Below, one piece after another: positions 1 through 64,000 of a stretch of 64,000 nucleotides of DNA (position 1 is the first letter of the stretch; every line of letters starts with the position of its first letter). Below the pieces are notes generated by a model. It was given only the letters and a program-made list of their open reading frames with translations. It was not told where the DNA came from and did not search any database. The stretch lies in the NCBI RefSeq assembly GCF_900116765.1, contig NZ_UETC01000001.1:434001-498000 (forward strand), given 5' to 3'. The translations under genes and the position numbers were made by a program. This DNA is from Jannaschia seohaensis (GTDB lineage Bacteria; Pseudomonadota; Alphaproteobacteria; Rhodobacterales; Rhodobacteraceae).

Positions 1-342
1 CCGGCCCAGGAGCAGCAGCCAGAAGGTCTGCGCCAGTGCCATGACGATGTAATCTACGAAGATCACCGCCAGCGACAGCAGCAGCACCGGCCGTCGCCCG
101 AACCGGTCCGAGAGGCTGCCCAGGGTCGGCGAGAACAGGAACTGCATCAGCGCATAGGCCGAGGCCAGCACTCCGCCCCAGAGCGCCGCCCCGCTGAGCC
201 CCACGCCCTGCACCTCGGACAGGAGCGCCGGCATCACGGGCAGGATCAGGCCGATGCCCATGGCCTCGACCGTGATCGTGATCAGAACAAACAGGATCGG
301 CAGCCGCGCGTCCCGCGGCGCCTCGGCGGCGGGAAGGGTCAT
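1..342 (-). CDS. MFS drug efflux transporter, TetA-like (3' end cut by window)
   Basis: The first 114 residues of a major facilitator superfamily transporter are visible; the remainder lies beyond the window edge. After a short polar N-terminus (MTLPAAEAPRDARLP) comes TM1, then a loop with the MFS motif A (G-SLSDRFGRRP around residues 73-83) between TM2 and TM3. The SDRFGRRP form and overall arrangement resemble the TetA/TCR 12-helix proton antiporters, so a role in exporting a drug or aromatic compound from the cytoplasm is likely; the substrate cannot be read. It is transcribed in the same direction as pobA-pcaD-pcaB, 128 bp downstream of pcaB, so it could be co-transcribed with aromatic catabolism. 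Confidence 0.8.
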   Translation of the reverse strand, partial: MTLPAAEAPRDARLPILFVLITITVEAMGIGLILPVMPALLSEVQGVGLSGAALWGGVLASAYALMQFLFSPTLGSLSDRFGRRPVLLLSLAVIFVDYIVMALAQTFWLLLLGR

Positions 343-470
343 GGCGTGGCCGTAGCCTGTCCCGGCTTATCTGACCAGAGGCCGCTTCAAGGCCGGACCG
401 CTGAGGGGAAGGCGGCGACCGCTCCGGCCGATCCCGGCCGTTCGGGCGATGCACGCCGCCGGGCTGTCGG

Positions 471-1769
471 TCAGATCCCGTCCCGGACCCGCGCCGCGAA
501 GGCGCGGGCCTGGGCCGGCGCGTCGCCCCAATGGCGCTCGGGCGCGTACTCCGCCGGATCGGCGCCCGCCCTGTCGAGCAGCGAGCCACCCCCGTCCCGG
601 ATCTCGGCCACCCAGCCCTTGATGCGCGCCTGCGCCTCGGGCCGGGGCATGTCGCGCGCCATCGCGAAGGAGAGCGCCTCGGCATGGATCAGCCCGCTCG
701 GGTCGTCGAGCCGCGCGCGCAGCCGGGCGGGGTCGGGCCGCACCTCCAGGTCGCGCAGCAGCGCCGTGGCCTTGGCTGCGGCCACGATCAGCGGCGGGAG
801 GGACAGCCATTCGGTCAGCCAGGCCGCGCCGTCCCGAGCGTCGCGGGTAGGCTGAGCATGGATCGCCGCGGCGAGGCCGCCCCCATGGGCCGCGAGCGCG
901 CAGATCGTGGAGGGCGCGACGGGGTTCGCCTTCTGCGGCATTGTCGAGGAGGCGCCGCCGCCCGCCAGCACCACCGACCCGTCCCGCGTCATCAGGAGAA
1001 GGTCCGCGGCGGGCTTGGCGCAGGCCTGGAGCAGGCGGTTGGCCCAGCCTGCCAAGCGCAGCACCCCCGACCGCTCCGCATGGGGCGGGCCGGGGGGCAG
1101 GCGCAGGCCCAGGGCCTTCGCGACCGCCACGCGGAGGGCGGGGCCCTCGGGGCCTAGAGCCGACAGGGTGCCGGAGGCGCCGTGCAGCGTCAGGATCAGG
1201 ACCGCGTCTCGCACCGCCTCCAACTCCGCGCGCAGGGCCAGCAGCCCCTCGCCCCAGACCGCGACCGCCGCGCCGAAGCTGGTCGGCGTGGCGACCTGAC
1301 CCCAGGTCCGCGCGGCCATCGGCGTCTCGGCATGGGCCTCGGCCAGATCGGCCAGCCGCTCCAATGCCCCGTCCAGCCGCGCCTCGATCAGCGTCAGCGC
1401 CTGGCGCAGCCGCAGGGCGAGTCCGCTGTCGAGCGCGTCCTGGCTGGTCAGGCCCCAATGCAGGTATTGCGCGTATTCCGGCGCTTGCGCCGCCTTGCGC
1501 GTCTCCGCCACGAGGCCGGGGATCATGATCCCGTTCTGCGCCGTCCGCTCCGCCAGAGCCGAGGGGTCGACCTGGAGCTCCATCGTCGCGCGGTGGAGGA
1601 AGGCCCCCGCCGTCTCGGGGATGATCCCCGCTTCGCCCTGCGCGCGGGCTACGGCCCCCCAGAAGATCAGGATGGCGCGCACCGTCGCCGTGTCCGAGAA
1701 GAGCAGCGCCACCTCCCGGTCGGAGAACAGCTCGCGGGTGATCGCGCTGTCGAAAGGGGAGACGGTCAC
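471..1769 (-). CDS. pcaB: 3-carboxy-cis,cis-muconate cycloisomerase
   Basis: The enzyme cyclises 3-carboxy-cis,cis-muconate to 4-carboxymuconolactone in the protocatechuate branch of the beta-ketoadipate pathway. The 432-residue protein belongs to the fumarase/aspartase superfamily and carries the signature SSTMPQKANPV near residue 270, with the conserved TSQDALDSG segment near 145. The start is a GTG at 1769 whose last two bases plus the next base form the TGA stop of pcaD (GTGA overlap), indicating translational coupling. Length is normal for PcaB (about 350-450). pcaC and pcaGH are not in the window. Confidence 0.9.
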   Translation of the reverse strand: MTVSPFDSAITRELFSDREVALLFSDTATVRAILIFWGAVARAQGEAGIIPETAGAFLHRATMELQVDPSALAERTAQNGIMIPGLVAETRKAAQAPEYAQYLHWGLTSQDALDSGLALRLRQALTLIEARLDGALERLADLAEAHAETPMAARTWGQVATPTSFGAAVAVWGEGLLALRAELEAVRDAVLILTLHGASGTLSALGPEGPALRVAVAKALGLRLPPGPPHAERSGVLRLAGWANRLLQACAKPAADLLLMTRDGSVVLAGGGASSTMPQKANPVAPSTICALAAHGGGLAAAIHAQPTRDARDGAAWLTEWLSLPPLIVAAAKATALLRDLEVRPDPARLRARLDDPSGLIHAEALSFAMARDMPRPEAQARIKGWVAEIRDGGGSLLDRAGADPAEYAPERHWGDAPAQARAFAARVRDGI

Positions 1770-2557
1770 GGGCGGCCGAGCCGGGCGAGGAAGTCGGTAA
1801 GCAGGCGGGCGTATTCCTCCGGCGCTTCGACGCAGGGCAGGTGGCCCGCCCGGCGGATCAGGGCGAACTCGGAGCCGGGGATCAGGTCGGCCGTCTCGCG
1901 CACGAGGTCGGGCGGGGTGGCCCCGTCCTCGGAGCCCGCGATGGCAAGCGTGGGCAGGCGCAACCCGCTGGTCGGCGTGTAGAAATCCGTCCCCTTGATC
2001 GCCGCCGAGCAGCCCGCATAGCCCTTGGGCGGCGTTTCGCAAAAGCGGGCGCGCCAGAGCGGCAGGTCCGGCCCCTCCAGGAAGTCACGGCCGAACCAGC
2101 GCTCCATCACGCCGTCGGCCAAAGGCTCCATGCCCTGCGTCGTCGCGGTCTCGATCCGCATGTCCCACAGGTCCGGCGTGCCGATCTTGGCCGCCGTGTT
2201 CGAGAGGACCATCGCGGCCACCAGATCGGGGCGTTTCACCGCGATGCCCTGCGCGATCATGCCCCCGATGGAGAGGCCGCAGAAGACGGCGTCGCGCACG
2301 CCCGCCGCCTCCATCACCGCCTCGGCATCCGAGACCAGCGTGCCCATGGCGTAAGGCGGCTCCGGCACGTCCGAACGGCCATGCCCCCGCTTGTCCCAGC
2401 GGACGATCCGCAGTCCCGCAGGCAGCAGCGGCAGCACCGCGTCCCAGAGCCGCAGATCGGTGCCCAGCGAGTTGGCGAAGACCAGGGCCGCGCCGTCCTC
2501 GGGCCCGGTGATTTCCATATAGAGGCGCGTTCCATCGCGCGCGGTCACATAGCTCAA
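1766..2557 (-). CDS. pcaD: 3-oxoadipate enol-lactonase
   Basis: An alpha/beta hydrolase of about 263 residues that hydrolyses 3-oxoadipate enol-lactone to 3-oxoadipate. Visible features are the nucleophile elbow (CGLSIGGM, Ser in GLSIGG), the oxyanion segment (FANSLGTDLRLWD), the acid (AGSEDGATPP) and the catalytic His (RRAGHLPCVEAP). No ATG fits: I chose the TTG at 2557, which overlaps the pobA stop (TTGA) and gives MSYVTARDG-like beginnings typical of the family. The GTG at 2548 is the alternative. It sits between pobA and pcaB in an overlapping operon. Function is firm, start less so. Confidence 0.85.
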   Translation of the reverse strand: MSYVTARDGTRLYMEITGPEDGAALVFANSLGTDLRLWDAVLPLLPAGLRIVRWDKRGHGRSDVPEPPYAMGTLVSDAEAVMEAAGVRDAVFCGLSIGGMIAQGIAVKRPDLVAAMVLSNTAAKIGTPDLWDMRIETATTQGMEPLADGVMERWFGRDFLEGPDLPLWRARFCETPPKGYAGCSAAIKGTDFYTPTSGLRLPTLAIAGSEDGATPPDLVRETADLIPGSEFALIRRAGHLPCVEAPEEYARLLTDFLARLGRP

Positions 2558-3717
2558 TAGGGCAGCCCCACATAGTTCTCGGCCATCGCGGCCTGCGCCG
2601 CTTCCGAGCCTTCCAGATAGTCGATCTCCGCCTCCTTCATGCGGGTGCCGAAGGTCCCGTCCTCGGGGAAGCGATGCATCAGCGTCGTGAACCACCAGGA
2701 GAAGCGCGTGGCCTTCCAGACTCGCGCCAGCGCCCGGTCGCTATAGCCGTCCACCCCCGAATCGTCGCCCGCGTAATGCGCGATCAGCGCCTCCGACAGG
2801 TAGCGCACATCCGCCACGGCGAGGTTCAGCCCCTTGGCCCCGGTGGGCGGTACGATATGGGCCGCGTCGCCCACCAGGAACAGGCGGTTCCAGCGCATCG
2901 GCTCTGCCACGAAGCTGCGCAGGGGCGCGATGGATTTCTCGATCGAGGGCCCCGTCTCCATCGTCTCGGCTACGTCCGAGGGCAGGCGGCGGCGCAGCTC
3001 GTCCCAGAAAGCGGCGTCGGTCCATTTCTCCAGCGGGTCGTCGACCGGGGCCTGAATATAGTAGCGGCTCAGCCCCTCGTTGCGCATCGAGGCCAGCGCG
3101 AAGCCGCGGGAATTGTTGGCGTAGATCAGCTCATGGGCGGCGGGTTTGGTGCGGCTCAGCACGCCCAGCCAGCCGAAGGGATAGACCCGCTCGACCGTGC
3201 GTAGCACATCCGCCGGGATCGTGGCGCGGCTGACCCCGTGAAATCCGTCGCAACCCGCGATCCAGTCGCAGTCGATGCGATGCTCCGCCCCGTCCTTGCG
3301 GTAGGTGACATGCGGCCTGCCGCCCGCGTCGTGGATCGTGACCCCTTCGGCCTCGTCCACGATCCGGCCGCTATCGGCGTCGCGTGCGGCATAAAGGTCC
3401 GCGGTCACCTCGGTCTGGCCATAGACCATGACGCGCTTGCCGGTCAGCCGCTCGAAATCCACGCGGAAGCCTCGGTTGCGCGCGGCGACATAGGTGCCGG
3501 AATGGGGGAAGCCCTCGGCGTCCATCCGGTCGCCCAGCCCATGAGCGCGCAGCGTCTCGACGGTGCCCTGTTCCAGCACGCCCGCGCGGATGCGGCCCAG
3601 CACATGGGCGCGGGACCGGCGCTCCAAGATGACGGTGTCTATCCCGGCCCGGTGCAGGATATGCGAAAGCAGCAGGCCGGACGGCCCCCCGCCGATGATG
3701 CAGACCTGAACGCGCAT
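2554..3717 (-). CDS. pobA: 4-hydroxybenzoate 3-monooxygenase
   Basis: A cytoplasmic FAD enzyme that hydroxylates 4-hydroxybenzoate to protocatechuate using NAD(P)H and oxygen. The 387-residue length matches the family (about 390-394). The N-terminal FAD-binding GGGPSG motif (residues 9-14), the RIRAGVLEQGTV segment (42-53) and the GDAAHIVPPTGAKGLN motif near residue 285 that binds FAD are all intact. It is the first gene of a pobA-pcaD-pcaB operon. No divergent pobR regulator is present; the neighbour on the other strand is a c-di-GMP enzyme. Confidence 0.95.
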   Translation of the reverse strand: MRVQVCIIGGGPSGLLLSHILHRAGIDTVILERRSRAHVLGRIRAGVLEQGTVETLRAHGLGDRMDAEGFPHSGTYVAARNRGFRVDFERLTGKRVMVYGQTEVTADLYAARDADSGRIVDEAEGVTIHDAGGRPHVTYRKDGAEHRIDCDWIAGCDGFHGVSRATIPADVLRTVERVYPFGWLGVLSRTKPAAHELIYANNSRGFALASMRNEGLSRYYIQAPVDDPLEKWTDAAFWDELRRRLPSDVAETMETGPSIEKSIAPLRSFVAEPMRWNRLFLVGDAAHIVPPTGAKGLNLAVADVRYLSEALIAHYAGDDSGVDGYSDRALARVWKATRFSWWFTTLMHRFPEDGTFGTRMKEAEIDYLEGSEAAQAAMAENYVGLPY

Positions 3718-3874
3718 GGCTCCTCCCCCGTTTCAATGGCCCGCTGGCCCACGGATTTCAACGGATCTCGCGGCCCGGAGCGGTGATCCGAGATCTAGAC
3801 GGTCGGGGCGGGAAATCGGGAAAATTCGCGATGCTCCCTTAAGAAATACCTCAGGCGGATCATGCTACCTCGGA

Positions 3875-3896
3875 TAGGGCAGAACGGGCTGCCCTA
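3875..3896 (+). promoter_or_regulatory. Stem-loop in leader of the GGDEF/EAL gene
   Basis: In the 200-bp divergent spacer between pobA and the GGDEF/EAL gene, an 8-bp inverted repeat (TAGGGCAG / CTGCCCTA with a 6-nt loop) ends five bases before the ribosome binding site AAGGAGG (3902-3908). It could be a leader hairpin affecting translation or a regulator site; nothing decides between them. I did not recognise a PobR or PcaQ box in the spacer. Confidence 0.3.
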
Positions 3897-3917
3897 GTCG
3901 GCAAGGAGGCGTGAATC

Positions 3918-5645
3918 GTGACGCCGGTCATCAAGGACGGGGTGGATCTGGCCCGGCTTGCCGAGAAGCTTCAGCTTGCGTTCAAGGCGTCGCGCATGGG
4001 CGTTTGGGAATACGACGCCCAGAGAAAAGCCGTCCATTGGGACGACCGGATGCTGGAGATCTACGGCATCACCGACGGCTGCAACCACCGGCCCGACGAC
4101 TTCTGGGAGACACATATCCATCCCGACGACCTGGAGGGGACCCTGGCCTATGCGGAGGAGTGCAAGCGCACGCAGTCGGACTTCATCCGCGACTACCGCA
4201 TCATCCGCGCCGACGGCGCCGTTCGCCATATCCGCAGTCTCGCGCGCAGCGTCGTCGAGCCGGATGGCGGCGAGAAGCTGATCGGCGTCAATATCGACGT
4301 CACCGAGGATTACCGCCGCGCGGAGGAGTTGTGCGCGGCCCAGCAGAAGCTCAAGCACGAGGCGCTGCACGACGCGCTGACCGGCCTCGGCAACCGGAGG
4401 CGCCTCGACGAGGTGACGCAGGCCGCGTTCGAGCGGCTTGGGAAGACCGACCGCTACTGCGTCATGCATCTCGATCTCGACCACTTCAAAGCGGTGAACG
4501 ATACGATGGGCCATCTGGCCGGGGATTTCGTCCTGTCGACCGTCTCGGGGATCCTGCGCGACGCGCTCGGCGACCTGGGCACGGCCTTCCGCGTCGGCGG
4601 GGACGAGTTCGCGGTCTTCTTCGAGGTCGCGCCTCCCGAGGCCCGGGTTGCGACCCTCGCCGACCGGCTGATCGCGGATATCTGCCAGCCGATGGACTAC
4701 GGGGGCACCCCGATCTCCGTCGGGGTCAGTATCGGCTTTGCTTTCGGAGTGGGTCCGCCCGACAATCCGTCCGACGTGTTCATCGACGCCGATGCCGCGC
4801 TCTATGCCGCCAAGCGGCGGGGGCGGTCCTGCCATGTAGTCTATTCCGCCGGGCTGCGCGCCGCCGTGACCGATATCAGCACCGCGCGCCATGACATCCT
4901 GGGCGCGATCGCCCGGGATGAGCTGATCTGTCATTACCAGGCGCAGTTCGATGCGCGCAGCCTCCAGATCGTGGGCGCCGAGGCGCTGGTGCGTTGGTCC
5001 TGCCCGGATCGCGGCCTGTTGGGCCCGGACAAGTTCCTGCCCCAGGCGGCGGCGGCCGGGCTGCTCCACCGCATCGACCGCCATGTGCTCACCCTCGTGC
5101 TGGAACAGCAGACCCGCTGGCATGCCGAGGGGGTGCCTTACCCGCCCGTCGCCATCAACACTTCGGCCGCGCGGCTGCGGGACCGGGATTTCGTCGATAG
5201 CGTCCTGATCCAGTTGGAGCCGCATCACGACATCTCCTTCGAGCTGCTTGAGACCGCGTTTCTCGACAAGCTGGAGCCGTGCCTCGCGGAGACGCTCGAC
5301 CGGATGCGCGCGGCGGGTCTGCGCGTAGAGCTGGACGATTTCGGCTCGGGCCATTCGTCGGTCGCCGCGCTCCAGGCGGTCCGGCCGGACCGCGTCAAGA
5401 TCGACCGCAGCCTCGTCGCCCCGCTGCGCACCCGCCCCGAACAGGCGCTGACCCTCGACGCGCTGAGCCGGCTGGCCCGCCTGGAGGGGGCCGGCGTCGT
5501 CGTGGAAGGGCTGGAGAGCGGGATGCAGCTGGCCGCCATCCGCGACATCGATTGCGACGCGTTGCAAGGCTACATCCTGCAACGCCCGCTTGCGGCCGAC
5601 GACTTCGCCGCGATGCTGTGCCAGGCGAGGCGGGGCGTCGCCTGA
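3918..5645 (+). CDS. PAS-GGDEF-EAL cyclic-di-GMP enzyme
   Basis: A 575-residue cytoplasmic protein without membrane segments. Order: PAS domain (about residues 15-145, with a PAC-like end), GGDEF domain (about 150-315) and EAL domain (about 325-570). The cyclase signature GGDEF is intact at 227-231. The phosphodiesterase side also looks intact: EALVRW at 355-360, INTSA, ELLET, DDFGSG, VKIDRS, VEGLES and QGYILQRPL. Both synthesis and hydrolysis of c-di-GMP are therefore possible, with the PAS domain choosing. The start is a GTG at 3918, eight bases after a strong AAGGAGG. It appears monocistronic. Confidence 0.88.
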   Translation: MTPVIKDGVDLARLAEKLQLAFKASRMGVWEYDAQRKAVHWDDRMLEIYGITDGCNHRPDDFWETHIHPDDLEGTLAYAEECKRTQSDFIRDYRIIRADGAVRHIRSLARSVVEPDGGEKLIGVNIDVTEDYRRAEELCAAQQKLKHEALHDALTGLGNRRRLDEVTQAAFERLGKTDRYCVMHLDLDHFKAVNDTMGHLAGDFVLSTVSGILRDALGDLGTAFRVGGDEFAVFFEVAPPEARVATLADRLIADICQPMDYGGTPISVGVSIGFAFGVGPPDNPSDVFIDADAALYAAKRRGRSCHVVYSAGLRAAVTDISTARHDILGAIARDELICHYQAQFDARSLQIVGAEALVRWSCPDRGLLGPDKFLPQAAAAGLLHRIDRHVLTLVLEQQTRWHAEGVPYPPVAINTSAARLRDRDFVDSVLIQLEPHHDISFELLETAFLDKLEPCLAETLDRMRAAGLRVELDDFGSGHSSVAALQAVRPDRVKIDRSLVAPLRTRPEQALTLDALSRLARLEGAGVVVEGLESGMQLAAIRDIDCDALQGYILQRPLAADDFAAMLCQARRGVA

Positions 5646-5749
5646 GCTAGGGCGCGAGGTCGCATCCGGCCTCCATCCCGTCGCCGGAGGCGCGCCGCCC
5701 GTCCGCCGATCGGCCACATTGCACCCGGACCGGACCGGAGATTCCAGCC

Positions 5750-8254
5750 ATGAAGACCCATGTCAGAGCCCTCGTCGTCGGCGGTGGAGCCGTCGGGACG
5801 GGCATCGCCTATCACCTCGCCCGGGCGGGCTGGGACGATGTCATGCTGCTTGAGCGGGACGAGCTGACGAGCGGGTCGACCTGGCACGCCGCGGGCCTGC
5901 TGCCGCTGTTCAACATGAGCTACGCGACCAGCCATATCCACGACTACTCGGTCAAGTTCTACAAGACCCTGGAGGAGGAGACGGGGCTCAACCCGGGCTT
6001 CTCCGTCGTCGGCAACCTGCGCATGGCGCAGACCGACGACCGAATGGACGAATACGCGCTCTATGCCGCCACGGCCGAGACGGTGGGCATCCCCCATGAA
6101 TGGCTCACCCCCGCCCAGATAAAGGAGCGCTATCCCCTGGTTCGGACCGACGACCTGAAAGGGGCGATCTTTCATCCGACTGACGGCTACATCAACCCCG
6201 CCGACGTGACGATGGCCATGGCCAAGGGCGCCCGGCAGCGCGGCGTGATCATCGAGCGAAAATGGCAGGTCGACGGCTTCCACTGGACCGGCGCGCATTG
6301 GGATGTGACGGTCACCAAGATGGCAGAGAAGGGCGGCAACCTCGTCCCGACCGAGGAGCAGGTCGTCATCCATGCCGAACATGTGGTCACTGCCACCGGC
6401 AACCACGCCCAGCGCACCGCGCGCCTGCTGGGCATCAAGACCCCCGCCGTCGTGGTCGAGCATCAGTATATCGTGACCGAACCCGACCCCGCCCTGGTCG
6501 AGTGGCGCGTCGCCGGGAACCCGCAGCACCCCGTCCTGCGCGACGCCGACGCCAAGTGGTATGTCCGCGAGGAACGGGGTGGCTGGATCCTCGGCCCCTA
6601 CGAGCAGAACGCCCCCGCCCGCTTCCCCTATGGCGTGCCCGACAGCTTCCGGGCCGACCTCTTCCCCCTCGATCTGGAGCGGATCGAGGAGGAATACATG
6701 TCGATGATCCACCGCATCCCGACGTCGGAGACCTGCGGGCTGAAGGACGACTATAACGGCCCGATCTGCTATACGCCGGACGGCAATCCGCTGGTCGGCC
6801 CCGCGCCGGGCCTTCGCAACATGTGGCTGGCCGAGGGGTTCAGCTTCGGTATTACGGCAGCGGGCGGCACCGGGCATTACCTTGCCCAGATGATGGCCGA
6901 GGGCGAGGCGGAGATCGACATGGCCTCGCTCGACCCCAAGCGCTTCGGCGACTGGATGACGACGGAGTACGCCTGCCGAAAGAACGAGGAGGCCTACGAC
7001 CACGTCTACGTCCTCCACCATCCCGACGAGGAGCGGCCCGCCGCCCGACCGCTCAAGACCGCGCCTTGCTACGACCGCATGAAGGCGGCGGGGGCGCAGT
7101 TCGGCTGCGTCAATGGCTGGGAGCGCCCCAACTATTTCGCACCCGGCGCGCCGAGCGATTTCGATCTGACCTCCCGCAGCTTCCGCCGCGGCGCGTGGTG
7201 GCAATACGCGGTCGAGGAAGCGAAGGCCGTGCGCGAGGCCGCCGGGCTGATCGACGCGACGGCCTTCACCAAGCAGTCGGTGACCGGCCCCGGCGCGACC
7301 GCCTTCCTGGACTGGTTCACGACGAACAAGCTGCCCAAGGTCGGCCGGATCAACCTGACCTACGCGCTGACCGACGCCGGCACGACGCGGACCGAATACA
7401 CCATCGTGCGCAAGGCCGAGGACGCCTATTACCTGATCTCCGCGGGGGCCTGGCAGGCCTATGACCGCGACTATCTGCTCAAGGCGGTCGAGGACTGGAC
7501 CGGCGGCGGCGGCGCGGGCGTCACGGTCGCGGACGTGACCTCGCAATACGGCGTCTTCGCGCTGGCCGGGCCGAACAGCCGCGCCATCCTGGCCGAGCTG
7601 ATCCGCGACGCGGAGCCCGGGACGGCGCTGTCGAACAAGCGTTTCCCCTGGCTCAGCGCGCGCGAAATCGAACTGATGATGTGCCCGCTCACCGCGATCC
7701 GCGTCGCCTATACCGGCGAGCTGGGCTGGGAGCTGCATCATCCGATGGAGATGCAGAACTATCTGTTCGACCGGATGATGGAGGCGGGCGCGGGGCATGG
7801 TTTGAAGCTCGTCGGGGCGCGGGCGCAGAACTGGCTCCGGCAGGAGAAATCCTACCGCGCCTTCGGCACAGAGCTGGGCCGGGACGCGACGCCGCTTGAG
7901 GCGGGGCTCGACCGCTTCGTGGACCTGTCGAAAGACTTCCGCGGAAAGGCCGCGATGGAAGAGATCGGGATCCGGTCGCGGTGTGTGACGCTGCTGGTGG
8001 ACGGACCCTCCGACGCCGATCCCTGGGGGCGCGAGGCGCTTTATACGGATGATGGCACGCGGGTCGGGCGGATGACCTCGGGCGGCTATTCCGTGGTCTT
8101 CGGCAAGTCCATCGGGATGGGCTATGTCCGTCCCGATCTGGCCACGCCGGGCACCAAGCTGAAGGTCCGGATGCAGCGGGAGCTCTGGGACGCCGAGGTG
8201 GTGGAGGACAGCCCCCACGACCCGAGCCAGGCCCGCCTGCGCGTCGACGGCTAG
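5750..8254 (+). CDS. FAD-dependent oxidoreductase / GcvT fusion (dimethylglycine or sarcosine dehydrogenase-like)
   Basis: An 834-residue two-part enzyme. Residues 1-380 form a DAO-type FAD domain (VVGGGAVGTGIAYHLA near residue 9; the STWHAAG motif near 43, which in sarcosine/dimethylglycine dehydrogenases carries the covalent-flavin His). A linker domain (FAO_M type) and a C-terminal aminomethyltransferase (GcvT plus GcvT_C) domain follow from about 440. The family oxidatively demethylates N-methylated glycines and passes the one-carbon unit to tetrahydrofolate. Marine Rhodobacteraceae carry several such paralogues, so the substrate (dimethylglycine, sarcosine or another methylated amine) cannot be fixed from sequence. 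Monocistronic. Confidence 0.85.
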   Translation: MKTHVRALVVGGGAVGTGIAYHLARAGWDDVMLLERDELTSGSTWHAAGLLPLFNMSYATSHIHDYSVKFYKTLEEETGLNPGFSVVGNLRMAQTDDRMDEYALYAATAETVGIPHEWLTPAQIKERYPLVRTDDLKGAIFHPTDGYINPADVTMAMAKGARQRGVIIERKWQVDGFHWTGAHWDVTVTKMAEKGGNLVPTEEQVVIHAEHVVTATGNHAQRTARLLGIKTPAVVVEHQYIVTEPDPALVEWRVAGNPQHPVLRDADAKWYVREERGGWILGPYEQNAPARFPYGVPDSFRADLFPLDLERIEEEYMSMIHRIPTSETCGLKDDYNGPICYTPDGNPLVGPAPGLRNMWLAEGFSFGITAAGGTGHYLAQMMAEGEAEIDMASLDPKRFGDWMTTEYACRKNEEAYDHVYVLHHPDEERPAARPLKTAPCYDRMKAAGAQFGCVNGWERPNYFAPGAPSDFDLTSRSFRRGAWWQYAVEEAKAVREAAGLIDATAFTKQSVTGPGATAFLDWFTTNKLPKVGRINLTYALTDAGTTRTEYTIVRKAEDAYYLISAGAWQAYDRDYLLKAVEDWTGGGGAGVTVADVTSQYGVFALAGPNSRAILAELIRDAEPGTALSNKRFPWLSAREIELMMCPLTAIRVAYTGELGWELHHPMEMQNYLFDRMMEAGAGHGLKLVGARAQNWLRQEKSYRAFGTELGRDATPLEAGLDRFVDLSKDFRGKAAMEEIGIRSRCVTLLVDGPSDADPWGREALYTDDGTRVGRMTSGGYSVVFGKSIGMGYVRPDLATPGTKLKVRMQRELWDAEVVEDSPHDPSQARLRVDG

Positions 8255-8343
8255 GCCCGGAGCGCGGGTATCCAGGCGGGGGAGCGCAGACGTCGTGTCG
8301 GTGTTGTCCTGTTCGAGAACAGATCCATCTCCGGCGCATGTGC

Positions 8344-8416
8344 GTGACAGTGATGTCGGAGGGGGCTCTGCCCCCGCCCTTCGGGCCCCCCGGGATATTT
8401 AGACAGGGAAGAAGGC
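8344..8416 (-). repeat. Intergenic repeat element, copy A (hairpin plus AAATA-CCGGGG box)
   Basis: Read on the minus strand, this stretch has CTTCTTCCCTG, then AAATATCCCGGGGGG, then a GC hairpin (GGGGGC-AGA-GCCCCC, 8361-8375). The same order occurs at 37540-37596, and partial versions at 17457-17514 and 35051-35073. It lies between two plus-strand genes and probably acts as a terminator or dispersed repeat. I see no gene in 8255-8486. Confidence 0.5.
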
Positions 8417-8486
8417 GGGCGTGCGGCCGGTCGGTCCGGGTTTGCGTCCTGCATGGGGGCAGCGCCTTTTCGGGGCGGGGAAGCGC

Positions 8487-8960
8487 ATGACCGCCGGCCG
8501 GTATCTGCGGCGTGGGGGGCTGGTCGTGGCCGGTCTCTTGGCGCTCTGGGGGCTTTGGCCGCGAATGGGGCCGCCCGGTCTCTCCGTCGTGGGGGACGGC
8601 GCGCCGGCGGTCGTGGCGGCGCTGGATCTGCCGGCGGACGCCTCGGTCGATGCGATCCTCCTGCGGCGGTCGGGCGCGTTGCGGCATCTGGAGGATGTGG
8701 CGCGGCTCTGCCGGGGGCGCTGCGGACCGGGGCTGACGGTCTTGCGCGTGCTTGGACCTGGGGGCGGCACGCGGCTGGTTTTCGAGATGTCCGAGATGGA
8801 CGGGATCGCGGTGCTGGATCGGGGGGCGCCGCTGCCCGAAGAGATTGCTTTGTGCATTGCGCGGACCATCGCCGCCGAGGCCGCGACGCGCTGGGGCGAT
8901 CCAGGGCTGGACTGCGCCGGGCCCCGGCGCGCCCATATCGTAATGCCCTACGGGCTGTAG
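8487..8960 (+). CDS. Hypothetical membrane-anchored protein
   Basis: An unrecognised 157-residue protein starting at the ATG of MTAGRYLRRGG, chosen because a purine-rich GGGGCGGGGAAG precedes it and the residues upstream are atypical. It has one N-terminal hydrophobic segment (about residues 10-26) following an arginine pair, then a soluble, probably periplasmic domain with a C-x3-C pair (LCRGRCG) and a further C-terminal cysteine (LDCAGP). Its last 13 bases overlap the end of the convergent DUF2125 gene. No function can be assigned. Confidence 0.6.
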   Translation: MTAGRYLRRGGLVVAGLLALWGLWPRMGPPGLSVVGDGAPAVVAALDLPADASVDAILLRRSGALRHLEDVARLCRGRCGPGLTVLRVLGPGGGTRLVFEMSEMDGIAVLDRGAPLPEEIALCIARTIAAEAATRWGDPGLDCAGPRRAHIVMPYGL

Positions 8961-9901
8961 GGCGCGGGCAGGCGGGGAAGGGGCGCGAGCGGGATCGCTC
9001 CGAAGCGGAGCATCCCCTGCGAGAGCGTGAGCGGGAGTTCGGCGCGACCGTCCTGGGCCATCTCGGACAGACCGCCCGCGAGCAGCATCGCCTGGCCTTG
9101 GGGCAGGCCCAGCTCGGTGAGCAGCGGCAGCAGCGCCTCCCAGCCTTCGAGCGCAAGGGTCAGCGCGCCCTCGGGGGTGCCGGAGGGGCCGATCTCGATC
9201 TCGCCGGTCAGGTTCAGGCGCGTCCCGTCCCAGGCCAGTTCCGCGGCTCTGAGGGTGAGCGCGATCAGCGCCGGGTGCTCCGCCAGCGGCCGGTCGAAGC
9301 GCGCGGTGCCGTCGAGACGGACGAGATCGAACAGGCCGGGCAGGCGGGGATCGAGCCCCTCGACCCCGAGATCGGTCACCGTCAGTGCGAGGTCGTAGGC
9401 ATGCGGGACCTGGCCCTCCGCCTCGCGCATCGCGGCCACGGCACGAGTGACGGTCGCCGCGCCCGCCGCCGTCTCCAGGCGCAGCGCCGTCCCCTCGGCC
9501 TGGGCGCGGGACGGGCGCCGCGGGGTGGCGAGGGTCAGGGTCGCGGAGGCGCGCAGGTCTTCTCCCGCAACGCGCAACGGGCCGACGGGCGTCGCCAGCG
9601 TCAGCGGCAGGCCGGGAACGGCGATGACCCGATTGGGCCGGTAGCTGAGCGCCAACACGTCGAGCCGGGGCGCGTCGAGCCCCCAGCCCTCGGGCGCCCG
9701 CGCCGAGAGCGCCGTCACCGAGCTGTCGAAGCGGTTGGGAAAACCCGCGATCGACAGGTCCTCCCATGCGACCTCCCAGCCCTCGGACCGGGCCTGCGCC
9801 ACGCCGGCCTCGATCCCGCGGGCCAGCGCCAGGCGGCCCGCGATCCAATAGCCGGACCACCCCAGCCCCATCAGAATCACCATGATCGTCAGGATGCGCA
9901 T
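8948..9901 (-). CDS. DUF2125 domain-containing periplasmic/envelope protein
   Basis: A 317-residue protein of the DUF2125 family, recognised from the N-terminal membrane anchor (residues 3-25), the GWEVAWEDLSIAGFPNRFD-type segment at about 41-59 and alternating beta-strand periodicity afterwards. The family is common in alphaproteobacteria and has no established biochemical role; the repeated beta-strand pattern recalls AsmA-like envelope proteins, which is my inference. The gene is transcribed towards the hypothetical gene ending at 8960 and divergently from chaC, with only 66 bp between the two starts. Confidence 0.8.
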   Translation of the reverse strand: MRILTIMVILMGLGWSGYWIAGRLALARGIEAGVAQARSEGWEVAWEDLSIAGFPNRFDSSVTALSARAPEGWGLDAPRLDVLALSYRPNRVIAVPGLPLTLATPVGPLRVAGEDLRASATLTLATPRRPSRAQAEGTALRLETAAGAATVTRAVAAMREAEGQVPHAYDLALTVTDLGVEGLDPRLPGLFDLVRLDGTARFDRPLAEHPALIALTLRAAELAWDGTRLNLTGEIEIGPSGTPEGALTLALEGWEALLPLLTELGLPQGQAMLLAGGLSEMAQDGRAELPLTLSQGMLRFGAIPLAPLPRLPAPYSP

Positions 9902-9967
9902 CGCCGCCCTTTCCCCGCCGGTCCCGCCCGTCTATCTGCGGCGCATCCCGAGGGGAAGGAGCCCAAG

Positions 9968-10516
9968 ATGACCGAACCGGATGCGCTATGGGTCTTCGGC
10001 TATGGCTCGCTGGTGTGGAATCCTGGCATCGAGGTGGCGGAAACGCGGCTGGCCTCGCTCAGGGACTTCCGGCGCCGCTTCTGCATGTGGTCGATCCATC
10101 ACCGTGGATCGGAGGCCGATCCGGGGCTCGTTCTGGCGCTGGAGCCCCATGCGGGGGGCGTCTGCGATGGCCTCGCGATCCGGGCGGCCGCGCCCGGGGC
10201 GGCGCTTGCGGAGCTGCGCGAGCGGGAGCTGATCTCAAGTGCCTATGTCGAGCAGGAAGTGACGCTTTTTTGCCGTGATGGCAGTAGCTTGCAGTCCCTC
10301 GTCTATGTCGTCGACACCGGCCACCGGCAATATACCGGAGAGCTCGAGTTGGAGCGTCAGGCCGAGATCATCGCCCATGCCCGGGGCGGGCGGGGACCGA
10401 ATCACGAATATCTGACGCGGACCGCCGAGGCATTGCATGCGCATGGGATCGGCGATGCCGATCTCGATTGGTTGGTATCCCGCGTGCAACAGATGCGTGG
10501 CGACGGCGGCGGCTGA
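9968..10516 (+). CDS. chaC: Gamma-glutamylcyclotransferase, ChaC family
   Basis: A 182-residue cytoplasmic enzyme expected to cleave the gamma-glutamyl bond of glutathione, giving 5-oxoproline and Cys-Gly. The diagnostic FGYGSLVWNPG lies at residues 10-20, where the backbone binds the glutamyl moiety, followed by RRFCMWS and HRGS motifs. The conserved Y-x-E stretch after ELISSAY is present. The ATG at 9968 follows AGGGGAAGGAG, an excellent ribosome binding site. The longer frame continuing upstream through the DUF2125 gene is not coding. Confidence 0.92.
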   Translation: MTEPDALWVFGYGSLVWNPGIEVAETRLASLRDFRRRFCMWSIHHRGSEADPGLVLALEPHAGGVCDGLAIRAAAPGAALAELRERELISSAYVEQEVTLFCRDGSSLQSLVYVVDTGHRQYTGELELERQAEIIAHARGGRGPNHEYLTRTAEALHAHGIGDADLDWLVSRVQQMRGDGGG

Positions 10517-10610
10517 CACGGCCGCCCGCTTGTCGCTCGACAATGGCGTCTCTAGCGTCGCTACTGTTTTCCAAAGGACCCCGAGCAACGGGGCGGCAGG
10601 CTCCAAAACG

Positions 10611-11822
10611 ATGGCACGCGCACAATTCGACGAGGGGACGCAGTTCACCCAGCCCGTCCGGCAGATCGTCTACATGCTGGCGGTGCTCAGTGTCGTGGGC
10701 GCGGGCGTCTGGGTGGCCTATCCGCAGATCGCGCCGATCTTCACGGCCAATCCCTGGCTGAACGGCACGATCATCGCCGTCTTCGTTCTGGGCGTGTTCG
10801 CCTGTTTCGCGCAGGTCTTTCAGCTGTTTTCCTCGGTCAGCTGGATCGAAGGCTTTGCCGAGCAGCGGCCGGGCCATGACATCACGCGGCCCCCGGCCCT
10901 ACTGGCGCCGTTGGCGGCGATGCTGCGGGCCCGGTCCGCGCGCAGCCAGATCTCGTCCTCTTCTTCGCGGTCGATCCTCGACTCGGTCGGGGCGCGGATG
11001 GAAGAGGCGCGGGACATCACACGCTATCTGGTCAACGTCCTGATTTTCCTCGGGCTTCTGGGCACGTTCTGGGGACTCGCCATCACCGTACCCTCGGTTG
11101 TCGACACGATCCGCAACCTCAACCCGGCCAGCGACGAGGGCGGCGTGGCCGTCTTCGCGCGCCTTATCGGCGGGCTGGAGGAGCAGCTGGAGGGGATGGG
11201 CACCGCCTTCGCCTCCTCGCTGCTGGGCCTCGCGGGCTCGCTCGTGGTGGGTCTGCTGGAGCTCTTCGCGGGCCATGGCCAGAACCGCTTCTACCGGGAG
11301 TTGGAGGACTGGCTCAGCTCGATCACCCGCGTGGGCCTCGTGGGTGACAATGATGAAGAGACCATCGACCAGTATTCGCTGGCCGCCGTGCTCGACCACA
11401 TGAACTATCAGATGGAGAGCCTTCAGGACATGTTCCAGAAGGCCGAGGCGGGGCGTCTGGCGGCCGACAGCAAGATGGCCACCCTCTCCGATGCGATCAC
11501 CACCATGGCCCAACGGATCGAGAGCGGCACGGGCACGGATACCAGCATCGCCTTGCAGCGTGTGGCCGACGGGCAGGATCGCATCGTCGAAGCGCTCACC
11601 TCCAGCGGGTCGATCGGCGGCGAGGCGATGGACGCGGAGAGCCGGGCGCGCCTGCGCTCCATCGATGTGCAGCTTCTGAAGGTCTTCGAGGAGATGCAGC
11701 AGGGCCGTCAGGCCGCCACCGACGATTTGCGCGGCGATCTGGGAGCGCTGACCCGTGCGATCCGCCAGATGAACCGTCTGGTCGGTCAGCAGCAGGGTCG
11801 CGGCCTGGACGGGGACGCTTAG
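10611..11822 (+). CDS. MotA/TolQ/ExbB-type proton channel subunit
   Basis: A 403-residue inner-membrane protein with four predicted transmembrane helices: two near the N-terminus (about 17-38 and 47-72), then a cytoplasmic stretch, then a pair forming the MotA_ExbB domain (FLGLLGTFWGLAITVP near 150; GMGTAFASSLLGLAGSL near 200). A long C-terminal cytoplasmic tail with helical character follows. It is followed after one base by an OmpA/MotB-like partner, so the two should form a proton-driven stator-like complex. The pairing resembles MotAB, ExbBD and ZorAB, but no flagellar, TonB or Zorya effector gene is nearby. The ATG is favoured over an upstream frame extension; its ribosome binding site is weak. 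Confidence 0.8.
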   Translation: MARAQFDEGTQFTQPVRQIVYMLAVLSVVGAGVWVAYPQIAPIFTANPWLNGTIIAVFVLGVFACFAQVFQLFSSVSWIEGFAEQRPGHDITRPPALLAPLAAMLRARSARSQISSSSSRSILDSVGARMEEARDITRYLVNVLIFLGLLGTFWGLAITVPSVVDTIRNLNPASDEGGVAVFARLIGGLEEQLEGMGTAFASSLLGLAGSLVVGLLELFAGHGQNRFYRELEDWLSSITRVGLVGDNDEETIDQYSLAAVLDHMNYQMESLQDMFQKAEAGRLAADSKMATLSDAITTMAQRIESGTGTDTSIALQRVADGQDRIVEALTSSGSIGGEAMDAESRARLRSIDVQLLKVFEEMQQGRQAATDDLRGDLGALTRAIRQMNRLVGQQQGRGLDGDA

Positions 11823-11823
11823 A

Positions 11824-14364
11824 ATGGCGCTCTCCCGCCGGTCGGGACAGCGCTTCTCGGCCAATGTCTGGCCGGGCTTCGTGGACGCGATGACCGCGCT
11901 CCTGCTGGTCCTGATGTTCGTGCTGTCGATCTTCATGATCGTACAGTTCATCCTGACCGAGCGGATCACGACGCAGGACAACGAGCTGATCGAGCTGGGC
12001 GAGGAACTGGATTCGCTGGCCCGCGCGCTGGGGCTGGAGCAGCAGCGCGCCATCGGGCTGGAGACCAACCTGGAGGAAACCCGCGCCGAGCGAGACCGTC
12101 AGGCGACCCTGATCGCGACCCTGTCGGCGGAGCGCGATGTGCTCGAGGACCAGGTGGCGAGTTTCGAAGACCGTGTCGCGGGCCTTCTAGCCGAGCGGGC
12201 GCGCCTGTCCGGCGCCCTGGAAGAGGTCGAGGGAGAGCGCAACGCCCTCGCCGGACAGTTGGAGACGACCCAGGGCGAGCTGACCCGCATCATCGACGAG
12301 CGCGAGGCCCTGCAACTGGCGCTGGCCGCCGCCCGCGACGAGATCGACGCCACCGCCGAGGAGGCCCGTCTGGCCGCCGCCCGCGCCGAAGCCGTCGAGG
12401 CGCTGGTCGCGGAACTGGAGGCCGAAGCCGCCACGCGGGAGACCTCCCTAGCGCAGACCTTGGCGTCGCTGGAGGCCTCCGAGGCCGAGGCCGCCGCACT
12501 GACCACGCGCCTGGAAGAGACGCAGACGGCCCTCTCCGAAGAGGAGCAGGCGCGCCTGGCCGAAGCCGCCGCCGCCGAGGCCCTGCGCGCCCGCCTGTCG
12601 GAGACGCAGGAGGCCCTGACCGAGGAGGAGCGCGCCCGGCTCGCCGAGGCGGCCGCTGCCGAAGCTCTGCGCGCGCGGCTTGAAAACGCCGATGCGGAAC
12701 TGACCGCCATGACCCTCGCCCTGGAGCGGCAGCGCCAGGAGGCGGAGGACACGCTCACGATCCTCGCCGCCACGCGCGAGGCCGAGGAAGACCTGAACGC
12801 CCGTCTCGCCGCGACCCTGTCGCAGTTGCAGGCCAGCGAGGGGCGCGCCGACGACCTGGACGCGCAGCTCTCCGAGACCCTCGCCGCCCTGACCGAGAGC
12901 CGCGCCGAGATGGAGGCGACCCGCGCCCGTCTCGCCGCCCGCGTCCAGGAGCTGGAGGCGACGCTGGCCGCCCGCGAGGGCGAGGTTGCCGATGCGGAGA
13001 CGGTCCGCGCCGAGTTGCAGGCGCGGCTCGACGCCGCCCTCGCCGATCTGCGCGGCACCGAGGCCCGCGCGGAGGACCTGGACGCGCAGTTGGCCGCGAG
13101 CCTCGCCGCGCTGCAGGCGGCGCGGGGCGATGCGCAGACGACCCGGGACCGGCTCCAGGCCCGGGTGGCGGAGTTGGAGGCGACGCTGGCCGCCCGTGGC
13201 GCCGAGGCCGAGGATGCCGAGGCCCTGCGCGCCGAATTGCAGTCCCGCCTGAACGCGGCGCTAGGTGATCTCAGCGGCACCCAGGACCGCGCCGACGAGC
13301 TGAACGAGCGTCTCGCCGATACCCTGGCGGCGCTGGAACAGGCCCGCGCCGAGGCGGCCGCGACAAGGACGGAACTGCTCGGCCGGATCGAACGGCTGGA
13401 AGCGGCGCTGGCCGCGCGTGACGATCAGGTCGCGGATGCCGCGCAAGTGCGCGCCGAGCTCCAATCCCGTCTCAACGCCGCGCTCGCCGCCCGCGAGGAG
13501 AGCACCGCGACTGCGGAAGAGGTGCAGGAGCGGCTATCGGCGGCCCTGGCTCGCCAGCTCACCGCCGAGAACCGTCTGGCCGAGGTTATGACCGAGGCGC
13601 AGCAGCGCGCCGCGCTGCTGTCCCAGGCGCAGACCGAGCTGGCCGAGGTCGATGAGGCCCGCGCGGACGCGCTGCGCGAGGCGGCGCTTCTGAATGAACA
13701 GGTGGTCGAGCTGCGCAGCCAGCTGGGCAGCCTGCGCGCGGTGCTGGATGCGACCGCCGAGGCGGATAACGAACAGCAGGTCCAGATCGAGACCCTGACC
13801 CAGGATCTGAACGCCGCCCTGGCCCGTGTCGCTGCCGAACAGCGGGCGCGCGCCGAACTGGAAGCCGCCGAACGCCGGCGGCTGGAGGCCGAAGCGAAGG
13901 AGCTGGAGGCCTTCCGCTCCGAGTTCTTCGGCCAGCTCCGCCGCGTCCTGGGCGACCGCGAGGGGGTAGAGATCGAGGGCGACCGCTTCGTGTTCTCCTC
14001 CGAGGTACTGTTCGATGTCGGCGCCGTGACGTTGCAGCCCGGGGGGCGCGCGCAGATCGCCGAGGTCGCTGCGGTGATCCGCGACATCGCGGACCAGATC
14101 CCCGAGGAGATAGACTGGATCCTGCGGGTCGACGGCCATACCGACGATATCCCGCTGACCGGGGGCGGCAAATATTCCAACAACTGGGAACTGAGCCAGG
14201 GTCGCGCCCTGTCCGTCGTGCAGTATCTCATCGAGACTCAGGGGATCCCGCCCGAGCGTCTGGCTGCGACCGGCTTCGGCGAGTATCGCCCGGTCGATCC
14301 GCGCCCGACGCCCGAGGCCCGCGCCCGCAACCGCCGGATCGAGTTGAAGCTGACGGAGCGGTGA
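11824..14364 (+). CDS. MotB-like protein: TM helix, very long coiled coil, OmpA peptidoglycan-binding domain
   Basis: An 846-residue protein built in three parts. Residues 16-41 form a single membrane helix that contains Asp21 in WPGFVDAMTALLLVL, matching the position of the proton-carrying Asp of MotB. Residues about 45-700 are almost entirely charged, alanine-rich heptads, i.e. one very long periplasmic coiled coil. Residues about 710-846 are an OmpA/MotB domain (VDGHTDDIPLTGG, NWELSQGRA, GFGEYRPV, NRRIELKL) that binds peptidoglycan. The coiled coil contains tandem 74-residue repeats. With the preceding channel gene it makes a plausible force-transducing unit anchored to the cell wall. The biological task is unknown. 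Confidence 0.82.
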   Translation: MALSRRSGQRFSANVWPGFVDAMTALLLVLMFVLSIFMIVQFILTERITTQDNELIELGEELDSLARALGLEQQRAIGLETNLEETRAERDRQATLIATLSAERDVLEDQVASFEDRVAGLLAERARLSGALEEVEGERNALAGQLETTQGELTRIIDEREALQLALAAARDEIDATAEEARLAAARAEAVEALVAELEAEAATRETSLAQTLASLEASEAEAAALTTRLEETQTALSEEEQARLAEAAAAEALRARLSETQEALTEEERARLAEAAAAEALRARLENADAELTAMTLALERQRQEAEDTLTILAATREAEEDLNARLAATLSQLQASEGRADDLDAQLSETLAALTESRAEMEATRARLAARVQELEATLAAREGEVADAETVRAELQARLDAALADLRGTEARAEDLDAQLAASLAALQAARGDAQTTRDRLQARVAELEATLAARGAEAEDAEALRAELQSRLNAALGDLSGTQDRADELNERLADTLAALEQARAEAAATRTELLGRIERLEAALAARDDQVADAAQVRAELQSRLNAALAAREESTATAEEVQERLSAALARQLTAENRLAEVMTEAQQRAALLSQAQTELAEVDEARADALREAALLNEQVVELRSQLGSLRAVLDATAEADNEQQVQIETLTQDLNAALARVAAEQRARAELEAAERRRLEAEAKELEAFRSEFFGQLRRVLGDREGVEIEGDRFVFSSEVLFDVGAVTLQPGGRAQIAEVAAVIRDIADQIPEEIDWILRVDGHTDDIPLTGGGKYSNNWELSQGRALSVVQYLIETQGIPPERLAATGFGEYRPVDPRPTPEARARNRRIELKLTER
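12937..13551 (+). repeat. Tandem 74-residue (222-bp) coiled-coil repeats
   Basis: Within the OmpA-like protein, residues 372-445 and 446-519 are two full repeats and 520-576 a partial third, aligning without gaps. Each opens with a version of ARVQELEATLAAR, continues with VRAELQ-RL-AAL and ends near TLAAL. A shorter, related 31-residue duplication (EEQARLAEAAAAEALRARL type) precedes them around residues 240-300. The pattern implies lengthening of the coiled coil by duplication. Confidence 0.75.
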
Positions 14365-14415
14365 CGGGCGGCCTTGTCGTCCCCGGAGCGGTCCGTTGCC
14401 ACAGGATCGACCGCC

Positions 14416-14464
14416 CGAAGTTTTCAATGAAAACTTCGAAAAGGCTTTTTAGCGAAAAGCCTTT
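14416..14464. terminator. Two back-to-back hairpins between convergent genes
   Basis: 14416-14438 is an inverted repeat with arms CGAAGTTTTCA / TGAAAACTTCG. 14440-14464 is a second one with arms AAAGGCTTTT / AAAAGCCTTT and a 5-nt loop. Both are A/T-rich at their outer ends on either strand and lie between the stop codons of the OmpA-like gene and the convergent extensin-like gene, so a bidirectional rho-independent terminator is the likely role. The AT-rich stems stand out in this GC-rich window. Confidence 0.7.
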
Positions 14465-14471
14465 CCAGTTC

Positions 14472-15311
14472 TCAGCGGCAGTAGCTCCCGCTCCGATAGC
14501 GCGCCGTGTCGAAGTGGAAATGGTCAAGATGGAAGCGGTCGCTTTCGGGCCCTAGAACCGTCCCGAAAGGTCCGCAGGCCCGGCGCCATAGCTCTCTCAG
14601 GTATTGACCGTCCGCCGAGTTCCAGCCGCGCAGCACCGTGATCTCTGAGCCGTCGGCCAACAGGATCGCGCTGATATCTATGGCGCGTCCCTTCCCGTGC
14701 TCGCTGATGCGGGCGCCCGTCTGGCCGTTGCGCGTCCGGCAGGCATAGCCTGCCGCGACCCGCAGCCCCACAGCCCCGCCGCCCCGGTCGCGTAGCACCG
14801 GCAGCAGGCCCGACCGCACCCAGTCGTCCAGCGCCTGCGCCGTGGTGCAGTCCATCCGGGCCGCCCGGCTGAGCTGGATCCCCGAGACGGAGCGGATGCG
14901 CACCGCTTGCGGGATGCCGCATTTCCCCCGCCCCGTTACCGGCGCGATGGCCTTCCCTTGGATCGAGGCGCGCCCACAGATGCCCCCGCCCGCCCCGCTG
15001 GACCGGGGGCGCGCGGCCGCGACGGCGATCAGGCTCGGATCCCGCAGCGCTGGTCGCATGGAGGCGCGGACCCGTCCGTTCGCGTCGATCACGGACCAGG
15101 GCGCGCGCATCATCGCGCGCCGGACCCGCTCTTCGTCGGACAGACGCCCGACCGGGCGCGGTGAGACCGGCACGGCGGCCTGTGCGGGCACCGAGATCGC
15201 GCCGATCTCGCTGAGCGTCTCGAGCATCGGTTCGGGGCGAGGCACGGGGTGCGGGTTGGCTAAGGCCGCGTCCGCGACCAGGGCAAAGGCGAGCGCGAGC
15301 GCTGGCCTCAC
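14472..15311 (-). CDS. Extensin-like C-terminal domain protein (secreted)
   Basis: A 279-residue exported protein: signal peptide about residues 1-18 (cleavage near AALA-NP), a proline-rich linker, then the bacterial extensin-like domain (about 100-279). That domain shows CGIPQAV, the C-rich RMDCTTAQALDDWV, GYACRTRN, the zinc-site-like SEHGKGRAIDIS and the C-terminal DHFHFD. The His/Asp pattern SEHGKGRAIDI resembles the D-Ala-D-Ala carboxypeptidase/VanY fold, so peptidoglycan hydrolysis is a reasonable inference; the family is not well characterised. Its ATG overlaps the tyrC stop (ATGA), making it the last gene of hisC-tyrC-extensin. Confidence 0.85.
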   Translation of the reverse strand: MRPALALAFALVADAALANPHPVPRPEPMLETLSEIGAISVPAQAAVPVSPRPVGRLSDEERVRRAMMRAPWSVIDANGRVRASMRPALRDPSLIAVAAARPRSSGAGGGICGRASIQGKAIAPVTGRGKCGIPQAVRIRSVSGIQLSRAARMDCTTAQALDDWVRSGLLPVLRDRGGGAVGLRVAAGYACRTRNGQTGARISEHGKGRAIDISAILLADGSEITVLRGWNSADGQYLRELWRRACGPFGTVLGPESDRFHLDHFHFDTARYRSGSYCR

Positions 15312-16243
15312 GCGTCCACGTCCTTTCCCGTCGGCGCCTGTGGCGCGCCGCGTCCGAAATCGGGGGCCGCCGTGTCCTGGCCCGCCTCGATGATCCCGCG
15401 GCGCAGCGCCCGTGTGCGGGTGAAATAGGCGAGCAGCATGTCGCCGTCGCCCGTGCGGATCGCGCGCTGCAACGCGAAGAGTTCCTCGGTGAAGCGGCCC
15501 AGGATCTCTAGCGTCGCTTCCTTGTTGTTAAGGAACACGTCGCGCCACATCACCGGGTCCGAGGCCGCGATCCGCGTGAAGTCGCGGAAGCCCGCGGCGG
15601 AGTATTTGACCACCTCGCCCTCGGAGAGGCGCCGCAGGTCGTCGGCCACGCCGACCATCGTATAGGCGATCAGATGCGGCGCGTGGCTGGTGACTGCGCA
15701 GACCAGGTCGTGATGCCCGACCTCCAGCGCGTCGACATTGGCGCCCATCCCCTCCCAGAGGCGGGTCAGCCGGTCGACCGCCTTCGGGTCCGCGCCCTCG
15801 GGCGTGATCAGGCACCAGCGGTTCTGGAACAGCTCCGCAAAGCCCGCCTCCGGTCCGGAATGCTCGGTCCCGGCCATGGGGTGGGCGGGGACGAAATGGA
15901 CGGTGTCGGGCAGGTGGGGCGCGACCGCCTCGATCACCGCGCGCTTGACCGAGCCCACGTCGCTGACCGTGGCGCCGGGCGCCAGATGCGGCCCGATCTC
16001 CGCGGCCACCTCGCCCATCGCGCCGACGGGCACGCAGAGCACGACGAGGTCGGCGCCCTCCACGGCCTCGGCCGCGGTCCCGCAGACCCGGTCGCAGAGC
16101 CCGCGCTCCAGCGCGACCTTGCGGGTCCGGGCGGAGCGGGCATGGCCCACGATCTCGCCCGCCAGCCCCGCCTCGCGCATGGCCAGCCCCATCGAGCCCG
16201 CAATCAGGCCTAGCCCGATCAGCGCGACGCGCTTGTAGATCAT
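15308..16243 (-). CDS. tyrC: Prephenate/arogenate dehydrogenase
   Basis: A 311-residue NAD(P)-dependent enzyme that decarboxylates prephenate and/or arogenate in tyrosine synthesis. The Rossmann motif [10 protein letters not shown] opens the protein (residues 9-18), followed by [14 protein letters not shown] and the active-site [11 protein letters not shown] near 130. The start is the ATG overlapping the hisC stop (ATGA at 16240-16243); MGEM three codons upstream is a less coupled alternative. The hisC-tyrC pairing is typical, because HisC-type aminotransferases also accept aromatic keto acids. Confidence 0.9.
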
Positions 16244-17319
16244 CTCTCCCATGCGTTGAGCGCCTCCAGCAGACGGGTGGTTCCGGCTTTGTCGCCGACG
16301 GTCATGCGCAGGCAATGCGGCAACCCATAGGAGGCGACGTGCCGGACGATGATGCCGCGGGACTTCAGGTGCGCATCGCAGGCCAGCGCCTCGGCCTCGT
16401 CCGCGAAGCGCGCCAGGACGAAATTGGCCGCCGAGTCGTCGCAGGAGATACCCAGCGCGCGCAGCCCCTCGGTCAGGCGGGCCCGCTGTGCGGTGTTGGT
16501 GGCGAGGCATCTCGCGACGAAGTCCCGGTCGCGCATCGCCGCCTCCGCGGCCGCCAGCGCCACGTTCGACAGGTTGAATGGCCCCCGCAGGCGGTTGAGC
16601 ACGTCAATCACCTCCTGCGCGCCATAGCCCCAGCCGACCCGCATGCCCCCCAAGCCATACATCTTGGAGAAGGTCCGCGTCGCGAAGACATTGGGTCGCG
16701 CGCCAGCCAGCCCCAGCCCGCCGTCGTACTCCTCGACATATTCCGCATAGGCCCCGTCCAGCACCAGCAGGCACCCGTCCGGCAGCCCGTCCGCCAGCCG
16801 CACCAGATCCTGCCCGCCGAGGAAGGTTCCCGTGGGGTTCGCCGGGTTGGCGAGAAAGACCAACTTGGTCCGCTCCGTGGCCGCCGAGAGCATGGCGTCG
16901 ACATCGACGGTGCGATTGCGCTCCGGGGCCGCGACCGGCGTGCCGCCTGCTGCCCGCGCGCTGATCGGATACATCAGAAAGCCGTATTCGGGGTGGAGCA
17001 CCTCGTCGCCCGGCCCGACATAGGCCTGACACAGCAGGTGGATGATCTCGTCGGAGCCGACGCCGCAGATCACCCGGTCCGCCTCGATCCCATGCACTTC
17101 GGCGATGGCGGCGCGCAGACTGGCGTGATCGGTGTTCGGATAGAGATGCATCGCGTCGGCGGCCTCCCGCGCGGCCTCGCGCGCCGAGGCGGGGGCCCCA
17201 TGGGGGTTCTCGTTCGACGACAGCTTGAGCACATCCGTCTGCCCCGCCACCTTCGAGGCGCCCCCCTGATAGAGCGCGATATCCATGATGCCCGGCTGGG
17301 GCTGCGGCGCGGCCTGCAT
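16240..17319 (-). CDS. hisC: Histidinol-phosphate (and likely aromatic) aminotransferase
   Basis: A 359-residue fold-I PLP aminotransferase that makes histidinol phosphate from imidazole acetol phosphate. Next to tyrC it may also transaminate prephenate or arylpyruvates. The Schiff-base Lys sits in [14 protein letters not shown]. Other family marks are [10 protein letters not shown] (residues 33-42), NPANPTG and the C-terminal [11 protein letters not shown] chose the ATG at 17319 ([17 protein letters not shown]), which has GGAG nine bases upstream and matches usual HisC N-termini; the frame extends 13 codons further. Confidence 0.92.
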
Positions 17320-17420
17320 GTCGATCTCCGGCTTGGGTCCGCGCCTCTCTAGCGGCACCGGGGACGGAGGCCAATGGCGCGCGGTGTCCCATTCGTGCGT
17401 CAGCGGAACGGTCCGGCCAT

Positions 17421-17514
17421 GAGTATTTGGAAGCCCGTGATGGTGGGACGCGGCCCTTTCTTCTTCTGGCCGGAAATACTCCGGGGAGCGCGAGGGGCTG
17501 GCCCCTCGCTCCCG
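17421..17514 (+). repeat. Intergenic repeat element, copy B, with an inverted half-copy
   Basis: TTTCTTCTTCTGGCCGGAAATACTCCGGGG-type sequence runs from 17457, followed by a hairpin CGAGGGGC / GCCCCTCG (17491-17508). Just upstream, 17421-17432 is the same AAATACTC box on the opposite strand. It sits between the starts of the hisC operon and the end of priA, where a terminator for priA's convergent side or a dispersed repeat would fit. Confidence 0.5.
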
Positions 17515-17517
17515 CCC

Positions 17518-19713
17518 TCACAAAAAGCTCTGCGGGTCGATATCGATACTCAGCCTAGCCGACCGGGGCACCTCGACCTGCGCCACCCAGCGGGCGAGCG
17601 CCGCCTGGATCGGCGACTGCCGCGGCGCCTTCACCAGCAGGCGCACCCGGTGACGGCCGCGGATGCGCGCGATGGGGGCGGGGGCCGGGCCGAATACCTC
17701 GGCTCCGACCTCCTCCATCACCTCCGCGCGGCGGGCCAGCGCCTCGCCCAGGGCAAAGGCGGTGCGCTGATCGGGATCCGAGATCACGATCCCCGCCATG
17801 CGCCCGAAGGGCGGGACGCCCGCGGCGCGGCGCTGCGCCGCCTCCTCCGCCCAAAATCCTTCCTCGTCGCCGGACAGGATCGCACGGATCACCGGGTGCT
17901 CCGGCTGATAGGTCTGGAGCAGCGCCACGCCTGGCTTGTCCGCCCGCCCGGCCCGGCCCGAGACCTGGCGCATCAGCTGAAACGTCCGCTCGGCCGCGCG
18001 CAGGTCCGAGCCCTGAAGCCCCAGGTCGGCATCGATCACGCCCACCAGGGTCAGGTTCGGAAAGTTGTGCCCCTTGGCCACCAGCTGCGTGCCGACGACG
18101 ATATCGGCACCGCCCGCCGCGATCTCCTCGACTCGGGCTTTCAGCGCGCGGGCCGAGCCGAAGAGGTCCGAGGACAGGATCGCCATCCGCGCCTCGGGGA
18201 AGAGGGTCGCGACCTCCTCGCCCATCCGCTCCACCCCCGGGCCGGCGACGGCCATCTTGCCCTCGACCCCGCAGGAGGGGCAGGTTTCGGGTATCGGGGC
18301 CGTCTCGCCGCATTGGTGGCACATCAGGCGGCGCTGGAACCGGTGCTCCACCATGCGCGCGTCGCATTGGTGGCAGCCGACCTGCTGGCCGCAGGCCCGG
18401 CACAGCGTCACCGGCGCATAGCCCCGGCGGTTGAGGAAGATCAGCGACTGCTCCCCGTCGATCAGGCGCTGTTCGATCGCGGCCTGTAGGGTGGGTGAAA
18501 CCCACCGCCCCGATGGCAGCTCCTCGGCGCGCATGTCGATGGCGCGCAGCTTGGGCATCCGCGCCTCGCCGAAGCGCGAGGTCAGGTCGAGCCGCGCGTA
18601 TTTGCCCTGCTCAGCATTGGCCCAGGTCTCCAGCGAGGGCGTGGCCGAGGCCAGCACCACCTGCGCGCCTTCGCAGGCGGCGCGCAGCACCGCCATGTCG
18701 CGGGCGGAATAGAGCACGCCGTCCTCCTGCTTGTAGGAGGTGTCGTGCTCCTCATCGACGACGATCAGCCCGAGATCGCGGAAGGGCAGGTAGAGCGACG
18801 AGCGCGCGCCCACCACCAGCCGCGCCTGCCCTTCGGCGGCCTTGCGCCAGGTGCGGCGGCGTTCGGCCTGGGTGACGCCGGAATGCCATTCGGCGGGGCG
18901 GGCGCCGAAACGGGCCTCGACCCGGGTCAGGAACTCGGCCGTCAGCGCGATCTCGGGCAGCAGGACGAGGGCCTGGCGGCCGCGGGCGAGGCATTCGGCG
19001 ACGGCCTCCAGATATACCTCGGTTTTCCCGGAGCCGGTCACGCCCTTGAGCAGCGTCGTGCCGTAGCCCCCGGCGCGAATGGCGGCCCGCAGGGTTTCCG
19101 CCGCGTCGGCCTGATCGAGTGCGAGCGGCTTGCCCGGGCGCGCGGGATCCAGTGGCGGAAAGTCGGCATCCCGCGCCAGCGCCTGCTCCAAGACCGCGCC
19201 CGAGGCGACCAGACCCTTGACGACCCCCGCCGAGACGCCCGCCGCCTCGGCCAGTTCGGTCGCGCCGAACACATCCGCCGGCCGGTCGCGCAGCACGTCG
19301 AGCACCTTGTCGCGCGCCTCGGTCCGGCGGTCCGGCTCCCCGGTGCCCAGCGCGTAGACCTTGCGCTTGCCCGGCGGCTCCCCCAGCCCCGGCGCGCGGA
19401 GGGCGAGGCGCAGCATCGCCACCAGGGGTGTCAGCGTGTAGCCGCCCGCCCGCTCCAGGAAGTCGCGGAACTCTGGGCGCATCGGCGGCACGTCCAGAAC
19501 AGTCAGGATCGGGCGCAGCTTCTCGATCGGCCAGTCGCCCTCCGCCGGGCCCCAGACGACGCCCAGCACGGTGCGAGGGCCCAGCGGCACCTTGACGAAA
19601 TCGCCCTCCGTCACGCCGCCCGCCGGCGCGCGGTAATCCAGCGCGCGGTCCAGAGGCTGTGTGGTCAGGACGGCGACGGGAGCGCCTGCGGGGTAGTGGG
19701 CCATCCGTCCCAT
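17518..19713 (-). CDS. priA: Primosomal replication protein N' (DNA helicase PriA)
   Basis: A 731-residue superfamily-2 helicase that reloads the replicative helicase at stalled forks. The N-terminal DNA-binding domain is followed by the helicase core with Walker A GVTGSGKTEVY (about 235), DEEH box (VVDEEHDTSYKQ), SATPSLE, and the zinc-binding cysteines (CRACGQQVGCHQC, CHQCGE, CPSCG), then motifs V-VI (VGTQLVAKGHNFPN, QVSGRAGR). Length is that of a full PriA. Starts at 19713 or, three codons later, 19704. It appears to be a single-gene unit. Confidence 0.95.
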   Translation of the reverse strand: MGRMAHYPAGAPVAVLTTQPLDRALDYRAPAGGVTEGDFVKVPLGPRTVLGVVWGPAEGDWPIEKLRPILTVLDVPPMRPEFRDFLERAGGYTLTPLVAMLRLALRAPGLGEPPGKRKVYALGTGEPDRRTEARDKVLDVLRDRPADVFGATELAEAAGVSAGVVKGLVASGAVLEQALARDADFPPLDPARPGKPLALDQADAAETLRAAIRAGGYGTTLLKGVTGSGKTEVYLEAVAECLARGRQALVLLPEIALTAEFLTRVEARFGARPAEWHSGVTQAERRRTWRKAAEGQARLVVGARSSLYLPFRDLGLIVVDEEHDTSYKQEDGVLYSARDMAVLRAACEGAQVVLASATPSLETWANAEQGKYARLDLTSRFGEARMPKLRAIDMRAEELPSGRWVSPTLQAAIEQRLIDGEQSLIFLNRRGYAPVTLCRACGQQVGCHQCDARMVEHRFQRRLMCHQCGETAPIPETCPSCGVEGKMAVAGPGVERMGEEVATLFPEARMAILSSDLFGSARALKARVEEIAAGGADIVVGTQLVAKGHNFPNLTLVGVIDADLGLQGSDLRAAERTFQLMRQVSGRAGRADKPGVALLQTYQPEHPVIRAILSGDEEGFWAEEAAQRRAAGVPPFGRMAGIVISDPDQRTAFALGEALARRAEVMEEVGAEVFGPAPAPIARIRGRHRVRLLVKAPRQSPIQAALARWVAQVEVPRSARLSIDIDPQSFL

Positions 19714-19887
19714 ATCGGCGCTGCGGCCAGCGGGGGGAAGGGGCGGCGCCGCGTGCCGGCCTATCCTGTCTTACTGCGCCTTGTCCCTGCGCAATCGCGA
19801 CGGACTCATGGGAAGCCGGGCGCGCGATATGTCGGCGATGCGGGACAAAGCGGTCGTCGGAAAGGGGAAGAGGATCCGATCCGTGAC

Positions 19888-19901
19888 TTGATGAAAATCA
19901 A
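19888..19901 (+). promoter_or_regulatory. FnrL/FNR box, perfect match
   Basis: TTGAT-GAAA-ATCAA is an exact TTGAT-N4-ATCAA site, the consensus for the oxygen-sensing regulator FnrL/FNR in Rhodobacteraceae. Its centre (19894.5) lies about 42 bp upstream of the position where a TATGAA -10-like hexamer (19926-19931) would place transcription start. That is the geometry of an FNR-activated class II promoter. It is the only such perfect site I found in the window. Confidence 0.7.
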
Positions 19902-19926
19902 GGCGTGATATGACGTTTGCAAAAGT

Positions 19927-20595
19927 ATGAATGTCGAGGGGCCGACGCGGTTCGGTGAAGAAGGGCTCTCACTGGAATTCGGTGTGCGGATCTTGGAAAT
20001 GACGTTCCTTTTGGAAATCGCCTACACCAGTGTTGTTTTCGTAGCCCTATACTTGCTTGCGGATTTTGTTAGCGGCCTCTTCCATTGGGCTGAGGATACT
20101 CTGGGCGCGGATGACACGCCGATTTGGGGCCCGTTATTTGCGGCTCCCAATTCGAGGCATCACTCGGACCCGTCGGCAATGCTCAAGATTCACTGGCTCA
20201 GGAACAACAGCCTCTTGGTCGGGGCATGCGTCGGTCTCGCCATGGTTTTTTGGGTTTTTGGAGCTTTGACCTGGCACGTCGTCGTTTTCGCCTTCTTCAC
20301 CGGCACTGCCCAGCAGGTTCACAGGTTCTCTCACGCGCCAAGCGCGCGTCTGCCGAGGTTCGTCCGCTTGCTTCAGCGGATGCACGTCCTGCAAGATGCG
20401 CGGCATCACTGGGGCCACCACAGGGCTCCGCATCTGACGCGCTACTGCGTGGTGACGCCGTGGCTCAATCCTGTGCTGGACAGGATCAAATTCTGGCGTG
20501 TGATGGATCGGCTTTTCGTCCCGATCTTCGGGGCGCCACGCAGGTCGGACCTATGTGAAAAGCCTTGGTACCGCGCCCAAGGGTTCTGGGCATAG
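19927..20595 (+). CDS. CarF/TMEM189 (Kua)-family lipid desaturase
   Basis: A 222-residue (or shorter) membrane protein of the lipid-desaturase family that includes myxobacterial CarF and human TMEM189/PEDS1, which form the vinyl-ether bond of plasmalogens. The histidine pattern is complete: FHWAED, NSRHHSDP, QVHRFSHA and the C-terminal HHWGHHRAPHLTRYC followed by WLNP and FWR. The final block is nearly diagnostic. Base composition is clearly lower in G+C than its neighbours, with many TTG, TTT and TAT codons, suggesting recent acquisition. The ATG at 19927 has no ribosome binding site and would lie upstream of the transcript predicted from the FnrL box; GTG 19984 or ATG 19999 (MTFLLEIAYTS, just before TM1) may be the real start. 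Confidence 0.82.
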   Translation: MNVEGPTRFGEEGLSLEFGVRILEMTFLLEIAYTSVVFVALYLLADFVSGLFHWAEDTLGADDTPIWGPLFAAPNSRHHSDPSAMLKIHWLRNNSLLVGACVGLAMVFWVFGALTWHVVVFAFFTGTAQQVHRFSHAPSARLPRFVRLLQRMHVLQDARHHWGHHRAPHLTRYCVVTPWLNPVLDRIKFWRVMDRLFVPIFGAPRRSDLCEKPWYRAQGFWA

Positions 20596-20720
20596 ATCAG
20601 CGATATGGCTGGGGCGAATTGAGTGGCGGAAATGGGCTTCAAGCAGATATCGTGCCCCCAAGTCTCGCGCCTCCATCCGCCCCATGAAAAGCGAACCGTC
20701 AGGCCGAAGGCCCGGCCGCC

Positions 20721-21347
20721 TCATACGGCCCGCCGCGTCAGCGCAGTCAGCAGGGCCATCCCCATCAGCGCCGCGCCCCCCGCGCGGCCCAGCGCGCGCA
20801 GGACCGGGGGGCGTCGCAGCCGGTCGCGCAGGCGCGCGGCGAGCAAGGCGTAGATCAGTGCGTTCAACACGGCGAGCGTGACGAAGGTCGAGATCAGCAC
20901 CGCGAATTGGGGGACGAGCGCGGCGGCCGGGTCCACGAATTGCGGCACGAAGGCGATGAAGAACACGATGCTCTTGGGGTTGAGCGCGGTCACCACCGCC
21001 GCGTGCCAGAAGACGGCCCGCCCGCCGATCTCCCCCTCGGGGGTGTCGCCTAAGGTGAGCCCTCCGGCCGCGCGCCAGAGCCGCCAGCCCATCCAGAGCA
21101 GATAGACCGCGCCAACCCATTTCAGCACCGTGAACAGCGTTGCCGACGCCAGGACCAGAGCCCCAAGCCCTGCGAGCGATGCCGTCATCGCCGCCGCGTC
21201 TCCCAAGGCCACCCCGGCCGCCGAAGACAAGGCCACGCGGCGGCCCTGCGACAACGCATAGCTCATCACCAGCAGGATCGTCGGTCCAGGGATCGTGAGC
21301 ACGGCCATGGAGGCGGCCGCGAAGGCGAGCCAGAGGGTCAGATCCAT
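20721..21347 (-). CDS. LysE/RhtB family amino-acid exporter
   Basis: A 208-residue inner-membrane protein with six predicted helices. The LysE family signature [19 protein letters not shown] lies at residues 19-37, and the second conserved loop ([19 protein letters not shown]) near 121-139 carries the NPK motif. Such proteins export amino acids such as homoserine, threonine or lysine, or related metabolites; the substrate is not predictable. It is divergent from the transaldolase gene across a 65-bp spacer that contains a TTAGCGCTAA palindrome. Confidence 0.88.
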
Positions 21348-21368
21348 GCCATTTGTCCTCAGGTGACG

Positions 21369-21378
21369 TTAGCGCTAA
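21369..21378. promoter_or_regulatory. LacI-type operator candidate (TTAGCGCTAA)
   Basis: A perfect 10-bp palindrome with the CG-centred form used by LacI-family sugar regulators, located between divergent lysE and transaldolase genes and 35 bp before the transaldolase ATG. A degenerate version (GTTAGCGCCA, 36404-36413) lies in the idnO/idnD divergent spacer. No LacI-family gene is in the window. Confidence 0.4.
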
Positions 21379-21412
21379 ACAGCGTCCAAATCGCAACGGC
21401 CGGGAGGACGCC

Positions 21413-22066
21413 ATGAAATTCTTCGTAGATACCGCCGATATCGACGCCATCCGAGAACTCAACGATCTCGGCATGATCGACGGGGTGACCACGAACCCGT
21501 CGCTGATCCTCAAGTCCGGGCGCGACATCCTGGAAGCTACCAAGGAGATCTGCGATCTGGTCGACGGTCCGGTCTCGGCCGAAGTGGTGGCGACCGATTT
21601 CGATCAGATGCTGAAGGAAGGCGAGCATCTGGCGGGAATTGCGGAAAATGTCTGCGTCAAGGTGCCGCTGACCTGGGCCGGTCTGCGCGTGTGCAAGCTG
21701 CTCTCGGATGCCGGGACGCAGGTGAACGTGACCTTGTGCTTCTCGGCCAATCAGGCGCTCCTGGCGGCCAAGGCCGGGGCAAGCTTCATCTCGCCGTTCA
21801 TCGGCCGGCTCGACGACATCAATGTCGACGGCATGGACCTGATTCGCGACATCCGCGAGATCTACGACAATTACGACTTCAAGACCGAGATCCTGGCCGC
21901 CTCGATTCGCACGCCCAATCACATGAAGGAAGCCGCGCTGATCGGTGCCGACGTGGCCACCGCGCCGCCGAACGTGATCCAGGGCATGATCAAGCACCCG
22001 CTCACCGCGAGCGGCCTGGACCAGTTCGTGAAGGACGCGCAGCAGGCCGGCATCAAGATCGTCTGA
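21413..22066 (+). CDS. tal: Transaldolase (small, TalC/FSA-like type)
   Basis: A 217-residue enzyme of the short transaldolase/fructose-6-phosphate aldolase subfamily, working in the non-oxidative pentose phosphate pathway. The Schiff-base lysine is Lys83 in [22 protein letters not shown] (24-31), [11 protein letters not shown] and the [11 protein letters not shown] segment are all present. Length is exactly that of the family. The ATG at 21413 follows GGGAGGA. A 23-codon extension upstream crosses the operator and is not used. Choice between transaldolase and F6P aldolase activity cannot be settled here. Confidence 0.9.
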
Positions 22067-22140
22067 CCGGGCCTCGCCGGCAGGCTGCCCGGGCGCGCGC
22101 CTTGCCGGTCTGCCGTAGGGCGGACGGACCGGCACGCCTT

Positions 22141-22165
22141 GGCCCACAGGTCACACCTGTGGGCC
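22141..22165 (+). terminator. Perfect 11-bp stem-loop after transaldolase
   Basis: Arms GGCCCACAGGT / ACCTGTGGGCC with a 3-nt loop, 75 bp after the transaldolase stop and 92 bp before the DUF484 start. A terminator is likely, although no clear T-run follows; the hairpin could instead lie in the DUF484-xerC leader. Confidence 0.5.
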
Positions 22166-22256
22166 TATCTGTCAGAAGGCGTCGGATTTTCCCCCCTTCG
22201 TGCGCGACCGCCATGCTACGCCCCTTCCAAACGGCACAAGACCGGAAGAGGCAACG

Positions 22257-22958
22257 ATGAAGCAGACCACCATGCGGGTGGAGGAACAGGACTGGCGCGA
22301 CCGCATCCTGACCGACCCTGAGATGATCCTGGACGACCGCGACCTGATGCGCGCCCTGATCGCGGCCAACGAACGGGCGATGGGCTCCAATATCGTCGAT
22401 CTGCGGGGCATTGCGATGGAACGGCTCGAGGCACGGCTTGACCGCTTGGAGGATACCCACCGGGCGGTCATCGCGGCGGCCTATGAGAACCTCGCGGGCA
22501 CGAACCAGGTGAACCGCTGTGTGCTGCTGCTCCTGGAATGCGACACGTTCGGCGAGATCCTGGATCTGCTGGACGGTCAATTGCGCGATATCCTGCGGGT
22601 CGCGCGCATCCGCCTCGTACTGGAGGCCGACGATCCGTCCGCGCCCGCGCCGCACCCCTCCGTGGCGGTGGTGCCGCGCGGATTCGTGCAGGATTACGTC
22701 GCCCATGGGCGCGATATGCCGGCGCGAATCGTGACGCTGCGGCAATGCCATCCGGCCGCGCCGGAGATCTTCGACGAGGCGGCCGACTGGATCCGCTCCG
22801 AGGCGCTGCTGCGGCTCGATCTGGGCACCGGGGGCCTGGGCGGGATGCTCGCCTTCGGCTCGGAGGATCCGCACCAGTTCCGCGCCAATCAGGGGACCGA
22901 ACTGACGGCCTTCCTCTGCGGCGTGTTCGAGCGGCTGGCCCGCCGCCATCTGGCGTGA
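22257..22958 (+). CDS. DUF484 family protein
   Basis: A 233-residue protein of the DUF484 family (GAF-like fold), recognised by the N-terminal helical region, the MGSNIVDLRGIAMERLEARL segment (about 43-62) and its constant position immediately upstream of xerC. No biochemical role is established. The ATG at 22257 follows GGAAGAGG. Its TGA overlaps the GTG start of xerC, so the two are translationally coupled. Confidence 0.85.
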   Translation: MKQTTMRVEEQDWRDRILTDPEMILDDRDLMRALIAANERAMGSNIVDLRGIAMERLEARLDRLEDTHRAVIAAAYENLAGTNQVNRCVLLLLECDTFGEILDLLDGQLRDILRVARIRLVLEADDPSAPAPHPSVAVVPRGFVQDYVAHGRDMPARIVTLRQCHPAAPEIFDEAADWIRSEALLRLDLGTGGLGGMLAFGSEDPHQFRANQGTELTAFLCGVFERLARRHLA

Positions 22959-23881
22959 CGATCGAGACTAGCCCGGGCGCACGGGACGCCCTCCGGGCCT
23001 GGATCGACCATCTGCGGGCGCTCGATGGCGCCGCGGAGGCGACCTGCACGGCCTATGCGCGGGACGTGACCGGCTTCCTGGCCTTTCAGGCGGAGCATCG
23101 CGGCGGGCCGATGGGGCTGGCCGAGATCGGACGGCTCGGAACACCCGAGATGCGCGCCTGGATGGCGGCGGAGCGCATGCGCGGGACCGGCGCGCGCTCG
23201 GTCGCGCGGCGGCTCTCGGCGGTGAAGGGCTTCGTGCGCTGGCTTAGCGAGCGGGAGGGTTTCGACCCGACCGCGATCCTCTCGACGCGGGCGCCGAAGT
23301 TCCGCAAGCCACTGCCGCGCCCCCTGCCGGCTCCGGCGGCCAAGGATCTGATCGAGACGGTCGCGATGCAGCACGAGACCCCCTGGGTCGCCGCCCGCGA
23401 CGTTGCGGTCGTGACCGTTCTCTATGGCTGTGGCCTGCGCATCTCGGAGGGGCTGGGTCTCAAGGGCCGCGATGCCCCCCTGCCGGCGACGCTGCGCATC
23501 CGCGGCAAGGGCGGGAAAGAGCGGCTGGTGCCGGTGCTGCCCGCCGCGCGGGCGGCGGTCGACCGCTATGCCGCCCTCTGTCCGCATGACCTGACACCGG
23601 ACGGGCCGCTCTTTCGCGGGGTGCGGGGCGGGGCGCTGCACCCGGCCTTGGTGGCCGATGCGATGGCCCGGGCGCGGATGCAGCTGGGCCTGCCCTCCAC
23701 GGCCACACCCCACGCGCTGCGCCACAGCTTCGCGACCCATCTGCTGGAGGCGGGCGGCGATCTGCGCGCCATCCAGGAGCTGCTCGGCCATGCCTCCCTC
23801 TCGACGACCCAGGCCTATACGGCTGTCGATGCGGTCCATCTGATGGAAACCTATGCCAAGGCGCATCCCCACGGGCGCTAG
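22955..23881 (+). CDS. xerC: Tyrosine recombinase XerC
   Basis: A 308-residue site-specific recombinase that resolves chromosome dimers at dif together with XerD. The N-terminal SAM-like core-binding domain (1-100) is followed by the catalytic domain with Arg in YGCGLRISE, Lys in GKGGKERLVPV, H253-x2-R256 (HALRHSFATHLL), H279 (LLGHASLSTTQ) and the nucleophile Tyr288. The start is GTG within GTGA at the DUF484 stop. Context and domain layout fit housekeeping XerC rather than a phage or island integrase. Confidence 0.93.
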   Translation: MTIETSPGARDALRAWIDHLRALDGAAEATCTAYARDVTGFLAFQAEHRGGPMGLAEIGRLGTPEMRAWMAAERMRGTGARSVARRLSAVKGFVRWLSEREGFDPTAILSTRAPKFRKPLPRPLPAPAAKDLIETVAMQHETPWVAARDVAVVTVLYGCGLRISEGLGLKGRDAPLPATLRIRGKGGKERLVPVLPAARAAVDRYAALCPHDLTPDGPLFRGVRGGALHPALVADAMARARMQLGLPSTATPHALRHSFATHLLEAGGDLRAIQELLGHASLSTTQAYTAVDAVHLMETYAKAHPHGR

Positions 23882-24135
23882 GGGCCACCCGGGTCCGTCA
23901 TTCGTCCGTTGCCTGGCACGATGCGCGAATCGGGCGGAGATGGGAGGGATGACAGCGGGCGACTGGGCGCGTCAGCTCCGCCCATGGCCCGGGTGTCCCC
24001 TCGCGGGTCGGCGCTGGCCCAGCTTCGCGGGGACATTCGCCCCGCACCGGATCGCCGTGCCACGGATGGGCGACACCGCTTCCCCCGCGCCGCGCCGCCC
24101 CCTATGACGGATCCAAAAGACCGAGGATCCCCGCC

Positions 24136-25047
24136 ATGACCATCGCCAACAGCTCCCAGGGCTATGCCCCGGACCCGCGCAACGACGACGTGCTCGTCTA
24201 TGTCGATGGCGCCCTGGTGCCCCGGGCGCGGGCGACGGTTTCGGTCTTCGACAGCGGCTTCGTCCTGGGCGATGGCGTGTGGGAGGGGCTGCGCCTCGTG
24301 GAAGGACGGCTGTTGCAGCTGGACGCCCATCTCGACCGGCTGTGGGAGGGGGCGGGCTCGATCGACCTCGATATCGGCCGCACCCGGGAGGAGCTGGTCG
24401 CCGCCATCCGCGAGACGCTAGACGCCAACGGCATGACCGACGGCGTCCATATCCGGCTGATGCTGACGCGCGGGGTCAAGAGCACCGTCAACCAGGACCC
24501 CCGCTTCGTGACCGGGCGCGCCACGCTGGTGATCGTGGCCGAGTGGAAGGCGCCGCGCCCCACGGCCGAAAAGCCGGGCCTGACGCTGTTTACCTCGACC
24601 TTCCGCACCTCGGGGCCGGACGTGTTCGACCTGCGGCTCAACTCCCATAGCCGGCTCAACCTGATCCAGGCGCTTATCCAGGCGATCCACGCGGGCGCGG
24701 ACGAGGCGCTGATGCTGGATCCCCGGGGCTTCGTGGCCTCTTGCAACTCGACCAACTTCTTCATCGTCCGGGGGCGCGAGATCTGGACCTCGACCGGGGC
24801 CTATTCGTTCAAGGGCCTGACCCAGAGCGCGGTCATCGCCGGATGGCGCGCCGTCGGCGGGGTCGCGCGAGAGACGGACTTCACCCTCGCGCAGACCTAT
24901 GCCGCCGACGAGGCCTTCATCACCGGCACCCTGGGCGGGGTCACGCCGGTGACCCGGATCGACGGGCGCACGGTCGGCGACGGCACGCCCGGGCCTCTCA
25001 CGCGGGAGGTCGCCCAGGCGTATAAGGACTGGGTGATGCAGGGCTGA
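24136..25047 (+). CDS. Class IV (fold IV) PLP-dependent protein, apparently lysine-less
   Basis: A 303-residue protein of the branched-chain/D-amino-acid aminotransferase and ADC-lyase superfamily. It shows VYVDGALVPRARATVSVFD (20-38), GDGVWEGLRL, the EALMLDPRGFVASCNSTNFF segment and GTLGGVTPVTRIDG. At the place where the family has its Schiff-base Lys (three or four residues before the conserved Asn of the following helix), this protein reads NSHSRLN, with no Lys nearby. Either it binds PLP without the usual Lys, uses another residue or has lost transaminase activity. It seems monocistronic. Confidence 0.75.
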   Translation: MTIANSSQGYAPDPRNDDVLVYVDGALVPRARATVSVFDSGFVLGDGVWEGLRLVEGRLLQLDAHLDRLWEGAGSIDLDIGRTREELVAAIRETLDANGMTDGVHIRLMLTRGVKSTVNQDPRFVTGRATLVIVAEWKAPRPTAEKPGLTLFTSTFRTSGPDVFDLRLNSHSRLNLIQALIQAIHAGADEALMLDPRGFVASCNSTNFFIVRGREIWTSTGAYSFKGLTQSAVIAGWRAVGGVARETDFTLAQTYAADEAFITGTLGGVTPVTRIDGRTVGDGTPGPLTREVAQAYKDWVMQG

Positions 25048-25107
25048 GAGCGGGTCGGGTTTGGACCGCCACGGATCGCAGGGGGCGGGGCGCTCCCCGC
25101 GGCGGGC

Positions 25108-25132
25108 GGAACATTCCTAGGATTCGTTCGTT
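25108..25132 (+). promoter_or_regulatory. EcfG (general stress sigma) promoter upstream of the DUF3618 operon
   Basis: GGAAC (25108-25112), 16-bp spacer, CGTT (25129-25132) followed by TTTT. This is an exact match to the alphaproteobacterial EcfG consensus GGAAC-N16/17-CGTT. Transcription would start near 25138, leaving a leader of about 55 nt with GGAGAG before the ATG at 25193. Confidence 0.75.
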
Positions 25133-25192
25133 TTTGCTGCGACAGTTGGGCGCGCCATCTGCCGCGCTCCCAGCGGACGAACGGAGAGACCC

Positions 25193-25765
25193 ATGGCTGA
25201 CGAAACCTCGCAGATCCCGACCGGTTCAGGGCCTCATGGGGCCGACATCAGAACCGATGACGACCCGATCGAGACGACCCGGCACAAGGCCGAGGAAACG
25301 GCCGACGCGGTCAAGAGCCGGGCGCGGACCCTCGGGGACGAGGCCGCGCATGCGGCGCAGAACCTCGCCGCCAGCGCAAAGTCCCGCGCCACGGCGGAGA
25401 TCGACCGGCGCAGCAGTGCCGCGCGCGATGGGGCCGCCAGCGCGGTCGACGATACTGCGGAAACCCTGCGCTGCGCCGCCGAGCGGATGACGGAGGGCAC
25501 GCCCCAGGGCGAGGCTGCGGCCGAGGCGGCCGATACCGTCCACGGCATGGCTGACCGGATCCGAGAGACCTCGCCGCAGGACGTCCTCGATGCCACGAGC
25601 GATTTCGCGCGCCGCCACCCCGCCGCGTTCCTCGCGGGCGTTGCGGTCGCGGGCTTCGCCGCCGGGCGTTTCTTCAAGGCGTCGGCCCGGGCCACGTCCC
25701 TCCAGGACCGCGCCGTGACCGCGACCAGGCCCGCCCCCGGCGCCGCCGAAGCGAAAGGGGCCTGA
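25193..25765 (+). CDS. Predicted stress-induced membrane-anchored protein
   Basis: A 190-residue protein without a firm family. Residues 1-130 are hydrophilic, rich in Ala, Glu, Arg and Thr and helical, resembling desiccation or 'nutrient-deprivation' type proteins. A single hydrophobic segment (HPAAFLAGVAVAGFAAGRFF, about 143-162) anchors the C-terminal part in the membrane. It is the first gene of a three-gene operon behind an EcfG promoter; the next gene starts three bases after its stop. Function is inferred only from context: envelope protection in general stress. Confidence 0.7.
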   Translation: MADETSQIPTGSGPHGADIRTDDDPIETTRHKAEETADAVKSRARTLGDEAAHAAQNLAASAKSRATAEIDRRSSAARDGAASAVDDTAETLRCAAERMTEGTPQGEAAAEAADTVHGMADRIRETSPQDVLDATSDFARRHPAAFLAGVAVAGFAAGRFFKASARATSLQDRAVTATRPAPGAAEAKGA

Positions 25766-25768
25766 GCC

Positions 25769-26194
25769 ATGGCCAAGGAGGACGGGACCGCCGCTTCGCC
25801 GGAAACCCCGCGGGAGGACGTGACGCTCATCAAGTCGATCCTGCTCCATGCGCATCGCCTGGTGCGGCGCGAGATCGACCTGCTCAAGAGCGAGGTCTCC
25901 GACCGGCTGGCCAAGGCGGGCATGGCTATCGCGTTGATCGCCGGGGGCGCCATCCTGGCGCTGACCGGCTTGGACGTGCTGGCCGCCGCGGCGGTGACGG
26001 CGCTGATCGCCGCCGGTCTGGCGGGCTGGCTGTCCTCGCTCATCGTCGCCGCCTTCATTCTCGCGATCGCGGCCGTGCTGATCCGAATGGGCGTCCGGAC
26101 GCTCAAGACGCTGACCTTCGTGCCGCACAATACCTTCGAGACCCTTGAGCGGGACGCACGCGTCCTGAAGGAGACCATCAAACATGACGGATGA
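25769..26194 (+). CDS. Phage holin 3_6 / holin-X superfamily membrane protein
   Basis: A 141-residue protein with an N-terminal amphipathic helix (IKSILLHAHRLVRREIDLLKSE region, about 26-47) and two hydrophobic helices (about 52-72 and 76-104). This layout identifies the 'putative actinobacterial holin-X / phage holin 3_6' family, which in proteobacteria is usually encoded beside DUF3618 genes rather than in prophages. It overlaps the next gene by 11 bases. A membrane-stress role under EcfG control is the likely one. Confidence 0.78.
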   Translation: MAKEDGTAASPETPREDVTLIKSILLHAHRLVRREIDLLKSEVSDRLAKAGMAIALIAGGAILALTGLDVLAAAAVTALIAAGLAGWLSSLIVAAFILAIAAVLIRMGVRTLKTLTFVPHNTFETLERDARVLKETIKHDG

Positions 26195-27119
26195 TCCCAA
26201 GCACGTCGATATCGAGGCCGAGATCGCGGAGGAGCGCGACGCGTTGGCCGAAGGTCTCAGCAAGCTGACGGCGCAGTTGTCCTCTGGGGGAACCCTGGTT
26301 CATTCGGTCGGCGAGACGCTGAAATCCCAGAGCGACGATCTCGCCCATGCGGTCGTGCGCGGCGCCAAGGAGAACCCCGCAGCGCTGGCGCTTGTCGGGG
26401 CCGGTCTGGCCTGGTTGTTGTTGTCGAAATCCTCAGAAGCGCGGTCGTCCGGCACGCCCGCCCCCGCGGCATACGACACCCGCCCGCACAGGCCGGTCGG
26501 CGGCTTCCGTGAGGACGCAACGCCGGAGGACGCCGCGTTCAAGGCGCGGGTCGCCGCCGCCGAAGCGGCACTGCAACAGCCCCATGAGGCCGACGATCCC
26601 TCGCTCGTCGCGCAGCTCAGCAGCTCTGCCTGCAAGAGCGCCGCCGAGATGCGCGCGACGCTTTATGACGGGACAAGCGAACTGAGCGACCTGGCCCGGG
26701 CCCGGGTGGTCGAAGCCCGTCGCAAGGCGCTGATCGCGCAGGAACGCGCGGAGCATCACGCCCACTCCGCCAAGGACCGGGGCAAGACCTTCTATCAGGA
26801 GAACCCGCTGCTCGTCGGCGCGGGCATCGCCGCGCTCGGGGCCGCCATCGCGCTGGCCCTGCCGCGGACCCGGGCCGAGGATGAGACGTTCGGCGGCCAT
26901 CGCGACGCCTTGGTCGCCGAGGCCGACCGCGTCCTGCACGAAGAGATCGCGCGGGTCCGCGCCATGGCCTCCGCCGCGGCGGACGAAGCGCAGACCATGG
27001 CTCAGGAAGCGGTGGACGAGTTTCCCTCCGGCGAGGACGCCGTGGAGCGTACCGAAGAGACGGCGCGCGCCGCCGGAGACCGGATTGCCGCGCGCGCCCG
27101 GACCGCCACGCCCCATTGA
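26184..27119 (+). CDS. DUF3618 domain-containing membrane protein
   Basis: A 311-residue protein whose N-terminus (VDIEAEIAEERDALAEGL, residues 8-25) is the DUF3618 signature. It has two glycine/alanine-rich hydrophobic segments, NPAALALVGAGLAWLLL (about 64-80) and NPLLVGAGIAALGAAIALAL (about 211-230), separated and followed by charged helical stretches. The ENP-x-L repeat before each segment suggests an internal duplication. It ends the EcfG-controlled operon and is followed by a hairpin terminator. Confidence 0.8.
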   Translation: MTDDPKHVDIEAEIAEERDALAEGLSKLTAQLSSGGTLVHSVGETLKSQSDDLAHAVVRGAKENPAALALVGAGLAWLLLSKSSEARSSGTPAPAAYDTRPHRPVGGFREDATPEDAAFKARVAAAEAALQQPHEADDPSLVAQLSSSACKSAAEMRATLYDGTSELSDLARARVVEARRKALIAQERAEHHAHSAKDRGKTFYQENPLLVGAGIAALGAAIALALPRTRAEDETFGGHRDALVAEADRVLHEEIARVRAMASAAADEAQTMAQEAVDEFPSGEDAVERTEETARAAGDRIAARARTATPH

Positions 27120-27175
27120 CGGGACGGTCGGCCGCGCGCTCCGCGCAGCAGCCGACAGCCGAGCGCGGAGAAATC

Positions 27176-27202
27176 GGGGCGGCATCGCTGGGGTGCCGCC
27201 CC
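27176..27202. terminator. Hairpin between convergent stress genes
   Basis: Arms GGGGCGGCA / TGCCGCCCC with a 9-nt loop, 57 bp after the DUF3618 stop and 8 bp before the end of the convergent 55-residue gene. It can serve as terminator for either side. Confidence 0.6.
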
Positions 27203-27209
27203 GCTTCCG

Positions 27210-27377
27210 TCATGGCCCGGTGTCATCTTCCGCTTTGTCATCCTCGGACCGGCTCTTGATTTGGTCCGATGCCGATCGGGCGCTGCCGCGCGCCGCCTCT
27301 TGCTGGGTCAGCAAGTAGATCAGAACCGCGATGAAGGAGAGTCCGACCAGACCACCGAGCAGGATCTCGAGGCTCAT
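27210..27377 (-). CDS. 55-residue single-TM stress microprotein
   Basis: A short gene reading ATG to TGA over 56 codons. Residues 5-24 form one hydrophobic helix (ILLGGLVGLSFIAVLIYLLT), followed by a soluble tail with alternating basic and acidic clusters (SRSEDDKAEDD). CGGAG sits seven bases before the ATG, and 31 bases upstream is an exact EcfG promoter on the same strand. These three features together make it a real gene despite its size. The topology (N-out, charged C-tail in the cytoplasm) is a guess. Function unknown, likely general stress response. Confidence 0.7.
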   Translation of the reverse strand: MSLEILLGGLVGLSFIAVLIYLLTQQEAARGSARSASDQIKSRSEDDKAEDDTGP

Positions 27378-27407
27378 GGGATGCTCCGTTCCTCTTGCTC
27401 ATTGTTA

Positions 27408-27432
27408 AACGGATGAGCGTCGGTGCGGTTCC
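27408..27432 (-). promoter_or_regulatory. EcfG promoter of the 55-residue microprotein
   Basis: On the minus strand GGAAC (27432-27428), 16-bp spacer, CGTT (27411-27408). It is an exact consensus match, predicting transcription start near 27402 and a leader of about 25 nt to the ATG at 27377. Confidence 0.72.
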
Positions 27433-27523
27433 TTTCGGTCAGCGCCTGGAGGCGATCCCGGCGGCTTGGTGCCCGCGAGCGAGCCGTGCTAACCCAGGAC
27501 GGCCCAGCCCTTGGTTCAGCGGA

Positions 27524-28753
27524 ATGACGATGGTCTTCGCCCCCCGCCGCTTGCCCGCTGCCCGGGTCGGGCTGCTCGCCGTCCTCACGATCCTGGCCGT
27601 CCGCCTCTCGGCCCCGGTCATGGCGCGCGATCACTTCGTCGCGCCCCCGGAGCCGCTGCCGTCCGCAGCGGAACGGGCGCCCCCCGACGCGCCCTGGGAC
27701 ACGCTCGACAAGGCGTTCGCTGCGGCCGAACCGGACGACCGGCTGATCCTTCTCCCCGGATCCTATGGCGAGATCGTCCTGTCGGGCCGATCCTTCGAGG
27801 GGCGTCCCCTGACGATCGTGCCCGAGCGGCCGGGCAGCATGCATGCGACGGCAGTCCGGTTGCGTGGGGTCGGCAATGTCGTGCTGCGCGCTCTCCGGGT
27901 CTGGCCCGACGGGCCGGATGCCGCCGGCGCGCTGGTGGAGACGGATTCCGCCTCGACGCGGATCCGCTTCGAGCGACTGGATGTCCGCGGCAGCGCCGAT
28001 GCACCGGATTACCGCAGCTGGGAGCCGCAGGTCTGGGCGAAACAGGGACGGCTCACCGGGGTCGGACTGGGCGGGCGCGGCGATGCCCTGATCGCCAGCG
28101 AGCTGACCGGCCTCGGCATCGGCGTGACGGTCATCGGGGCGCGGGGCGAGGTGCGCGGCATCCGGCTGCGGGGGTTCTCGGTGGATGGGATCCACGTGTT
28201 GGGCACCGAGGGGCGGATTCACGGCAACCATCTGGAGGATTGCATTCAGATGGACGAAACGCCGACCACCGCCCGGCAAGCCTGGAGCCCCGGCGCGGAG
28301 CGCGGCGCCGAGCCCGCGACGGCGGGTCTGCGCTTCGATGGGAATGTTCTGTTGGAATGGACCGGGCGGCCGGACCACCTGTTGTGCTGCGATCTGCGGG
28401 GGATCGGCCTCGCGGATGGCCGCTTCCCGGATCTGACGGTTCGGAACAACCTCGTCATCATCTCGGCCGCTGACGTGATCGCCGTCGACGGGGCAGAGGG
28501 CGCGACGATCGCCAACAATGTCGCCATGGGCTATCATGGCATCCCGCAGGCGGCCCGCACCAATATCGTGGCCCGCTTTCCCGCCCGCATCTTTCGAGAC
28601 GTCGCCCGCGGAGACTTCCGGCCCAAACCCGGCAGCGGCCTGATCGGGACGGCGGCGCGGGCCTATGCGCCCGGGACCGATCTGGTCGGGATCGCGCGCG
28701 GCGATGCGCCGGATTTTGGCGCGCTCCAGGCGCCGCGCGACCTGTCTCAGTAA
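27524..28753 (+). CDS. Secreted right-handed parallel beta-helix protein
   Basis: A 409-residue exported protein: signal peptide about residues 1-32 (cleavage near PVMA-RD), then a repetitive domain with short strands and turns (LILLPGSYGEIVLSG; IRGIRLRGFSVDGIHVLG; LTVRNNLVIISAADVIAVDG; ATIANNVAMGYHG) typical of pectate-lyase/NosD-like beta-helices. Such folds act as polysaccharide lyases, epimerases or surface scaffolds. I see no confirmed catalytic set. The ATG at 27524 is preferred over an upstream frame extension, as it puts the signal peptide at the N-terminus. Its last seven bases overlap the end of the convergent kinase gene. Confidence 0.75.
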   Translation: MTMVFAPRRLPAARVGLLAVLTILAVRLSAPVMARDHFVAPPEPLPSAAERAPPDAPWDTLDKAFAAAEPDDRLILLPGSYGEIVLSGRSFEGRPLTIVPERPGSMHATAVRLRGVGNVVLRALRVWPDGPDAAGALVETDSASTRIRFERLDVRGSADAPDYRSWEPQVWAKQGRLTGVGLGGRGDALIASELTGLGIGVTVIGARGEVRGIRLRGFSVDGIHVLGTEGRIHGNHLEDCIQMDETPTTARQAWSPGAERGAEPATAGLRFDGNVLLEWTGRPDHLLCCDLRGIGLADGRFPDLTVRNNLVIISAADVIAVDGAEGATIANNVAMGYHGIPQAARTNIVARFPARIFRDVARGDFRPKPGSGLIGTAARAYAPGTDLVGIARGDAPDFGALQAPRDLSQ

Positions 28754-30480
28754 TCGGCGGGCGTCTGGGTGAAGGTCTCCACCTGGAAGCGGAGCCGGAC
28801 CTTGTGGCGGCCGTTCTCGGTCGATTGCTCCAGCTTGCCCCCCAATTGCGCAGCGAAGGCCTTGATCAGCCGGGCGCCCAGGCCGCCCGCGCGCTCCCGC
28901 ACCTCATGGTCCCGGGGCACGGTGTTCTCGCAGGTCAACTCGGCCATCCCGTCCTCGACCATCCGCAGCGCGACCTTCAGCACCTTCGCGTCCCCGTCCT
29001 CGCAGCGCATATGCTTGATCGCATTCGTCCCAAGCTCAGACGCCAGGAGCGAGAGCGGCAGCGCCTGATCGGGAAAGAGGATGACCTCCTCGAACCGGCC
29101 TTCATAGTCGAGGCCGGCGCGGGTCTCGCCGCCCGCCATGGTCAGCAGCTGTTCGAACAACTCCCGCAGCAGAAGCCCCGCATCGGTGCGGCTGAGATCG
29201 TCGGTCTGGTAGAGGTTGCGATGGACCGTCGCGAGGCCCATCACCCGTTCCTGCAGGCGGCGCAGAACGCCGACCGTCTCGTCATGGCGCGCGGCGCGGA
29301 TCTGCATGTTCATGATCGAGGAAATCAGCTGGAGATTGTTCTTCACCCGGTGGTGGATCTCCTTGAGGAGGACGTTCTTCTCGCGCAGCGCGTCCTCCAT
29401 CCGGGCCTCGTCGTTGCTAAGGTCCAACGCCATTTCCACGAAGCCTTCCTCCAGCTCGGCCAACTCGGTCGACAGGGCTTCGCGATGGCGGCGGGACGGC
29501 AGGGCGCGACGTTGGGCGAAAGCCTGCATCATCCGCCGCAGGGATCGGATGTGGCGCACCACCAGCCGGTCGACGGCCAGATAGGCCACCCCGATGCTGG
29601 CCGCGAACATTAGAAGCGGTAGCAGCCAGGCCGGCAGGGACCGCCCGGCGACGGTCGCGCTCCGCTTTTCGGGCGGCCAGGCGGCCAGGGCATAGAGCAC
29701 ATTCGGGATGATCGGTGTCATCGTGAATGTCCGTGCCTCGCCTGCGCGATCGACCGCATCGAAGCTGCGCGGCGTCGCATCGACCAGATCGATCAGGGGA
29801 ATATCCCGTGGCAGAAGCGGCTCGGCCTCTGCGTCGATGGTCACGATGGCGCCATCGGTATTGAAGGTGACGACCGCGTCGGGCCGGCGCGCGCTCGGCA
29901 AGTCGTCGCGGTCCTCGGCGTGGCGCACCGGGATCGAGACCGAGAGAAGGCCCCGCGCCCCGTCGTCGAATGTCACCGCCCGGGTGAGGTTGATGACCGG
30001 CTCGCCGCTGACTTCGGGCGTGTCCAGGCGGGAGAGGATGATCGGCGGCGTTTCGGGTTGCGCGACGAGGCGGATCGTTTCGGCATGGTCCAGCTGGCGG
30101 TCGGTGGTGCTGCACCGGATGACCCCATCGGGCTCGATCAGGCCGATAAAGCTGAACCGGTCGGAGGTCTCCAGGATTCCGCGCAGCGTCGCGCGGCAGG
30201 CGTCGGGATCGTCACGCAGAAACTCGACCATCACCGAGAGCACGTCGACGGCGCCCAGTGCCCGTTCCACCGACTGCCGCTCCCCGTGGGTGGCGCGGCC
30301 CGTCAGGCTGAGGAGGGTCATGTCAGAGCGGGAGCGGGCCTCGGTCGCCAGCTCCTGGGTTTGCAGGTAGGTCACCAATCCGAGCGGGAGCAGGGACAGC
30401 GCCAGAAGCGCGGCCACGCGAAAGCGCAGGCCGCGATAGACCGGGTGGCCGGCCGCGTCCTCACCCGCGGACGGTTTCAT
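28747..30480 (-). CDS. Sensor histidine kinase, HisKA_2 type (candidate PhyR kinase)
   Basis: A 577-residue inner-membrane kinase. TM1 is at about 21-39 and TM2 at about 291-311, enclosing a large periplasmic sensor domain. A cytoplasmic linker precedes the HisKA_2 dimerisation domain, with phospho-acceptor His377 in EIHHRVKNNLQ, and a C-terminal HATPase domain (ELGTNAIKH N-box near 495; GGLGARLIKAF G-box). This class phosphorylates PhyR in the general stress pathway. Its ATG overlaps the ecfG stop (TGATG), so nepR-ecfG-kinase form one operon opposite phyR, which supports assignment as the cognate PhyK-like kinase. Confidence 0.85.
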   Translation of the reverse strand: MKPSAGEDAAGHPVYRGLRFRVAALLALSLLPLGLVTYLQTQELATEARSRSDMTLLSLTGRATHGERQSVERALGAVDVLSVMVEFLRDDPDACRATLRGILETSDRFSFIGLIEPDGVIRCSTTDRQLDHAETIRLVAQPETPPIILSRLDTPEVSGEPVINLTRAVTFDDGARGLLSVSIPVRHAEDRDDLPSARRPDAVVTFNTDGAIVTIDAEAEPLLPRDIPLIDLVDATPRSFDAVDRAGEARTFTMTPIIPNVLYALAAWPPEKRSATVAGRSLPAWLLPLLMFAASIGVAYLAVDRLVVRHIRSLRRMMQAFAQRRALPSRRHREALSTELAELEEGFVEMALDLSNDEARMEDALREKNVLLKEIHHRVKNNLQLISSIMNMQIRAARHDETVGVLRRLQERVMGLATVHRNLYQTDDLSRTDAGLLLRELFEQLLTMAGGETRAGLDYEGRFEEVILFPDQALPLSLLASELGTNAIKHMRCEDGDAKVLKVALRMVEDGMAELTCENTVPRDHEVRERAGGLGARLIKAFAAQLGGKLEQSTENGRHKVRLRFQVETFTQTPADY

Positions 30481-31046
30481 CAGAAGGCGGAGCCGCCATT
30501 GGCCGAGACGACTGCGATGGTGGCGTTGTCGGTTAACTCGACCGCCTCGTCCTCGTCGAGATGCATCAGCTCCGCCAGCCGCTTGCGGCCGCGATTGGCG
30601 CGCGACTTGATCGTTCCGACGGCCACGCCGCAGGTCTCGGCCGCCTCCTCGTAGGAAAAGCCCGAGGCGCCCACGAGGATCAGCGTCTCGCGCTGCACGT
30701 CAGGCAACTGCTCGAACGCCCGCCAGAAATCGCCGAGTTGCAGGCGCCCGTCATGGGCGGGCTTTTCGGCCATGGAGTCGGTGTGGATGCCGTCCACATC
30801 CGCGACCTCGCGCTTCACCTTGCGGCGGCTCGAATAATAGGTGTTGCGCAGGATCGTGAAGAGCCAGGCGCGCATGTTCGTGCCAGCGGTGAACTTGTCG
30901 ATATTGGTCCAGGCCTTGACCACCGTATCCTGGACCATGTCGTCGGCAGTCGCCCCGTTGCGGGTCAGCGACAGCGCGAAGGCGCGGAGGGCGGGCAGAT
31001 GCTCGACCAGTTCGTCGCGCGGATCGGATTGTTCGGGTTCGCTCAA
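30480..31046 (-). CDS. ecfG: General stress ECF sigma factor EcfG
   Basis: A 188-residue ECF15-type sigma factor that directs RNA polymerase to GGAAC-N16/17-CGTT promoters. Region 2 includes LRAFALSLTRNGATADDMVQ (19-38) and TNMRAWLFTILRNTYYSSRR, and region 4 includes LPDVQRETLILVGASGFSYEEAA with a C-terminal helix-turn-helix (GTIKSRANRGRKRL). The only sensible start is TTG at 31046, inside TTGA at the nepR stop with AAGGAGGAG upstream, so its translation is coupled to its own anti-sigma factor. Its own operon carries an EcfG promoter, implying autoregulation. Confidence 0.93.
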   Translation of the reverse strand: MSEPEQSDPRDELVEHLPALRAFALSLTRNGATADDMVQDTVVKAWTNIDKFTAGTNMRAWLFTILRNTYYSSRRKVKREVADVDGIHTDSMAEKPAHDGRLQLGDFWRAFEQLPDVQRETLILVGASGFSYEEAAETCGVAVGTIKSRANRGRKRLAELMHLDEDEAVELTDNATIAVVSANGGSAF

Positions 31047-31216
31047 GACCGCTCCTCCTTGCTGGCGGCATGCTGCACGGAGTCGCTCTCTCTCAACTGG
31101 CGCAGAAGATCGGTGAACCTGTCGGGAAGGTTACTGTCCTCCATCTGTTTGAAGACACGCCGAAGGTTCTCATCGATCTCTCGAGCGGCCCTGGCATCCA
31201 ACTCTTTTTCGTCCAT
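31043..31216 (-). CDS. nepR: Anti-sigma factor NepR
   Basis: A 57-residue protein. The core (residues 18-41) contains LRRVFKQMEDSNLPDRFTDL, which matches the NepR motif L-R-x-V-(Y/F)...(V/L)-P-D-R-F-x-(D/E)-L-L-x-x-L. NepR holds EcfG inactive until phosphorylated PhyR binds it. The ATG at 31216 lies about 43 nt downstream of a predicted EcfG start site. Too short for many gene finders; position between the shared promoter and ecfG is the canonical arrangement. Confidence 0.9.
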   Translation of the reverse strand: MDEKELDARAAREIDENLRRVFKQMEDSNLPDRFTDLLRQLRESDSVQHAASKEERS

Positions 31217-31258
31217 CGCGCGGGAAACCTCGGGTCGGGGGTGGTCTACATGTCACTT

Positions 31259-31290
31259 GGAACCGAACGCGATTGTGGGCGTTAGGTTCC
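31259..31290. promoter_or_regulatory. Overlapping bidirectional EcfG promoter (phyR and nepR-ecfG)
   Basis: Plus strand: GGAAC 31259-31263, 16-bp spacer, CGTT 31280-31283, directing phyR. Minus strand: GGAAC 31290-31286, 16-bp spacer, CGTT 31269-31266, directing nepR-ecfG-kinase. Both are exact consensus matches with identical spacing, and each spacer contains the other's -10. Predicted leaders are about 33 and 43 nt. Confidence 0.85.
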
Positions 31291-31322
31291 CGAAGTTCAG
31301 TCAATCGGATAAAAAAAGCGTC

Positions 31323-32138
31323 ATGACGATAACCCAGAGGGACGGCGATCGCGCCAGCCGGATCGCTGCCAACCTTCCTTACCTGCGGCGCTATGCCCGC
31401 GCGCTCACCGGCTCGCAGGAAAGCGGAGACCGCTATGCCGCCGCAACGCTGGAGGCGATCCTGGCGGATTCGAGCGCGCTGGACGGCGTGCCCGACGACA
31501 AGACCGCCCTGTTTCGGGTGCTGCACAGCATCTGGCAGGCCAGCAAGGTCGCCCCCGATCAGGTGGGTGGCGGATTGCAGGCCGCGGCGCAGAAGCATCT
31601 CGCCCATCTGACCGACGATACGCGCGAGGCGCTGCTGCTGCACACCATCGAGGAATTCGACTACGATCAGGTCGCCGCGATCATGCGGGTCGAGCCGGCC
31701 GAAGCCCGAGAGTTGGTCACCATCGCCCGGCGCGAAATGGCCGAGAGCGTGGCTGGCCGCGTGCTCATCATCGAGGACGAGCCCGTCATCGCCATGGACC
31801 TGGAGAATCTTGTCTCGGAACTGGGGCATCAGATCACCGGCGTGGCCCGCACGCGCGACGAGGCCGTCCGCATCGGCAGCGCGGACCGTCCCGACCTGAT
31901 CCTGGCCGATATCCGGCTGGCCGACGCGTCCTCGGGGATCGATGCCGTGAACGACCTGCTCAAGGAATTCGGCGCCCTCCCGGTGATCTTCATCACCGCC
32001 TTCCCGGAGCGGTTGCTGACCGGAGAACGGCCCGAGCCGGCCTTCCTGATCTCCAAGCCCTACAAGGAGGATCAGGTGCGGTCGGCGGTGAGCCAGGCGA
32101 TGTTCTTCTCCTCGACGGAGACGCTCCACGGCGCCTGA
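31323..32138 (+). CDS. phyR: Response regulator PhyR (sigma-factor mimic)
   Basis: A 271-residue anti-anti-sigma factor. Residues 1-140 are a sigma-like domain mimicking EcfG (LPYLRRYARALTGSQESGDR; a degenerate region 4 around EEFDYDQVAAIMRVEPAEAR). Residues about 146-265 form a receiver domain with the acidic pocket IEDEP, phospho-acceptor Asp196 (LILADIRL) and the Lys in ISKPYK. Once phosphorylated it sequesters NepR and frees EcfG. The start ATG at 31323 sits 33 nt after the predicted EcfG start; the longer frame running in from nepR is spurious. Confidence 0.95.
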   Translation: MTITQRDGDRASRIAANLPYLRRYARALTGSQESGDRYAAATLEAILADSSALDGVPDDKTALFRVLHSIWQASKVAPDQVGGGLQAAAQKHLAHLTDDTREALLLHTIEEFDYDQVAAIMRVEPAEARELVTIARREMAESVAGRVLIIEDEPVIAMDLENLVSELGHQITGVARTRDEAVRIGSADRPDLILADIRLADASSGIDAVNDLLKEFGALPVIFITAFPERLLTGERPEPAFLISKPYKEDQVRSAVSQAMFFSSTETLHGA

Positions 32139-32199
32139 AGCGTCAGGTCCCGCCCGCCCTTCCCGCGCCGCCCTCGCTGTCGAAGCGGAGCCAGCGGCG

Positions 32200-32425
32200 A
32201 AGGACGGGTGCGATGGATTGGGCATCCAACGCCAAGTCGATGCGCCCTTCGGGGCCCGTTCAGACAAGGCGCCGGTCGCCGCCATTTCGTCCACGATCGA
32301 CAAGGTGTGCGTCTCGACCCCCGGTGAATGGATCACCTGGCCCCGTCCACGGTCTCCCGGACGATTTCCGAGAGACCTTCGACGACATAGGGGTCTGGAT
32401 CGACGATGAGATAGATCTTTGCCAC
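32200..32425 (-). pseudogene. Remnant of a receiver-like protein (frameshifted)
   Basis: A GTG at 32425 opens an abrupt 30-codon frame beginning VAKIYLIVDPDPYVVEGLSE, resembling the first strand and acidic pocket of a response-regulator receiver, and stops at 32333 after VDGAR. A second frame (QVIHSPGVETHTLSIVDEMA) continues in register with a one-base shift. It looks like a decayed gene, lying downstream of phyR on the opposite strand. The assignment is tentative because only about 65 residues can be judged. Confidence 0.35.
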
Positions 32426-32494
32426 TGCGCAGAAGCCTCGTTGCGACGCGGCGGATCTCTTTCCGGTCCGAGCGCGACGCGCTTCAAACTGTGA

Positions 32495-32977
32495 GGTAGC
32501 GCGTCGTTCTGTTCTATCCTTTGGCATGACAACCGCATGCGCATAGCGTCCGCGTCGATGACGCTCTGTGTCTTCGACCGGACGGCCTTCCGGTCCTTCT
32601 TCCGCAGCAACCTCGAACGGGCCTTCGATCTCACCTGGATCGCCCCCGTGGAGGAGCATTTTCTCGGCGAGGTGCTGACCACGGTCGGACAGCGGAGCGC
32701 GATGGAAAGGGTCGCCTGGGCGTTGGCTCGGATCCTGCAACGCGGACGCATGCTGGGTCTCGTGGAATAGAACCACATGGTCCTGCCCTATCGTCAGCAG
32801 GACCTGGCCGACGCGCTCGGCCTGTCGCTGGTCCACACCAACAAGACCCTTGCCAAGCTGCGCGCCCGCCAGATGGCCAGTCGAAGCGATGGCGTCCTGA
32901 CGGTTCCGGACCTCGATGCCCGGGCGGCCGTGGCCGCGATGGAGTTGGAGGATCTGCCCGCGCGGCCCTTGATGTGA
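32495..32977 (+). pseudogene. Degraded Crp/Fnr-family regulator
   Basis: In one frame I read SFCSILWHDNRMRIASASM-TLCVFDR, then GQRSAMERVAWALARI (dimerisation helix end), an in-frame TAG at 32768-32770, then LPYRQQDLADALGLSLVHTN (the Crp helix-turn-helix) and VLTVPDLDARAAV. These are in the order of a Crp/Fnr regulator, but the cyclic-nucleotide domain is mostly gone, a TGA lies just upstream at 32492-32494, and the amber stop separates sensor from DNA-binding parts. The HTH fragment could still start at ATG 32777, but I consider the locus dead. Confidence 0.65.
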
Positions 32978-32993
32978 CGCGCCCGCCCGCCGC

Positions 32994-33965
32994 TTAGACC
33001 TCGATATAGGTATCCGCGGCCTGCGCGCCGCGCTCGCCCAGCGGCTTGGCCGGACCGACGGTCGAGTCGGCGCGGGTGTGACGCTCCAGCTCCGCGTTCA
33101 CGGCCGCGCCGAGCAGCAGCAGGAAGGCCGAGATGAACAGCCACATCAGCAGCGCCACCACCGCTCCGATGGAGCCATAGACCTCGCTGTAGCGGCCGAA
33201 CTCGGACAGGTAGATGCCGAACCCCCAGGACGCCACGCCCCAAAGCGCGACCGCCAGCAGCGCGCCCGGCGTGATCCATCCCACGCGCGCGCCCCGCCGG
33301 TTGGGTCCATAGCGATAGATGATGCCCGCGCCGAACAGCAGCACCGCGATGGCCACGACCCAGCGCACCGCCTCGGCGGCGAACCCCGCGACCGGCCCCA
33401 AGGGCACGAAAGCCATGATGATCGGGGCGATAATGATCGAGGCGATGGCCACCAGCGCCACGAAGATGAGCGACACGGTCAGAACGAGCGCGGTGGCATA
33501 ATGCGCGAGGCCCTGCCGGTTCCGCTCCACATAGACCGCGTTCATCCCCATCATCAGCGCGGCGACCCCCGCGCGCGTCGACCACAGCGCCACGGCGAAA
33601 GACAGCCCCGACGCCCAGCCAAGGGCGCCCGACTCCGCCGAGGTCAGGGTCTGGACCTGGGTCGCCAGCAGCGAATAGGCGTCGTCGGGGATGATCCCTG
33701 AATAGTATTCCAGCTGCGGCAGCACGTTGGCCGGGTCGTTGAACAGGCCCCAGAGCGCCACGACGGCGGCGATGGCCGGAAAGATCGCCAACATCCCATA
33801 GAAGGCGACCCCCGCCGCGATCAGGAACATGTGCCGCTCGTCGATCTGGTGCCAGACCCGCTTGGCGACGTGCCACCACAAGCGGGCGCGGGCGAGGCGG
33901 GGAAGCGTTTCGCCCGCGCCGGCGGTCTCGCCGTCGGGGACGCTCTCGGAGGGGGCATCGGTCAC
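32994..33965 (-). CDS. YihY/virulence factor BrkB family membrane protein
   Basis: A 323-residue inner-membrane protein with six predicted helices. Family marks are AGVAFYGMLAIFPAIAA (about 49-65), LWSTRAGVAALMMGMN, and the C-terminal YGSIGAVVALLMWLFISAF. The family's role is unsettled; earlier labels (ribonuclease BN, BrkB) are unreliable. The only start downstream of the predicted transcription start is GTG 33965 (VTDAPSESVPDG); longer frames overlap the neighbouring oxygenase gene. An EcfG promoter lies upstream, putting it in the general stress regulon. Confidence 0.85.
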   Translation of the reverse strand: MTDAPSESVPDGETAGAGETLPRLARARLWWHVAKRVWHQIDERHMFLIAAGVAFYGMLAIFPAIAAVVALWGLFNDPANVLPQLEYYSGIIPDDAYSLLATQVQTLTSAESGALGWASGLSFAVALWSTRAGVAALMMGMNAVYVERNRQGLAHYATALVLTVSLIFVALVAIASIIIAPIIMAFVPLGPVAGFAAEAVRWVVAIAVLLFGAGIIYRYGPNRRGARVGWITPGALLAVALWGVASWGFGIYLSEFGRYSEVYGSIGAVVALLMWLFISAFLLLLGAAVNAELERHTRADSTVGPAKPLGERGAQAADTYIEV

Positions 33966-34037
33966 GGGCGAAGTCCTCGTTTCTGCGGTGTCGGTCCGTT
34001 CTACCCCACCAGGGCAGCGGGGATAAGCCAATCGCCC

Positions 34038-34063
34038 AACGCCCTTGCTCCGTGCTCCGTTCC
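34038..34063 (-). promoter_or_regulatory. EcfG promoter of the YihY gene
   Basis: Minus strand: GGAAC (34063-34059), 17-bp spacer, CGTT (34041-34038). It fits GGAAC-N16/17-CGTT with the longer allowed spacer. Transcription would begin near 34031, 66 nt before the GTG. It lies in the divergent spacer with the oxygenase gene. Confidence 0.62.
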
Positions 34064-34101
34064 GGCTTGACCGCTGCCGGGGCTTGCGAGACGGTCTCTT
34101 C

Positions 34102-35016
34102 ATGATCCCCGTTCTCGATTGGTCCCGCGCCGACACCGACCCAGACGCCCTAGCGGCGGAGGTGGGACGCGCCCTGCGCCAGACCGGGTTCCTGCTGCTC
34201 GCAAACCCGTCGGTCCCGGCTGCGCTGCGGGCGGAGGTCTTCGCCCAGGCCGATGCGGTCTTCGACCTGCCGGACGCGGAAAAGCGCGCCATCGACATCG
34301 GCAACACGCCCCATTTCCGGGGCTGGGCGGGTCCGGGCACCGAGTCTCTCGATGAGACCCGACCCGAGATCGACACCAAGCAGAGCTTCAATATCGGCCT
34401 GGAGCTGGCCCCCGACGATCCCCGCCACGGCCAGCCCTTTCGCGGCCCCAACCAATGGCCCGACCTGCTCGGCTTCCGCGAGACCATGCTGGCCTATTAC
34501 GCGGCGGCCCAGGCGCAGGGCCTCGCGCTGCTGTCGCTGATCGCCCGCGATCTCGGGCTGCCCCCCGACCATTTCGCGCCTCTCTTCGATCAGCCGCTCT
34601 CGGCCCTGCGCCTTCTGCGCTATCCACCCGCCACCGGCGCGCCCGGCGAGATCGGGGCGGGGGCGCACACGGATTACGGGGCGATCACGCTCTTGATGAC
34701 CGACGGAGAGCCGGGCTTGCAGGTCCGCCCCCGGGGCGGCGACTGGATCGACGTGCCGCACGTCCCCGACGCCTATGTCGTCAATGTCGGCGACTGCCTG
34801 ATGCGCTGGACCAACGACACCTACGTTTCGACCCCGCATCGCGTCCTGCCGCCCGCGCGCCCCCGCCGCTCGGTGGCCTTCTTCGTCGAGGCCAATCCCG
34901 ATGCCCTGGTCGAGGCCCTGCCCGGCACCGGCACGCCGCGCTATGCGCCGATCCTGGCCGCCGATTACCTCCGCTCCCGCCTGGATGCGACCTACGCGCC
35001 AAAGGCCCCGGCCTGA
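34102..35016 (+). CDS. 2-oxoglutarate/Fe(II)-dependent dioxygenase, isopenicillin N synthase-like
   Basis: A 304-residue enzyme with the DIOX_N domain (PVLDWSRADTDPDALAAEVG region, residues 3-22) and the double-stranded beta-helix core. The iron triad is visible as His and Asp in GAHTDYGAITLL and His in STPHRVLPP, followed by the 2-oxoglutarate-binding Arg in RPRRSVAFF. Such enzymes in Rhodobacteraceae act on small organic substrates (nucleobases, alkyl or amino compounds); the substrate is unknown. ATG 34102 is chosen over upstream codons since the N-terminal IPVLDW motif begins right there. Confidence 0.85.
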   Translation: MIPVLDWSRADTDPDALAAEVGRALRQTGFLLLANPSVPAALRAEVFAQADAVFDLPDAEKRAIDIGNTPHFRGWAGPGTESLDETRPEIDTKQSFNIGLELAPDDPRHGQPFRGPNQWPDLLGFRETMLAYYAAAQAQGLALLSLIARDLGLPPDHFAPLFDQPLSALRLLRYPPATGAPGEIGAGAHTDYGAITLLMTDGEPGLQVRPRGGDWIDVPHVPDAYVVNVGDCLMRWTNDTYVSTPHRVLPPARPRRSVAFFVEANPDALVEALPGTGTPRYAPILAADYLRSRLDATYAPKAPA

Positions 35017-35050
35017 CGCGCGACCGCTCCGAGGGGCGGCGCCGTCCCCT

Positions 35051-35073
35051 CCTTCTTCTGGCCCAAAATACTC
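35051..35073 (+). repeat. Intergenic repeat element, copy C (box without hairpin)
   Basis: CCTTCTTCTGGCCC followed by AAAATACTC, the same conserved box as in copies B and D, but no GC hairpin follows. It lies between the convergent dioxygenase and gluconokinase genes. Confidence 0.45.
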
Positions 35074-35110
35074 AAATCCCGACCGTCGCCCTCAGGTGCG
35101 CCCTCCGAGG

Positions 35111-35593
35111 TCAGGCGCCCAGCCGCGCCACCAGAAGATCCACGATCTCGTCCGGCGTCCGGTCGATATCGACGCGGATCGCGCGCTCATCCGCGTCCGG
35201 CCGCTCCAGGGTGGCGAGTTGGCTGTCCAAAAGGCCCGCGGGCATGAAATGTCCCGTCCGCTGCTTCATTCTCGCCGAAAGAACTTCGTAGGAGCCGTCG
35301 AGAAAGAGAAACGTCACGCCCGGCGCCGTCTCGGCGATCCGGTCCCGATAGGCCCGCTTGAGCGCAGAGCAGGCGATGACGTCCACCTCGCCGGCCAGCT
35401 GCGCCCCGACGCGCTCCAGCCAGGGCCAGCGATCTGCGTCCTGCAAGGGCTCGCCCCGGGACATCTTGTCGATATTCGACTTGGGGTGGAGGCTATCGCC
35501 ATCCTCCCAGGTCAGACCCATCCGGTCGGCGAAGCGCTCCGCGATGGTGCTCTTGCCGCAGCCCGAGACGCCCATGACGACATAGCGGCTCAC
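35111..35593 (-). CDS. gntK: Gluconokinase
   Basis: A 160-residue P-loop kinase that phosphorylates gluconate to 6-phosphogluconate for the Entner-Doudoroff pathway. It has Walker A GVSGCGKST (residues 9-17), GDSLHPKSNIDKM (33-45), DRWPWLE and CSALKRAYRD. Length is typical (about 160-175). The start is GTG within GTGA at the idnO stop, so it is coupled to the dehydrogenase gene in an idnO-gntK operon. Confidence 0.93.
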   Translation of the reverse strand: MSRYVVMGVSGCGKSTIAERFADRMGLTWEDGDSLHPKSNIDKMSRGEPLQDADRWPWLERVGAQLAGEVDVIACSALKRAYRDRIAETAPGVTFLFLDGSYEVLSARMKQRTGHFMPAGLLDSQLATLERPDADERAIRVDIDRTPDEIVDLLVARLGA

Positions 35594-36357
35594 AGGCTGG
35601 CCGTGATGCCGCCATCGACATAGACGACCGTCCCGTTGACGAAGCTCGACGCCTCCGACGACAGGAAGATGCAGGCGCCGACCAGTTCCTCGACCTTGCC
35701 CCAGCGGCCCGCCGGCGTGCGCTTCGCCAGCCAGGCGGTGAAGTCCGGATCGTCGACCAGCGCCTGGTTCAGCGGCGTCTCGAAATAGCCGGGGGCGAGC
35801 CCGTTGCATTGCAGCCCGTGCTTCGCCCAATCGGTCGCCATACCCTTGGTCAAGTTTGCCACCGCGCCCTTGGTCGCGGTGTAGGGCGCGATGCCGGGCC
35901 GGGCCAGAGCCGACTGGACCGAGCAGATATTGACAATCTTGCCCCGGCCCCGCCCGATCATGTGCCGGGCCACAGCCTGCCCGACATGAAAGACGCTGGC
36001 GATGTTGGTCTGCAAAAGCCGCTCGAACGCATCGGCCGGGAAGTCCTCCAAGGGCGTACGGTGCTGCATCCCCGCATTGTTGACCAGGATGTCGAGACCG
36101 CCCAACCGCGCCTCGAACCCATCCACGGCGGTGCGGACCGCATCGTGGTCGGTCACGTCGAAGGCGAGGACATGGACCGTGGCGCCCGTGGCGCGCAGTG
36201 TCTCGGCCGCCGCCTCCGTCTTCGCCGCATCGCGGCCGTTCAGGACGACCTCCGCCCCGGCCTCGGCCAGCCCTTGGGCCAGGGCATAGCCGATCCCCTG
36301 GGAGGATCCCGTAATCAACGCGCGCCGGCCGGCGAGGTCGAACAATGGATGGCTCAT
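35590..36357 (-). CDS. idnO: Gluconate 5-dehydrogenase (SDR)
   Basis: A 255-residue short-chain dehydrogenase with the NAD(P) motif TGSSQGIG (16-23), NNAG, and the catalytic Ser with YTATK (Y-x3-K). Several residues (the HRTPLEDFP segment after NNAGMQ, and GYFETPLNQALV) are typical of gluconate 5-dehydrogenases, which interconvert 5-ketogluconate and gluconate. Divergent to idnD and overlapping gntK, it completes a route from L-idonate via 5-ketogluconate to 6-phosphogluconate. Confidence 0.88.
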   Translation of the reverse strand: MSHPLFDLAGRRALITGSSQGIGYALAQGLAEAGAEVVLNGRDAAKTEAAAETLRATGATVHVLAFDVTDHDAVRTAVDGFEARLGGLDILVNNAGMQHRTPLEDFPADAFERLLQTNIASVFHVGQAVARHMIGRGRGKIVNICSVQSALARPGIAPYTATKGAVANLTKGMATDWAKHGLQCNGLAPGYFETPLNQALVDDPDFTAWLAKRTPAGRWGKVEELVGACIFLSSEASSFVNGTVVYVDGGITASL

Positions 36358-36441
36358 GGCTTCTCCCCTTCACGGGTCGACACCGCGCGCCCCGCCCGCT
36401 TACGTTAGCGCCACCAATCCCAGGCGCAACCGGAGCCCGCC

Positions 36442-37473
36442 ATGAAGGCCATCGTCATCCACGCCGCCCGCGACCTTCGCCTGGAGGAGCGTCCGGCCCC
36501 GCCGCCCCCCGGGCCGGGCGAGGTCGCCATCGAGATGGCCACGGGCGGCATCTGCGGCTCGGATCTGCATTACTATCAGCATGGCGGGATCGGCGAGGCG
36601 ATCCGCCTGCGGGAGCCGATGATCCTGGGCCATGAGGTCTCGGGCCGGATCGCAGCCGTGGGCGATGGGGTCGAGGGGCTTTCCGAGGGCCAGCTTGTCG
36701 CCGTCTCGCCCTCGCGCCCCTGCGGGCGGTGCAAATTCTGTCTGGAGGGCGCGCCCAACCACTGCCTGAACATGCGGTTCTACGGCTCCGCCATGCCGTT
36801 TCCGCATATCCAGGGCGCCTTTCGTCAGCACCTGATCGCCGATGCGTCCCAATGCGCCGACGCGACCGGCCTGACGCCGGGCGAGGCGGCCATGGCCGAG
36901 CCGCTCGCTGTCTGCCTGCACGCGATGCGGCAGGCGGGCGACCTCGTCGGCAAGTCGGTGCTGGTGACCGGCGTGGGCCCCATCGGCGCGCTCTGCATCC
37001 TGGCCGCCCGCCGCGCGGGGGCCGACCGGATCGTGGCGACCGACCTCTCCGTGTTCACGCGCGAGATGGCTCTGCGGGTCGGCGCGGACGAGGCGCGGGA
37101 CGCGCGCGCGGGGCTCGACGATTTCGCCGCTCGGAAGGGCACGTTCGACGTCCTCTTCGAATGCTCCGGCGTCGCCGCCGCCCTGGCCGGGGCCATCCCG
37201 GCGATGCGCCCGCGGGGGACCATCGTTCAACTGGGTCTCGGCGGGGACATGACGCTCCCGGTGCAGGCGATGACCGCGAAAGAGCTGACGCTCCGCGGCT
37301 CCTTCCGCTTCCACCCAGAGTTCCACACCGGCGTCAGCCTGATGCGAAAGGGGTTGCTGGACGTCAAACCGCTGATCACCCAGACCGTCCCCTTGGCCGA
37401 TGCCGTCGGCGGTTTCGACATCGCCGGCGATCGGACCCGCGCGATGAAGGCGCAGATCGACTTCACGGCCTGA
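36442..37473 (+). CDS. idnD: L-idonate 5-dehydrogenase
   Basis: A 343-residue zinc-dependent medium-chain dehydrogenase oxidising L-idonate to 5-ketogluconate. Catalytic zinc ligands appear in GGICGSDLHYYQHGG (36-50) and ILGHE; the structural zinc cysteines are in CGRCKFCLEG and NHC; the cofactor motif is GVGPIGAL (about 178). Its start faces idnO across an 84-bp spacer that includes the LacI-operator-like GTTAGCGCCA (36404-36413), a likely shared control point. Confidence 0.88.
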   Translation: MKAIVIHAARDLRLEERPAPPPPGPGEVAIEMATGGICGSDLHYYQHGGIGEAIRLREPMILGHEVSGRIAAVGDGVEGLSEGQLVAVSPSRPCGRCKFCLEGAPNHCLNMRFYGSAMPFPHIQGAFRQHLIADASQCADATGLTPGEAAMAEPLAVCLHAMRQAGDLVGKSVLVTGVGPIGALCILAARRAGADRIVATDLSVFTREMALRVGADEARDARAGLDDFAARKGTFDVLFECSGVAAALAGAIPAMRPRGTIVQLGLGGDMTLPVQAMTAKELTLRGSFRFHPEFHTGVSLMRKGLLDVKPLITQTVPLADAVGGFDIAGDRTRAMKAQIDFTA

Positions 37474-37539
37474 CATCTCCGCACACCCACCGGAGCCCTG
37501 CCGCTCACCGTCTGTCAATAAAGGTTAACGCGCCTCATC

Positions 37540-37596
37540 TTGCCCAAAATACCTCGGGGGGCGCCGCAGGCGCGGGGGCAGAGCCCCCTCCGACGC
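37540..37596 (+). repeat. Intergenic repeat element, copy D (box plus hairpin)
   Basis: TTGCCCAAAATACCTCGGGG, then a GC stem and GGGGGC-AGA-GCCCCC (37574-37588) followed by TCCGACG. The hairpin and TCCGAC tail match copy A exactly. It lies between the convergent idnD and lpd genes. Confidence 0.55.
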
Positions 37597-37612
37597 CTCC
37601 CCGCGCGCGCCG

Positions 37613-39007
37613 TCAGGCGTGGATGGCGCCGTCGCCGCAGGCCAGGGCCGCCTCGCGCATCGCTTCCGAGAAGGTCGGGTGCGCGTGGCAGGTCCGCGCC
37701 AGATCTTCCGCAGCTGCGCCGAATTCCATCGCGACGCAGACCTCGTGGATCAGGTCGCCTGCCATCGGCCCGATGACGTGGCAGCCGAGAATCCGGTCCG
37801 TCTCGGCGTCAGCCAGCAGCTTCACCATGCCCTCGCCCGCGAACACGGCCTTGGCCCGCCCGTTCCCCATGAAGGAGAACTTGCCGACCTTGTAGGTGCG
37901 CCCCTGCTCCTTGCAGAGCTCCTCGGTCAGGCCGACCGAGGCGACCTCGGGATGGGTGTAGATCACGCCGGGGATGACGTCGTAATTGACGTGGCCCGCC
38001 TGGCCCGCCAGCCGCTCGGCCAGGGCCATGCCCTCGTCCTCGGCCTTGTGCGCCAGCATCGGACCCTGGATCACGTCGCCGATGGCGTAGATCCCCGACA
38101 CGCTGGTCTTGTAGTGGGCGTCCACCGCGACCTGTCCCCGCTGCGTCAGCTCCACGCCCAGCTTGTCCAGGCCCAGCCCCTCGGTGAAGGGTTTGCGGCC
38201 CGTGGCGCAGAGGACGACATCCGCCTCCAGGGCGTGGGCGCTGTCATCCTTGCGCAGCTTGTAGTCGATCTTGGCGCGCCCCCCCTCGACCGCGACCTTC
38301 TGCACGGCGGCGCCGAGGACGAACTTGACCCCCTGCTTCTTGAGGATCCGCTGGAAGGTCTTGGCGATCTCGGCATCCTGACCGGGGGTGATCGCGTCGA
38401 GGAACTCGATCACCGTCACGTCCACGCCAAGGCGTGCATAGACCGAGCCCAGCTCCAGTCCGATCACGCCGCCGCCAACCACCACGAGGCTGCCGGGGAT
38501 CTTTTCGAGTGCCAGCGCGCCTGTGGAGGTCACGACGATCTTCTCGTCGACCTCGATCTCGGCGCCCGGCACCTCGGCGGCCTCGGAGCCCGACGCGATG
38601 ACGATATGCTTGGCCTCATGGACCTCGTCGCCGACCTTGACCTTGCCGGGCTCGGGGATCGAGCCCCAGCCCTTGAGCCAGTCGATCTTGTTCTTCTTGA
38701 ACAGGAACTCGATGCCCTTGGTGTTCTGGCCGATCACATCGTCCTTGTAGGACAGCATCTTGGCCCAATCGACCTTGGGCGCCTCGGCCATCAGCCCCAT
38801 CTTTGCGAAGTTATGCTCCGCCTCATGCAGCTGATGGGTCGCGTGCAACAGCGCCTTGGAGGGAATGCAGCCCACGTTCAGGCAGGTGCCGCCCAGCGTG
38901 TCACGGCCCTCGACCACGGCGGTCTTGAGGCCCAGCTGCGCGCAGCGGATGGCGCAGACATAGCCGCCGGGGCCGCTGCCGATGATGATGACGTCGTATT
39001 GGGCCAT
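37613..39007 (-). CDS. lpd: Dihydrolipoyl dehydrogenase (E3)
   Basis: A 464-residue FAD/NAD flavoprotein that reoxidises dihydrolipoamide in 2-oxo-acid dehydrogenase complexes. FAD motif GSGPGGY (10-16), redox-active disulfide in [16 protein letters not shown] (39-54), NAD motif [10 protein letters not shown] (about 180) and the C-terminal HAHPTFSE with catalytic His are all present. ATG 39007 ([10 protein letters not shown]) is the clear start; the frame extension upstream is not. It is the E3 expected to serve SucA-OdhB encoded 3.2 kb away, though not in the same operon. Confidence 0.96.
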
Positions 39008-39057
39008 GATGCCTCCGCGTGACCGGTCATTCCGAATCGGCGCGGCGCGGGCCGCGC

Positions 39058-39453
39058 TCAGATCAAGGTTGAGATAACCATTAGGATCGTCGCGAGGAAC
39101 CCCGCCAGCCATACCACCGAGCGCCAGGGGCGCCAGCCGAAGGCGTAGGCGGGGAGATAAAGGATCCGCGCGACGAGATAGGACCAGGCGCAGGCGACGG
39201 TGAAACCGGTCGACTGTCCCGACAGCGTGACGAGCAGCACGGCGGCCGTGAACAGAATGAGCCCCTCGAAATGGTTCGAGAGTGCCCGTTGCAACCGACC
39301 GCCCAGTTCGCCCAGTGGGCGCGACGGGGGGCGGTCGCGGGCGGACATCGCATAGCCCGGGCCGACATCGAGATTGGCGCGGACGGAATAGGCGACGAAC
39401 TGCACGGCCTGCAGCAGGATGGCGAGCGCCAGGACGGTGAGTTCCGGGGTCAT
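39058..39453 (-). CDS. MAPEG family membrane protein
   Basis: A 131-residue protein with four predicted helices. The MAPEG features are [20 protein letters not shown] (53-72, with the N-x-x-E glutathione-site-like motif) and [13 protein letters not shown] (95-107). Bacterial members are often glutathione-dependent or structural; the exact role is unknown. Together with the 58-residue gene upstream (8 bp apart), it precedes lpd in the same direction. Confidence 0.85.
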
Positions 39454-39460
39454 GGCGCGC

Positions 39461-39637
39461 TCACTTCCTGCTTCGGATCAGCATGAGCGTGACGAAGGCC
39501 GAAATAACCGCATAAGCCGCCGCGAGATACCACAGCAGCGGGTCGGGCCCCTGCCAAGCTTGCAGCGCGATCACCAGCAGCACGGCGATGGCGACTCGGA
39601 CGATCCAGAAGGCGATGGCGCGTTTGGTCGGGTCCAT
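39461..39637 (-). CDS. 58-residue two-TM membrane protein
   Basis: A short gene beginning MDPTKRAIAFWIVRVAIAVL, with two hydrophobic helices (about residues 7-26 and 34-54) and the C-terminal RSRK. It ends seven bases before the MAPEG gene and starts 14 bases after the stop of the degenerate glycosyltransferase, so it probably forms a small operon with MAPEG. No known family recognised; two-helix proteins of this size are common in Rhodobacteraceae next to MAPEG genes (my impression, not checked). Confidence 0.6.
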   Translation of the reverse strand: MDPTKRAIAFWIVRVAIAVLLVIALQAWQGPDPLLWYLAAAYAVISAFVTLMLIRSRK

Positions 39638-39651
39638 GGGGTCTCCGAGGG

Positions 39652-40545
39652 TTAGCCGCCGCGCTCGGCGGACGAGGGACGGTCATAGGCGATCGCCGGG
39701 GCGATCAGGAAGCTCCGTGGCGGCCAGGCATAGTCCGACCCGGTTGCGGCGGCGAATTCCGCCTTGGAGGCCGCGAAGTAAACCGGATGGGCTGTGGCGG
39801 CCCCGCCATGAAACTGGTGAAACGTGGCCTCGCCATCGAGCAGTATCGCCGGGCCGTCGGTGCGCGACAGCATCCGGCTGAAGAGTTCGAGATTGCACAA
39901 GCCGCCGCCGGGCCGGGTGAACCCTTCATTATAGTCGCCCAGCGCGGTCCAGGTCGCCCGGCTCATGCCCAGCGCGTTGCTCTCGTTTTGCAGGATCGGG
40001 CGGTTCGGCCGGTGGCACCCGGCCAGGACGCTGATCTCCCAGAGCGCGTCGAGATCCTCTTGCCTGGTCACCGTCGCCATCAACGCATCCTCGGCCGCTT
40101 GAGCGTAGCCCGTCGTCACCGCCTTGCCGTTGGGCTCCGATCCGGTGTGACGGCTTTGGACATAGCTGGTCGCCTCGGGCCAGCGCGCCAGCATGTCGAT
40201 CGTGCGGCGCACCAGCAGCGCGCTGAACATGCGCGCGCCATCGATGCAGATCAGGAGGGTCTCGCCGCGGCAGATGCCCCGCACCGTCGAATTGATGGCG
40301 AAGACTGGAGAGGGGGCGGCGTCTTCGGGCGCGGTTCGGACTAGTCGGACGGTCTCCGGCGCGTCGGGCCGGGCGAGCGGCTCCGGCGAGCCGTTAGCCA
40401 GCGCGACGATCTCGCATTCCGACGGGTCGACCTGCCGCTGGAGGGGCGGCGGGGCGGAGGCCAGGGTCCGCAGTATCTCCCGCCGGATGTCATAGGCGAC
40501 GATAAGGATCGACAGGAACGGCGCGGACGAATCAGGAGCTCTCTC
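39652..40545 (-). pseudogene. Glycosyltransferase family 2-like gene, 5' end lost or fused out of frame
   Basis: From about 40540 downward the frame reads APFLSILIVAYDIRREILRT, a GT2-type first strand. It then has VRLVRTAPEDAAPSPVFAIN, CIDGARMFSALLVRRTIDML (a D-G-A-R in place of the usual DxD) and a C-terminal NLELFSRMLSRTDGPA. The body looks intact for about 290 residues, but no start codon lies in frame near the beginning; the frame continues into what should be the out-of-frame end of a sulfotransferase gene. An indel at the 5' end is the simplest explanation. The family transfers sugars, probably for surface polysaccharide. Confidence 0.55.
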
Positions 40546-41259
40546 CGCGCGCCGTCGGGACGGGCCACTCCGTGTGAGATATCGATGCCGACCAGGGCGG
40601 CGTTGACCCTGAGCAAGCTGTCGAAAAAGGCGAACCCCTCCGGCAGCACCGTATGGCCCAGCCGCGTCGGGACTCGGACCAGTGCCATGCCGGAGGCGTC
40701 GGGCGGTGCGTCGGTATCGACGAGGGGAAACTCGGTCTCTGACGTGTCGTCCGGCAGGCGGGCCTTGCAGACCTGCCAAAGCAACAGCGCGCGCCTGCGG
40801 GAACTTGTTGCGCCCGGCCAGGGAAGCGGCGACCGCCGCCAGCGGGGTGCGCAGGCTACCGGCAAGCGGCCCGACCGGCAGGGCGGCACGGCAGCGTTCC
40901 AGCGTCAGCACCGTGCGCGGCTCGTTGAAGCCCCAGACGCGCCCTTTCGGATAGGTGGCCAGCAGCGCGTTGCGCCCGGCCTCCTGCTCGGGCGTCCAGG
41001 GGACCGGGCCGCGGGGTGGCTTGTCCCGTGTGGCGTCCAGATTTGCGAAGACCCTGTCGTTGAGGTCCGTGATCGCCCGGGTCTCGTGGTTGCCCTTCCG
41101 GTCATGCGGCGGCTCGCGGTTCACCGCGCCCGGGCAGAGCCCCGCTTCTTTCCGGCTAGCAGCCAGGCAGGAGGTGCCGGAGCGGTGCCTCCCAAGCACG
41201 AGGACGGGCGCGCCGCAGATCTCCGGGCGCGGCCCGGCGGTCGGATCGGTCGGTGACAT
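40546..41259 (-). pseudogene. Sulfotransferase-like gene with a frameshift
   Basis: The start MSPTDPTAG is followed by the PAPS-binding loop LVLGRHRSGTS (residues 20-30) and HDRKGNHETRAITDLNDRVF, then GWNEPRT-like and SLRTPLAAVAASLAGRNKFPQ. At 40785-40797 (a GCGCGC stretch) the coherent reading jumps frame: ALLLWQVCKARLPDDTSETE, then FPLVDTDAPP and LPEGFAFFDSLLRVN continue in another frame. A single-base deletion explains this. Neighbouring GT and sulfotransferase genes together suggest a decayed surface-glycan locus. Confidence 0.6.
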
Positions 41260-41276
41260 GGGGCGCGTCTAACCCA

Positions 41277-41516
41277 TCATGCCGTCTTGAGAAAGCGGGC
41301 CTCGATGGTCGGTCCGGTGGCGGACTCGCGGTCGATCCAGGTTTGCGCCCGGGCCCGGTCGTTGACCTCGAAGAGCGCGGTCACCTCGGGCCCGCCAGCT
41401 TCGCGCCAGAGCTGCATCAGAGTGAGGCCGGCCTGCATCCGGGTTTCGGCATTGGCGTCGAAATCGGCCTTCCAGGCCTCGTAATCGGGCGGGGTGAGGT
41501 GGAGGAGGAGATGCAT
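41277..41516 (-). CDS. Small protein of unknown function (79 aa)
   Basis: Starts MHLLLHLTPPDYEAWKADFD at 41516 after GAAGG, and ends EARFLKTA. Alternating strands and helices with DYEAWKADFDANAETRMQAG and LFEVNDRARAQTWIDRE give the look of a small dimeric alpha/beta-barrel (antibiotic-monooxygenase/DUF3764-like), which is only a structural impression. The codon pattern is coherent from 41516, whereas the frame's long upstream extension is not. It follows the frameshifted gene described next. Confidence 0.55.
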   Translation of the reverse strand: MHLLLHLTPPDYEAWKADFDANAETRMQAGLTLMQLWREAGGPEVTALFEVNDRARAQTWIDRESATGPTIEARFLKTA

Positions 41517-41559
41517 GGGTGGACCTTCGGGCTGTGGTGGGAGACCTCGGTGAAGTCGG

Positions 41560-42115
41560 GCGTGGTGGGGCTGGGATCGGTGCCCCTGAGATGTGCCATT
41601 GCGCCTCCAGGTGTTCGGCGGTGGAGCGGACGCTGTCGTCCACCAGGGCAACGATTTCGGGGTCGTCGGCTGCGCGGGCTTCGTATTCCCCCGAATAGCG
41701 CGGGCCGGAGGGCGGGGAGCGTCGGCTTGCCGAAATGGCTCGTGGCCATTTGGGACGTGCCCGCATAGGCCGGCAGGCGACAGCAGAAGTTCTGGACCGT
41801 CGCGTCGTCGACGCAGTTCCGCGCCCGCAGGCACGCGGCCCAGACGGTCAACGCCAGTCGGCAAGGACTTAGTTCCAAAAGGAAAACTAGATCGGCCGCC
41901 TCTGTCGTATCCCGGCCAGCGAGGGTGTCCGGCTGCGCCGTGCGCCTCATCATCTCTGAGGTATTGCGCGGCCGCTTCAGCAGGCGGCTCCGCGCGCCGC
42001 CCTGAATGCGGAGCCAGGTGACGGGGAACCCGAGGATGATGGCGACGATCTTGAACACCGCCGGGCCGACCTGGAGGTGGGCGAGCCAGCAGAAGTCCTG
42101 TGGGGCTGTGGCCAT
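41560..42115 (-). pseudogene. Frameshifted hypothetical gene (G-run)
   Basis: From ATG 42115 (MATAPQDFCWLAHLQ) the frame has one hydrophobic segment (FKIVAIILGFPVTWL, 21-35) and continues to PTLPALRPALFG. Around 41685-41690 a run of five Gs follows; past it, the plausible continuation EYEARAADDPEIVALVDDSV lies in the next frame, as it would with four Gs. The remainder (STAEHLEAQWHISGAP) runs to about 41560. Not recognised; sequence error or slippage cannot be excluded. Confidence 0.35.
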
Positions 42116-42186
42116 GGGACGACTCCGGTGGAGGCATCGTAAGTCTGGCCGGGATGAGAGCGTTTGGAAAGGTAGGGTTTGCAGGG

Positions 42187-42212
42187 GTAGGGCGGGGATA
42201 TCCCCGCCCTAC
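42187..42212. terminator. 26-bp perfect palindrome after odhB
   Basis: GTAGGGCGGGGAT followed by its exact reverse complement, starting eight bases after the odhB stop. It can form a 10-11 bp stem and is the likely terminator of the suc operon. The sequence also resembles short palindromic intergenic repeats. Confidence 0.6.
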
Positions 42213-42220
42213 GCGTTGGA

Positions 42221-43729
42221 TCAGAGATCCATCAGCAAGCGGCGCGGATCTTCGAGGGCTTCCTTGACGCGGACCAGGAAGGTCACGGCGCCCTTGCCGT
42301 CCACGATGCGGTGGTCGTAGCTCAGCGCGAGATACATCATCGGGCGGATGACGATCTCTCCGCCAACCACCATCGGCCGGTCCTGGATCTTGTGCATGCC
42401 CAGGATGCCCGATTGCGGCGGGTTCAGGATCGGCGAGGACATGAGCGAGCCGTAGACACCGCCATTCGAGATGGTGAACGTCCCGCCCTGCATGTCGGCC
42501 ATGCTCAGCTTGCCGTCGCGGGCGGCGCGGCCCTTGGCCGAGATCTCCTTTTCGATGGCCGCGAAGCTCATCCGGTCGACGTCGCGGATGACCGGCACCA
42601 CGAGGCCCTGGGGCGTGCCGGCGGCGATGCCCATATGGACGTAGTTCTTGTAGACCACATCGGTGCCGTCGATCTCGGCGTTGACCTCTGGCACCTCCTT
42701 CAGGGCGTGCACGCAGGCCTTGGTGAAGAAGGACATGAAGCCCAGGCGGACGCCGTGCTTCTTTTCGAACAGGTCCTTGTACTCGTTCCGCAGGTCCATC
42801 ACCGCCTTCATGTCGACCTCGTTATAGGTCGTCAGCATGGCGGCGGTGTTCTGCGCGTCCTTCAAGCGGCGGGCGATGGTCTGGCGCAGGCGGGTCATCT
42901 TGACCCGCTCCTCGCGCGCCTCGTCCGAGGCGGCGACGGGGGCGCGGGGCGCGGGGGCCGGGGCGGCGGGCGCGGGAGCCGAGGCCGCCGTCACGGCCTT
43001 GAGCACGTCCTCTTTCATGATCCGGCCATCGCGGCCCGAGCCTTGGACGGAGGCCGGGTCGAGCCCCTTCTCCGCCATCAGCTTGTTGGCCGAGGGCGCG
43101 TTCTCGACATCCTTGCCGGTCGCCGCGGGTGCGGCCGCGGGGGCCGCGGTGGGGGCGGGCGTCGAAGCGGACGCCCCCGCACCGCCCGAGATGGTGGCCA
43201 GCTGGCCGCCGGCCGCGACGGTCTCGCCTTCTTTCGCGAGGATCTTGCCCAGGGTGCCGGCGGCGGGCGCCGGGACCTCGACCGAGACCTTGTCGGTCTC
43301 CAGCTCGCAAAGCATCTCGTCCTGCGCGACGCTGTCGCCTTCGGCCTTGAACCAGGTGGCGACGGTGGCCTCGGACACGGACTCGCCCAGGGCGGGGACC
43401 ATGACGGCGACCTCCTCGCCTCCTCCGCTCGGCTGAGCGTCGTCGACCTTGGCTGCGGACGCTTCGGCGGGTTTCGCCGGGGCCTCGCCCGCGCCCTCGC
43501 TGATCGTTGCCAGCAGCGCGTCGACGCCGACGGTGTCGCCTTCCTGCGCGACGATCTCGCTCAGGGTGCCGGTGCCGGGGCTCGGCACCTCGACCGTGAC
43601 CTTATCGGTCTCAAGCTCGCACAGCATCTCGTCGGTGGCGACGGCATCGCCCGGCTTCTTGAACCAGGTCGCCACGGTCGCCTCCGTCACGGATTCGCCC
43701 AGGGTGGGGACCTTCACTTCGATCGTCAT
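42221..43729 (-). CDS. odhB: 2-oxoglutarate dehydrogenase E2, dihydrolipoyl succinyltransferase
   Basis: A 502-residue E2 core enzyme. It carries two lipoyl domains rather than the single one of E. coli: [17 protein letters not shown] (Lys44 region) and [17 protein letters not shown] (around 147), separated by Ala/Pro linkers. The E1/E3-binding domain ([20 protein letters not shown]) is near 215 and the catalytic domain ends with the His-Asp motif SYDHRIVDG. Doubling of the lipoyl domain raises lipoyl content per complex and is frequent in Rhodobacterales. The gene starts four bases after sucA. Confidence 0.95.
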
Positions 43730-43733
43730 GCCG

Positions 43734-46703
43734 TTACTCCATGCTCAGCGCGTCATCTACGAGCGCCGCTTGTTGTGCCTTGTGTTGCGAGGCCAGGCCC
43801 GTTGCGGGCGAGGCGGAAGCCGCGCGGCCCACGTAGCGGGGCCGCGTATGGGTCGCGCCGATGCGTGTCAGCACCCATTCGATATTGGGCTCGACGAAGG
43901 TCCAGGCGCCCTGGTTCTTGGGCTCTTCCTGGCACCAGACGAACTCGGCCTGCTTGAAGCGGCTGAGCTCGTCCACCATCGACTTGGCCGGGAACGGATA
44001 GAACTGCTCCAGGCGCATCAGATAGATATCCGTGATCCCGCGCGCGTCCCGCTCTTCCAGGAGGTCGTAATAGACCTTGCCGGAGCAGATCACGACTCGC
44101 TTGATCTTGTCGTCGGCGACCAGCTCCGTCTCGGAGTTGCCCTGCTGCGCGTCGTCCCAGAGGACCCGGTGGAAGCTGGAGCCGGTGGTGAACTCGTCCC
44201 GCTTCGACACGGCCAGCTTGTGCCGGAGCAGCGATTTCGGCGTCATCAGGATTAGCGGCTTGCGGAAGTCGCGATGGATCTGGCGGCGCAGGATGTGGAA
44301 ATAGTTGGCCGGCGTCGTGCAATTGGCGACGATCCAGTTGTCGGAGCCGCACATCTGGAGGAACCGCTCCAGCCGCGCGGAGGAGTGCTCCGGCCCCTGG
44401 CCCTCGAAGCCATGGGGCAGCAGGCAGACTAGCCCCGACATCCGCAGCCACTTCGACTCGCCCGACGAGATGAACTGATCGAACATGATCTGCGCGCCGT
44501 TGGCGAAATCGCCGAATTGCGCCTCCCACATGGTCAGGGCGTTGGGTTCGGCCAGCGAGTAGCCGTATTCGAAGCCCAGCACCGCGTATTCCGACAGGGC
44601 GCTGTCGATCACTTCGTAGTGCGCCTGACCCTCGCGGATGTGGTTGAGCGGATAGTAGCGCTCTTCGGTCTTCTGATCGACGATGCCGCTATGGCGCTGG
44701 CTGAACGTGCCGCGCGTCGAATCCTGGCCCGCGAGCCGCACGCGGTAGCCCTCGGTCAGCAGCGAGCCGAAGGCCAGCGCCTCGGCCGTGGCCCAGTCGA
44801 AGCCGGTGCCGTCGGCGAACATCTTGCGCTTGGCATCCAGCAGGCGGCCCACCGTCTTGTGGATGGATACAGAGTCGGGAACGCTCTGAAGCGCGTGCCC
44901 GACCTGGTTGAAGGTCTCGTCGGAGATGGCGGTCTCGCCGCGTACGTAGTCGTCCTCCGGGCGGCGGTCGAGATGGGACCAGCGCCCGTCCAGCCAGTCG
45001 GCCTTGTTGGGCTTATAGTCCTTGCCGGCCTCGAATTCCTGCGCGAGCCGATCCTGGAAGGCGGCCTTCATGTCCTCGATCTCGCCCTCGGGGATCAGCC
45101 CGTCCTTCACCAGCCGGTCGGTATAAAGCGACAGGGTCGTCTTGTGGCCCTTGATCCGCTTGTACATCACCGGGTTGGTGAACATGGGCTCGTCGCCCTC
45201 GTTATGCCCGAAGCGGCGGTAGCAGAAGATGTCGATGACGACGTCCTTGTTGAACTTCTGCCGGAACTCGGTCGCCACCTTCGCAGCGTGGACCACCGCC
45301 TCGGGGTCGTCGCCATTGACGTGGAAGATCGGCGCCTCGACGACCAGGGCGTTGTCGGTCGGGTAGGGGCTCGACCGCGAGAAATGGGGCGCGGTGGTAA
45401 AGCCGATCTGGTTGTTGACGACGATATGGATCGTGCCGCCGGTCTTGTGGCCGCGCACGCCCGAGAGCGCGAAGCACTCCGCGACCACGCCCTGGCCCGC
45501 GAAGGCCGCGTCGCCATGGAGCAGAACGCCGGTGACCTTGGTGCGCTCGGTGTCGTTCAACTGGTCCTGCTTAGCGCGGACCTTACCCAGCACGACCGGG
45601 TTCACCGCCTCCAGATGCGAGGGGTTCGCGGTCAGCGAGAGGTGAACGGTGTTGCCGTCGAACTCCCGGTCCGACGAGGCGCCGAGGTGGTATTTCACGT
45701 CGCCCGAGCCGTCGACATCCTCAGGCTTGAAGCTGCCGCCCTGGAACTCGTTGAAGATCGCCTTGTAGGGCTTGCCCATGACGTTGGCGAGCACAGACAG
45801 GCGGCCCCGGTGGGGCATGCCGATGACGATCTCTTCCAGCCCCAACTGGCCGCCGCGCTTGATGATCTGCTCCATCGCCGGGATCAGCGCCTCGCCGCCG
45901 TCGAGGCCGAAGCGCTTGGTGCCCATATACTTGACGTGCAGGTATTTCTCGAAGCCCTCGGCCTCGACCAGCTTGTTCAGGATCGCCCGGCGCCCGTTCT
46001 GGGTGAACTGGATCTCCTTGCCGAAGCCCTCGATCCGCTCCTTGAGCCAGGCGGATTGCTCGGGATCGGAGATGTGCATGTATTGCAGCGCGAAGGTGCC
46101 GCAATAGGTGCGCTTGAGGATGGCGACGATCTCCGAGAGGGTCGCGACCTCCAGCCCCAGAACGTTGTCGATGAAGATCGGGCGGTCCATGTCCGCGTCG
46201 GAGAACCCGTAGGAGCGGGGATCGAGTTCCGGATGCGGCTCCTGGCTGCGCATGCCCAGCGGGTCCAGGTCGGCTGCCAGATGGCCCCGGATCCGGTAGG
46301 CGCGGATCAGCATCAGCGCCCGGACCGAGTCGAGCACGGCCCGGCGCACCTGCGCCTGATCGATCACGGCGCCGGTGGCCTCGGCCTTGGCCTCAATCTT
46401 CTTGGCGGCGGCCTTGGCCTCCTTGGGGTCGACCTTGGGCGCGGGCCACTCGCCGGTCAGCGCGGCGGTCAGATCGTCCTCGGGCATCGGCGGCCAGTCG
46501 GTGCGCGCCCAGGACGGGCCGGCGGCCTCGGCCTTGGCGTCGGCCGCATCGTCGGCCAATTGCCGGAACAGCGCCTGCCAGCTCTCGTCCACCGCGTTCG
46601 GGTCGGCGGCGTAGCGGGCATACATCTGCTCCAGATAGGCCGCGTTGTGCCCCTGCATGAAGGACGTGGAGTGGAACACGTCGTTGGGGGATTGCTCGGT
46701 CAT
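43734..46703 (-). CDS. sucA: 2-oxoglutarate dehydrogenase E1 component
   Basis: A 989-residue thiamine-diphosphate enzyme that decarboxylates 2-oxoglutarate and succinylates the lipoyl arm of OdhB. The N-terminal helix ([20 protein letters not shown]) tethers it to the complex. The centre has [34 protein letters not shown] and the TDP-binding NNQIGFTT; the C-terminal part has [20 protein letters not shown] and the [10 protein letters not shown] segment. Length is standard. It is preceded by a DUF805 gene (28 bp) in the same operon. Confidence 0.97.
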
Positions 46704-46731
46704 TCTCGTATCCTCTCGGATCGGGCGGGGG

Positions 46732-47193
46732 TCAGGAGGCGGGTGGGGGGCCGTAGGCGTTCGGCCCCTTTTCGGAAGGGCGGGTCAGCCACCACAGGTA
46801 GAGGAGCGTCACGACGAACTGGACGATGCCCAGGATCGAGAAGATCGCCACGTTACCCATCTGGCCCATGCCGGGCATCTGCCCGGGGTCCATCGCGCCG
46901 GGGTCCGGCATGGAGGGGGCGAAGAACGAGGTCAGCAGCGACAGGCCGAAGGGGATCACGATCCACCAGCCGGGGCGGCCGGTGTCCTGCAAACGGCGGA
47001 AGCCCACGGCGAGGCCGGGGCAGAGCAGCGCGAGCGCCACGACCAGGTAGAGCGGCCACCAGATCAGGTTCAGCACCAGCATCACGACGAAGCCGAAGAG
47101 GAAGAACCACCAGTATTCGGGGCGAGAGGCCCGGCCCTGGAAGGTCGCGTATTTCTCCGTCAGGCAGGTGCGGACGGCGGTCATGAAATCCAT
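46732..47193 (-). CDS. DUF805 family inner-membrane protein
   Basis: A 153-residue protein with the DUF805 opening (TFQGRASRPEYWWFFLFGF, about 17-35) and GFRRLQDTGRPGWW (64-77). Four hydrophobic helices are predicted. The function of the family is unknown. Its position between sucD and sucA, in the same orientation, means it is co-transcribed with TCA genes. Confidence 0.85.
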   Translation of the reverse strand: MDFMTAVRTCLTEKYATFQGRASRPEYWWFFLFGFVVMLVLNLIWWPLYLVVALALLCPGLAVGFRRLQDTGRPGWWIVIPFGLSLLTSFFAPSMPDPGAMDPGQMPGMGQMGNVAIFSILGIVQFVVTLLYLWWLTRPSEKGPNAYGPPPAS

Positions 47194-47231
47194 GGGCTAT
47201 CTCCTCGCGTCGAAAAGGATGCGGGGCCGGG

Positions 47232-47777
47232 TCATTCGACCGGCTCCAGAACGTAGGTCAGATCGGCAAGCGCCGGGGCTTCGGGCCATCCGGCCGTGTT
47301 CACCGGGGGCGCGCCCGGGATGGGCGCGGCGGTGGCGAGACGGCACTGGCGTTCGATCCGGTTCGGGGCGGTGACCGTCTCGGTCAGGCTCATCGCCTCG
47401 TCGCCCCGGGTAAGCACGCGGGAGCGCGTGGTCTCGGTATCGACGCGGCGCAGCAGGCCTGCGCCCGCCTTGCGCTGAAGGTCGAGTATCTCGGCGGGGC
47501 TGCGACCGCCCCGGTCGCCTTGAATGTAGGTGATGGCCCGGGTCCAGGCGAGCGCGTCGGCCTGGGCCGGGGTGAGGTCGGTCGCGACCTCCCAGCCTTC
47601 GGCGCGCAGCGCGGCGAGCGCGTCGTCGAAGGCCGCTTCGGCGCAGGGCTGAGCGGCGGCGGGGCCGGCGAGGCATGCGGCAACCGCAGGCAAGACGAAG
47701 CGCCACAGGCCAAAAGGCCTGCGGCGCCCCCCGGGCAAAGGGGGCCGCCCGATGCGCGGCGCCGCCATAGGTCTCAT
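47232..47777 (-). CDS. Secreted hypothetical protein in the suc operon
   Basis: A 181-residue exported protein with no family I recognise. A basic, proline-rich N-terminus precedes a hydrophobic signal segment ending in [10 protein letters not shown] (about 35-44), so the mature protein starts near Gln43. Conserved-looking motifs include [20 protein letters not shown] and CRLATAAP. Its ATG overlaps the sucD stop (ATGA). MAAPRIG three codons downstream is an alternative start. Confidence 0.65.
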
Positions 47778-48661
47778 CCCTTGTCGATCGCCTCCTTCAC
47801 GGCCTCGCCCAGGGTGGCGGGGCTGTCGGCGACGACGATGCCGGCGCTCTTCATCGCCTCGATCTTCGACTCCGCGTCGCCCTTGCCGCCCGCGACGATG
47901 GCGCCCGCATGGCCCATGCGCCGGCCCGGAGGGGCCGTGCGGCCGGCGATGAAGCCGGCGGTCGGCTTCCAGCGGCCCTTCTTCTTTTCGTCGGCGAGGA
48001 ACTGCGCGGCGTCCTCTTCGGCGGTGCCGCCGATCTCGCCGATCATGATGATCGAGGTCGTCTCGGGGTCGGCCAGGAACATTTCCAGCACGTCGATATG
48101 CTCGGTCCCCTTGATCGGGTCGCCGCCGATGCCGACCGCGGTCGACTGGCCCAGGCCCATATCGGTCGTCTGCTTAACCGCCTCATAGGTCAGCGTGCCC
48201 GAGCGGGACACGACGCCGACCGAGCCGCGCTTGTGGATATGGCCCGGCATGATGCCGATCTTGCAGGCGTCCGGCGTGATGACACCGGGGCAGTTCGGGC
48301 CGACCAGCCGCGTCTTGGAGCCGTCGAGCGCGCGCTTCACCTTCATCATGTCGAGCACCGGGATGCCCTCGGTGATGCAGACCACCAGCGGGATCTCGGC
48401 GTCGATCGCCTCCAGGATGGAATCGGCGGCGAAGGGCGGCGGCACGTAGATCACCGAGGCATTGGCCCCGGTCTTGGCCACGGCCTCGTGGCAACTGTCG
48501 AAAACCGGCAGGTCGAGATGGCTCTGGCCGCCTTTGCCGGGCGTCACGCCGCCCACCATCTGGGTGCCGTAGGCGATGGCCTGCTCGGTGTGGAAGGTCC
48601 CCTGGGAGCCGGTCAGGCCCTGGCAGATCACCTTGGTCTCTTTGTCGATGAGGATGGCCAT
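47774..48661 (-). CDS. sucD: Succinyl-CoA synthetase alpha subunit
   Basis: A 295-residue subunit with CoA-binding [10 protein letters not shown] (16-25), the [11 protein letters not shown] segment (about 119-129) and the phospho-histidine in [11 protein letters not shown] (about 247-257). It converts succinyl-CoA to succinate with NTP formation together with SucC. It is separated from sucC by three small envelope genes, so the two subunits are not adjacent as in many bacteria. Confidence 0.97.
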
Positions 48662-48704
48662 GTGTCGCTCTCTTCGGTTGGTCGCGTAGGGTTGGGTCGG
48701 GTCG

Positions 48705-49274
48705 TCAGCGGTGCAGCACCAGGACGACAGGATGGGAAAAGATTTCGGTCGCGCCGGTCTCCGGGTCGAAGACCGAGACGTCCACGACGTCTTGGATGAC
48801 CGCGAGGTCCTCGAAGTAAAAGGCGGTGCCGCCTAGCCGGTTCTGCCCGAAGGCCACGCCGGACACCGCGAGGTTGGAGCCGTCGACCAGCCTTGGCGCG
48901 AGGATCTCGCCCATGATGCGGTTGGCCGCCTGCACCCCGACCACCGGAGAGCCCACGGCGCAGGCATCGCGGCGATAGGACAGGCGGTGCCCGTCCTCGG
49001 TGATTAATGTCAGCGGCGCGTCCGTGGACAGGGCCAGCACGGTCAGCGTGCCGGGATTGAGGTAGAAGACGGTGCCGTTGTCGCGCTGCCGCTCGGGGAA
49101 GCTCATGGTCTCGGCCACGCGGGCCTGCGCGCGCCGGGTGCGGTTGTTGACGCAGACTGCCTCCAGCGTGAAGCGCATGCGTTGGACCGCGATCTCTTCC
49201 ATGGCGGCAGAGAGCCCGGGCCCTTGGGCGCCGCAGGCCGAGAGGGCCGCGAGCATGAGAAGCGCGCGGATCAT
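48705..49274 (-). CDS. Predicted lipoprotein in the suc operon
   Basis: A 189-residue protein with a lipobox (LAALSAC, Cys14), so lipid-anchored in the envelope. The mature region is beta-rich with [20 protein letters not shown] and ending [10 protein letters not shown]. No family recognised. The ATG overlaps the stop of the next upstream gene (ATGA). The gene sits 43 bp before sucD. Confidence 0.7.
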
Positions 49275-49906
49275 CGGATGGCCTCCGCCGTGGCTCCGGG
49301 GGTCAGGCGTTCCACGCGCAGGAAGGTCTCGGGGCCGTTCGGGCCGGGGCGAGTGCCCGTTTCGACGACGGCGATGCGCGCGGGGTTGAGAAAGCGCGCG
49401 CCTCGGAGGCTGGTGGCCTCGTCCGGGCGCGGGGCCAGGGCGAGGGGCGCCTCGCGGCGGATGCCCTCGGCCACCAGCGCGGCCAGGGCCGTTTCGGCGG
49501 CCGCCCCGCCATGGGTCCCGTCGAAGGCCAACTCGCAGCGACGGTCGGTGCCGGGCGTGACGTCCTCGGCGGACTCGGCGGGCGACGGCCTGTCGGCGCT
49601 GAACGGTGCCAAGTCATAGAAGTCGTGGCGGCCATGAGGCGCGAGCGCCCGCGCCGCCGTCTCGGCGGTCAGATGCGGGGAGAAGCAATGCGCCGCGAAC
49701 GCGCCCAGGGCGGCATTGCGCTGCGGCGTCGCCAGGGCGGGGATCGACAGCATGATCAGCCCCAGGATCGCGATCAGCAGGCCATAGGAGACCAGCATCG
49801 TGATCTCGCGCCGGCGGGCGCGCCGGGTTTCCCGATAGGAAGACGTTGCCGCGGTGGCGGGCGGGCGGACCGCGTCCGCCGGGGCGGGCTGCTGGTCGGG
49901 GCTCAT
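49271..49906 (-). CDS. Hypothetical single-TM protein
   Basis: A 211-residue protein with a basic cytoplasmic N-terminus ([10 protein letters not shown]), one hydrophobic helix ([20 protein letters not shown], about 36-55) and a periplasmic domain with two cysteines (AHCFSP, RRCELAF). Unrecognised family. It overlaps both neighbours by four bases (ATGA junctions), so is translated as part of the sucC-sucD unit. Confidence 0.65.
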
Positions 49907-50082
49907 GGCGTCGCCTCGGCCGAGGCGGAGGGCGTGGCGGCGATACCGGTGCCGGATGCCGCCGCGGCCGGGCCGCGCAAGAAATCCGCAGCCGTCTCGG
50001 AGGACACCGCTCCCCCGCGGATGCGCGCCGGCACCACGGCTGACGCCGCGGCGAGGCAGGGCAGGGAGCGGGTCGGGAGCAT
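49903..50082 (-). CDS. 59-residue small ORF coupled to the next gene
   Basis: ATG 50082 is preceded by GAGGA at a good distance, and the TGA overlaps the following ATG (ATGA). The product starts [17 protein letters not shown] and is Ala-rich to the end. It could be a weakly hydrophobic exported peptide or only a leader coupling translation. Evidence is limited to the ribosome binding site, position and overlap. Confidence 0.4.
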
Positions 50083-50138
50083 CGGTCGTCCTCGGCGTCT
50101 CGGATAGGGGCGGGACCGGGACCGGTCCCGCCGGGCGC

Positions 50139-51332
50139 TCAGCCCTTGACGGCTTTCACGATCTTCTGCGCGCCGTCCTTGAGGTCGTCGGCGGCGATCA
50201 CGTTCAGGCCGGAGGTGTTGATGATCTCCTTGCCCTTCTCGACATTGGTGCCTTCCAGCCGGACCACCAGCGGCACCTTGAGGCCCACTTCCTTGACGGC
50301 GGCGACTACGCCCTCGGCGATGACGTCGCAGCGCATGATGCCGCCGAAGATGTTGACCAGGATGCCTTTCACGTTCGGGTCGGACGTGATGATCTTGAAG
50401 GCCTCGGTCACCTTCTCCTTGGTGGCGCCGCCGCCCACGTCGAGGAAGTTGGCGGGCTCCGCGCCATAGAGCTTGATGATGTCCATCGTCGCCATGGCCA
50501 GGCCCGCGCCGTTCACCATGCAGCCGATCTCACCGTCGAGTGCGATGTAGTTCAGATCGTATTTGGAGGCGGCGAGTTCCTTCGGATCCTCCTCGGTTTC
50601 GTCACGCAGCTCGGCGATGTCCTTGTGGCGGTAGATCGCGTTGCCGTCGAAGCCGACCTTCGCGTCGAGCACCTTGAGGTTGCCCTCGTCGGTGACGATA
50701 AGCGGGTTGATCTCCAGCATCTCCATGTCCTTCTCGGTGAAGGCCTTGTAGAGCTGTCCCATCAGCTGGACGCATTGCTTGACCTGCGCGCCCTCCAGCC
50801 CCAGCGAAAAGGCGACGCGGCGCCCGTGGAACGGCTGGAAGCCGGTGGCGGGGTCGACCGAGAAGCTAACGATCTTCTCGGGGGTGGAGGCGGCGACCTC
50901 CTCGATGTCCATCCCGCCCTCGGTCGAGCAGACGAAGCCAACGCGGCTGGTCTGCCGGTCGACCAGCAGCGCGAGGTAGAGTTCCCGCGCGATGCCCGAG
51001 CCGTCCTCGATATAGATGCGGTTGACCTGCTTGCCCGCCGGGCCGGTCTGGTGGGTGACCAGCGTGTTGCCCAGCATCTTGCGCGCCTCTTCGGCGGCCT
51101 CCTCGACGGATTTGGCCAAGCGCACGCCGCCCTTCTCGCCGGCTTCGGCCTCCTTGAAGTGGCCCTTGCCGCGGCCGCCCGCATGGATCTGTGCCTTCAC
51201 CACCCAGAGCGGACCGTCGAGCTGGCCCGCAGCGGTCTTGGCATCGGCGGCCTTGGTCACGGCGACGCCGTCGCTGACCGGCGCGCCGTAGTCGCGCAGG
51301 AGGGCCTTGGCCTGGTACTCGTGGATGTTCAT
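50139..51332 (-). CDS. sucC: Succinyl-CoA synthetase beta subunit
   Basis: A 397-residue ATP-grasp subunit, [20 protein letters not shown] at the N-terminus, [16 protein letters not shown] (about 43-58), [13 protein letters not shown] (about 200) and the [15 protein letters not shown] region (about 262-276) that contacts the nucleotide. It is the first enzyme gene of the operon. Its start lies 116 bp from a strong pair of GTGATCAC palindromes proposed as the operator. Confidence 0.96.
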
Positions 51333-51447
51333 CGGTCGCGTCCCCGGTCGGTTTGGTATCGGTCGGGTCCTGGCTAAGCATGGTCGAACGCGGCTTGGGA
51401 ACTACAAACGCGGGTGCCGGCCGGAATCCGCTCGGAAAGGCGACATA

Positions 51448-51478
51448 TGTGATCACAGCCTGCGGGGCTGTGATCACA
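51448..51478. promoter_or_regulatory. Paired TGTGATCACA operator upstream of sucC
   Basis: Two identical palindromes, TGTGATCACA at 51448-51457 and 51469-51478, centres 21 bp apart, inside a larger perfect inverted repeat (13-bp arms TGTGATCACAGCC, 5-bp centre). They lie between divergent sucC and the glycosyltransferase gene. The same paired arrangement stands before sdhC, and a single copy before sdhB. Confidence 0.7.
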
Positions 51479-51557
51479 ACTTGGCCGTGGGAGTTGCTGG
51501 ACGCTCCTCCGACGCGCGTGATACCGCTCCCCCATAGGTCTGAGAGGCGAGTCCCCC

Positions 51558-52565
51558 ATGTCCGACTGGCACGTCGTCTCCATGGTCAGCGAGCCGCCGC
51601 AGCTCGTGCTGGCCTTCGTCGCGCATTGGCTGGACCGGGGCGCGGGCCACGTCCACCTTCATCTCGACGCCCCGGATCCGGCCCTGATGGCGCGGCTCGG
51701 GGCGGTGTCCGGTTGTAGCGTGACCGTGCTCGACGCGGGCTATTGGCAGGGCGACCGCCCCGCGCGTCAGGTCGATCGGCAGCGCGCCATGCTGCAACAC
51801 GTCTACGACGCCGGTCCCGCCGAGTGGCTGCTCCATGTGGACGCGGACGAGGCCCTCCACCCTGAGGTCGAGCTCCGCACGATCCTGCGGCGGGCGCGGC
51901 CGGGACTCCGAAAGCTGCGCCTCGGCGTGGCCGAACGGGTCCATGCCGGGCGCGTGAACCCCGACGACATCTTCGACGGCGTGTTCCGCCGGCCCACGCC
52001 CGCCGCGCTGGCCGGTCGCGTCGCCGAGATCGACGGGTCCGCCGCGCGCTATCTCGAGGCCGGAATGACCGGCTATGCCAGCCACAAATCGTTGACGCGC
52101 ACGGGGCTGGGCGTGACCGTCGGCGTGCATGGGGCGAAGGCCGCGGGAAAGGGCCTGCTGCTGGAGGGCGCGCTGCTGCATTTCGATGGCATGACGCCGC
52201 GCAACTGGACCCAGAAGCGGCACCGCGTTATGGCCCAGCAACTCGCGTGCCATGCCAACGGGCCGATGGAGCGGCGCGCGCAGTTTCGCCATCTCCTGCG
52301 TCACGGCGATGTGGAGGGGGCGCTCTACCGCCGCCTCAAGGTGCTCTCGCCAGAGCGGATGGCGGCGCTGGATGCGTTGGGGCTGATCCAGGACATTCGC
52401 CACGATCCGTCCGAGGCGATCCGGCGCCGCATTCCTGGCGCGGCGCCGGACCTGTCGGTTGCGGCGTTCGACGCCCATCCGCTTGATATTCCCGGGCGGC
52501 GCGACCCGTGGAGCCTGTGGCTCCGCGCCCGCCGCCGCCTGGAGGTCGCGTTCGACCGCGGCTGA
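51558..52565 (+). CDS. Glycosyltransferase, GT2/GT92-like
   Basis: A 335-residue cytoplasmic protein starting WHVVSMVSEPPQLVLAFVAHW, a layout of the 'glycosyl transferase family 2' group that has a DxD-type motif in WLLHVDADEAL (about 91-101). The central region holds HKSLTRTGLGVTVGVHG and LLHFDGMTPRNW. It likely transfers a sugar to surface glycan; acceptor unknown. It is divergent from sucC across the operator and convergent with mdh, the two stop codons separated by one base. Confidence 0.78.
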   Translation: MSDWHVVSMVSEPPQLVLAFVAHWLDRGAGHVHLHLDAPDPALMARLGAVSGCSVTVLDAGYWQGDRPARQVDRQRAMLQHVYDAGPAEWLLHVDADEALHPEVELRTILRRARPGLRKLRLGVAERVHAGRVNPDDIFDGVFRRPTPAALAGRVAEIDGSAARYLEAGMTGYASHKSLTRTGLGVTVGVHGAKAAGKGLLLEGALLHFDGMTPRNWTQKRHRVMAQQLACHANGPMERRAQFRHLLRHGDVEGALYRRLKVLSPERMAALDALGLIQDIRHDPSEAIRRRIPGAAPDLSVAAFDAHPLDIPGRRDPWSLWLRARRRLEVAFDRG

Positions 52566-52566
52566 C

Positions 52567-53971
<1,405 letters not shown>

Positions 53972-54242
53972 GGCACGTTCCTTCGTTTGTCGGGGTCGCG
54001 CAGCCGCGCGGTGCCCGGCGACGGGCGGCCCGCCGGCCGCTGTCTCGCAGGGGCCCGGACCGTGCCGGGCGCGCTTGAAGACATTGCCAGGAACGTCCGA
54101 AGGATCCGTTAACGGGCCTGGGCCGCCGCGCGCTCCCGCCGGATCGTGCGAGACGCGCGCAACTTCTCGGCTGTTAGCGCCCGCAGCACTTGCGGATGAT
54201 TGCGCGACCTGTTCCAAGACCGGCGATCCGACGGAGTCCGCC

Positions 54243-55109
54243 ATGTCAGCCACCGCCCGCCCCACCCGATCCGTTCTCTACATTCCGGCATCGAAGCCGC
54301 GCGCGCTTGAAAAGGCATGTGGCCTGGCCGTCGACGCGATCATCTTCGACCTCGAAGATGCTGTCGCCCCGGCCGAAAAGCCCGCCGCGCGCGAGACCCT
54401 CGCCCGCGCCCTGACCGAGTTCGATTACGGCCCCCGGCTGCGCATCGTCCGCGTCAATGGCGCCGAGACGGAATGGGGGGGCGATGACCTCGCCGCCGTC
54501 GCCGCCATGCCCGCCGATGCGGTGTTGCTGCCCAAGGTGGGCGGCTCCGAGGACGTGGCCGCGGTGGCCGCCGAGCTGGAGAATGCGGGGGCCGACCTGG
54601 CCATCTGGGCGATGATGGAATCGCCCGACGGCATCCTCAACGCCGCCACCATCGCGCGCGCGCCGCGCATGGGCGGGTTCGTCCTGGGCACCAACGACCT
54701 CGCCAAGGATCTGGGCACGCGACCGCGCGCCGACCGGCTGCCGCTGATGCTGTCGCTCCAGACCGCGCTGCTGGCCGCCCGCGCGGCGGGCATTCCCTGC
54801 ATTGACGGCGTCTACAATGCCTTCCGCGACGAGGAGGGGCTGCGCGCCGAGTGCGAACAGGGGCGCGATCTGGGGATGGACGGCAAGACCCTGATCCACC
54901 CCGCGCAGATCGAGATCGCCAATGCCGCCTTCGGCCCGACCGAGGCGGAGATCGAGGAGGCTGGCCGCATCATCGCGGCCTTTGACGACGCCATGGCGCA
55001 AGGGCAGGGGGTGGCCGTGCTCGACGGGAAGATCGTCGAGAACCTGCATGTCGAGACGGCGCGGCGGACCTTGGCCAAGCAGGCCGCTATTGCCGAACTG
55101 GGAGGCTGA
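54243..55109 (+). CDS. mcl2: HpcH/HpaI-family lyase, Mcl2-like (3S)-malyl-CoA thioesterase
   Basis: A 288-residue protein of the CitE/malyl-CoA lyase family. RSVLYIPASKPRALEKA (9-25), DLEDAVAPAEK, VLLPKVGG, AMMESPDGI and the C-terminal GKTLIHPAQIEIAN are family signatures. Its length (288, not about 318) and position with mdh, mch and sdh fit Rhodobacter Mcl2, which hydrolyses (3S)-malyl-CoA in the ethylmalonyl-CoA pathway. A plain malyl-CoA lyase activity is the alternative. It begins a four-gene operon with nnrU, DUF1737 and mch. Confidence 0.82.
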   Translation: MSATARPTRSVLYIPASKPRALEKACGLAVDAIIFDLEDAVAPAEKPAARETLARALTEFDYGPRLRIVRVNGAETEWGGDDLAAVAAMPADAVLLPKVGGSEDVAAVAAELENAGADLAIWAMMESPDGILNAATIARAPRMGGFVLGTNDLAKDLGTRPRADRLPLMLSLQTALLAARAAGIPCIDGVYNAFRDEEGLRAECEQGRDLGMDGKTLIHPAQIEIANAAFGPTEAEIEEAGRIIAAFDDAMAQGQGVAVLDGKIVENLHVETARRTLAKQAAIAELGG

Positions 55110-55113
55110 AACC

Positions 55114-55671
55114 ATGGCTATTCTGATCGCGGGCGTCGCGCTCTGGTGGGCGGCGCATCTCTTCAAGCGGGTGGCGCCGGAGGCGCGCGCCAAGCTGGGT
55201 GACCCCGGAAAGGGCATCGTGGCGGTGGCGGTGATTGCCTCGGTCGTGCTGATGGTGATCGGCTATCGGCAGGCCGACGGCGCCTGGTTCTGGGGCCGCT
55301 CTCCGGCGCTGGTCGGCATCAACAACCTGCTGATGATCCTGGCTTTCTACTGCTACGCGGCCAGCGCCGCGAAGCCCGCCAAGATCTGGCTCGGCACCAA
55401 GCTGCGCCACCCGCAGCTGACCGGCTTCTCGATCTGGGCGGTGGCGCATCTGCTGGTGAACGGGGATGTGCGGTCCTTCGTGCTGTTTGGCGGGCTGCTC
55501 GTCTGGGCCCTGGTCGAGATCAAGCTGATCAACGCGCAGGAGGGTCCATGGACGCCGCCGCCCCGCGCTCCGATGAAAAAGGAGGTCGTGGCCCTGGTCG
55601 TGACCGTGGTCGTGACGGTGGTCGTGATGCTGATCCACAACTGGCTGGGCGTCGCGCCCTGGGGGGCGTGA
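55114..55671 (+). CDS. NnrU family membrane protein
   Basis: A 185-residue protein with about five to six predicted helices. Family marks: LWWAAHLFKRVAPEARAKLG (9-28), GVALWW start, and LTGFSIWAVAHLLVNGD (about 91-107). NnrU-type proteins are found in nitrogen-oxide metabolism loci and also beside isoprenoid genes; the function here is unknown. ATG 55114 follows GGAGG. The stop overlaps the next start by one base (TGATG). Confidence 0.83.
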   Translation: MAILIAGVALWWAAHLFKRVAPEARAKLGDPGKGIVAVAVIASVVLMVIGYRQADGAWFWGRSPALVGINNLLMILAFYCYAASAAKPAKIWLGTKLRHPQLTGFSIWAVAHLLVNGDVRSFVLFGGLLVWALVEIKLINAQEGPWTPPPRAPMKKEVVALVVTVVVTVVVMLIHNWLGVAPWGA

Positions 55672-55877
55672 TGGCCAAGCTCTACCGATTGCTCACCGCC
55701 GAGGACGATTCGGCGTTCTGCCACAAGGTGAGCGACGCGCTCGCCAAGGGGTGGGAGCTCTATGGCTCCCCGGCCTATGCCCATGATCCGGTCGCGGGCG
55801 TGATGCGCTGCGCCCAGGCTGTCACCAAGGTGACGGACGCGCCCTATGACCCGGACAAGAGATTGGGGCAGCAATGA
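55671..55877 (+). CDS. DUF1737 small protein
   Basis: A 68-residue protein, MAKLYRLLTAEDDSAFCHKV... with KGWELYGSPAYAHD at 27-40, matching the DUF1737 family of short alphaproteobacterial proteins of unknown role. It sits in an overlapping operon between nnrU and mch, and its TGA overlaps the mch ATG. Its presence in this operon is widespread in Rhodobacterales to my knowledge. Confidence 0.75.
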   Translation: MAKLYRLLTAEDDSAFCHKVSDALAKGWELYGSPAYAHDPVAGVMRCAQAVTKVTDAPYDPDKRLGQQ

Positions 55878-56899
55878 GCAAGACCAATCCGGGCCGGTTC
55901 TTCGAGGATTACCGCCTGGGCGAGACCATCCGTCATGCCGTCCCCCGCACCGTCGCCGAGGGGGAGCGGGCGCTCTATCACGCGCTCTACCCGCAGCGTT
56001 TCGCGCTCTATTCCTCGGATGCCTTCGCGCTGGAATGCGGGTTGGACGGGGCGCCGCTGGACGATCTGATCGTGTTCCACACGGTCTTCGGCAAGACCGT
56101 GCCGGACGTGTCGCTGAACGCCGTCGCCAATCTGGGCTATGCGGAAGGGCGGTTCCTCAAGCCGGTCTTCGCGGGCGACACGCTGCGCTCGGAGTCGGAG
56201 GTGATCGGGCTCAAGCAGAATTCCAACGGCAAGAGCGGCGTCGTCTGGGTGCGGACGACGGGCTATGACCAGACCGACGCGCCGGTGCTGCGCTATGTGC
56301 GCTGGGTGATGGTGCGCAAGCGCGACCAGAGCGCGCCCGCGCCGGAGACCGTTATCCCCGACCTCGCTCCGACCGTCGCGGCCGAGGAGCTGGTCGTGCC
56401 CGAGGGGCTGAGTTTCGACGGCTACGATTTCGATCTCGCGGGCGAACGCCACCGCGCCGCCGATTACGAGATCGGCGAGACGATCGACCATGTGGACGGC
56501 GTCACCATCGAAGAGGCGGAGCATATGCTCGCCACCCGCCTCTGGCAGAACACGGCCAAGGTGCATTTCGACGCGACCCATCGCGAGGACGGCAAGCGCC
56601 TGATCTATGGCGGCCATGTCATCAGCCTGGCGCGGGCGCTCAGCTTCAACGGGCTGGCCAACGCGCAGATGATCGCGGCGATCAACGCGGGCGCCCATGC
56701 CAATCCGTGTTTCGCCGGCGACACGGTGCGCGCCTGGTCCGAGGTGCTGGACAAGGCCGAGGTCGCGCCGGGCATCGCCGCGCTGCGTCTGCGCTTGGTG
56801 GCGACCCGGGGCGCGGCCTTCGCGTTGCGGGGCGAAGACGGGAAATACCTGCCCGATGTGATGCTCGATCTCGACTATTGGGTGTTGATGCCCGCGTGA
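55874..56899 (+). CDS. mch: Mesaconyl-CoA hydratase (MaoC-like)
   Basis: A 341-residue enzyme that interconverts mesaconyl-C1-CoA and beta-methylmalyl-CoA in the ethylmalonyl-CoA pathway. It contains two hotdog/MaoC halves: FFEDYRLGETIRHAVPRTV at 9-27 and IGETIDHVDGVTIEEAEHML in the second half, with YGGHVISLARALSFNGL near 248. Size agrees with Rhodobacter Mch (about 340). It follows mcl2-nnrU-DUF1737 and completes acetyl-CoA assimilation functions next to the TCA genes. Confidence 0.88.
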   Translation: MSKTNPGRFFEDYRLGETIRHAVPRTVAEGERALYHALYPQRFALYSSDAFALECGLDGAPLDDLIVFHTVFGKTVPDVSLNAVANLGYAEGRFLKPVFAGDTLRSESEVIGLKQNSNGKSGVVWVRTTGYDQTDAPVLRYVRWVMVRKRDQSAPAPETVIPDLAPTVAAEELVVPEGLSFDGYDFDLAGERHRAADYEIGETIDHVDGVTIEEAEHMLATRLWQNTAKVHFDATHREDGKRLIYGGHVISLARALSFNGLANAQMIAAINAGAHANPCFAGDTVRAWSEVLDKAEVAPGIAALRLRLVATRGAAFALRGEDGKYLPDVMLDLDYWVLMPA

Positions 56900-56936
56900 G
56901 GGCTGCGCTGCGGGGCGGGACGTGCAAAGGTGAGGC

Positions 56937-57629
56937 ATGCTTCGCGCGTTCCTCCTGCTGCTGGTTTGTTCCGTGCCCGCCCGCGCGGATTACATTCACG
57001 ACAATCTGCGTTTCACGCTGTTCCATGAACTCGGCCACGCGGTCATCGACCAGCGGGAGGTGAAGCTCTTCGGTCCCGAGGAGGCCGCCGCCGATGGCTT
57101 TGCGCTGGTGCTGGCCGATCGGCTGCTTTCGGCGCAGGACATGGCTTCGATGGTGGAGTCGATCACGATCCTCGCCCGTTTCGAGGCGGCGACCGAGACC
57201 TTCGACCCCTGGTCCGCCTATATGCCGACGGGGCAGCGGCTGGCCTATGCGATCTGCCTCTATCACGGGTTGCAGCCCTGGCGCGGGGGCGACCATGCGC
57301 GGGCGCTCGGCCTTCCGCCGGCCCTTGCCGGGCCCTGCAAGGAGATCGCGGCCGAGATTCGGGACGCCTGGGAGCCGATCCTCGCCGGTCTGACCCCGGA
57401 TGCGGTGTCCGGTCGCCTGCGGCCGGGACGCGGCAAGGCGCTGCGGCTGCTTGCGGGCGACATCCGGTTGATCAACCAGAACCTCGGATTGCCGCGCGAC
57501 GTGCCCGTCACGCAGGATTGGTGCGGCGAGGACAATGCGTTTTACTACCAATATGACGAGCGGATCGCGATCTGCTCCGAGATGGTGGAGGCGCTGATCG
57601 AGAGCGCGGGCCGCAGCTTGCGTCAGTAG
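56937..57629 (+). CDS. DUF4344 putative secreted metallopeptidase
   Basis: A 230-residue exported protein; signal peptide 1-17. The zinc motif H30-E-L-G-H34 directly follows (FHELGHAVIDQ), with a third ligand candidate in PEEAAADGFA (about 48-57). Further DUF4344 marks are WCGEDNAFYYQYDERI near 199-214 and ICSEMVE. The family is predicted, not proven, to be peptidase. It lies 37 bp downstream of mch and may be co-transcribed. Confidence 0.85.
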   Translation: MLRAFLLLLVCSVPARADYIHDNLRFTLFHELGHAVIDQREVKLFGPEEAAADGFALVLADRLLSAQDMASMVESITILARFEAATETFDPWSAYMPTGQRLAYAICLYHGLQPWRGGDHARALGLPPALAGPCKEIAAEIRDAWEPILAGLTPDAVSGRLRPGRGKALRLLAGDIRLINQNLGLPRDVPVTQDWCGEDNAFYYQYDERIAICSEMVEALIESAGRSLRQ

Positions 57630-58083
57630 TTTGGGTCCGGGCCGCTGGTTCGCAGTCCTCCGGATCTTGAGCGCGTCTTCCCAGTCGGGGCCTGCGCGGG
57701 GCGCCGTTGTCCCGGCCGGTCTGGGGCAGGCCGGGCTTGGCGGTCCTTGCTTCGCCGTGGACCGAATCGGTGCGGACGGAATTCGAGGGCTCGGTCTGCT
57801 TCGGCGTCCTGTTCACCAGTTCCTGGCATATGGTCCGGAACCCGGTGCGCGACCTGCCGGATCGGACGTGATCGCCCTTTGCCGATTGCGGATGAAACGG
57901 AGAAATGCCGGTGTCCGCCCGCCGTTTCCGCCCTGCCGTGATCACACCGGGTCAAGCTGTGATCACGAATTCGCCGGAAGCGTGCAAACCCGGGCCTGCG
58001 ACCGTCAGCCCCCGTGACACCGGCCGGCAAAGCGTTACAACACACCCGACATATCGACGACCGACCGGAAAGGAGCGTCGCCC
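57630..58083. promoter_or_regulatory. sdhC upstream region with paired GTGATCAC sites
   Basis: This 454-bp spacer holds no gene I can support. Its key feature is CGTGATCACA (57937-57946) and TGTGATCACG (57958-57967), centres 21 bp apart, the same spacing as before sucC. The pair lies 117-147 bp before the sdhC start, close to the distance (116 bp) seen at sucC. The sdh promoter should lie between the sites and 58083. Confidence 0.68.
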
Positions 58084-58467
58084 ATGGCCGACGTGAACCG
58101 CGGCAACCGACCGCTCAGCCCGCATTTGCAGGTATATCGCCCTCAGCTGACCTCGATGACCTCGATCCTGACGCGGATCACGGGCAACGCGCTGGTCCTG
58201 GCGGGACTGCTGATCACCTGGTGGTTCGTCGCCGCCGCCGCCGGGCCAGAGGCCTTCGCCACCGCCGACGCGGTGCTGACCTCCTGGTTCGGCAAGCTGG
58301 TCTTCCTCGGCTCGATCTGGGCGCTTTGGTATCACACGCTGGCCGGCATTCGGCATCTGATCTGGGACCAGGGGATCGGGCTGGATATCGAGACCGCCGA
58401 AAAGCTCGGCTGGGGCTGCATCGGCGGCTCGGTCGTGCTGACGCTTCTGACCATCGTGATCGTGTGA
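58084..58467 (+). CDS. sdhC: Succinate dehydrogenase cytochrome b556 subunit
   Basis: A 127-residue membrane anchor with three helices. RPLSPHLQVYRPQLTSMTSI (9-28) contains the quinone-site Ser and Arg positions, and the heme ligand His is in WYHTLAGIRHLIWD. It anchors the complex and delivers electrons to ubiquinone. First gene of sdhCDA, seven bases before sdhD. Confidence 0.95.
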   Translation: MADVNRGNRPLSPHLQVYRPQLTSMTSILTRITGNALVLAGLLITWWFVAAAAGPEAFATADAVLTSWFGKLVFLGSIWALWYHTLAGIRHLIWDQGIGLDIETAEKLGWGCIGGSVVLTLLTIVIV

Positions 58468-58474
58468 GGACGCC

Positions 58475-58846
58475 ATGGCTTATCTGACCGACCGCAAACG
58501 CGTCTCGGGCCTGGGCGCCTCCGGCACCGGCACCGAGCATCACTGGCACCAGACGCTGCTTTCGGTGGCGCTCCTGATCATGGTGCCGCTTTTCCTTTTT
58601 ACGTTCGGGACGGTGCTGGGCGCGCCCTATGAAGAGATCGTCGCCTACTATTCCCGCCCCTGGCCCGCGCTGATCGCCCTGGCGACGCTGGTGGTGGGCT
58701 GGATCCATTTCGCCAAGGGCGTGCAAGTCCTGATCGAGGATTACGTCCAAGGCACCGCCCGCAAGGTCGCCATCGTCGCGACCACCTGCCTCAGCTACGG
58801 CGCCGCGCTGGCCAGCGTCTACGCCCTGGCGCGCCTGGCGCTGTAA
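58475..58846 (+). CDS. sdhD: Succinate dehydrogenase membrane anchor subunit
   Basis: A 123-residue protein with three helices, opening with [20 protein letters not shown] (7-26), typical of alphaproteobacterial SdhD, and [14 protein letters not shown] near the end carrying the Asp-Tyr of the quinone site. It pairs with SdhC to bind heme b and quinone. Confidence 0.95.
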
Positions 58847-58857
58847 GGAGAACGAGA

Positions 58858-60726
58858 ATGGCTGCTTACGATTACGAGACCCATGAATACGACGTCGTCG
58901 TCGTCGGGGCCGGGGGCGCCGGCCTGCGCGCGACGCTCGGCATGGCCGAGCAGGGTCTGCGCACCGCCTGCGTGACCAAGGTGTTCCCGACCCGCTCCCA
59001 CACGGTGGCGGCGCAGGGCGGCATCGCGGCCTCCCTCGGCAACATGCCGATCCAGACCTCCGACGGAGAGGATGCGGACGGCAAGCCGATCAACCCGCGC
59101 ACGATCACCGATAACTGGCAGTGGCACCTCTACGACACCGTGAAGGGCTCCGACTGGCTGGGCGACACCGACGCGATGGAATACCTCGCCCGCGAGGCGC
59201 CCAAGGCCGTCTATGAGCTTGAGCATTACGGTGTGCCGTTCTCGCGCACCGAAGAGGGCAAGATCTACCAGCGCCCCTTCGGCGGCCACACCACCGAGTT
59301 CGGCGAGGGCCCCTCGGTCCAGCGCACCTGCGCCGCCGCCGACCGGACGGGTCACGCGATCCTGCATACGCTCTATGGTCAAAGTCTGAAGCAGAAGGCG
59401 GAGTTCTTCATCGAATATTTCGCCATCGACCTCATCATGTCCGAGGACGGCGTGTGCCAGGGCGTGCTCTGCTGGAAGCTGGATGACGGCACGCTGCATC
59501 TGTTCTCGGCCAAGATGGTCGTGCTGGCGACCGGTGGGTATGGCCGCGCCTATTTCTCCGCGACCTCGGCCCATACCTGCACCGGCGACGGCAACGGGAT
59601 GGTGGCGCGGGCGGGCCTTCCGCTTCAGGACATGGAGTTCGTGCAGTTCCACCCGACCGGCATCTACGGCGCGGGCTGCCTCATCACCGAAGGCGCGCGT
59701 GGCGAGGGCGGCTATCTCACGAATAGTGAGGGCGAGCGGTTCATGGAGCGCTATGCGCCCACCTATAAGGATCTCGCCTCCCGCGATGTGGTCTCGCGCT
59801 GCATGACCATGGAGATCCGCGAGGGGCGCGGCGTCGGCAAGGATGGCGACCATATCCACCTGAACCTCAGCCACCTGCCGCCCGAGACGCTGGCCCTGCG
59901 CCTGCCGGGCATCTCGGAATCGGCCCGCATCTTCGCTGGCGTCGACGTCACCAAGGAGCCGATCCCGGTCCTGCCCACCGTCCACTACAATATGGGCGGC
60001 ATCCCGACGAACTATTGGGGCGAAGTGCTGGCGCCCACCGCCGACGACCCGGACCGCGTCGCGCCCGGCCTGATGGCCGTGGGCGAGGCGGGCTGCGCCT
60101 CGGTGCATGGGGCGAACCGTCTCGGCTCCAACTCGCTGATCGACCTCGTGGTCTTCGGCCGCGCCGCCGCCATCCGCGCCGGCGCCGTGGTCGACCGCGA
60201 GAGCGCCGTGCCCTCGCCCAACATGCGTTCGGTCGAGATGGCGCTGGCCCGGTTCGACGGGCTGCGCCATGCGCGCGGTCAGGTCGCCACGGCTGAGTTG
60301 CGGCTGGAGATGCAGAAGACCATGCAGGAGGACGCCGCCGTCTTCCGCACCTCCGAGACGCTGGCCCAGGGCAAGCAGCGGATGGACGACATCGCCAGCA
60401 AGCTGCCCGATGTCGCGGTGACGGATAACACGCTGATCTGGAACTCCGACCTGATGGAGACGCTGGAACTGGCGAACCTGATCCCCAACGCCGTCGCCAC
60501 CGTGACCGCCGCCGAAGCCCGCAAGGAGAGCCGCGGCGCCCACGCCCATGAGGATTTCCCGAACCGCGACGACGAGAACTGGCGCAAGCACAGCCTCGTC
60601 TGGTTCAAGGGCGACGAGATGAAGTCCGATCTGGGCTATCGCGGCGTCCATCTGAACCCGCTGACCTCGCATAACGACGGCGGGATCGACCTGAAAAAGA
60701 TCGCGCCCAAGGCGCGGGTCTACTGA
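58858..60726 (+). CDS. sdhA: Succinate dehydrogenase flavoprotein subunit, with a short insertion
   Basis: A 622-residue FAD subunit that oxidises succinate. FAD motif [10 protein letters not shown] (17-26), covalent-flavin His48 ([12 protein letters not shown]), substrate residues in [20 protein letters not shown] and the [11 protein letters not shown] segment are intact. It is about 20 residues longer than usual for this group (about 600): residues 64-85 ([20 protein letters not shown]...) form an extra hydrophilic loop between AASLGNM and [10 protein letters not shown] hairpin follows the stop. Confidence 0.95.
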
Positions 60727-60733
60727 CATCGAC

Positions 60734-60759
60734 GGCGCGCGCGGAAACCCGCGCGCGCC
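60734..60759 (+). terminator. GC-rich stem-loop after sdhA
   Basis: Perfect 11-bp arms GGCGCGCGCGG / CCGCGCGCGCC with a 4-nt loop, 7 bp after sdhA. No T-run follows, so it may attenuate rather than end transcription, or stabilise the sdhCDA transcript. sdhB lies 2.75 kb downstream with its own GTGATCAC site, consistent with partial separation. Confidence 0.6.
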
Positions 60760-60823
60760 TGTGGCCCTCCGCCCCGGATCGCTCTAGCTTGTGCGCGACC
60801 ATAGCTGCTGACCAGGACCACCA

Positions 60824-61051
60824 ATGATCCGCCTTCTGCCCTTTCTCGCCCTGACCCTCGCCGCTTGCCAAACCGCGGAGCCCGAGCCTGAGGTCACGCC
60901 CGAGGTGATCGCCATCGCCAATGCCTGCCTGGCGGAGATCGACCGGCCGCCTCTGCCCGAGGATGCCGATGCCAGCGCCGCGGCTGTGCTGACGCCTGAG
61001 GAAAAAGCGGCCTATGAGGCCTGCATCGCACGCCGCATCGCGGAGGCATGA
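60824..61051 (+). CDS. Mini-lipoprotein 1 of the sdhA-sdhB interval
   Basis: A 75-residue protein with a lipobox (LTLAAC, Cys15). The mature part has two further cysteines (ANACLAEID and YEACIARR) 34 residues apart, flanking an acidic stretch. First of four overlapping small lipoprotein genes; its TGA overlaps the next ATG. No known family recognised. Confidence 0.7.
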   Translation: MIRLLPFLALTLAACQTAEPEPEVTPEVIAIANACLAEIDRPPLPEDADASAAAVLTPEEKAAYEACIARRIAEA

Positions 61052-61248
61052 CCCTGTGGCGCGGGGCGGGCGCGGCGTCTGTGCTGCTTGCGCTGACCGC
61101 CTGCATGCCGGCGGGGCCGGAGGCTCGGCGCGGCGCGTATCTGGACTGCGCCCGCGACCAGGGTCTGCGGGTGGAGGGCGGCACGATCCGCACGAGGTCC
61201 GCCGCGGATCCGGCCCGGTTCGACGCCTGCGAGGCGCTGCCGCGATGA
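61048..61248 (+). CDS. Mini-lipoprotein 2
   Basis: A 66-residue protein with lipobox LALTAC (Cys19) and two later cysteines (YLDCARDQG, FDACEAL). It overlaps both neighbours by four bases (ATGA). The layout of signal, lipid-Cys, then two Cys repeats that of the adjacent genes despite little other identity. Confidence 0.65.
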   Translation: MTLWRGAGAASVLLALTACMPAGPEARRGAYLDCARDQGLRVEGGTIRTRSAADPARFDACEALPR

Positions 61249-61538
61249 GGCCCGCGCTGCTTTTTTGTCCCCTGCTGGCCGCTTGCGCGACCGTGCCGAT
61301 GACGGCCGAAAGGGCGGAAGAGGTCTGCCGTGCCGAATTGGCCCGCGCCTCCGTGCAGCCCAGCATCGGGATCGGAATCGGGTCCGGCGGGCCCCGTGTG
61401 CGCGGCGGCGTCACCTTCGATGCCAGCACCCTCGCGGGGGCGACCCCGGAAGAGCGGCTGGCCGCCTGCATCCGCCGCAGGATGGCGGGCGACCCGCCGC
61501 CGCCGCGCGTCGGCGTTTCGGTCGGAGGACGGCTGTGA
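61245..61538 (+). CDS. Mini-lipoprotein 3
   Basis: A 97-residue protein, lipobox LLAAC (Cys14), later cysteines in EEVCRAELA and LAACIRRRM, separated by a glycine-rich, beta-like stretch (IGIGIGSGG). ATG overlaps the preceding stop; the TGA overlaps the GTG of gene 4. Confidence 0.65.
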   Translation: MRPALLFCPLLAACATVPMTAERAEEVCRAELARASVQPSIGIGIGSGGPRVRGGVTFDASTLAGATPEERLAACIRRRMAGDPPPPRVGVSVGGRL

Positions 61539-61765
61539 GGCGCGCGCTGATCCTGCTGCCCCTGCTGGCGGCCTGCAATTTCGACCTTGGCGGCCCGCTC
61601 TCCGCCGAGGACTTCGTGGGCGATGACATTGCCGTCACGCCGGGTCTCGCCTCCTGCGCGACGGCGATCGGACGCCCCGATCTGGCGACCGACCCCAACG
61701 CTCCGATGACCGTCGCGGAAATTGACGCCCTGCTGACCTGCACCGCGTCGCGCGCCCGGGGATGA
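61535..61765 (+). CDS. Mini-lipoprotein 4
   Basis: A 76-residue protein starting with GTG in GTGA; lipobox LLAAC (Cys14), then LASCATAIG and LLTCTASRA. The second half is acidic. Its stop overlaps the sulfotransferase ATG, so five genes are translationally linked. Confidence 0.62.
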   Translation: MRRALILLPLLAACNFDLGGPLSAEDFVGDDIAVTPGLASCATAIGRPDLATDPNAPMTVAEIDALLTCTASRARG

Positions 61766-62559
61766 GCGACCTGATCGCGCCCCGGATCTTCTGCGTGGGC
61801 ACGCATCACAAGACGGGGACTCTGTGGATGCGCGCGGTGTTTCGCCGTCTCGCCACGCGGCTCGGCGTCGAGAAGCGGGTCGTCTTCCCCTCCACCCGAA
61901 AGCGCATCCCCCCGCGGGAGCGCATCTTTCTGTTCTCCTGGTCCTCGACCTTTCCCGACGACCTGCTGGCGCGCCCGGATGCCCGGATCCTTCACGTCAT
62001 TCGGGATCCGCGGGACGTGCTGCTCTCGGGCATGCGCTACCACCGGCACGCGCCGGTCAAAGGGGAGCAGTTCCTCCATGTGCCGCGCGACGATCTGGCG
62101 GGCCGGACCTATCAGGAGCATCTCAACGCCCTGCCGGACGACCTGGCGCGGTTGCGGTTCGAGATGGACGAGAAGCACGCGCTGACCCTCTCGGAGATGC
62201 TGGCCTGGGATTACACCGCTCCGAACCGCGTCGAGACCCGCTATGAGGATCTGATCGCGGATGTCGACTGCACCCTCTTTCGGGATCGTCTGCGCAACCT
62301 GGGGCTGACGGAGCCAGAGGTGGCGATGGGGGTCGAGATCTTCTGGAAGAACGCGCTGTTCGGCGGGCTGGCCCGGCCCGAGGACAGGATCGAGCGCGTC
62401 GCCAAGCATGTGGCCTCGGGCCGTGCGGGGCAATGGCGCACGCGGCTGCCCCGCCCGATCGCCGAGGCCTATGCCGAGCGCTATGGCGAGGCGCTCGTGA
62501 CCCTGGGCTATGCCGAGCACCCGACCCGCTGGCTGTCGGACTTGCGGGCGGAGGCGTGA
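61762..62559 (+). CDS. Sulfotransferase
   Basis: A 265-residue cytoplasmic PAPS-dependent sulfotransferase. The 5'-phosphosulfate loop is GTHHKTGTLWM (13-23) and the 3'-phosphate site is RILHVIRDPRDVLLSGM (about 75-91), both intact. The C-terminal helix region includes WRTRLPRPIAEAYAERYG. The acceptor (sugar, lipid or protein) is unknown. It is coupled by overlap to the four mini-lipoprotein genes, an unexpected neighbour for succinate dehydrogenase. Confidence 0.85.
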   Translation: MSDLIAPRIFCVGTHHKTGTLWMRAVFRRLATRLGVEKRVVFPSTRKRIPPRERIFLFSWSSTFPDDLLARPDARILHVIRDPRDVLLSGMRYHRHAPVKGEQFLHVPRDDLAGRTYQEHLNALPDDLARLRFEMDEKHALTLSEMLAWDYTAPNRVETRYEDLIADVDCTLFRDRLRNLGLTEPEVAMGVEIFWKNALFGGLARPEDRIERVAKHVASGRAGQWRTRLPRPIAEAYAERYGEALVTLGYAEHPTRWLSDLRAEA

Positions 62560-62704
62560 GTCTCGGACGCGGGCGAGAGGGCGCGCCGGCGGGTCTCAAA
62601 CGGGTCTCAGCAGCGATGTCTTGATTGGGCCCAATTTTATTGACAGGATGGAAGGCACCATTTCCCTGGGCGGCGCTGTCGCTCGTCTATCGAGGAGCCG
62701 TCTG

Positions 62705-63268
62705 ATGAGATCCCTTCTTGCCGCCGCGGCTCTTTTCGCCCTCTCGGGCGCGGCGAATGCTACCACGATGGAAATGTCGCTCGTCGAAGACGGCGCGAAC
62801 GTGACGTTCAGCTTCGCGGGAACCATCGACACCACAGACTTTCTGGCCTCAGGGCGCGCGAGCGCGGGGAACGAGTTTTTCGCGAACCCCTCCGCGGCCG
62901 ATATCGGCTCGACGGCGGGGCCGTTCGAGCGTTTCAACATCGCCATCTTCGGTCCAGCTTTCGGCACCGGCGGCACGACCTCCATTTTAGGGGTCGGGTT
63001 CGGGGACAGCTTTCTGATCGATGGTTCGAACGATTCGATCGTCCTGACCGAGAGCTATGTCAGCGGCGCGTCCCTGTCGGGCGGCGCGCTCCTGACCGGC
63101 CAGTCCCTCGCCAGTCTGGGCGCGTCGGAAGGCGAGTATGTCTACACTTTCGGCAATAACACGGCGACCTTGAACGTGAGCATCGCTTTGGTGCCGCTTC
63201 CGGCGGGCGCCGTGCTGCTGATGGGGGCGCTGGGCGGGCTGACGCTGCTGCGCCGCCGCAAGGGCTGA
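62705..63268 (+). CDS. VPLPA-CTERM sorting domain protein
   Basis: A 187-residue exported protein. Signal peptide 1-19 (LSGAANA-TT), a beta-rich Gly/Ser/Thr core, and a C-terminal VPLPAGAVLLMGALGGLTLL plus RRRKG, the VPLPA-CTERM sorting signal processed by an exosortase and found with exopolysaccharide systems. The exosortase gene is not in the window. ATG 62705 is chosen since it begins the signal peptide directly. Confidence 0.88.
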   Translation: MRSLLAAAALFALSGAANATTMEMSLVEDGANVTFSFAGTIDTTDFLASGRASAGNEFFANPSAADIGSTAGPFERFNIAIFGPAFGTGGTTSILGVGFGDSFLIDGSNDSIVLTESYVSGASLSGGALLTGQSLASLGASEGEYVYTFGNNTATLNVSIALVPLPAGAVLLMGALGGLTLLRRRKG

Positions 63269-63398
63269 GCCTGTCGCAGAGGACGCGGGGGCCGGTCGAG
63301 CGCCCAGGCGCCACGCGGTCCGTCTGCCTCTGGGAAAGACCGCGACTCATCCCGTTTGTCCGGCCTTTTCGGCCCTGACCCGGCTCAAGGCCGACAGG

Positions 63399-63408
63399 TG
63401 TGATCACA
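63399..63408. promoter_or_regulatory. Single TGTGATCACA site upstream of sdhB
   Basis: One exact TGTGATCACA, 103 bp before the sdhB ATG. The partner position 21 bp away on either side is not conserved. The rest of 63269-63510 holds no gene. This implies sdhB is controlled together with sucC and sdhC, at least partly from its own promoter. Confidence 0.6.
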
Positions 63409-63510
63409 AAGGGACTTTAGGCGTTTCCCCGCGCGCGCCGATGTGAAAATGTCGCGCCGACAGGCTGGCCCGGACGACCTATAACGGGCCCGACGATGAA
63501 GGAGCGACCC

Positions 63511-64000
63511 ATGGTTCAGTTCACCCTGCCGAAGAATTCCAAGATCACGACCGGCAAGACCTGGCCCAAGCCCGAGGGCGCCACCAATCTACGCAAGTTC
63601 CAGATCTACCGTTGGAACCCCGAGGATGGGAAGAACCCGCGGCTCGATACCTATTGGGTCGACCTCGACACCTGCGGCCCGATGATTCTGGACGCGCTCA
63701 TCAAGATCAAGAACGAGATCGACCCGACGCTGACCTTCCGCCGCTCCTGCCGGGAGGGGATCTGCGGCTCCTGCGCGATGAATATCGACGGGGTGAACAC
63801 GCTCGCCTGCACCTGGGGCATCGACGAGGTGAAGGGCGATGTGAAGATCTACCCTCTGCCGCATATGCCGGTGGTCAAGGATCTCATCCCCGATCTGACC
63901 CATTTCTACGCGCAGCACGCCTCGGTCATGCCCTGGCTGGAGACGAAGTCGAACACGCCCGCCAAGGAATGGCGGCAGTCCATCGAGGACCGGGAGAAGC
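63511..64000 (+). CDS. sdhB: Succinate dehydrogenase iron-sulfur subunit (3' end cut)
   Basis: The first 163 residues are visible. The N-terminal ferredoxin domain has the [2Fe-2S] cysteines in [16 protein letters not shown] and LACTWGI; the Fe4S4/Fe3S4 domain lies beyond the edge. ATG 63511 follows AAGGAGCGA. Physical separation from sdhCDA by 2.8 kb of other genes is unusual compared with contiguous sdhCDAB, but interposed small genes are known in Rhodobacterales. Confidence 0.95.

Follow-up and report, generated by a model that had tools for sequence, protein, structure and literature searches.

The locus examined here raises the question of whether a lone gene resembling the plasmalogen-making desaturase of animals, carried by Jannaschia seohaensis, encodes a plasmanyl desaturase of the CarF/TMEM189 type, as a first-pass annotation had proposed, or an enzyme of another kind. 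We analyzed the whole 64-kb stretch of DNA surrounding it (64,000 nucleotides; hereafter the window), and the features discussed below are collected in Table 1. The Lipid_desat profile PF10520 matched the open reading frame (ORF) over its full domain with 148.3 bits (cut-off 26.4; E 3.1e-43). Given this value, and with no other match anywhere in the 4.84 Mb genome, the assignment lies far beyond chance; none of 14 control genomes contained a match. Membership in the superfamily of CarF, PEDS1 and FAD4 was therefore borne out, and the two motifs quoted beforehand, HHWGHHRAPHLTRYC and WLNP...FWR, were both read in the ORF as given. Since the homologues begin at or near codon 25, translation probably starts there rather than at the first codon of the ORF. 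A hydropathy plot displayed one hydrophobic stretch ahead of the first histidine, versus two in a human PEDS1 reference sequence. Among solved structures, a sequence search turned up no relative and a profile search none that was believable.

Table 1. Features of the desaturase locus (positions within the window)
Feature	Positions	Strand	Remarks
priA, left flank of insert	17518..19713	-	flank alignment and family match
Approximate inserted segment, ~990 bp, G+C 0.589	19736..20726		absent from genus relatives; desaturase is the sole likely gene
Perfect FNR/FnrL-type palindrome TTGATGAAAATCAA (TTGAT-N4-ATCAA)	19888..19901		inside insert
Lipid_desat (PF10520) desaturase ORF	19927..20595	+	222 codons; likely true start ATG 19999 (198 aa)
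LysE-type exporter (PF01810), right flank of insert	20721..21347	-	flank alignment and family match
Fructose-6-phosphate aldolase/transaldolase (fsa/talC), further right flank	21413..22066	+	model match from residue 21 of longest frame

Next to the family match, the residues known to matter for plasmanyl desaturation can be compared. Mutagenesis of mouse PEDS1, as reported in PMC8960569, found H96, H121, H122, H187, H191, H215, H218, H219 and D100 to be essential and residual activities of 6% for F118A and 7% for H131A; the F118 place is stated there to be totally conserved. In our alignment the window protein kept all eight family histidines and D100, which were invariant across the 13 rows aligned, and its first histidine lay 25 residues from the HH motif, which is the spacing of mouse PEDS1 (H96 to H121, PMC8960569). 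At the place of H131, reached from the HH motif without a gap, it carried an isoleucine, and at the place of F118 an asparagine; a phenylalanine or histidine occurred at these places in 0/12 of the other bacterial homologues aligned. The histidine pattern, which had been described as complete, is so for the eight histidines of the family, but the ninth, which marks CarF and PEDS1 (H131/H113), is missing. H131 of PEDS1 corresponds to H113 of CarF and is reportedly absent from plant and alphaproteobacterial homologues (PMC9131029). The same report describes failed carF complementation with three Arabidopsis homologues and one alphaproteobacterial homologue, the latter being from Bradyrhizobium diazoefficiens according to a figure legend (PMC9131029). 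Since six of the seven members of the clade described below, the window protein among them, have a histidine one residue past the H131 place, it is conceivable that this residue stands in for H131. Asparagine at the F118 place was likewise found in 6/7 clade members. Among the alphaproteobacterial PF10520 proteins outside the clade, it was seen in three of the four short ones (L009, L010, L012, L023), and the two longer ones (L011, L022) had a tyrosine at the H131 place.

With the NCBIfam CarF equivalog model NF045946, whose cut-off of 500 bits may be stricter than the function requires, the window protein scored 93.5 bits and four other homologues 71–106 bits. For the phylogeny we used 15 rows, two of which were provisional reference sequences (one PEDS1, one FAD4) and none of which was CarF; L013 (partial, below cut-off and with an internal stop), L025 (identical to L002) and L001 (the window itself) were left out, and so were L007 and L008, whose contigs have the same lengths as those of L003 and L004. 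The window protein and a protein from Cognatishimia (L002) formed a sister pair (support 100/99). Together with five further Rhodobacterales proteins they made up a clade of their own (99/98), and all seven came from genomes of the family to which the window's genome belongs. In the NCBI taxonomy, Cognatishimia belongs to the Rhodobacterales, Paracoccaceae; the name Rhodobacteraceae used in the first-pass annotation is presumably the older or GTDB name. Forcing the clade together with PEDS1 made the tree 8.2 log units worse (p-AU 0.033, for a group named after the tree had been seen and containing one PEDS1 row), so that phylogeny spoke against the placement with PEDS1 that had been expected. 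Forcing it together with FAD4 cost 1.15 log units (p-AU 0.274, again with one reference row and a group named after the tree was seen), and in the best tree the FAD4 row, a long branch, did not join the clade. Owing to this long branch and to the lack of a CarF row, the tree argues only moderately against a place with PEDS1 and leaves a place with FAD4 unsettled.

A plasmanyl desaturase acts on ether lipids, and we searched the genome for the two enzymes of the known aerobic ether-lipid route, using PF02913 (the C-terminal oxidase domain) alone for AGPS and PF07993 alone for the fatty-acyl reductase. Four PF02913 proteins were present, none of them AGPS: all four matched other oxidases better, namely glycolate oxidase, D-lactate dehydrogenase and a putative oxidoreductase near 2-hydroxyglutarate dehydrogenase (E 8e-76 to 2e-136 for these versus 1e-18 to 3e-28 for AGPS). 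PF07993 yielded three matches of 21–36 bits (cut-off 20.1), was also found in 14/14 control genomes, and the three proteins were read by eye as sugar-nucleotide enzymes, with no fatty-acyl reductase among them. As these searches found neither enzyme, a plasmalogen route via AGPS and fatty-acyl reductase was rejected; other routes or uptake are possible. The observation that no ether-lipid synthesis gene adjoins the ORF proved correct, the flanks being priA and the exporter gene. Given the changes at H131 and F118, the low CarF score, the separate clade, the lack of AGPS and acyl reductase in these searches and the failed carF complementation reported for a homologue (PMC9131029), a plasmalogen role is unlikely. 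The assignment as a CarF/TMEM189-type plasmanyl desaturase, and the suggestion that the organism may make plasmalogen-like lipids with it, were thus not upheld: the protein resembles the plasmalogen-making enzyme of animals but probably is not that enzyme.

To place the gene in its genomic context, we compared the locus with those of relatives. PF10520 occurred in 1/20 genomes of the genus, the window's genome included, and the other 19 were without the gene. In 14 of these 19, in which both flanks aligned, the spacer between priA and the LysE gene measured 10–478 bp, versus 965–1055 bp for the window in the same alignments; four further genomes aligned at priA and the aldolase gene with no LysE block, and one at the aldolase gene alone. 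The approximate borders of the insert were taken from L034, in which the matched ends lie closest together (18 bp). The lower G+C content noticed earlier was confirmed (0.581 for the ORF versus 0.687 for the window), and in a 669-bp sliding-window scan (1267 windows) the ten with the lowest G+C all overlapped the desaturase ORF. As for the unusual codons, the ORF did have the lowest codon-adaptation value of 45 ORFs (0.486; next 0.568), but this rank is weak evidence, because the filter applied removed other poor-scoring ORFs and was set to keep the desaturase. Acquisition by horizontal transfer, as had been surmised, is well supported by the absence of the gene from 19 of the 20 genus members, the shorter priA–LysE spacer there and the low spot in G+C. 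A second stretch with 70% identity to the aldolase gene beside the insert was noted at G000:C35:11630-12237.

Beyond the genus, the family was rare. In overlapping draws that all included the window's genome, PF10520 was found in 5/394 genomes of the family, 4/292 of the order, 6/385 of the class (one below cut-off), 5/398 of the phylum and 7/388 of the relatives (one below cut-off). The draw of the order brought two new members, of which one shares its contig with L002, and that of the relatives brought none. Carriage by a mobile element or phage was rejected as a candidate: 72,556 plasmid records gave no protein or DNA match, viral contigs held no confirmed relative, the 64-kb window contained no tRNA, and the borders of the insert displayed repeats of 8 bases only. 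The clade members, whose neighbors were called with a simple ORF caller that may have missed genes, differed in what surrounds the desaturase. In place of priA and LysE, the other members had PqiA-like and TetR genes, UPF0060 and an unmatched frame, amidohydrolase and Mur ligase genes, MsrA and carbamoyl-phosphate synthase genes, an amidase gene and an unmatched frame, or two genes for RTX-repeat proteins. No ether-lipid gene was recognized among the family-matched neighbors, which left two frames without a family match. Since such a stand-alone gene appears to land anywhere, its distribution suggests a substrate and an electron donor such as any host has.

What is new at this locus is a box for an oxygen regulator that lies within the inserted segment. 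The perfect FNR-type palindrome was the only one in the window, versus 0.01 expected, and one of six in the genome, in which a reversed control pattern occurred nowhere. Within 150 bp of the start, a box with at most one mismatch preceded three of the seven clade members (window, no mismatch; L002 and L003, one each), versus 1/168 control ORFs (Fisher p 1.6e-4, with genes treated as independent even though they are not). These controls were those of 183 called ORFs, four PF10520 frames included, that had 150 bp upstream, with starts left unchecked, and the lone hit among them was the RTX gene that neighbors the desaturase of Cognatishimia. The boxes of the window and of L002, at -111 and -110, have flanking bases in common and, the two proteins being sisters, may count as one event. 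For the other four members, the best box within 150 bp had 3, 5, 5 and 5 mismatches; with 4/7 members thus lacking a box of two or fewer mismatches in this range, FNR wiring does not hold for the clade as a whole. The one-mismatch forms resemble functional Rhodobacter sites listed in PMC4634722. The genome also encodes FnrL (equivalog match of 339 bits, cut-off 300) with a cysteine-rich start, and a one-mismatch FNR box lies just ahead of fnrL. A box at -41.5 is described as almost optimal in PMC5398030, and on this basis transcription would start near 19936, between the first and second ATG, which fits the start preferred above. The gene may be wired to a low-oxygen switch through the predicted FnrL box. 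Regulators of the Dnr type bind similar sites (PMC5398030), so that either low oxygen or nitric oxide may be what is sensed.

Taken together, we put the chance at about one in two (0.5) that the gene arrived by horizontal transfer, stands alone, is linked to FnrL and encodes a membrane di-iron desaturase (Lipid_desat) that acts on an ordinary phospholipid and whose Rhodobacterales clade is distinct from CarF/PEDS1 and not demonstrably FAD4. In such an enzyme, the eight histidines and the aspartate would hold two irons that activate O2, a housekeeping donor would presumably supply the electrons, and two hydrogens would be removed from a lipid chain close to the headgroup, the lipid being an ordinary phospholipid in intact form rather than an ether lipid. 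The placement of the bond is by analogy, as FAD4 acts at carbons 3-4 of phosphatidylglycerol and both named activities of the family act near the headgroup, making either the vinyl ether beside the glycerol or the C3-C4 bond of phosphatidylglycerol (PMC9131029, PMC8960569). The most likely substrate would be a common ester phospholipid. Transcription would be under the control of FnrL or of a Dnr-type regulator via the box, so that the enzyme would be used when O2 is scarce yet present, and we propose that the lipid changes when oxygen becomes limiting. More tentatively, the clade could represent a third functional class of the CarF/FAD4 family, namely a mobile single-gene bacterial desaturase of ordinary ester phospholipids. 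FnrL would induce it as oxygen falls, the double bond would be set near the headgroup, and the membrane would thereby acquire an oxygen-dependent modification in micro-oxic surroundings.

Phosphatidylglycerol is a general bacterial lipid, and desaturation of this lipid by an enzyme of the plant FAD4 type would suit a stand-alone gene. Like FAD4, the 16:1 delta-3-trans phosphatidylglycerol desaturase, the window protein belongs to PF10520 (PMC12456178), carries the eight histidines and D100 and has a residue other than histidine (R in FAD4) at the H131 place, and the p-AU value allows the clade to join FAD4. Unlike FAD4, which keeps F118, it has an asparagine there and a shorter N-terminus, and in the best tree the single FAD4 row remained outside the clade; we regard a true FAD4 activity as unlikely. 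Plant FAD4 is reported to have a peroxiredoxin partner (PMC12456178). The asparagine, found throughout most of the clade and of the other short homologues, points to an altered active site and could alternatively indicate a hydroxylase or another oxygenase on the same scaffold, or a substrate other than a phospholipid, such as an ornithine lipid, a carotenoid or a sphingolipid. This is unlikely, however, as the characterized PF10520 members named in PMC9131029, PMC8960569 and PMC12456178 are phospholipid desaturases, with plasmanyl desaturation in animals, myxobacteria and Leptospira and the FAD4 reaction in plants and algae.

An actual plasmanyl desaturase, supplied with its ether-lipid precursor by unrecognized enzymes or the surroundings, would share with CarF of Myxococcus xanthus and PEDS1 (TMEM189) of animals the family, the eight histidines, the D100 place and the spacing of the first two motifs (PMC8960569), as the window protein does, and identity was slightly higher to the human PEDS1 reference (33%) than to the FAD4 reference (28%). 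We nevertheless consider it quite unlikely: isoleucine and asparagine occupy the H131 and F118 places, one hydrophobic stretch and not two precedes the first histidine, the CarF model and the PEDS1 constraint both disfavor it, no AGPS, fatty-acyl reductase or other ether-lipid gene was found in the searches described, and the Bradyrhizobium homologue failed to complement carF (PMC9131029). Lastly, the foreign composition and the occurrence in one of 20 genus members would also fit a recent arrival that is little used and has no settled role; the intact frame, the full set of catalytic residues and the perfect regulatory box make this very unlikely.

The known systems close to the window protein also include the CarF homologue of Bradyrhizobium diazoefficiens, a member of the same class whose lack of the H113(CarF) histidine and failure to complement carF are described in PMC9131029; this likeness is by description, and the homologue may belong to this clade or to another of the alphaproteobacterial groups seen here. 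Aerobic modification of phospholipid chains in related bacteria is also known from the furan fatty acid enzymes UfaD and UfaO of Rhodobacter (PMC7380195). A link to that pathway, with UfaO or UfaD as a possible CarF-like protein, was rejected, as UfaD is an NAD/FAD-binding protein and UfaO carries DUF1365 according to PMC7380195, and both thus belong to other families. In the open-licence literature we found no published function for an alphaproteobacterial PF10520 protein, and the one complementation reported is the failed one (PMC9131029). The present locus cautions against labelling every CarF-like protein a plasmalogen enzyme. It combines a solitary gene with an insertion whose empty site is seen in relatives and with a testable control by oxygen, so that a single deletion or expression strain, together with lipidomics, could reveal the activity of the group.

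As to the other perfect FNR boxes of the genome, one lies right where the longest ccoG frame begins, although the true start of this frame may be later. Apart from those of the desaturase, ccoG and ppk2, the three remaining boxes are at genes for which, to our knowledge, there is no report as FnrL targets. One (G000:C16:760131-760144; L059 1501) starts ~94 bp before a gene running from about 1595 on the + strand for a CrtI/carotenoid-isomerase-like FAD oxidoreductase below the equivalog cut-offs, conceivably a further lipid or carotenoid enzyme used at low oxygen. Another (L061 1501) precedes the gene for a VPLPA-CTERM protein after msrA, and a third (L062 1501) lies near a long frame. The box at G000:C16:707610-707623 (L058 1501) starts 71 bp ahead of a gene for polyphosphate kinase 2 and agrees with the ppk2 site of R. 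capsulatus, where the direct FnrL targets include ccoN and a ppk2 gene (PMC4634722).
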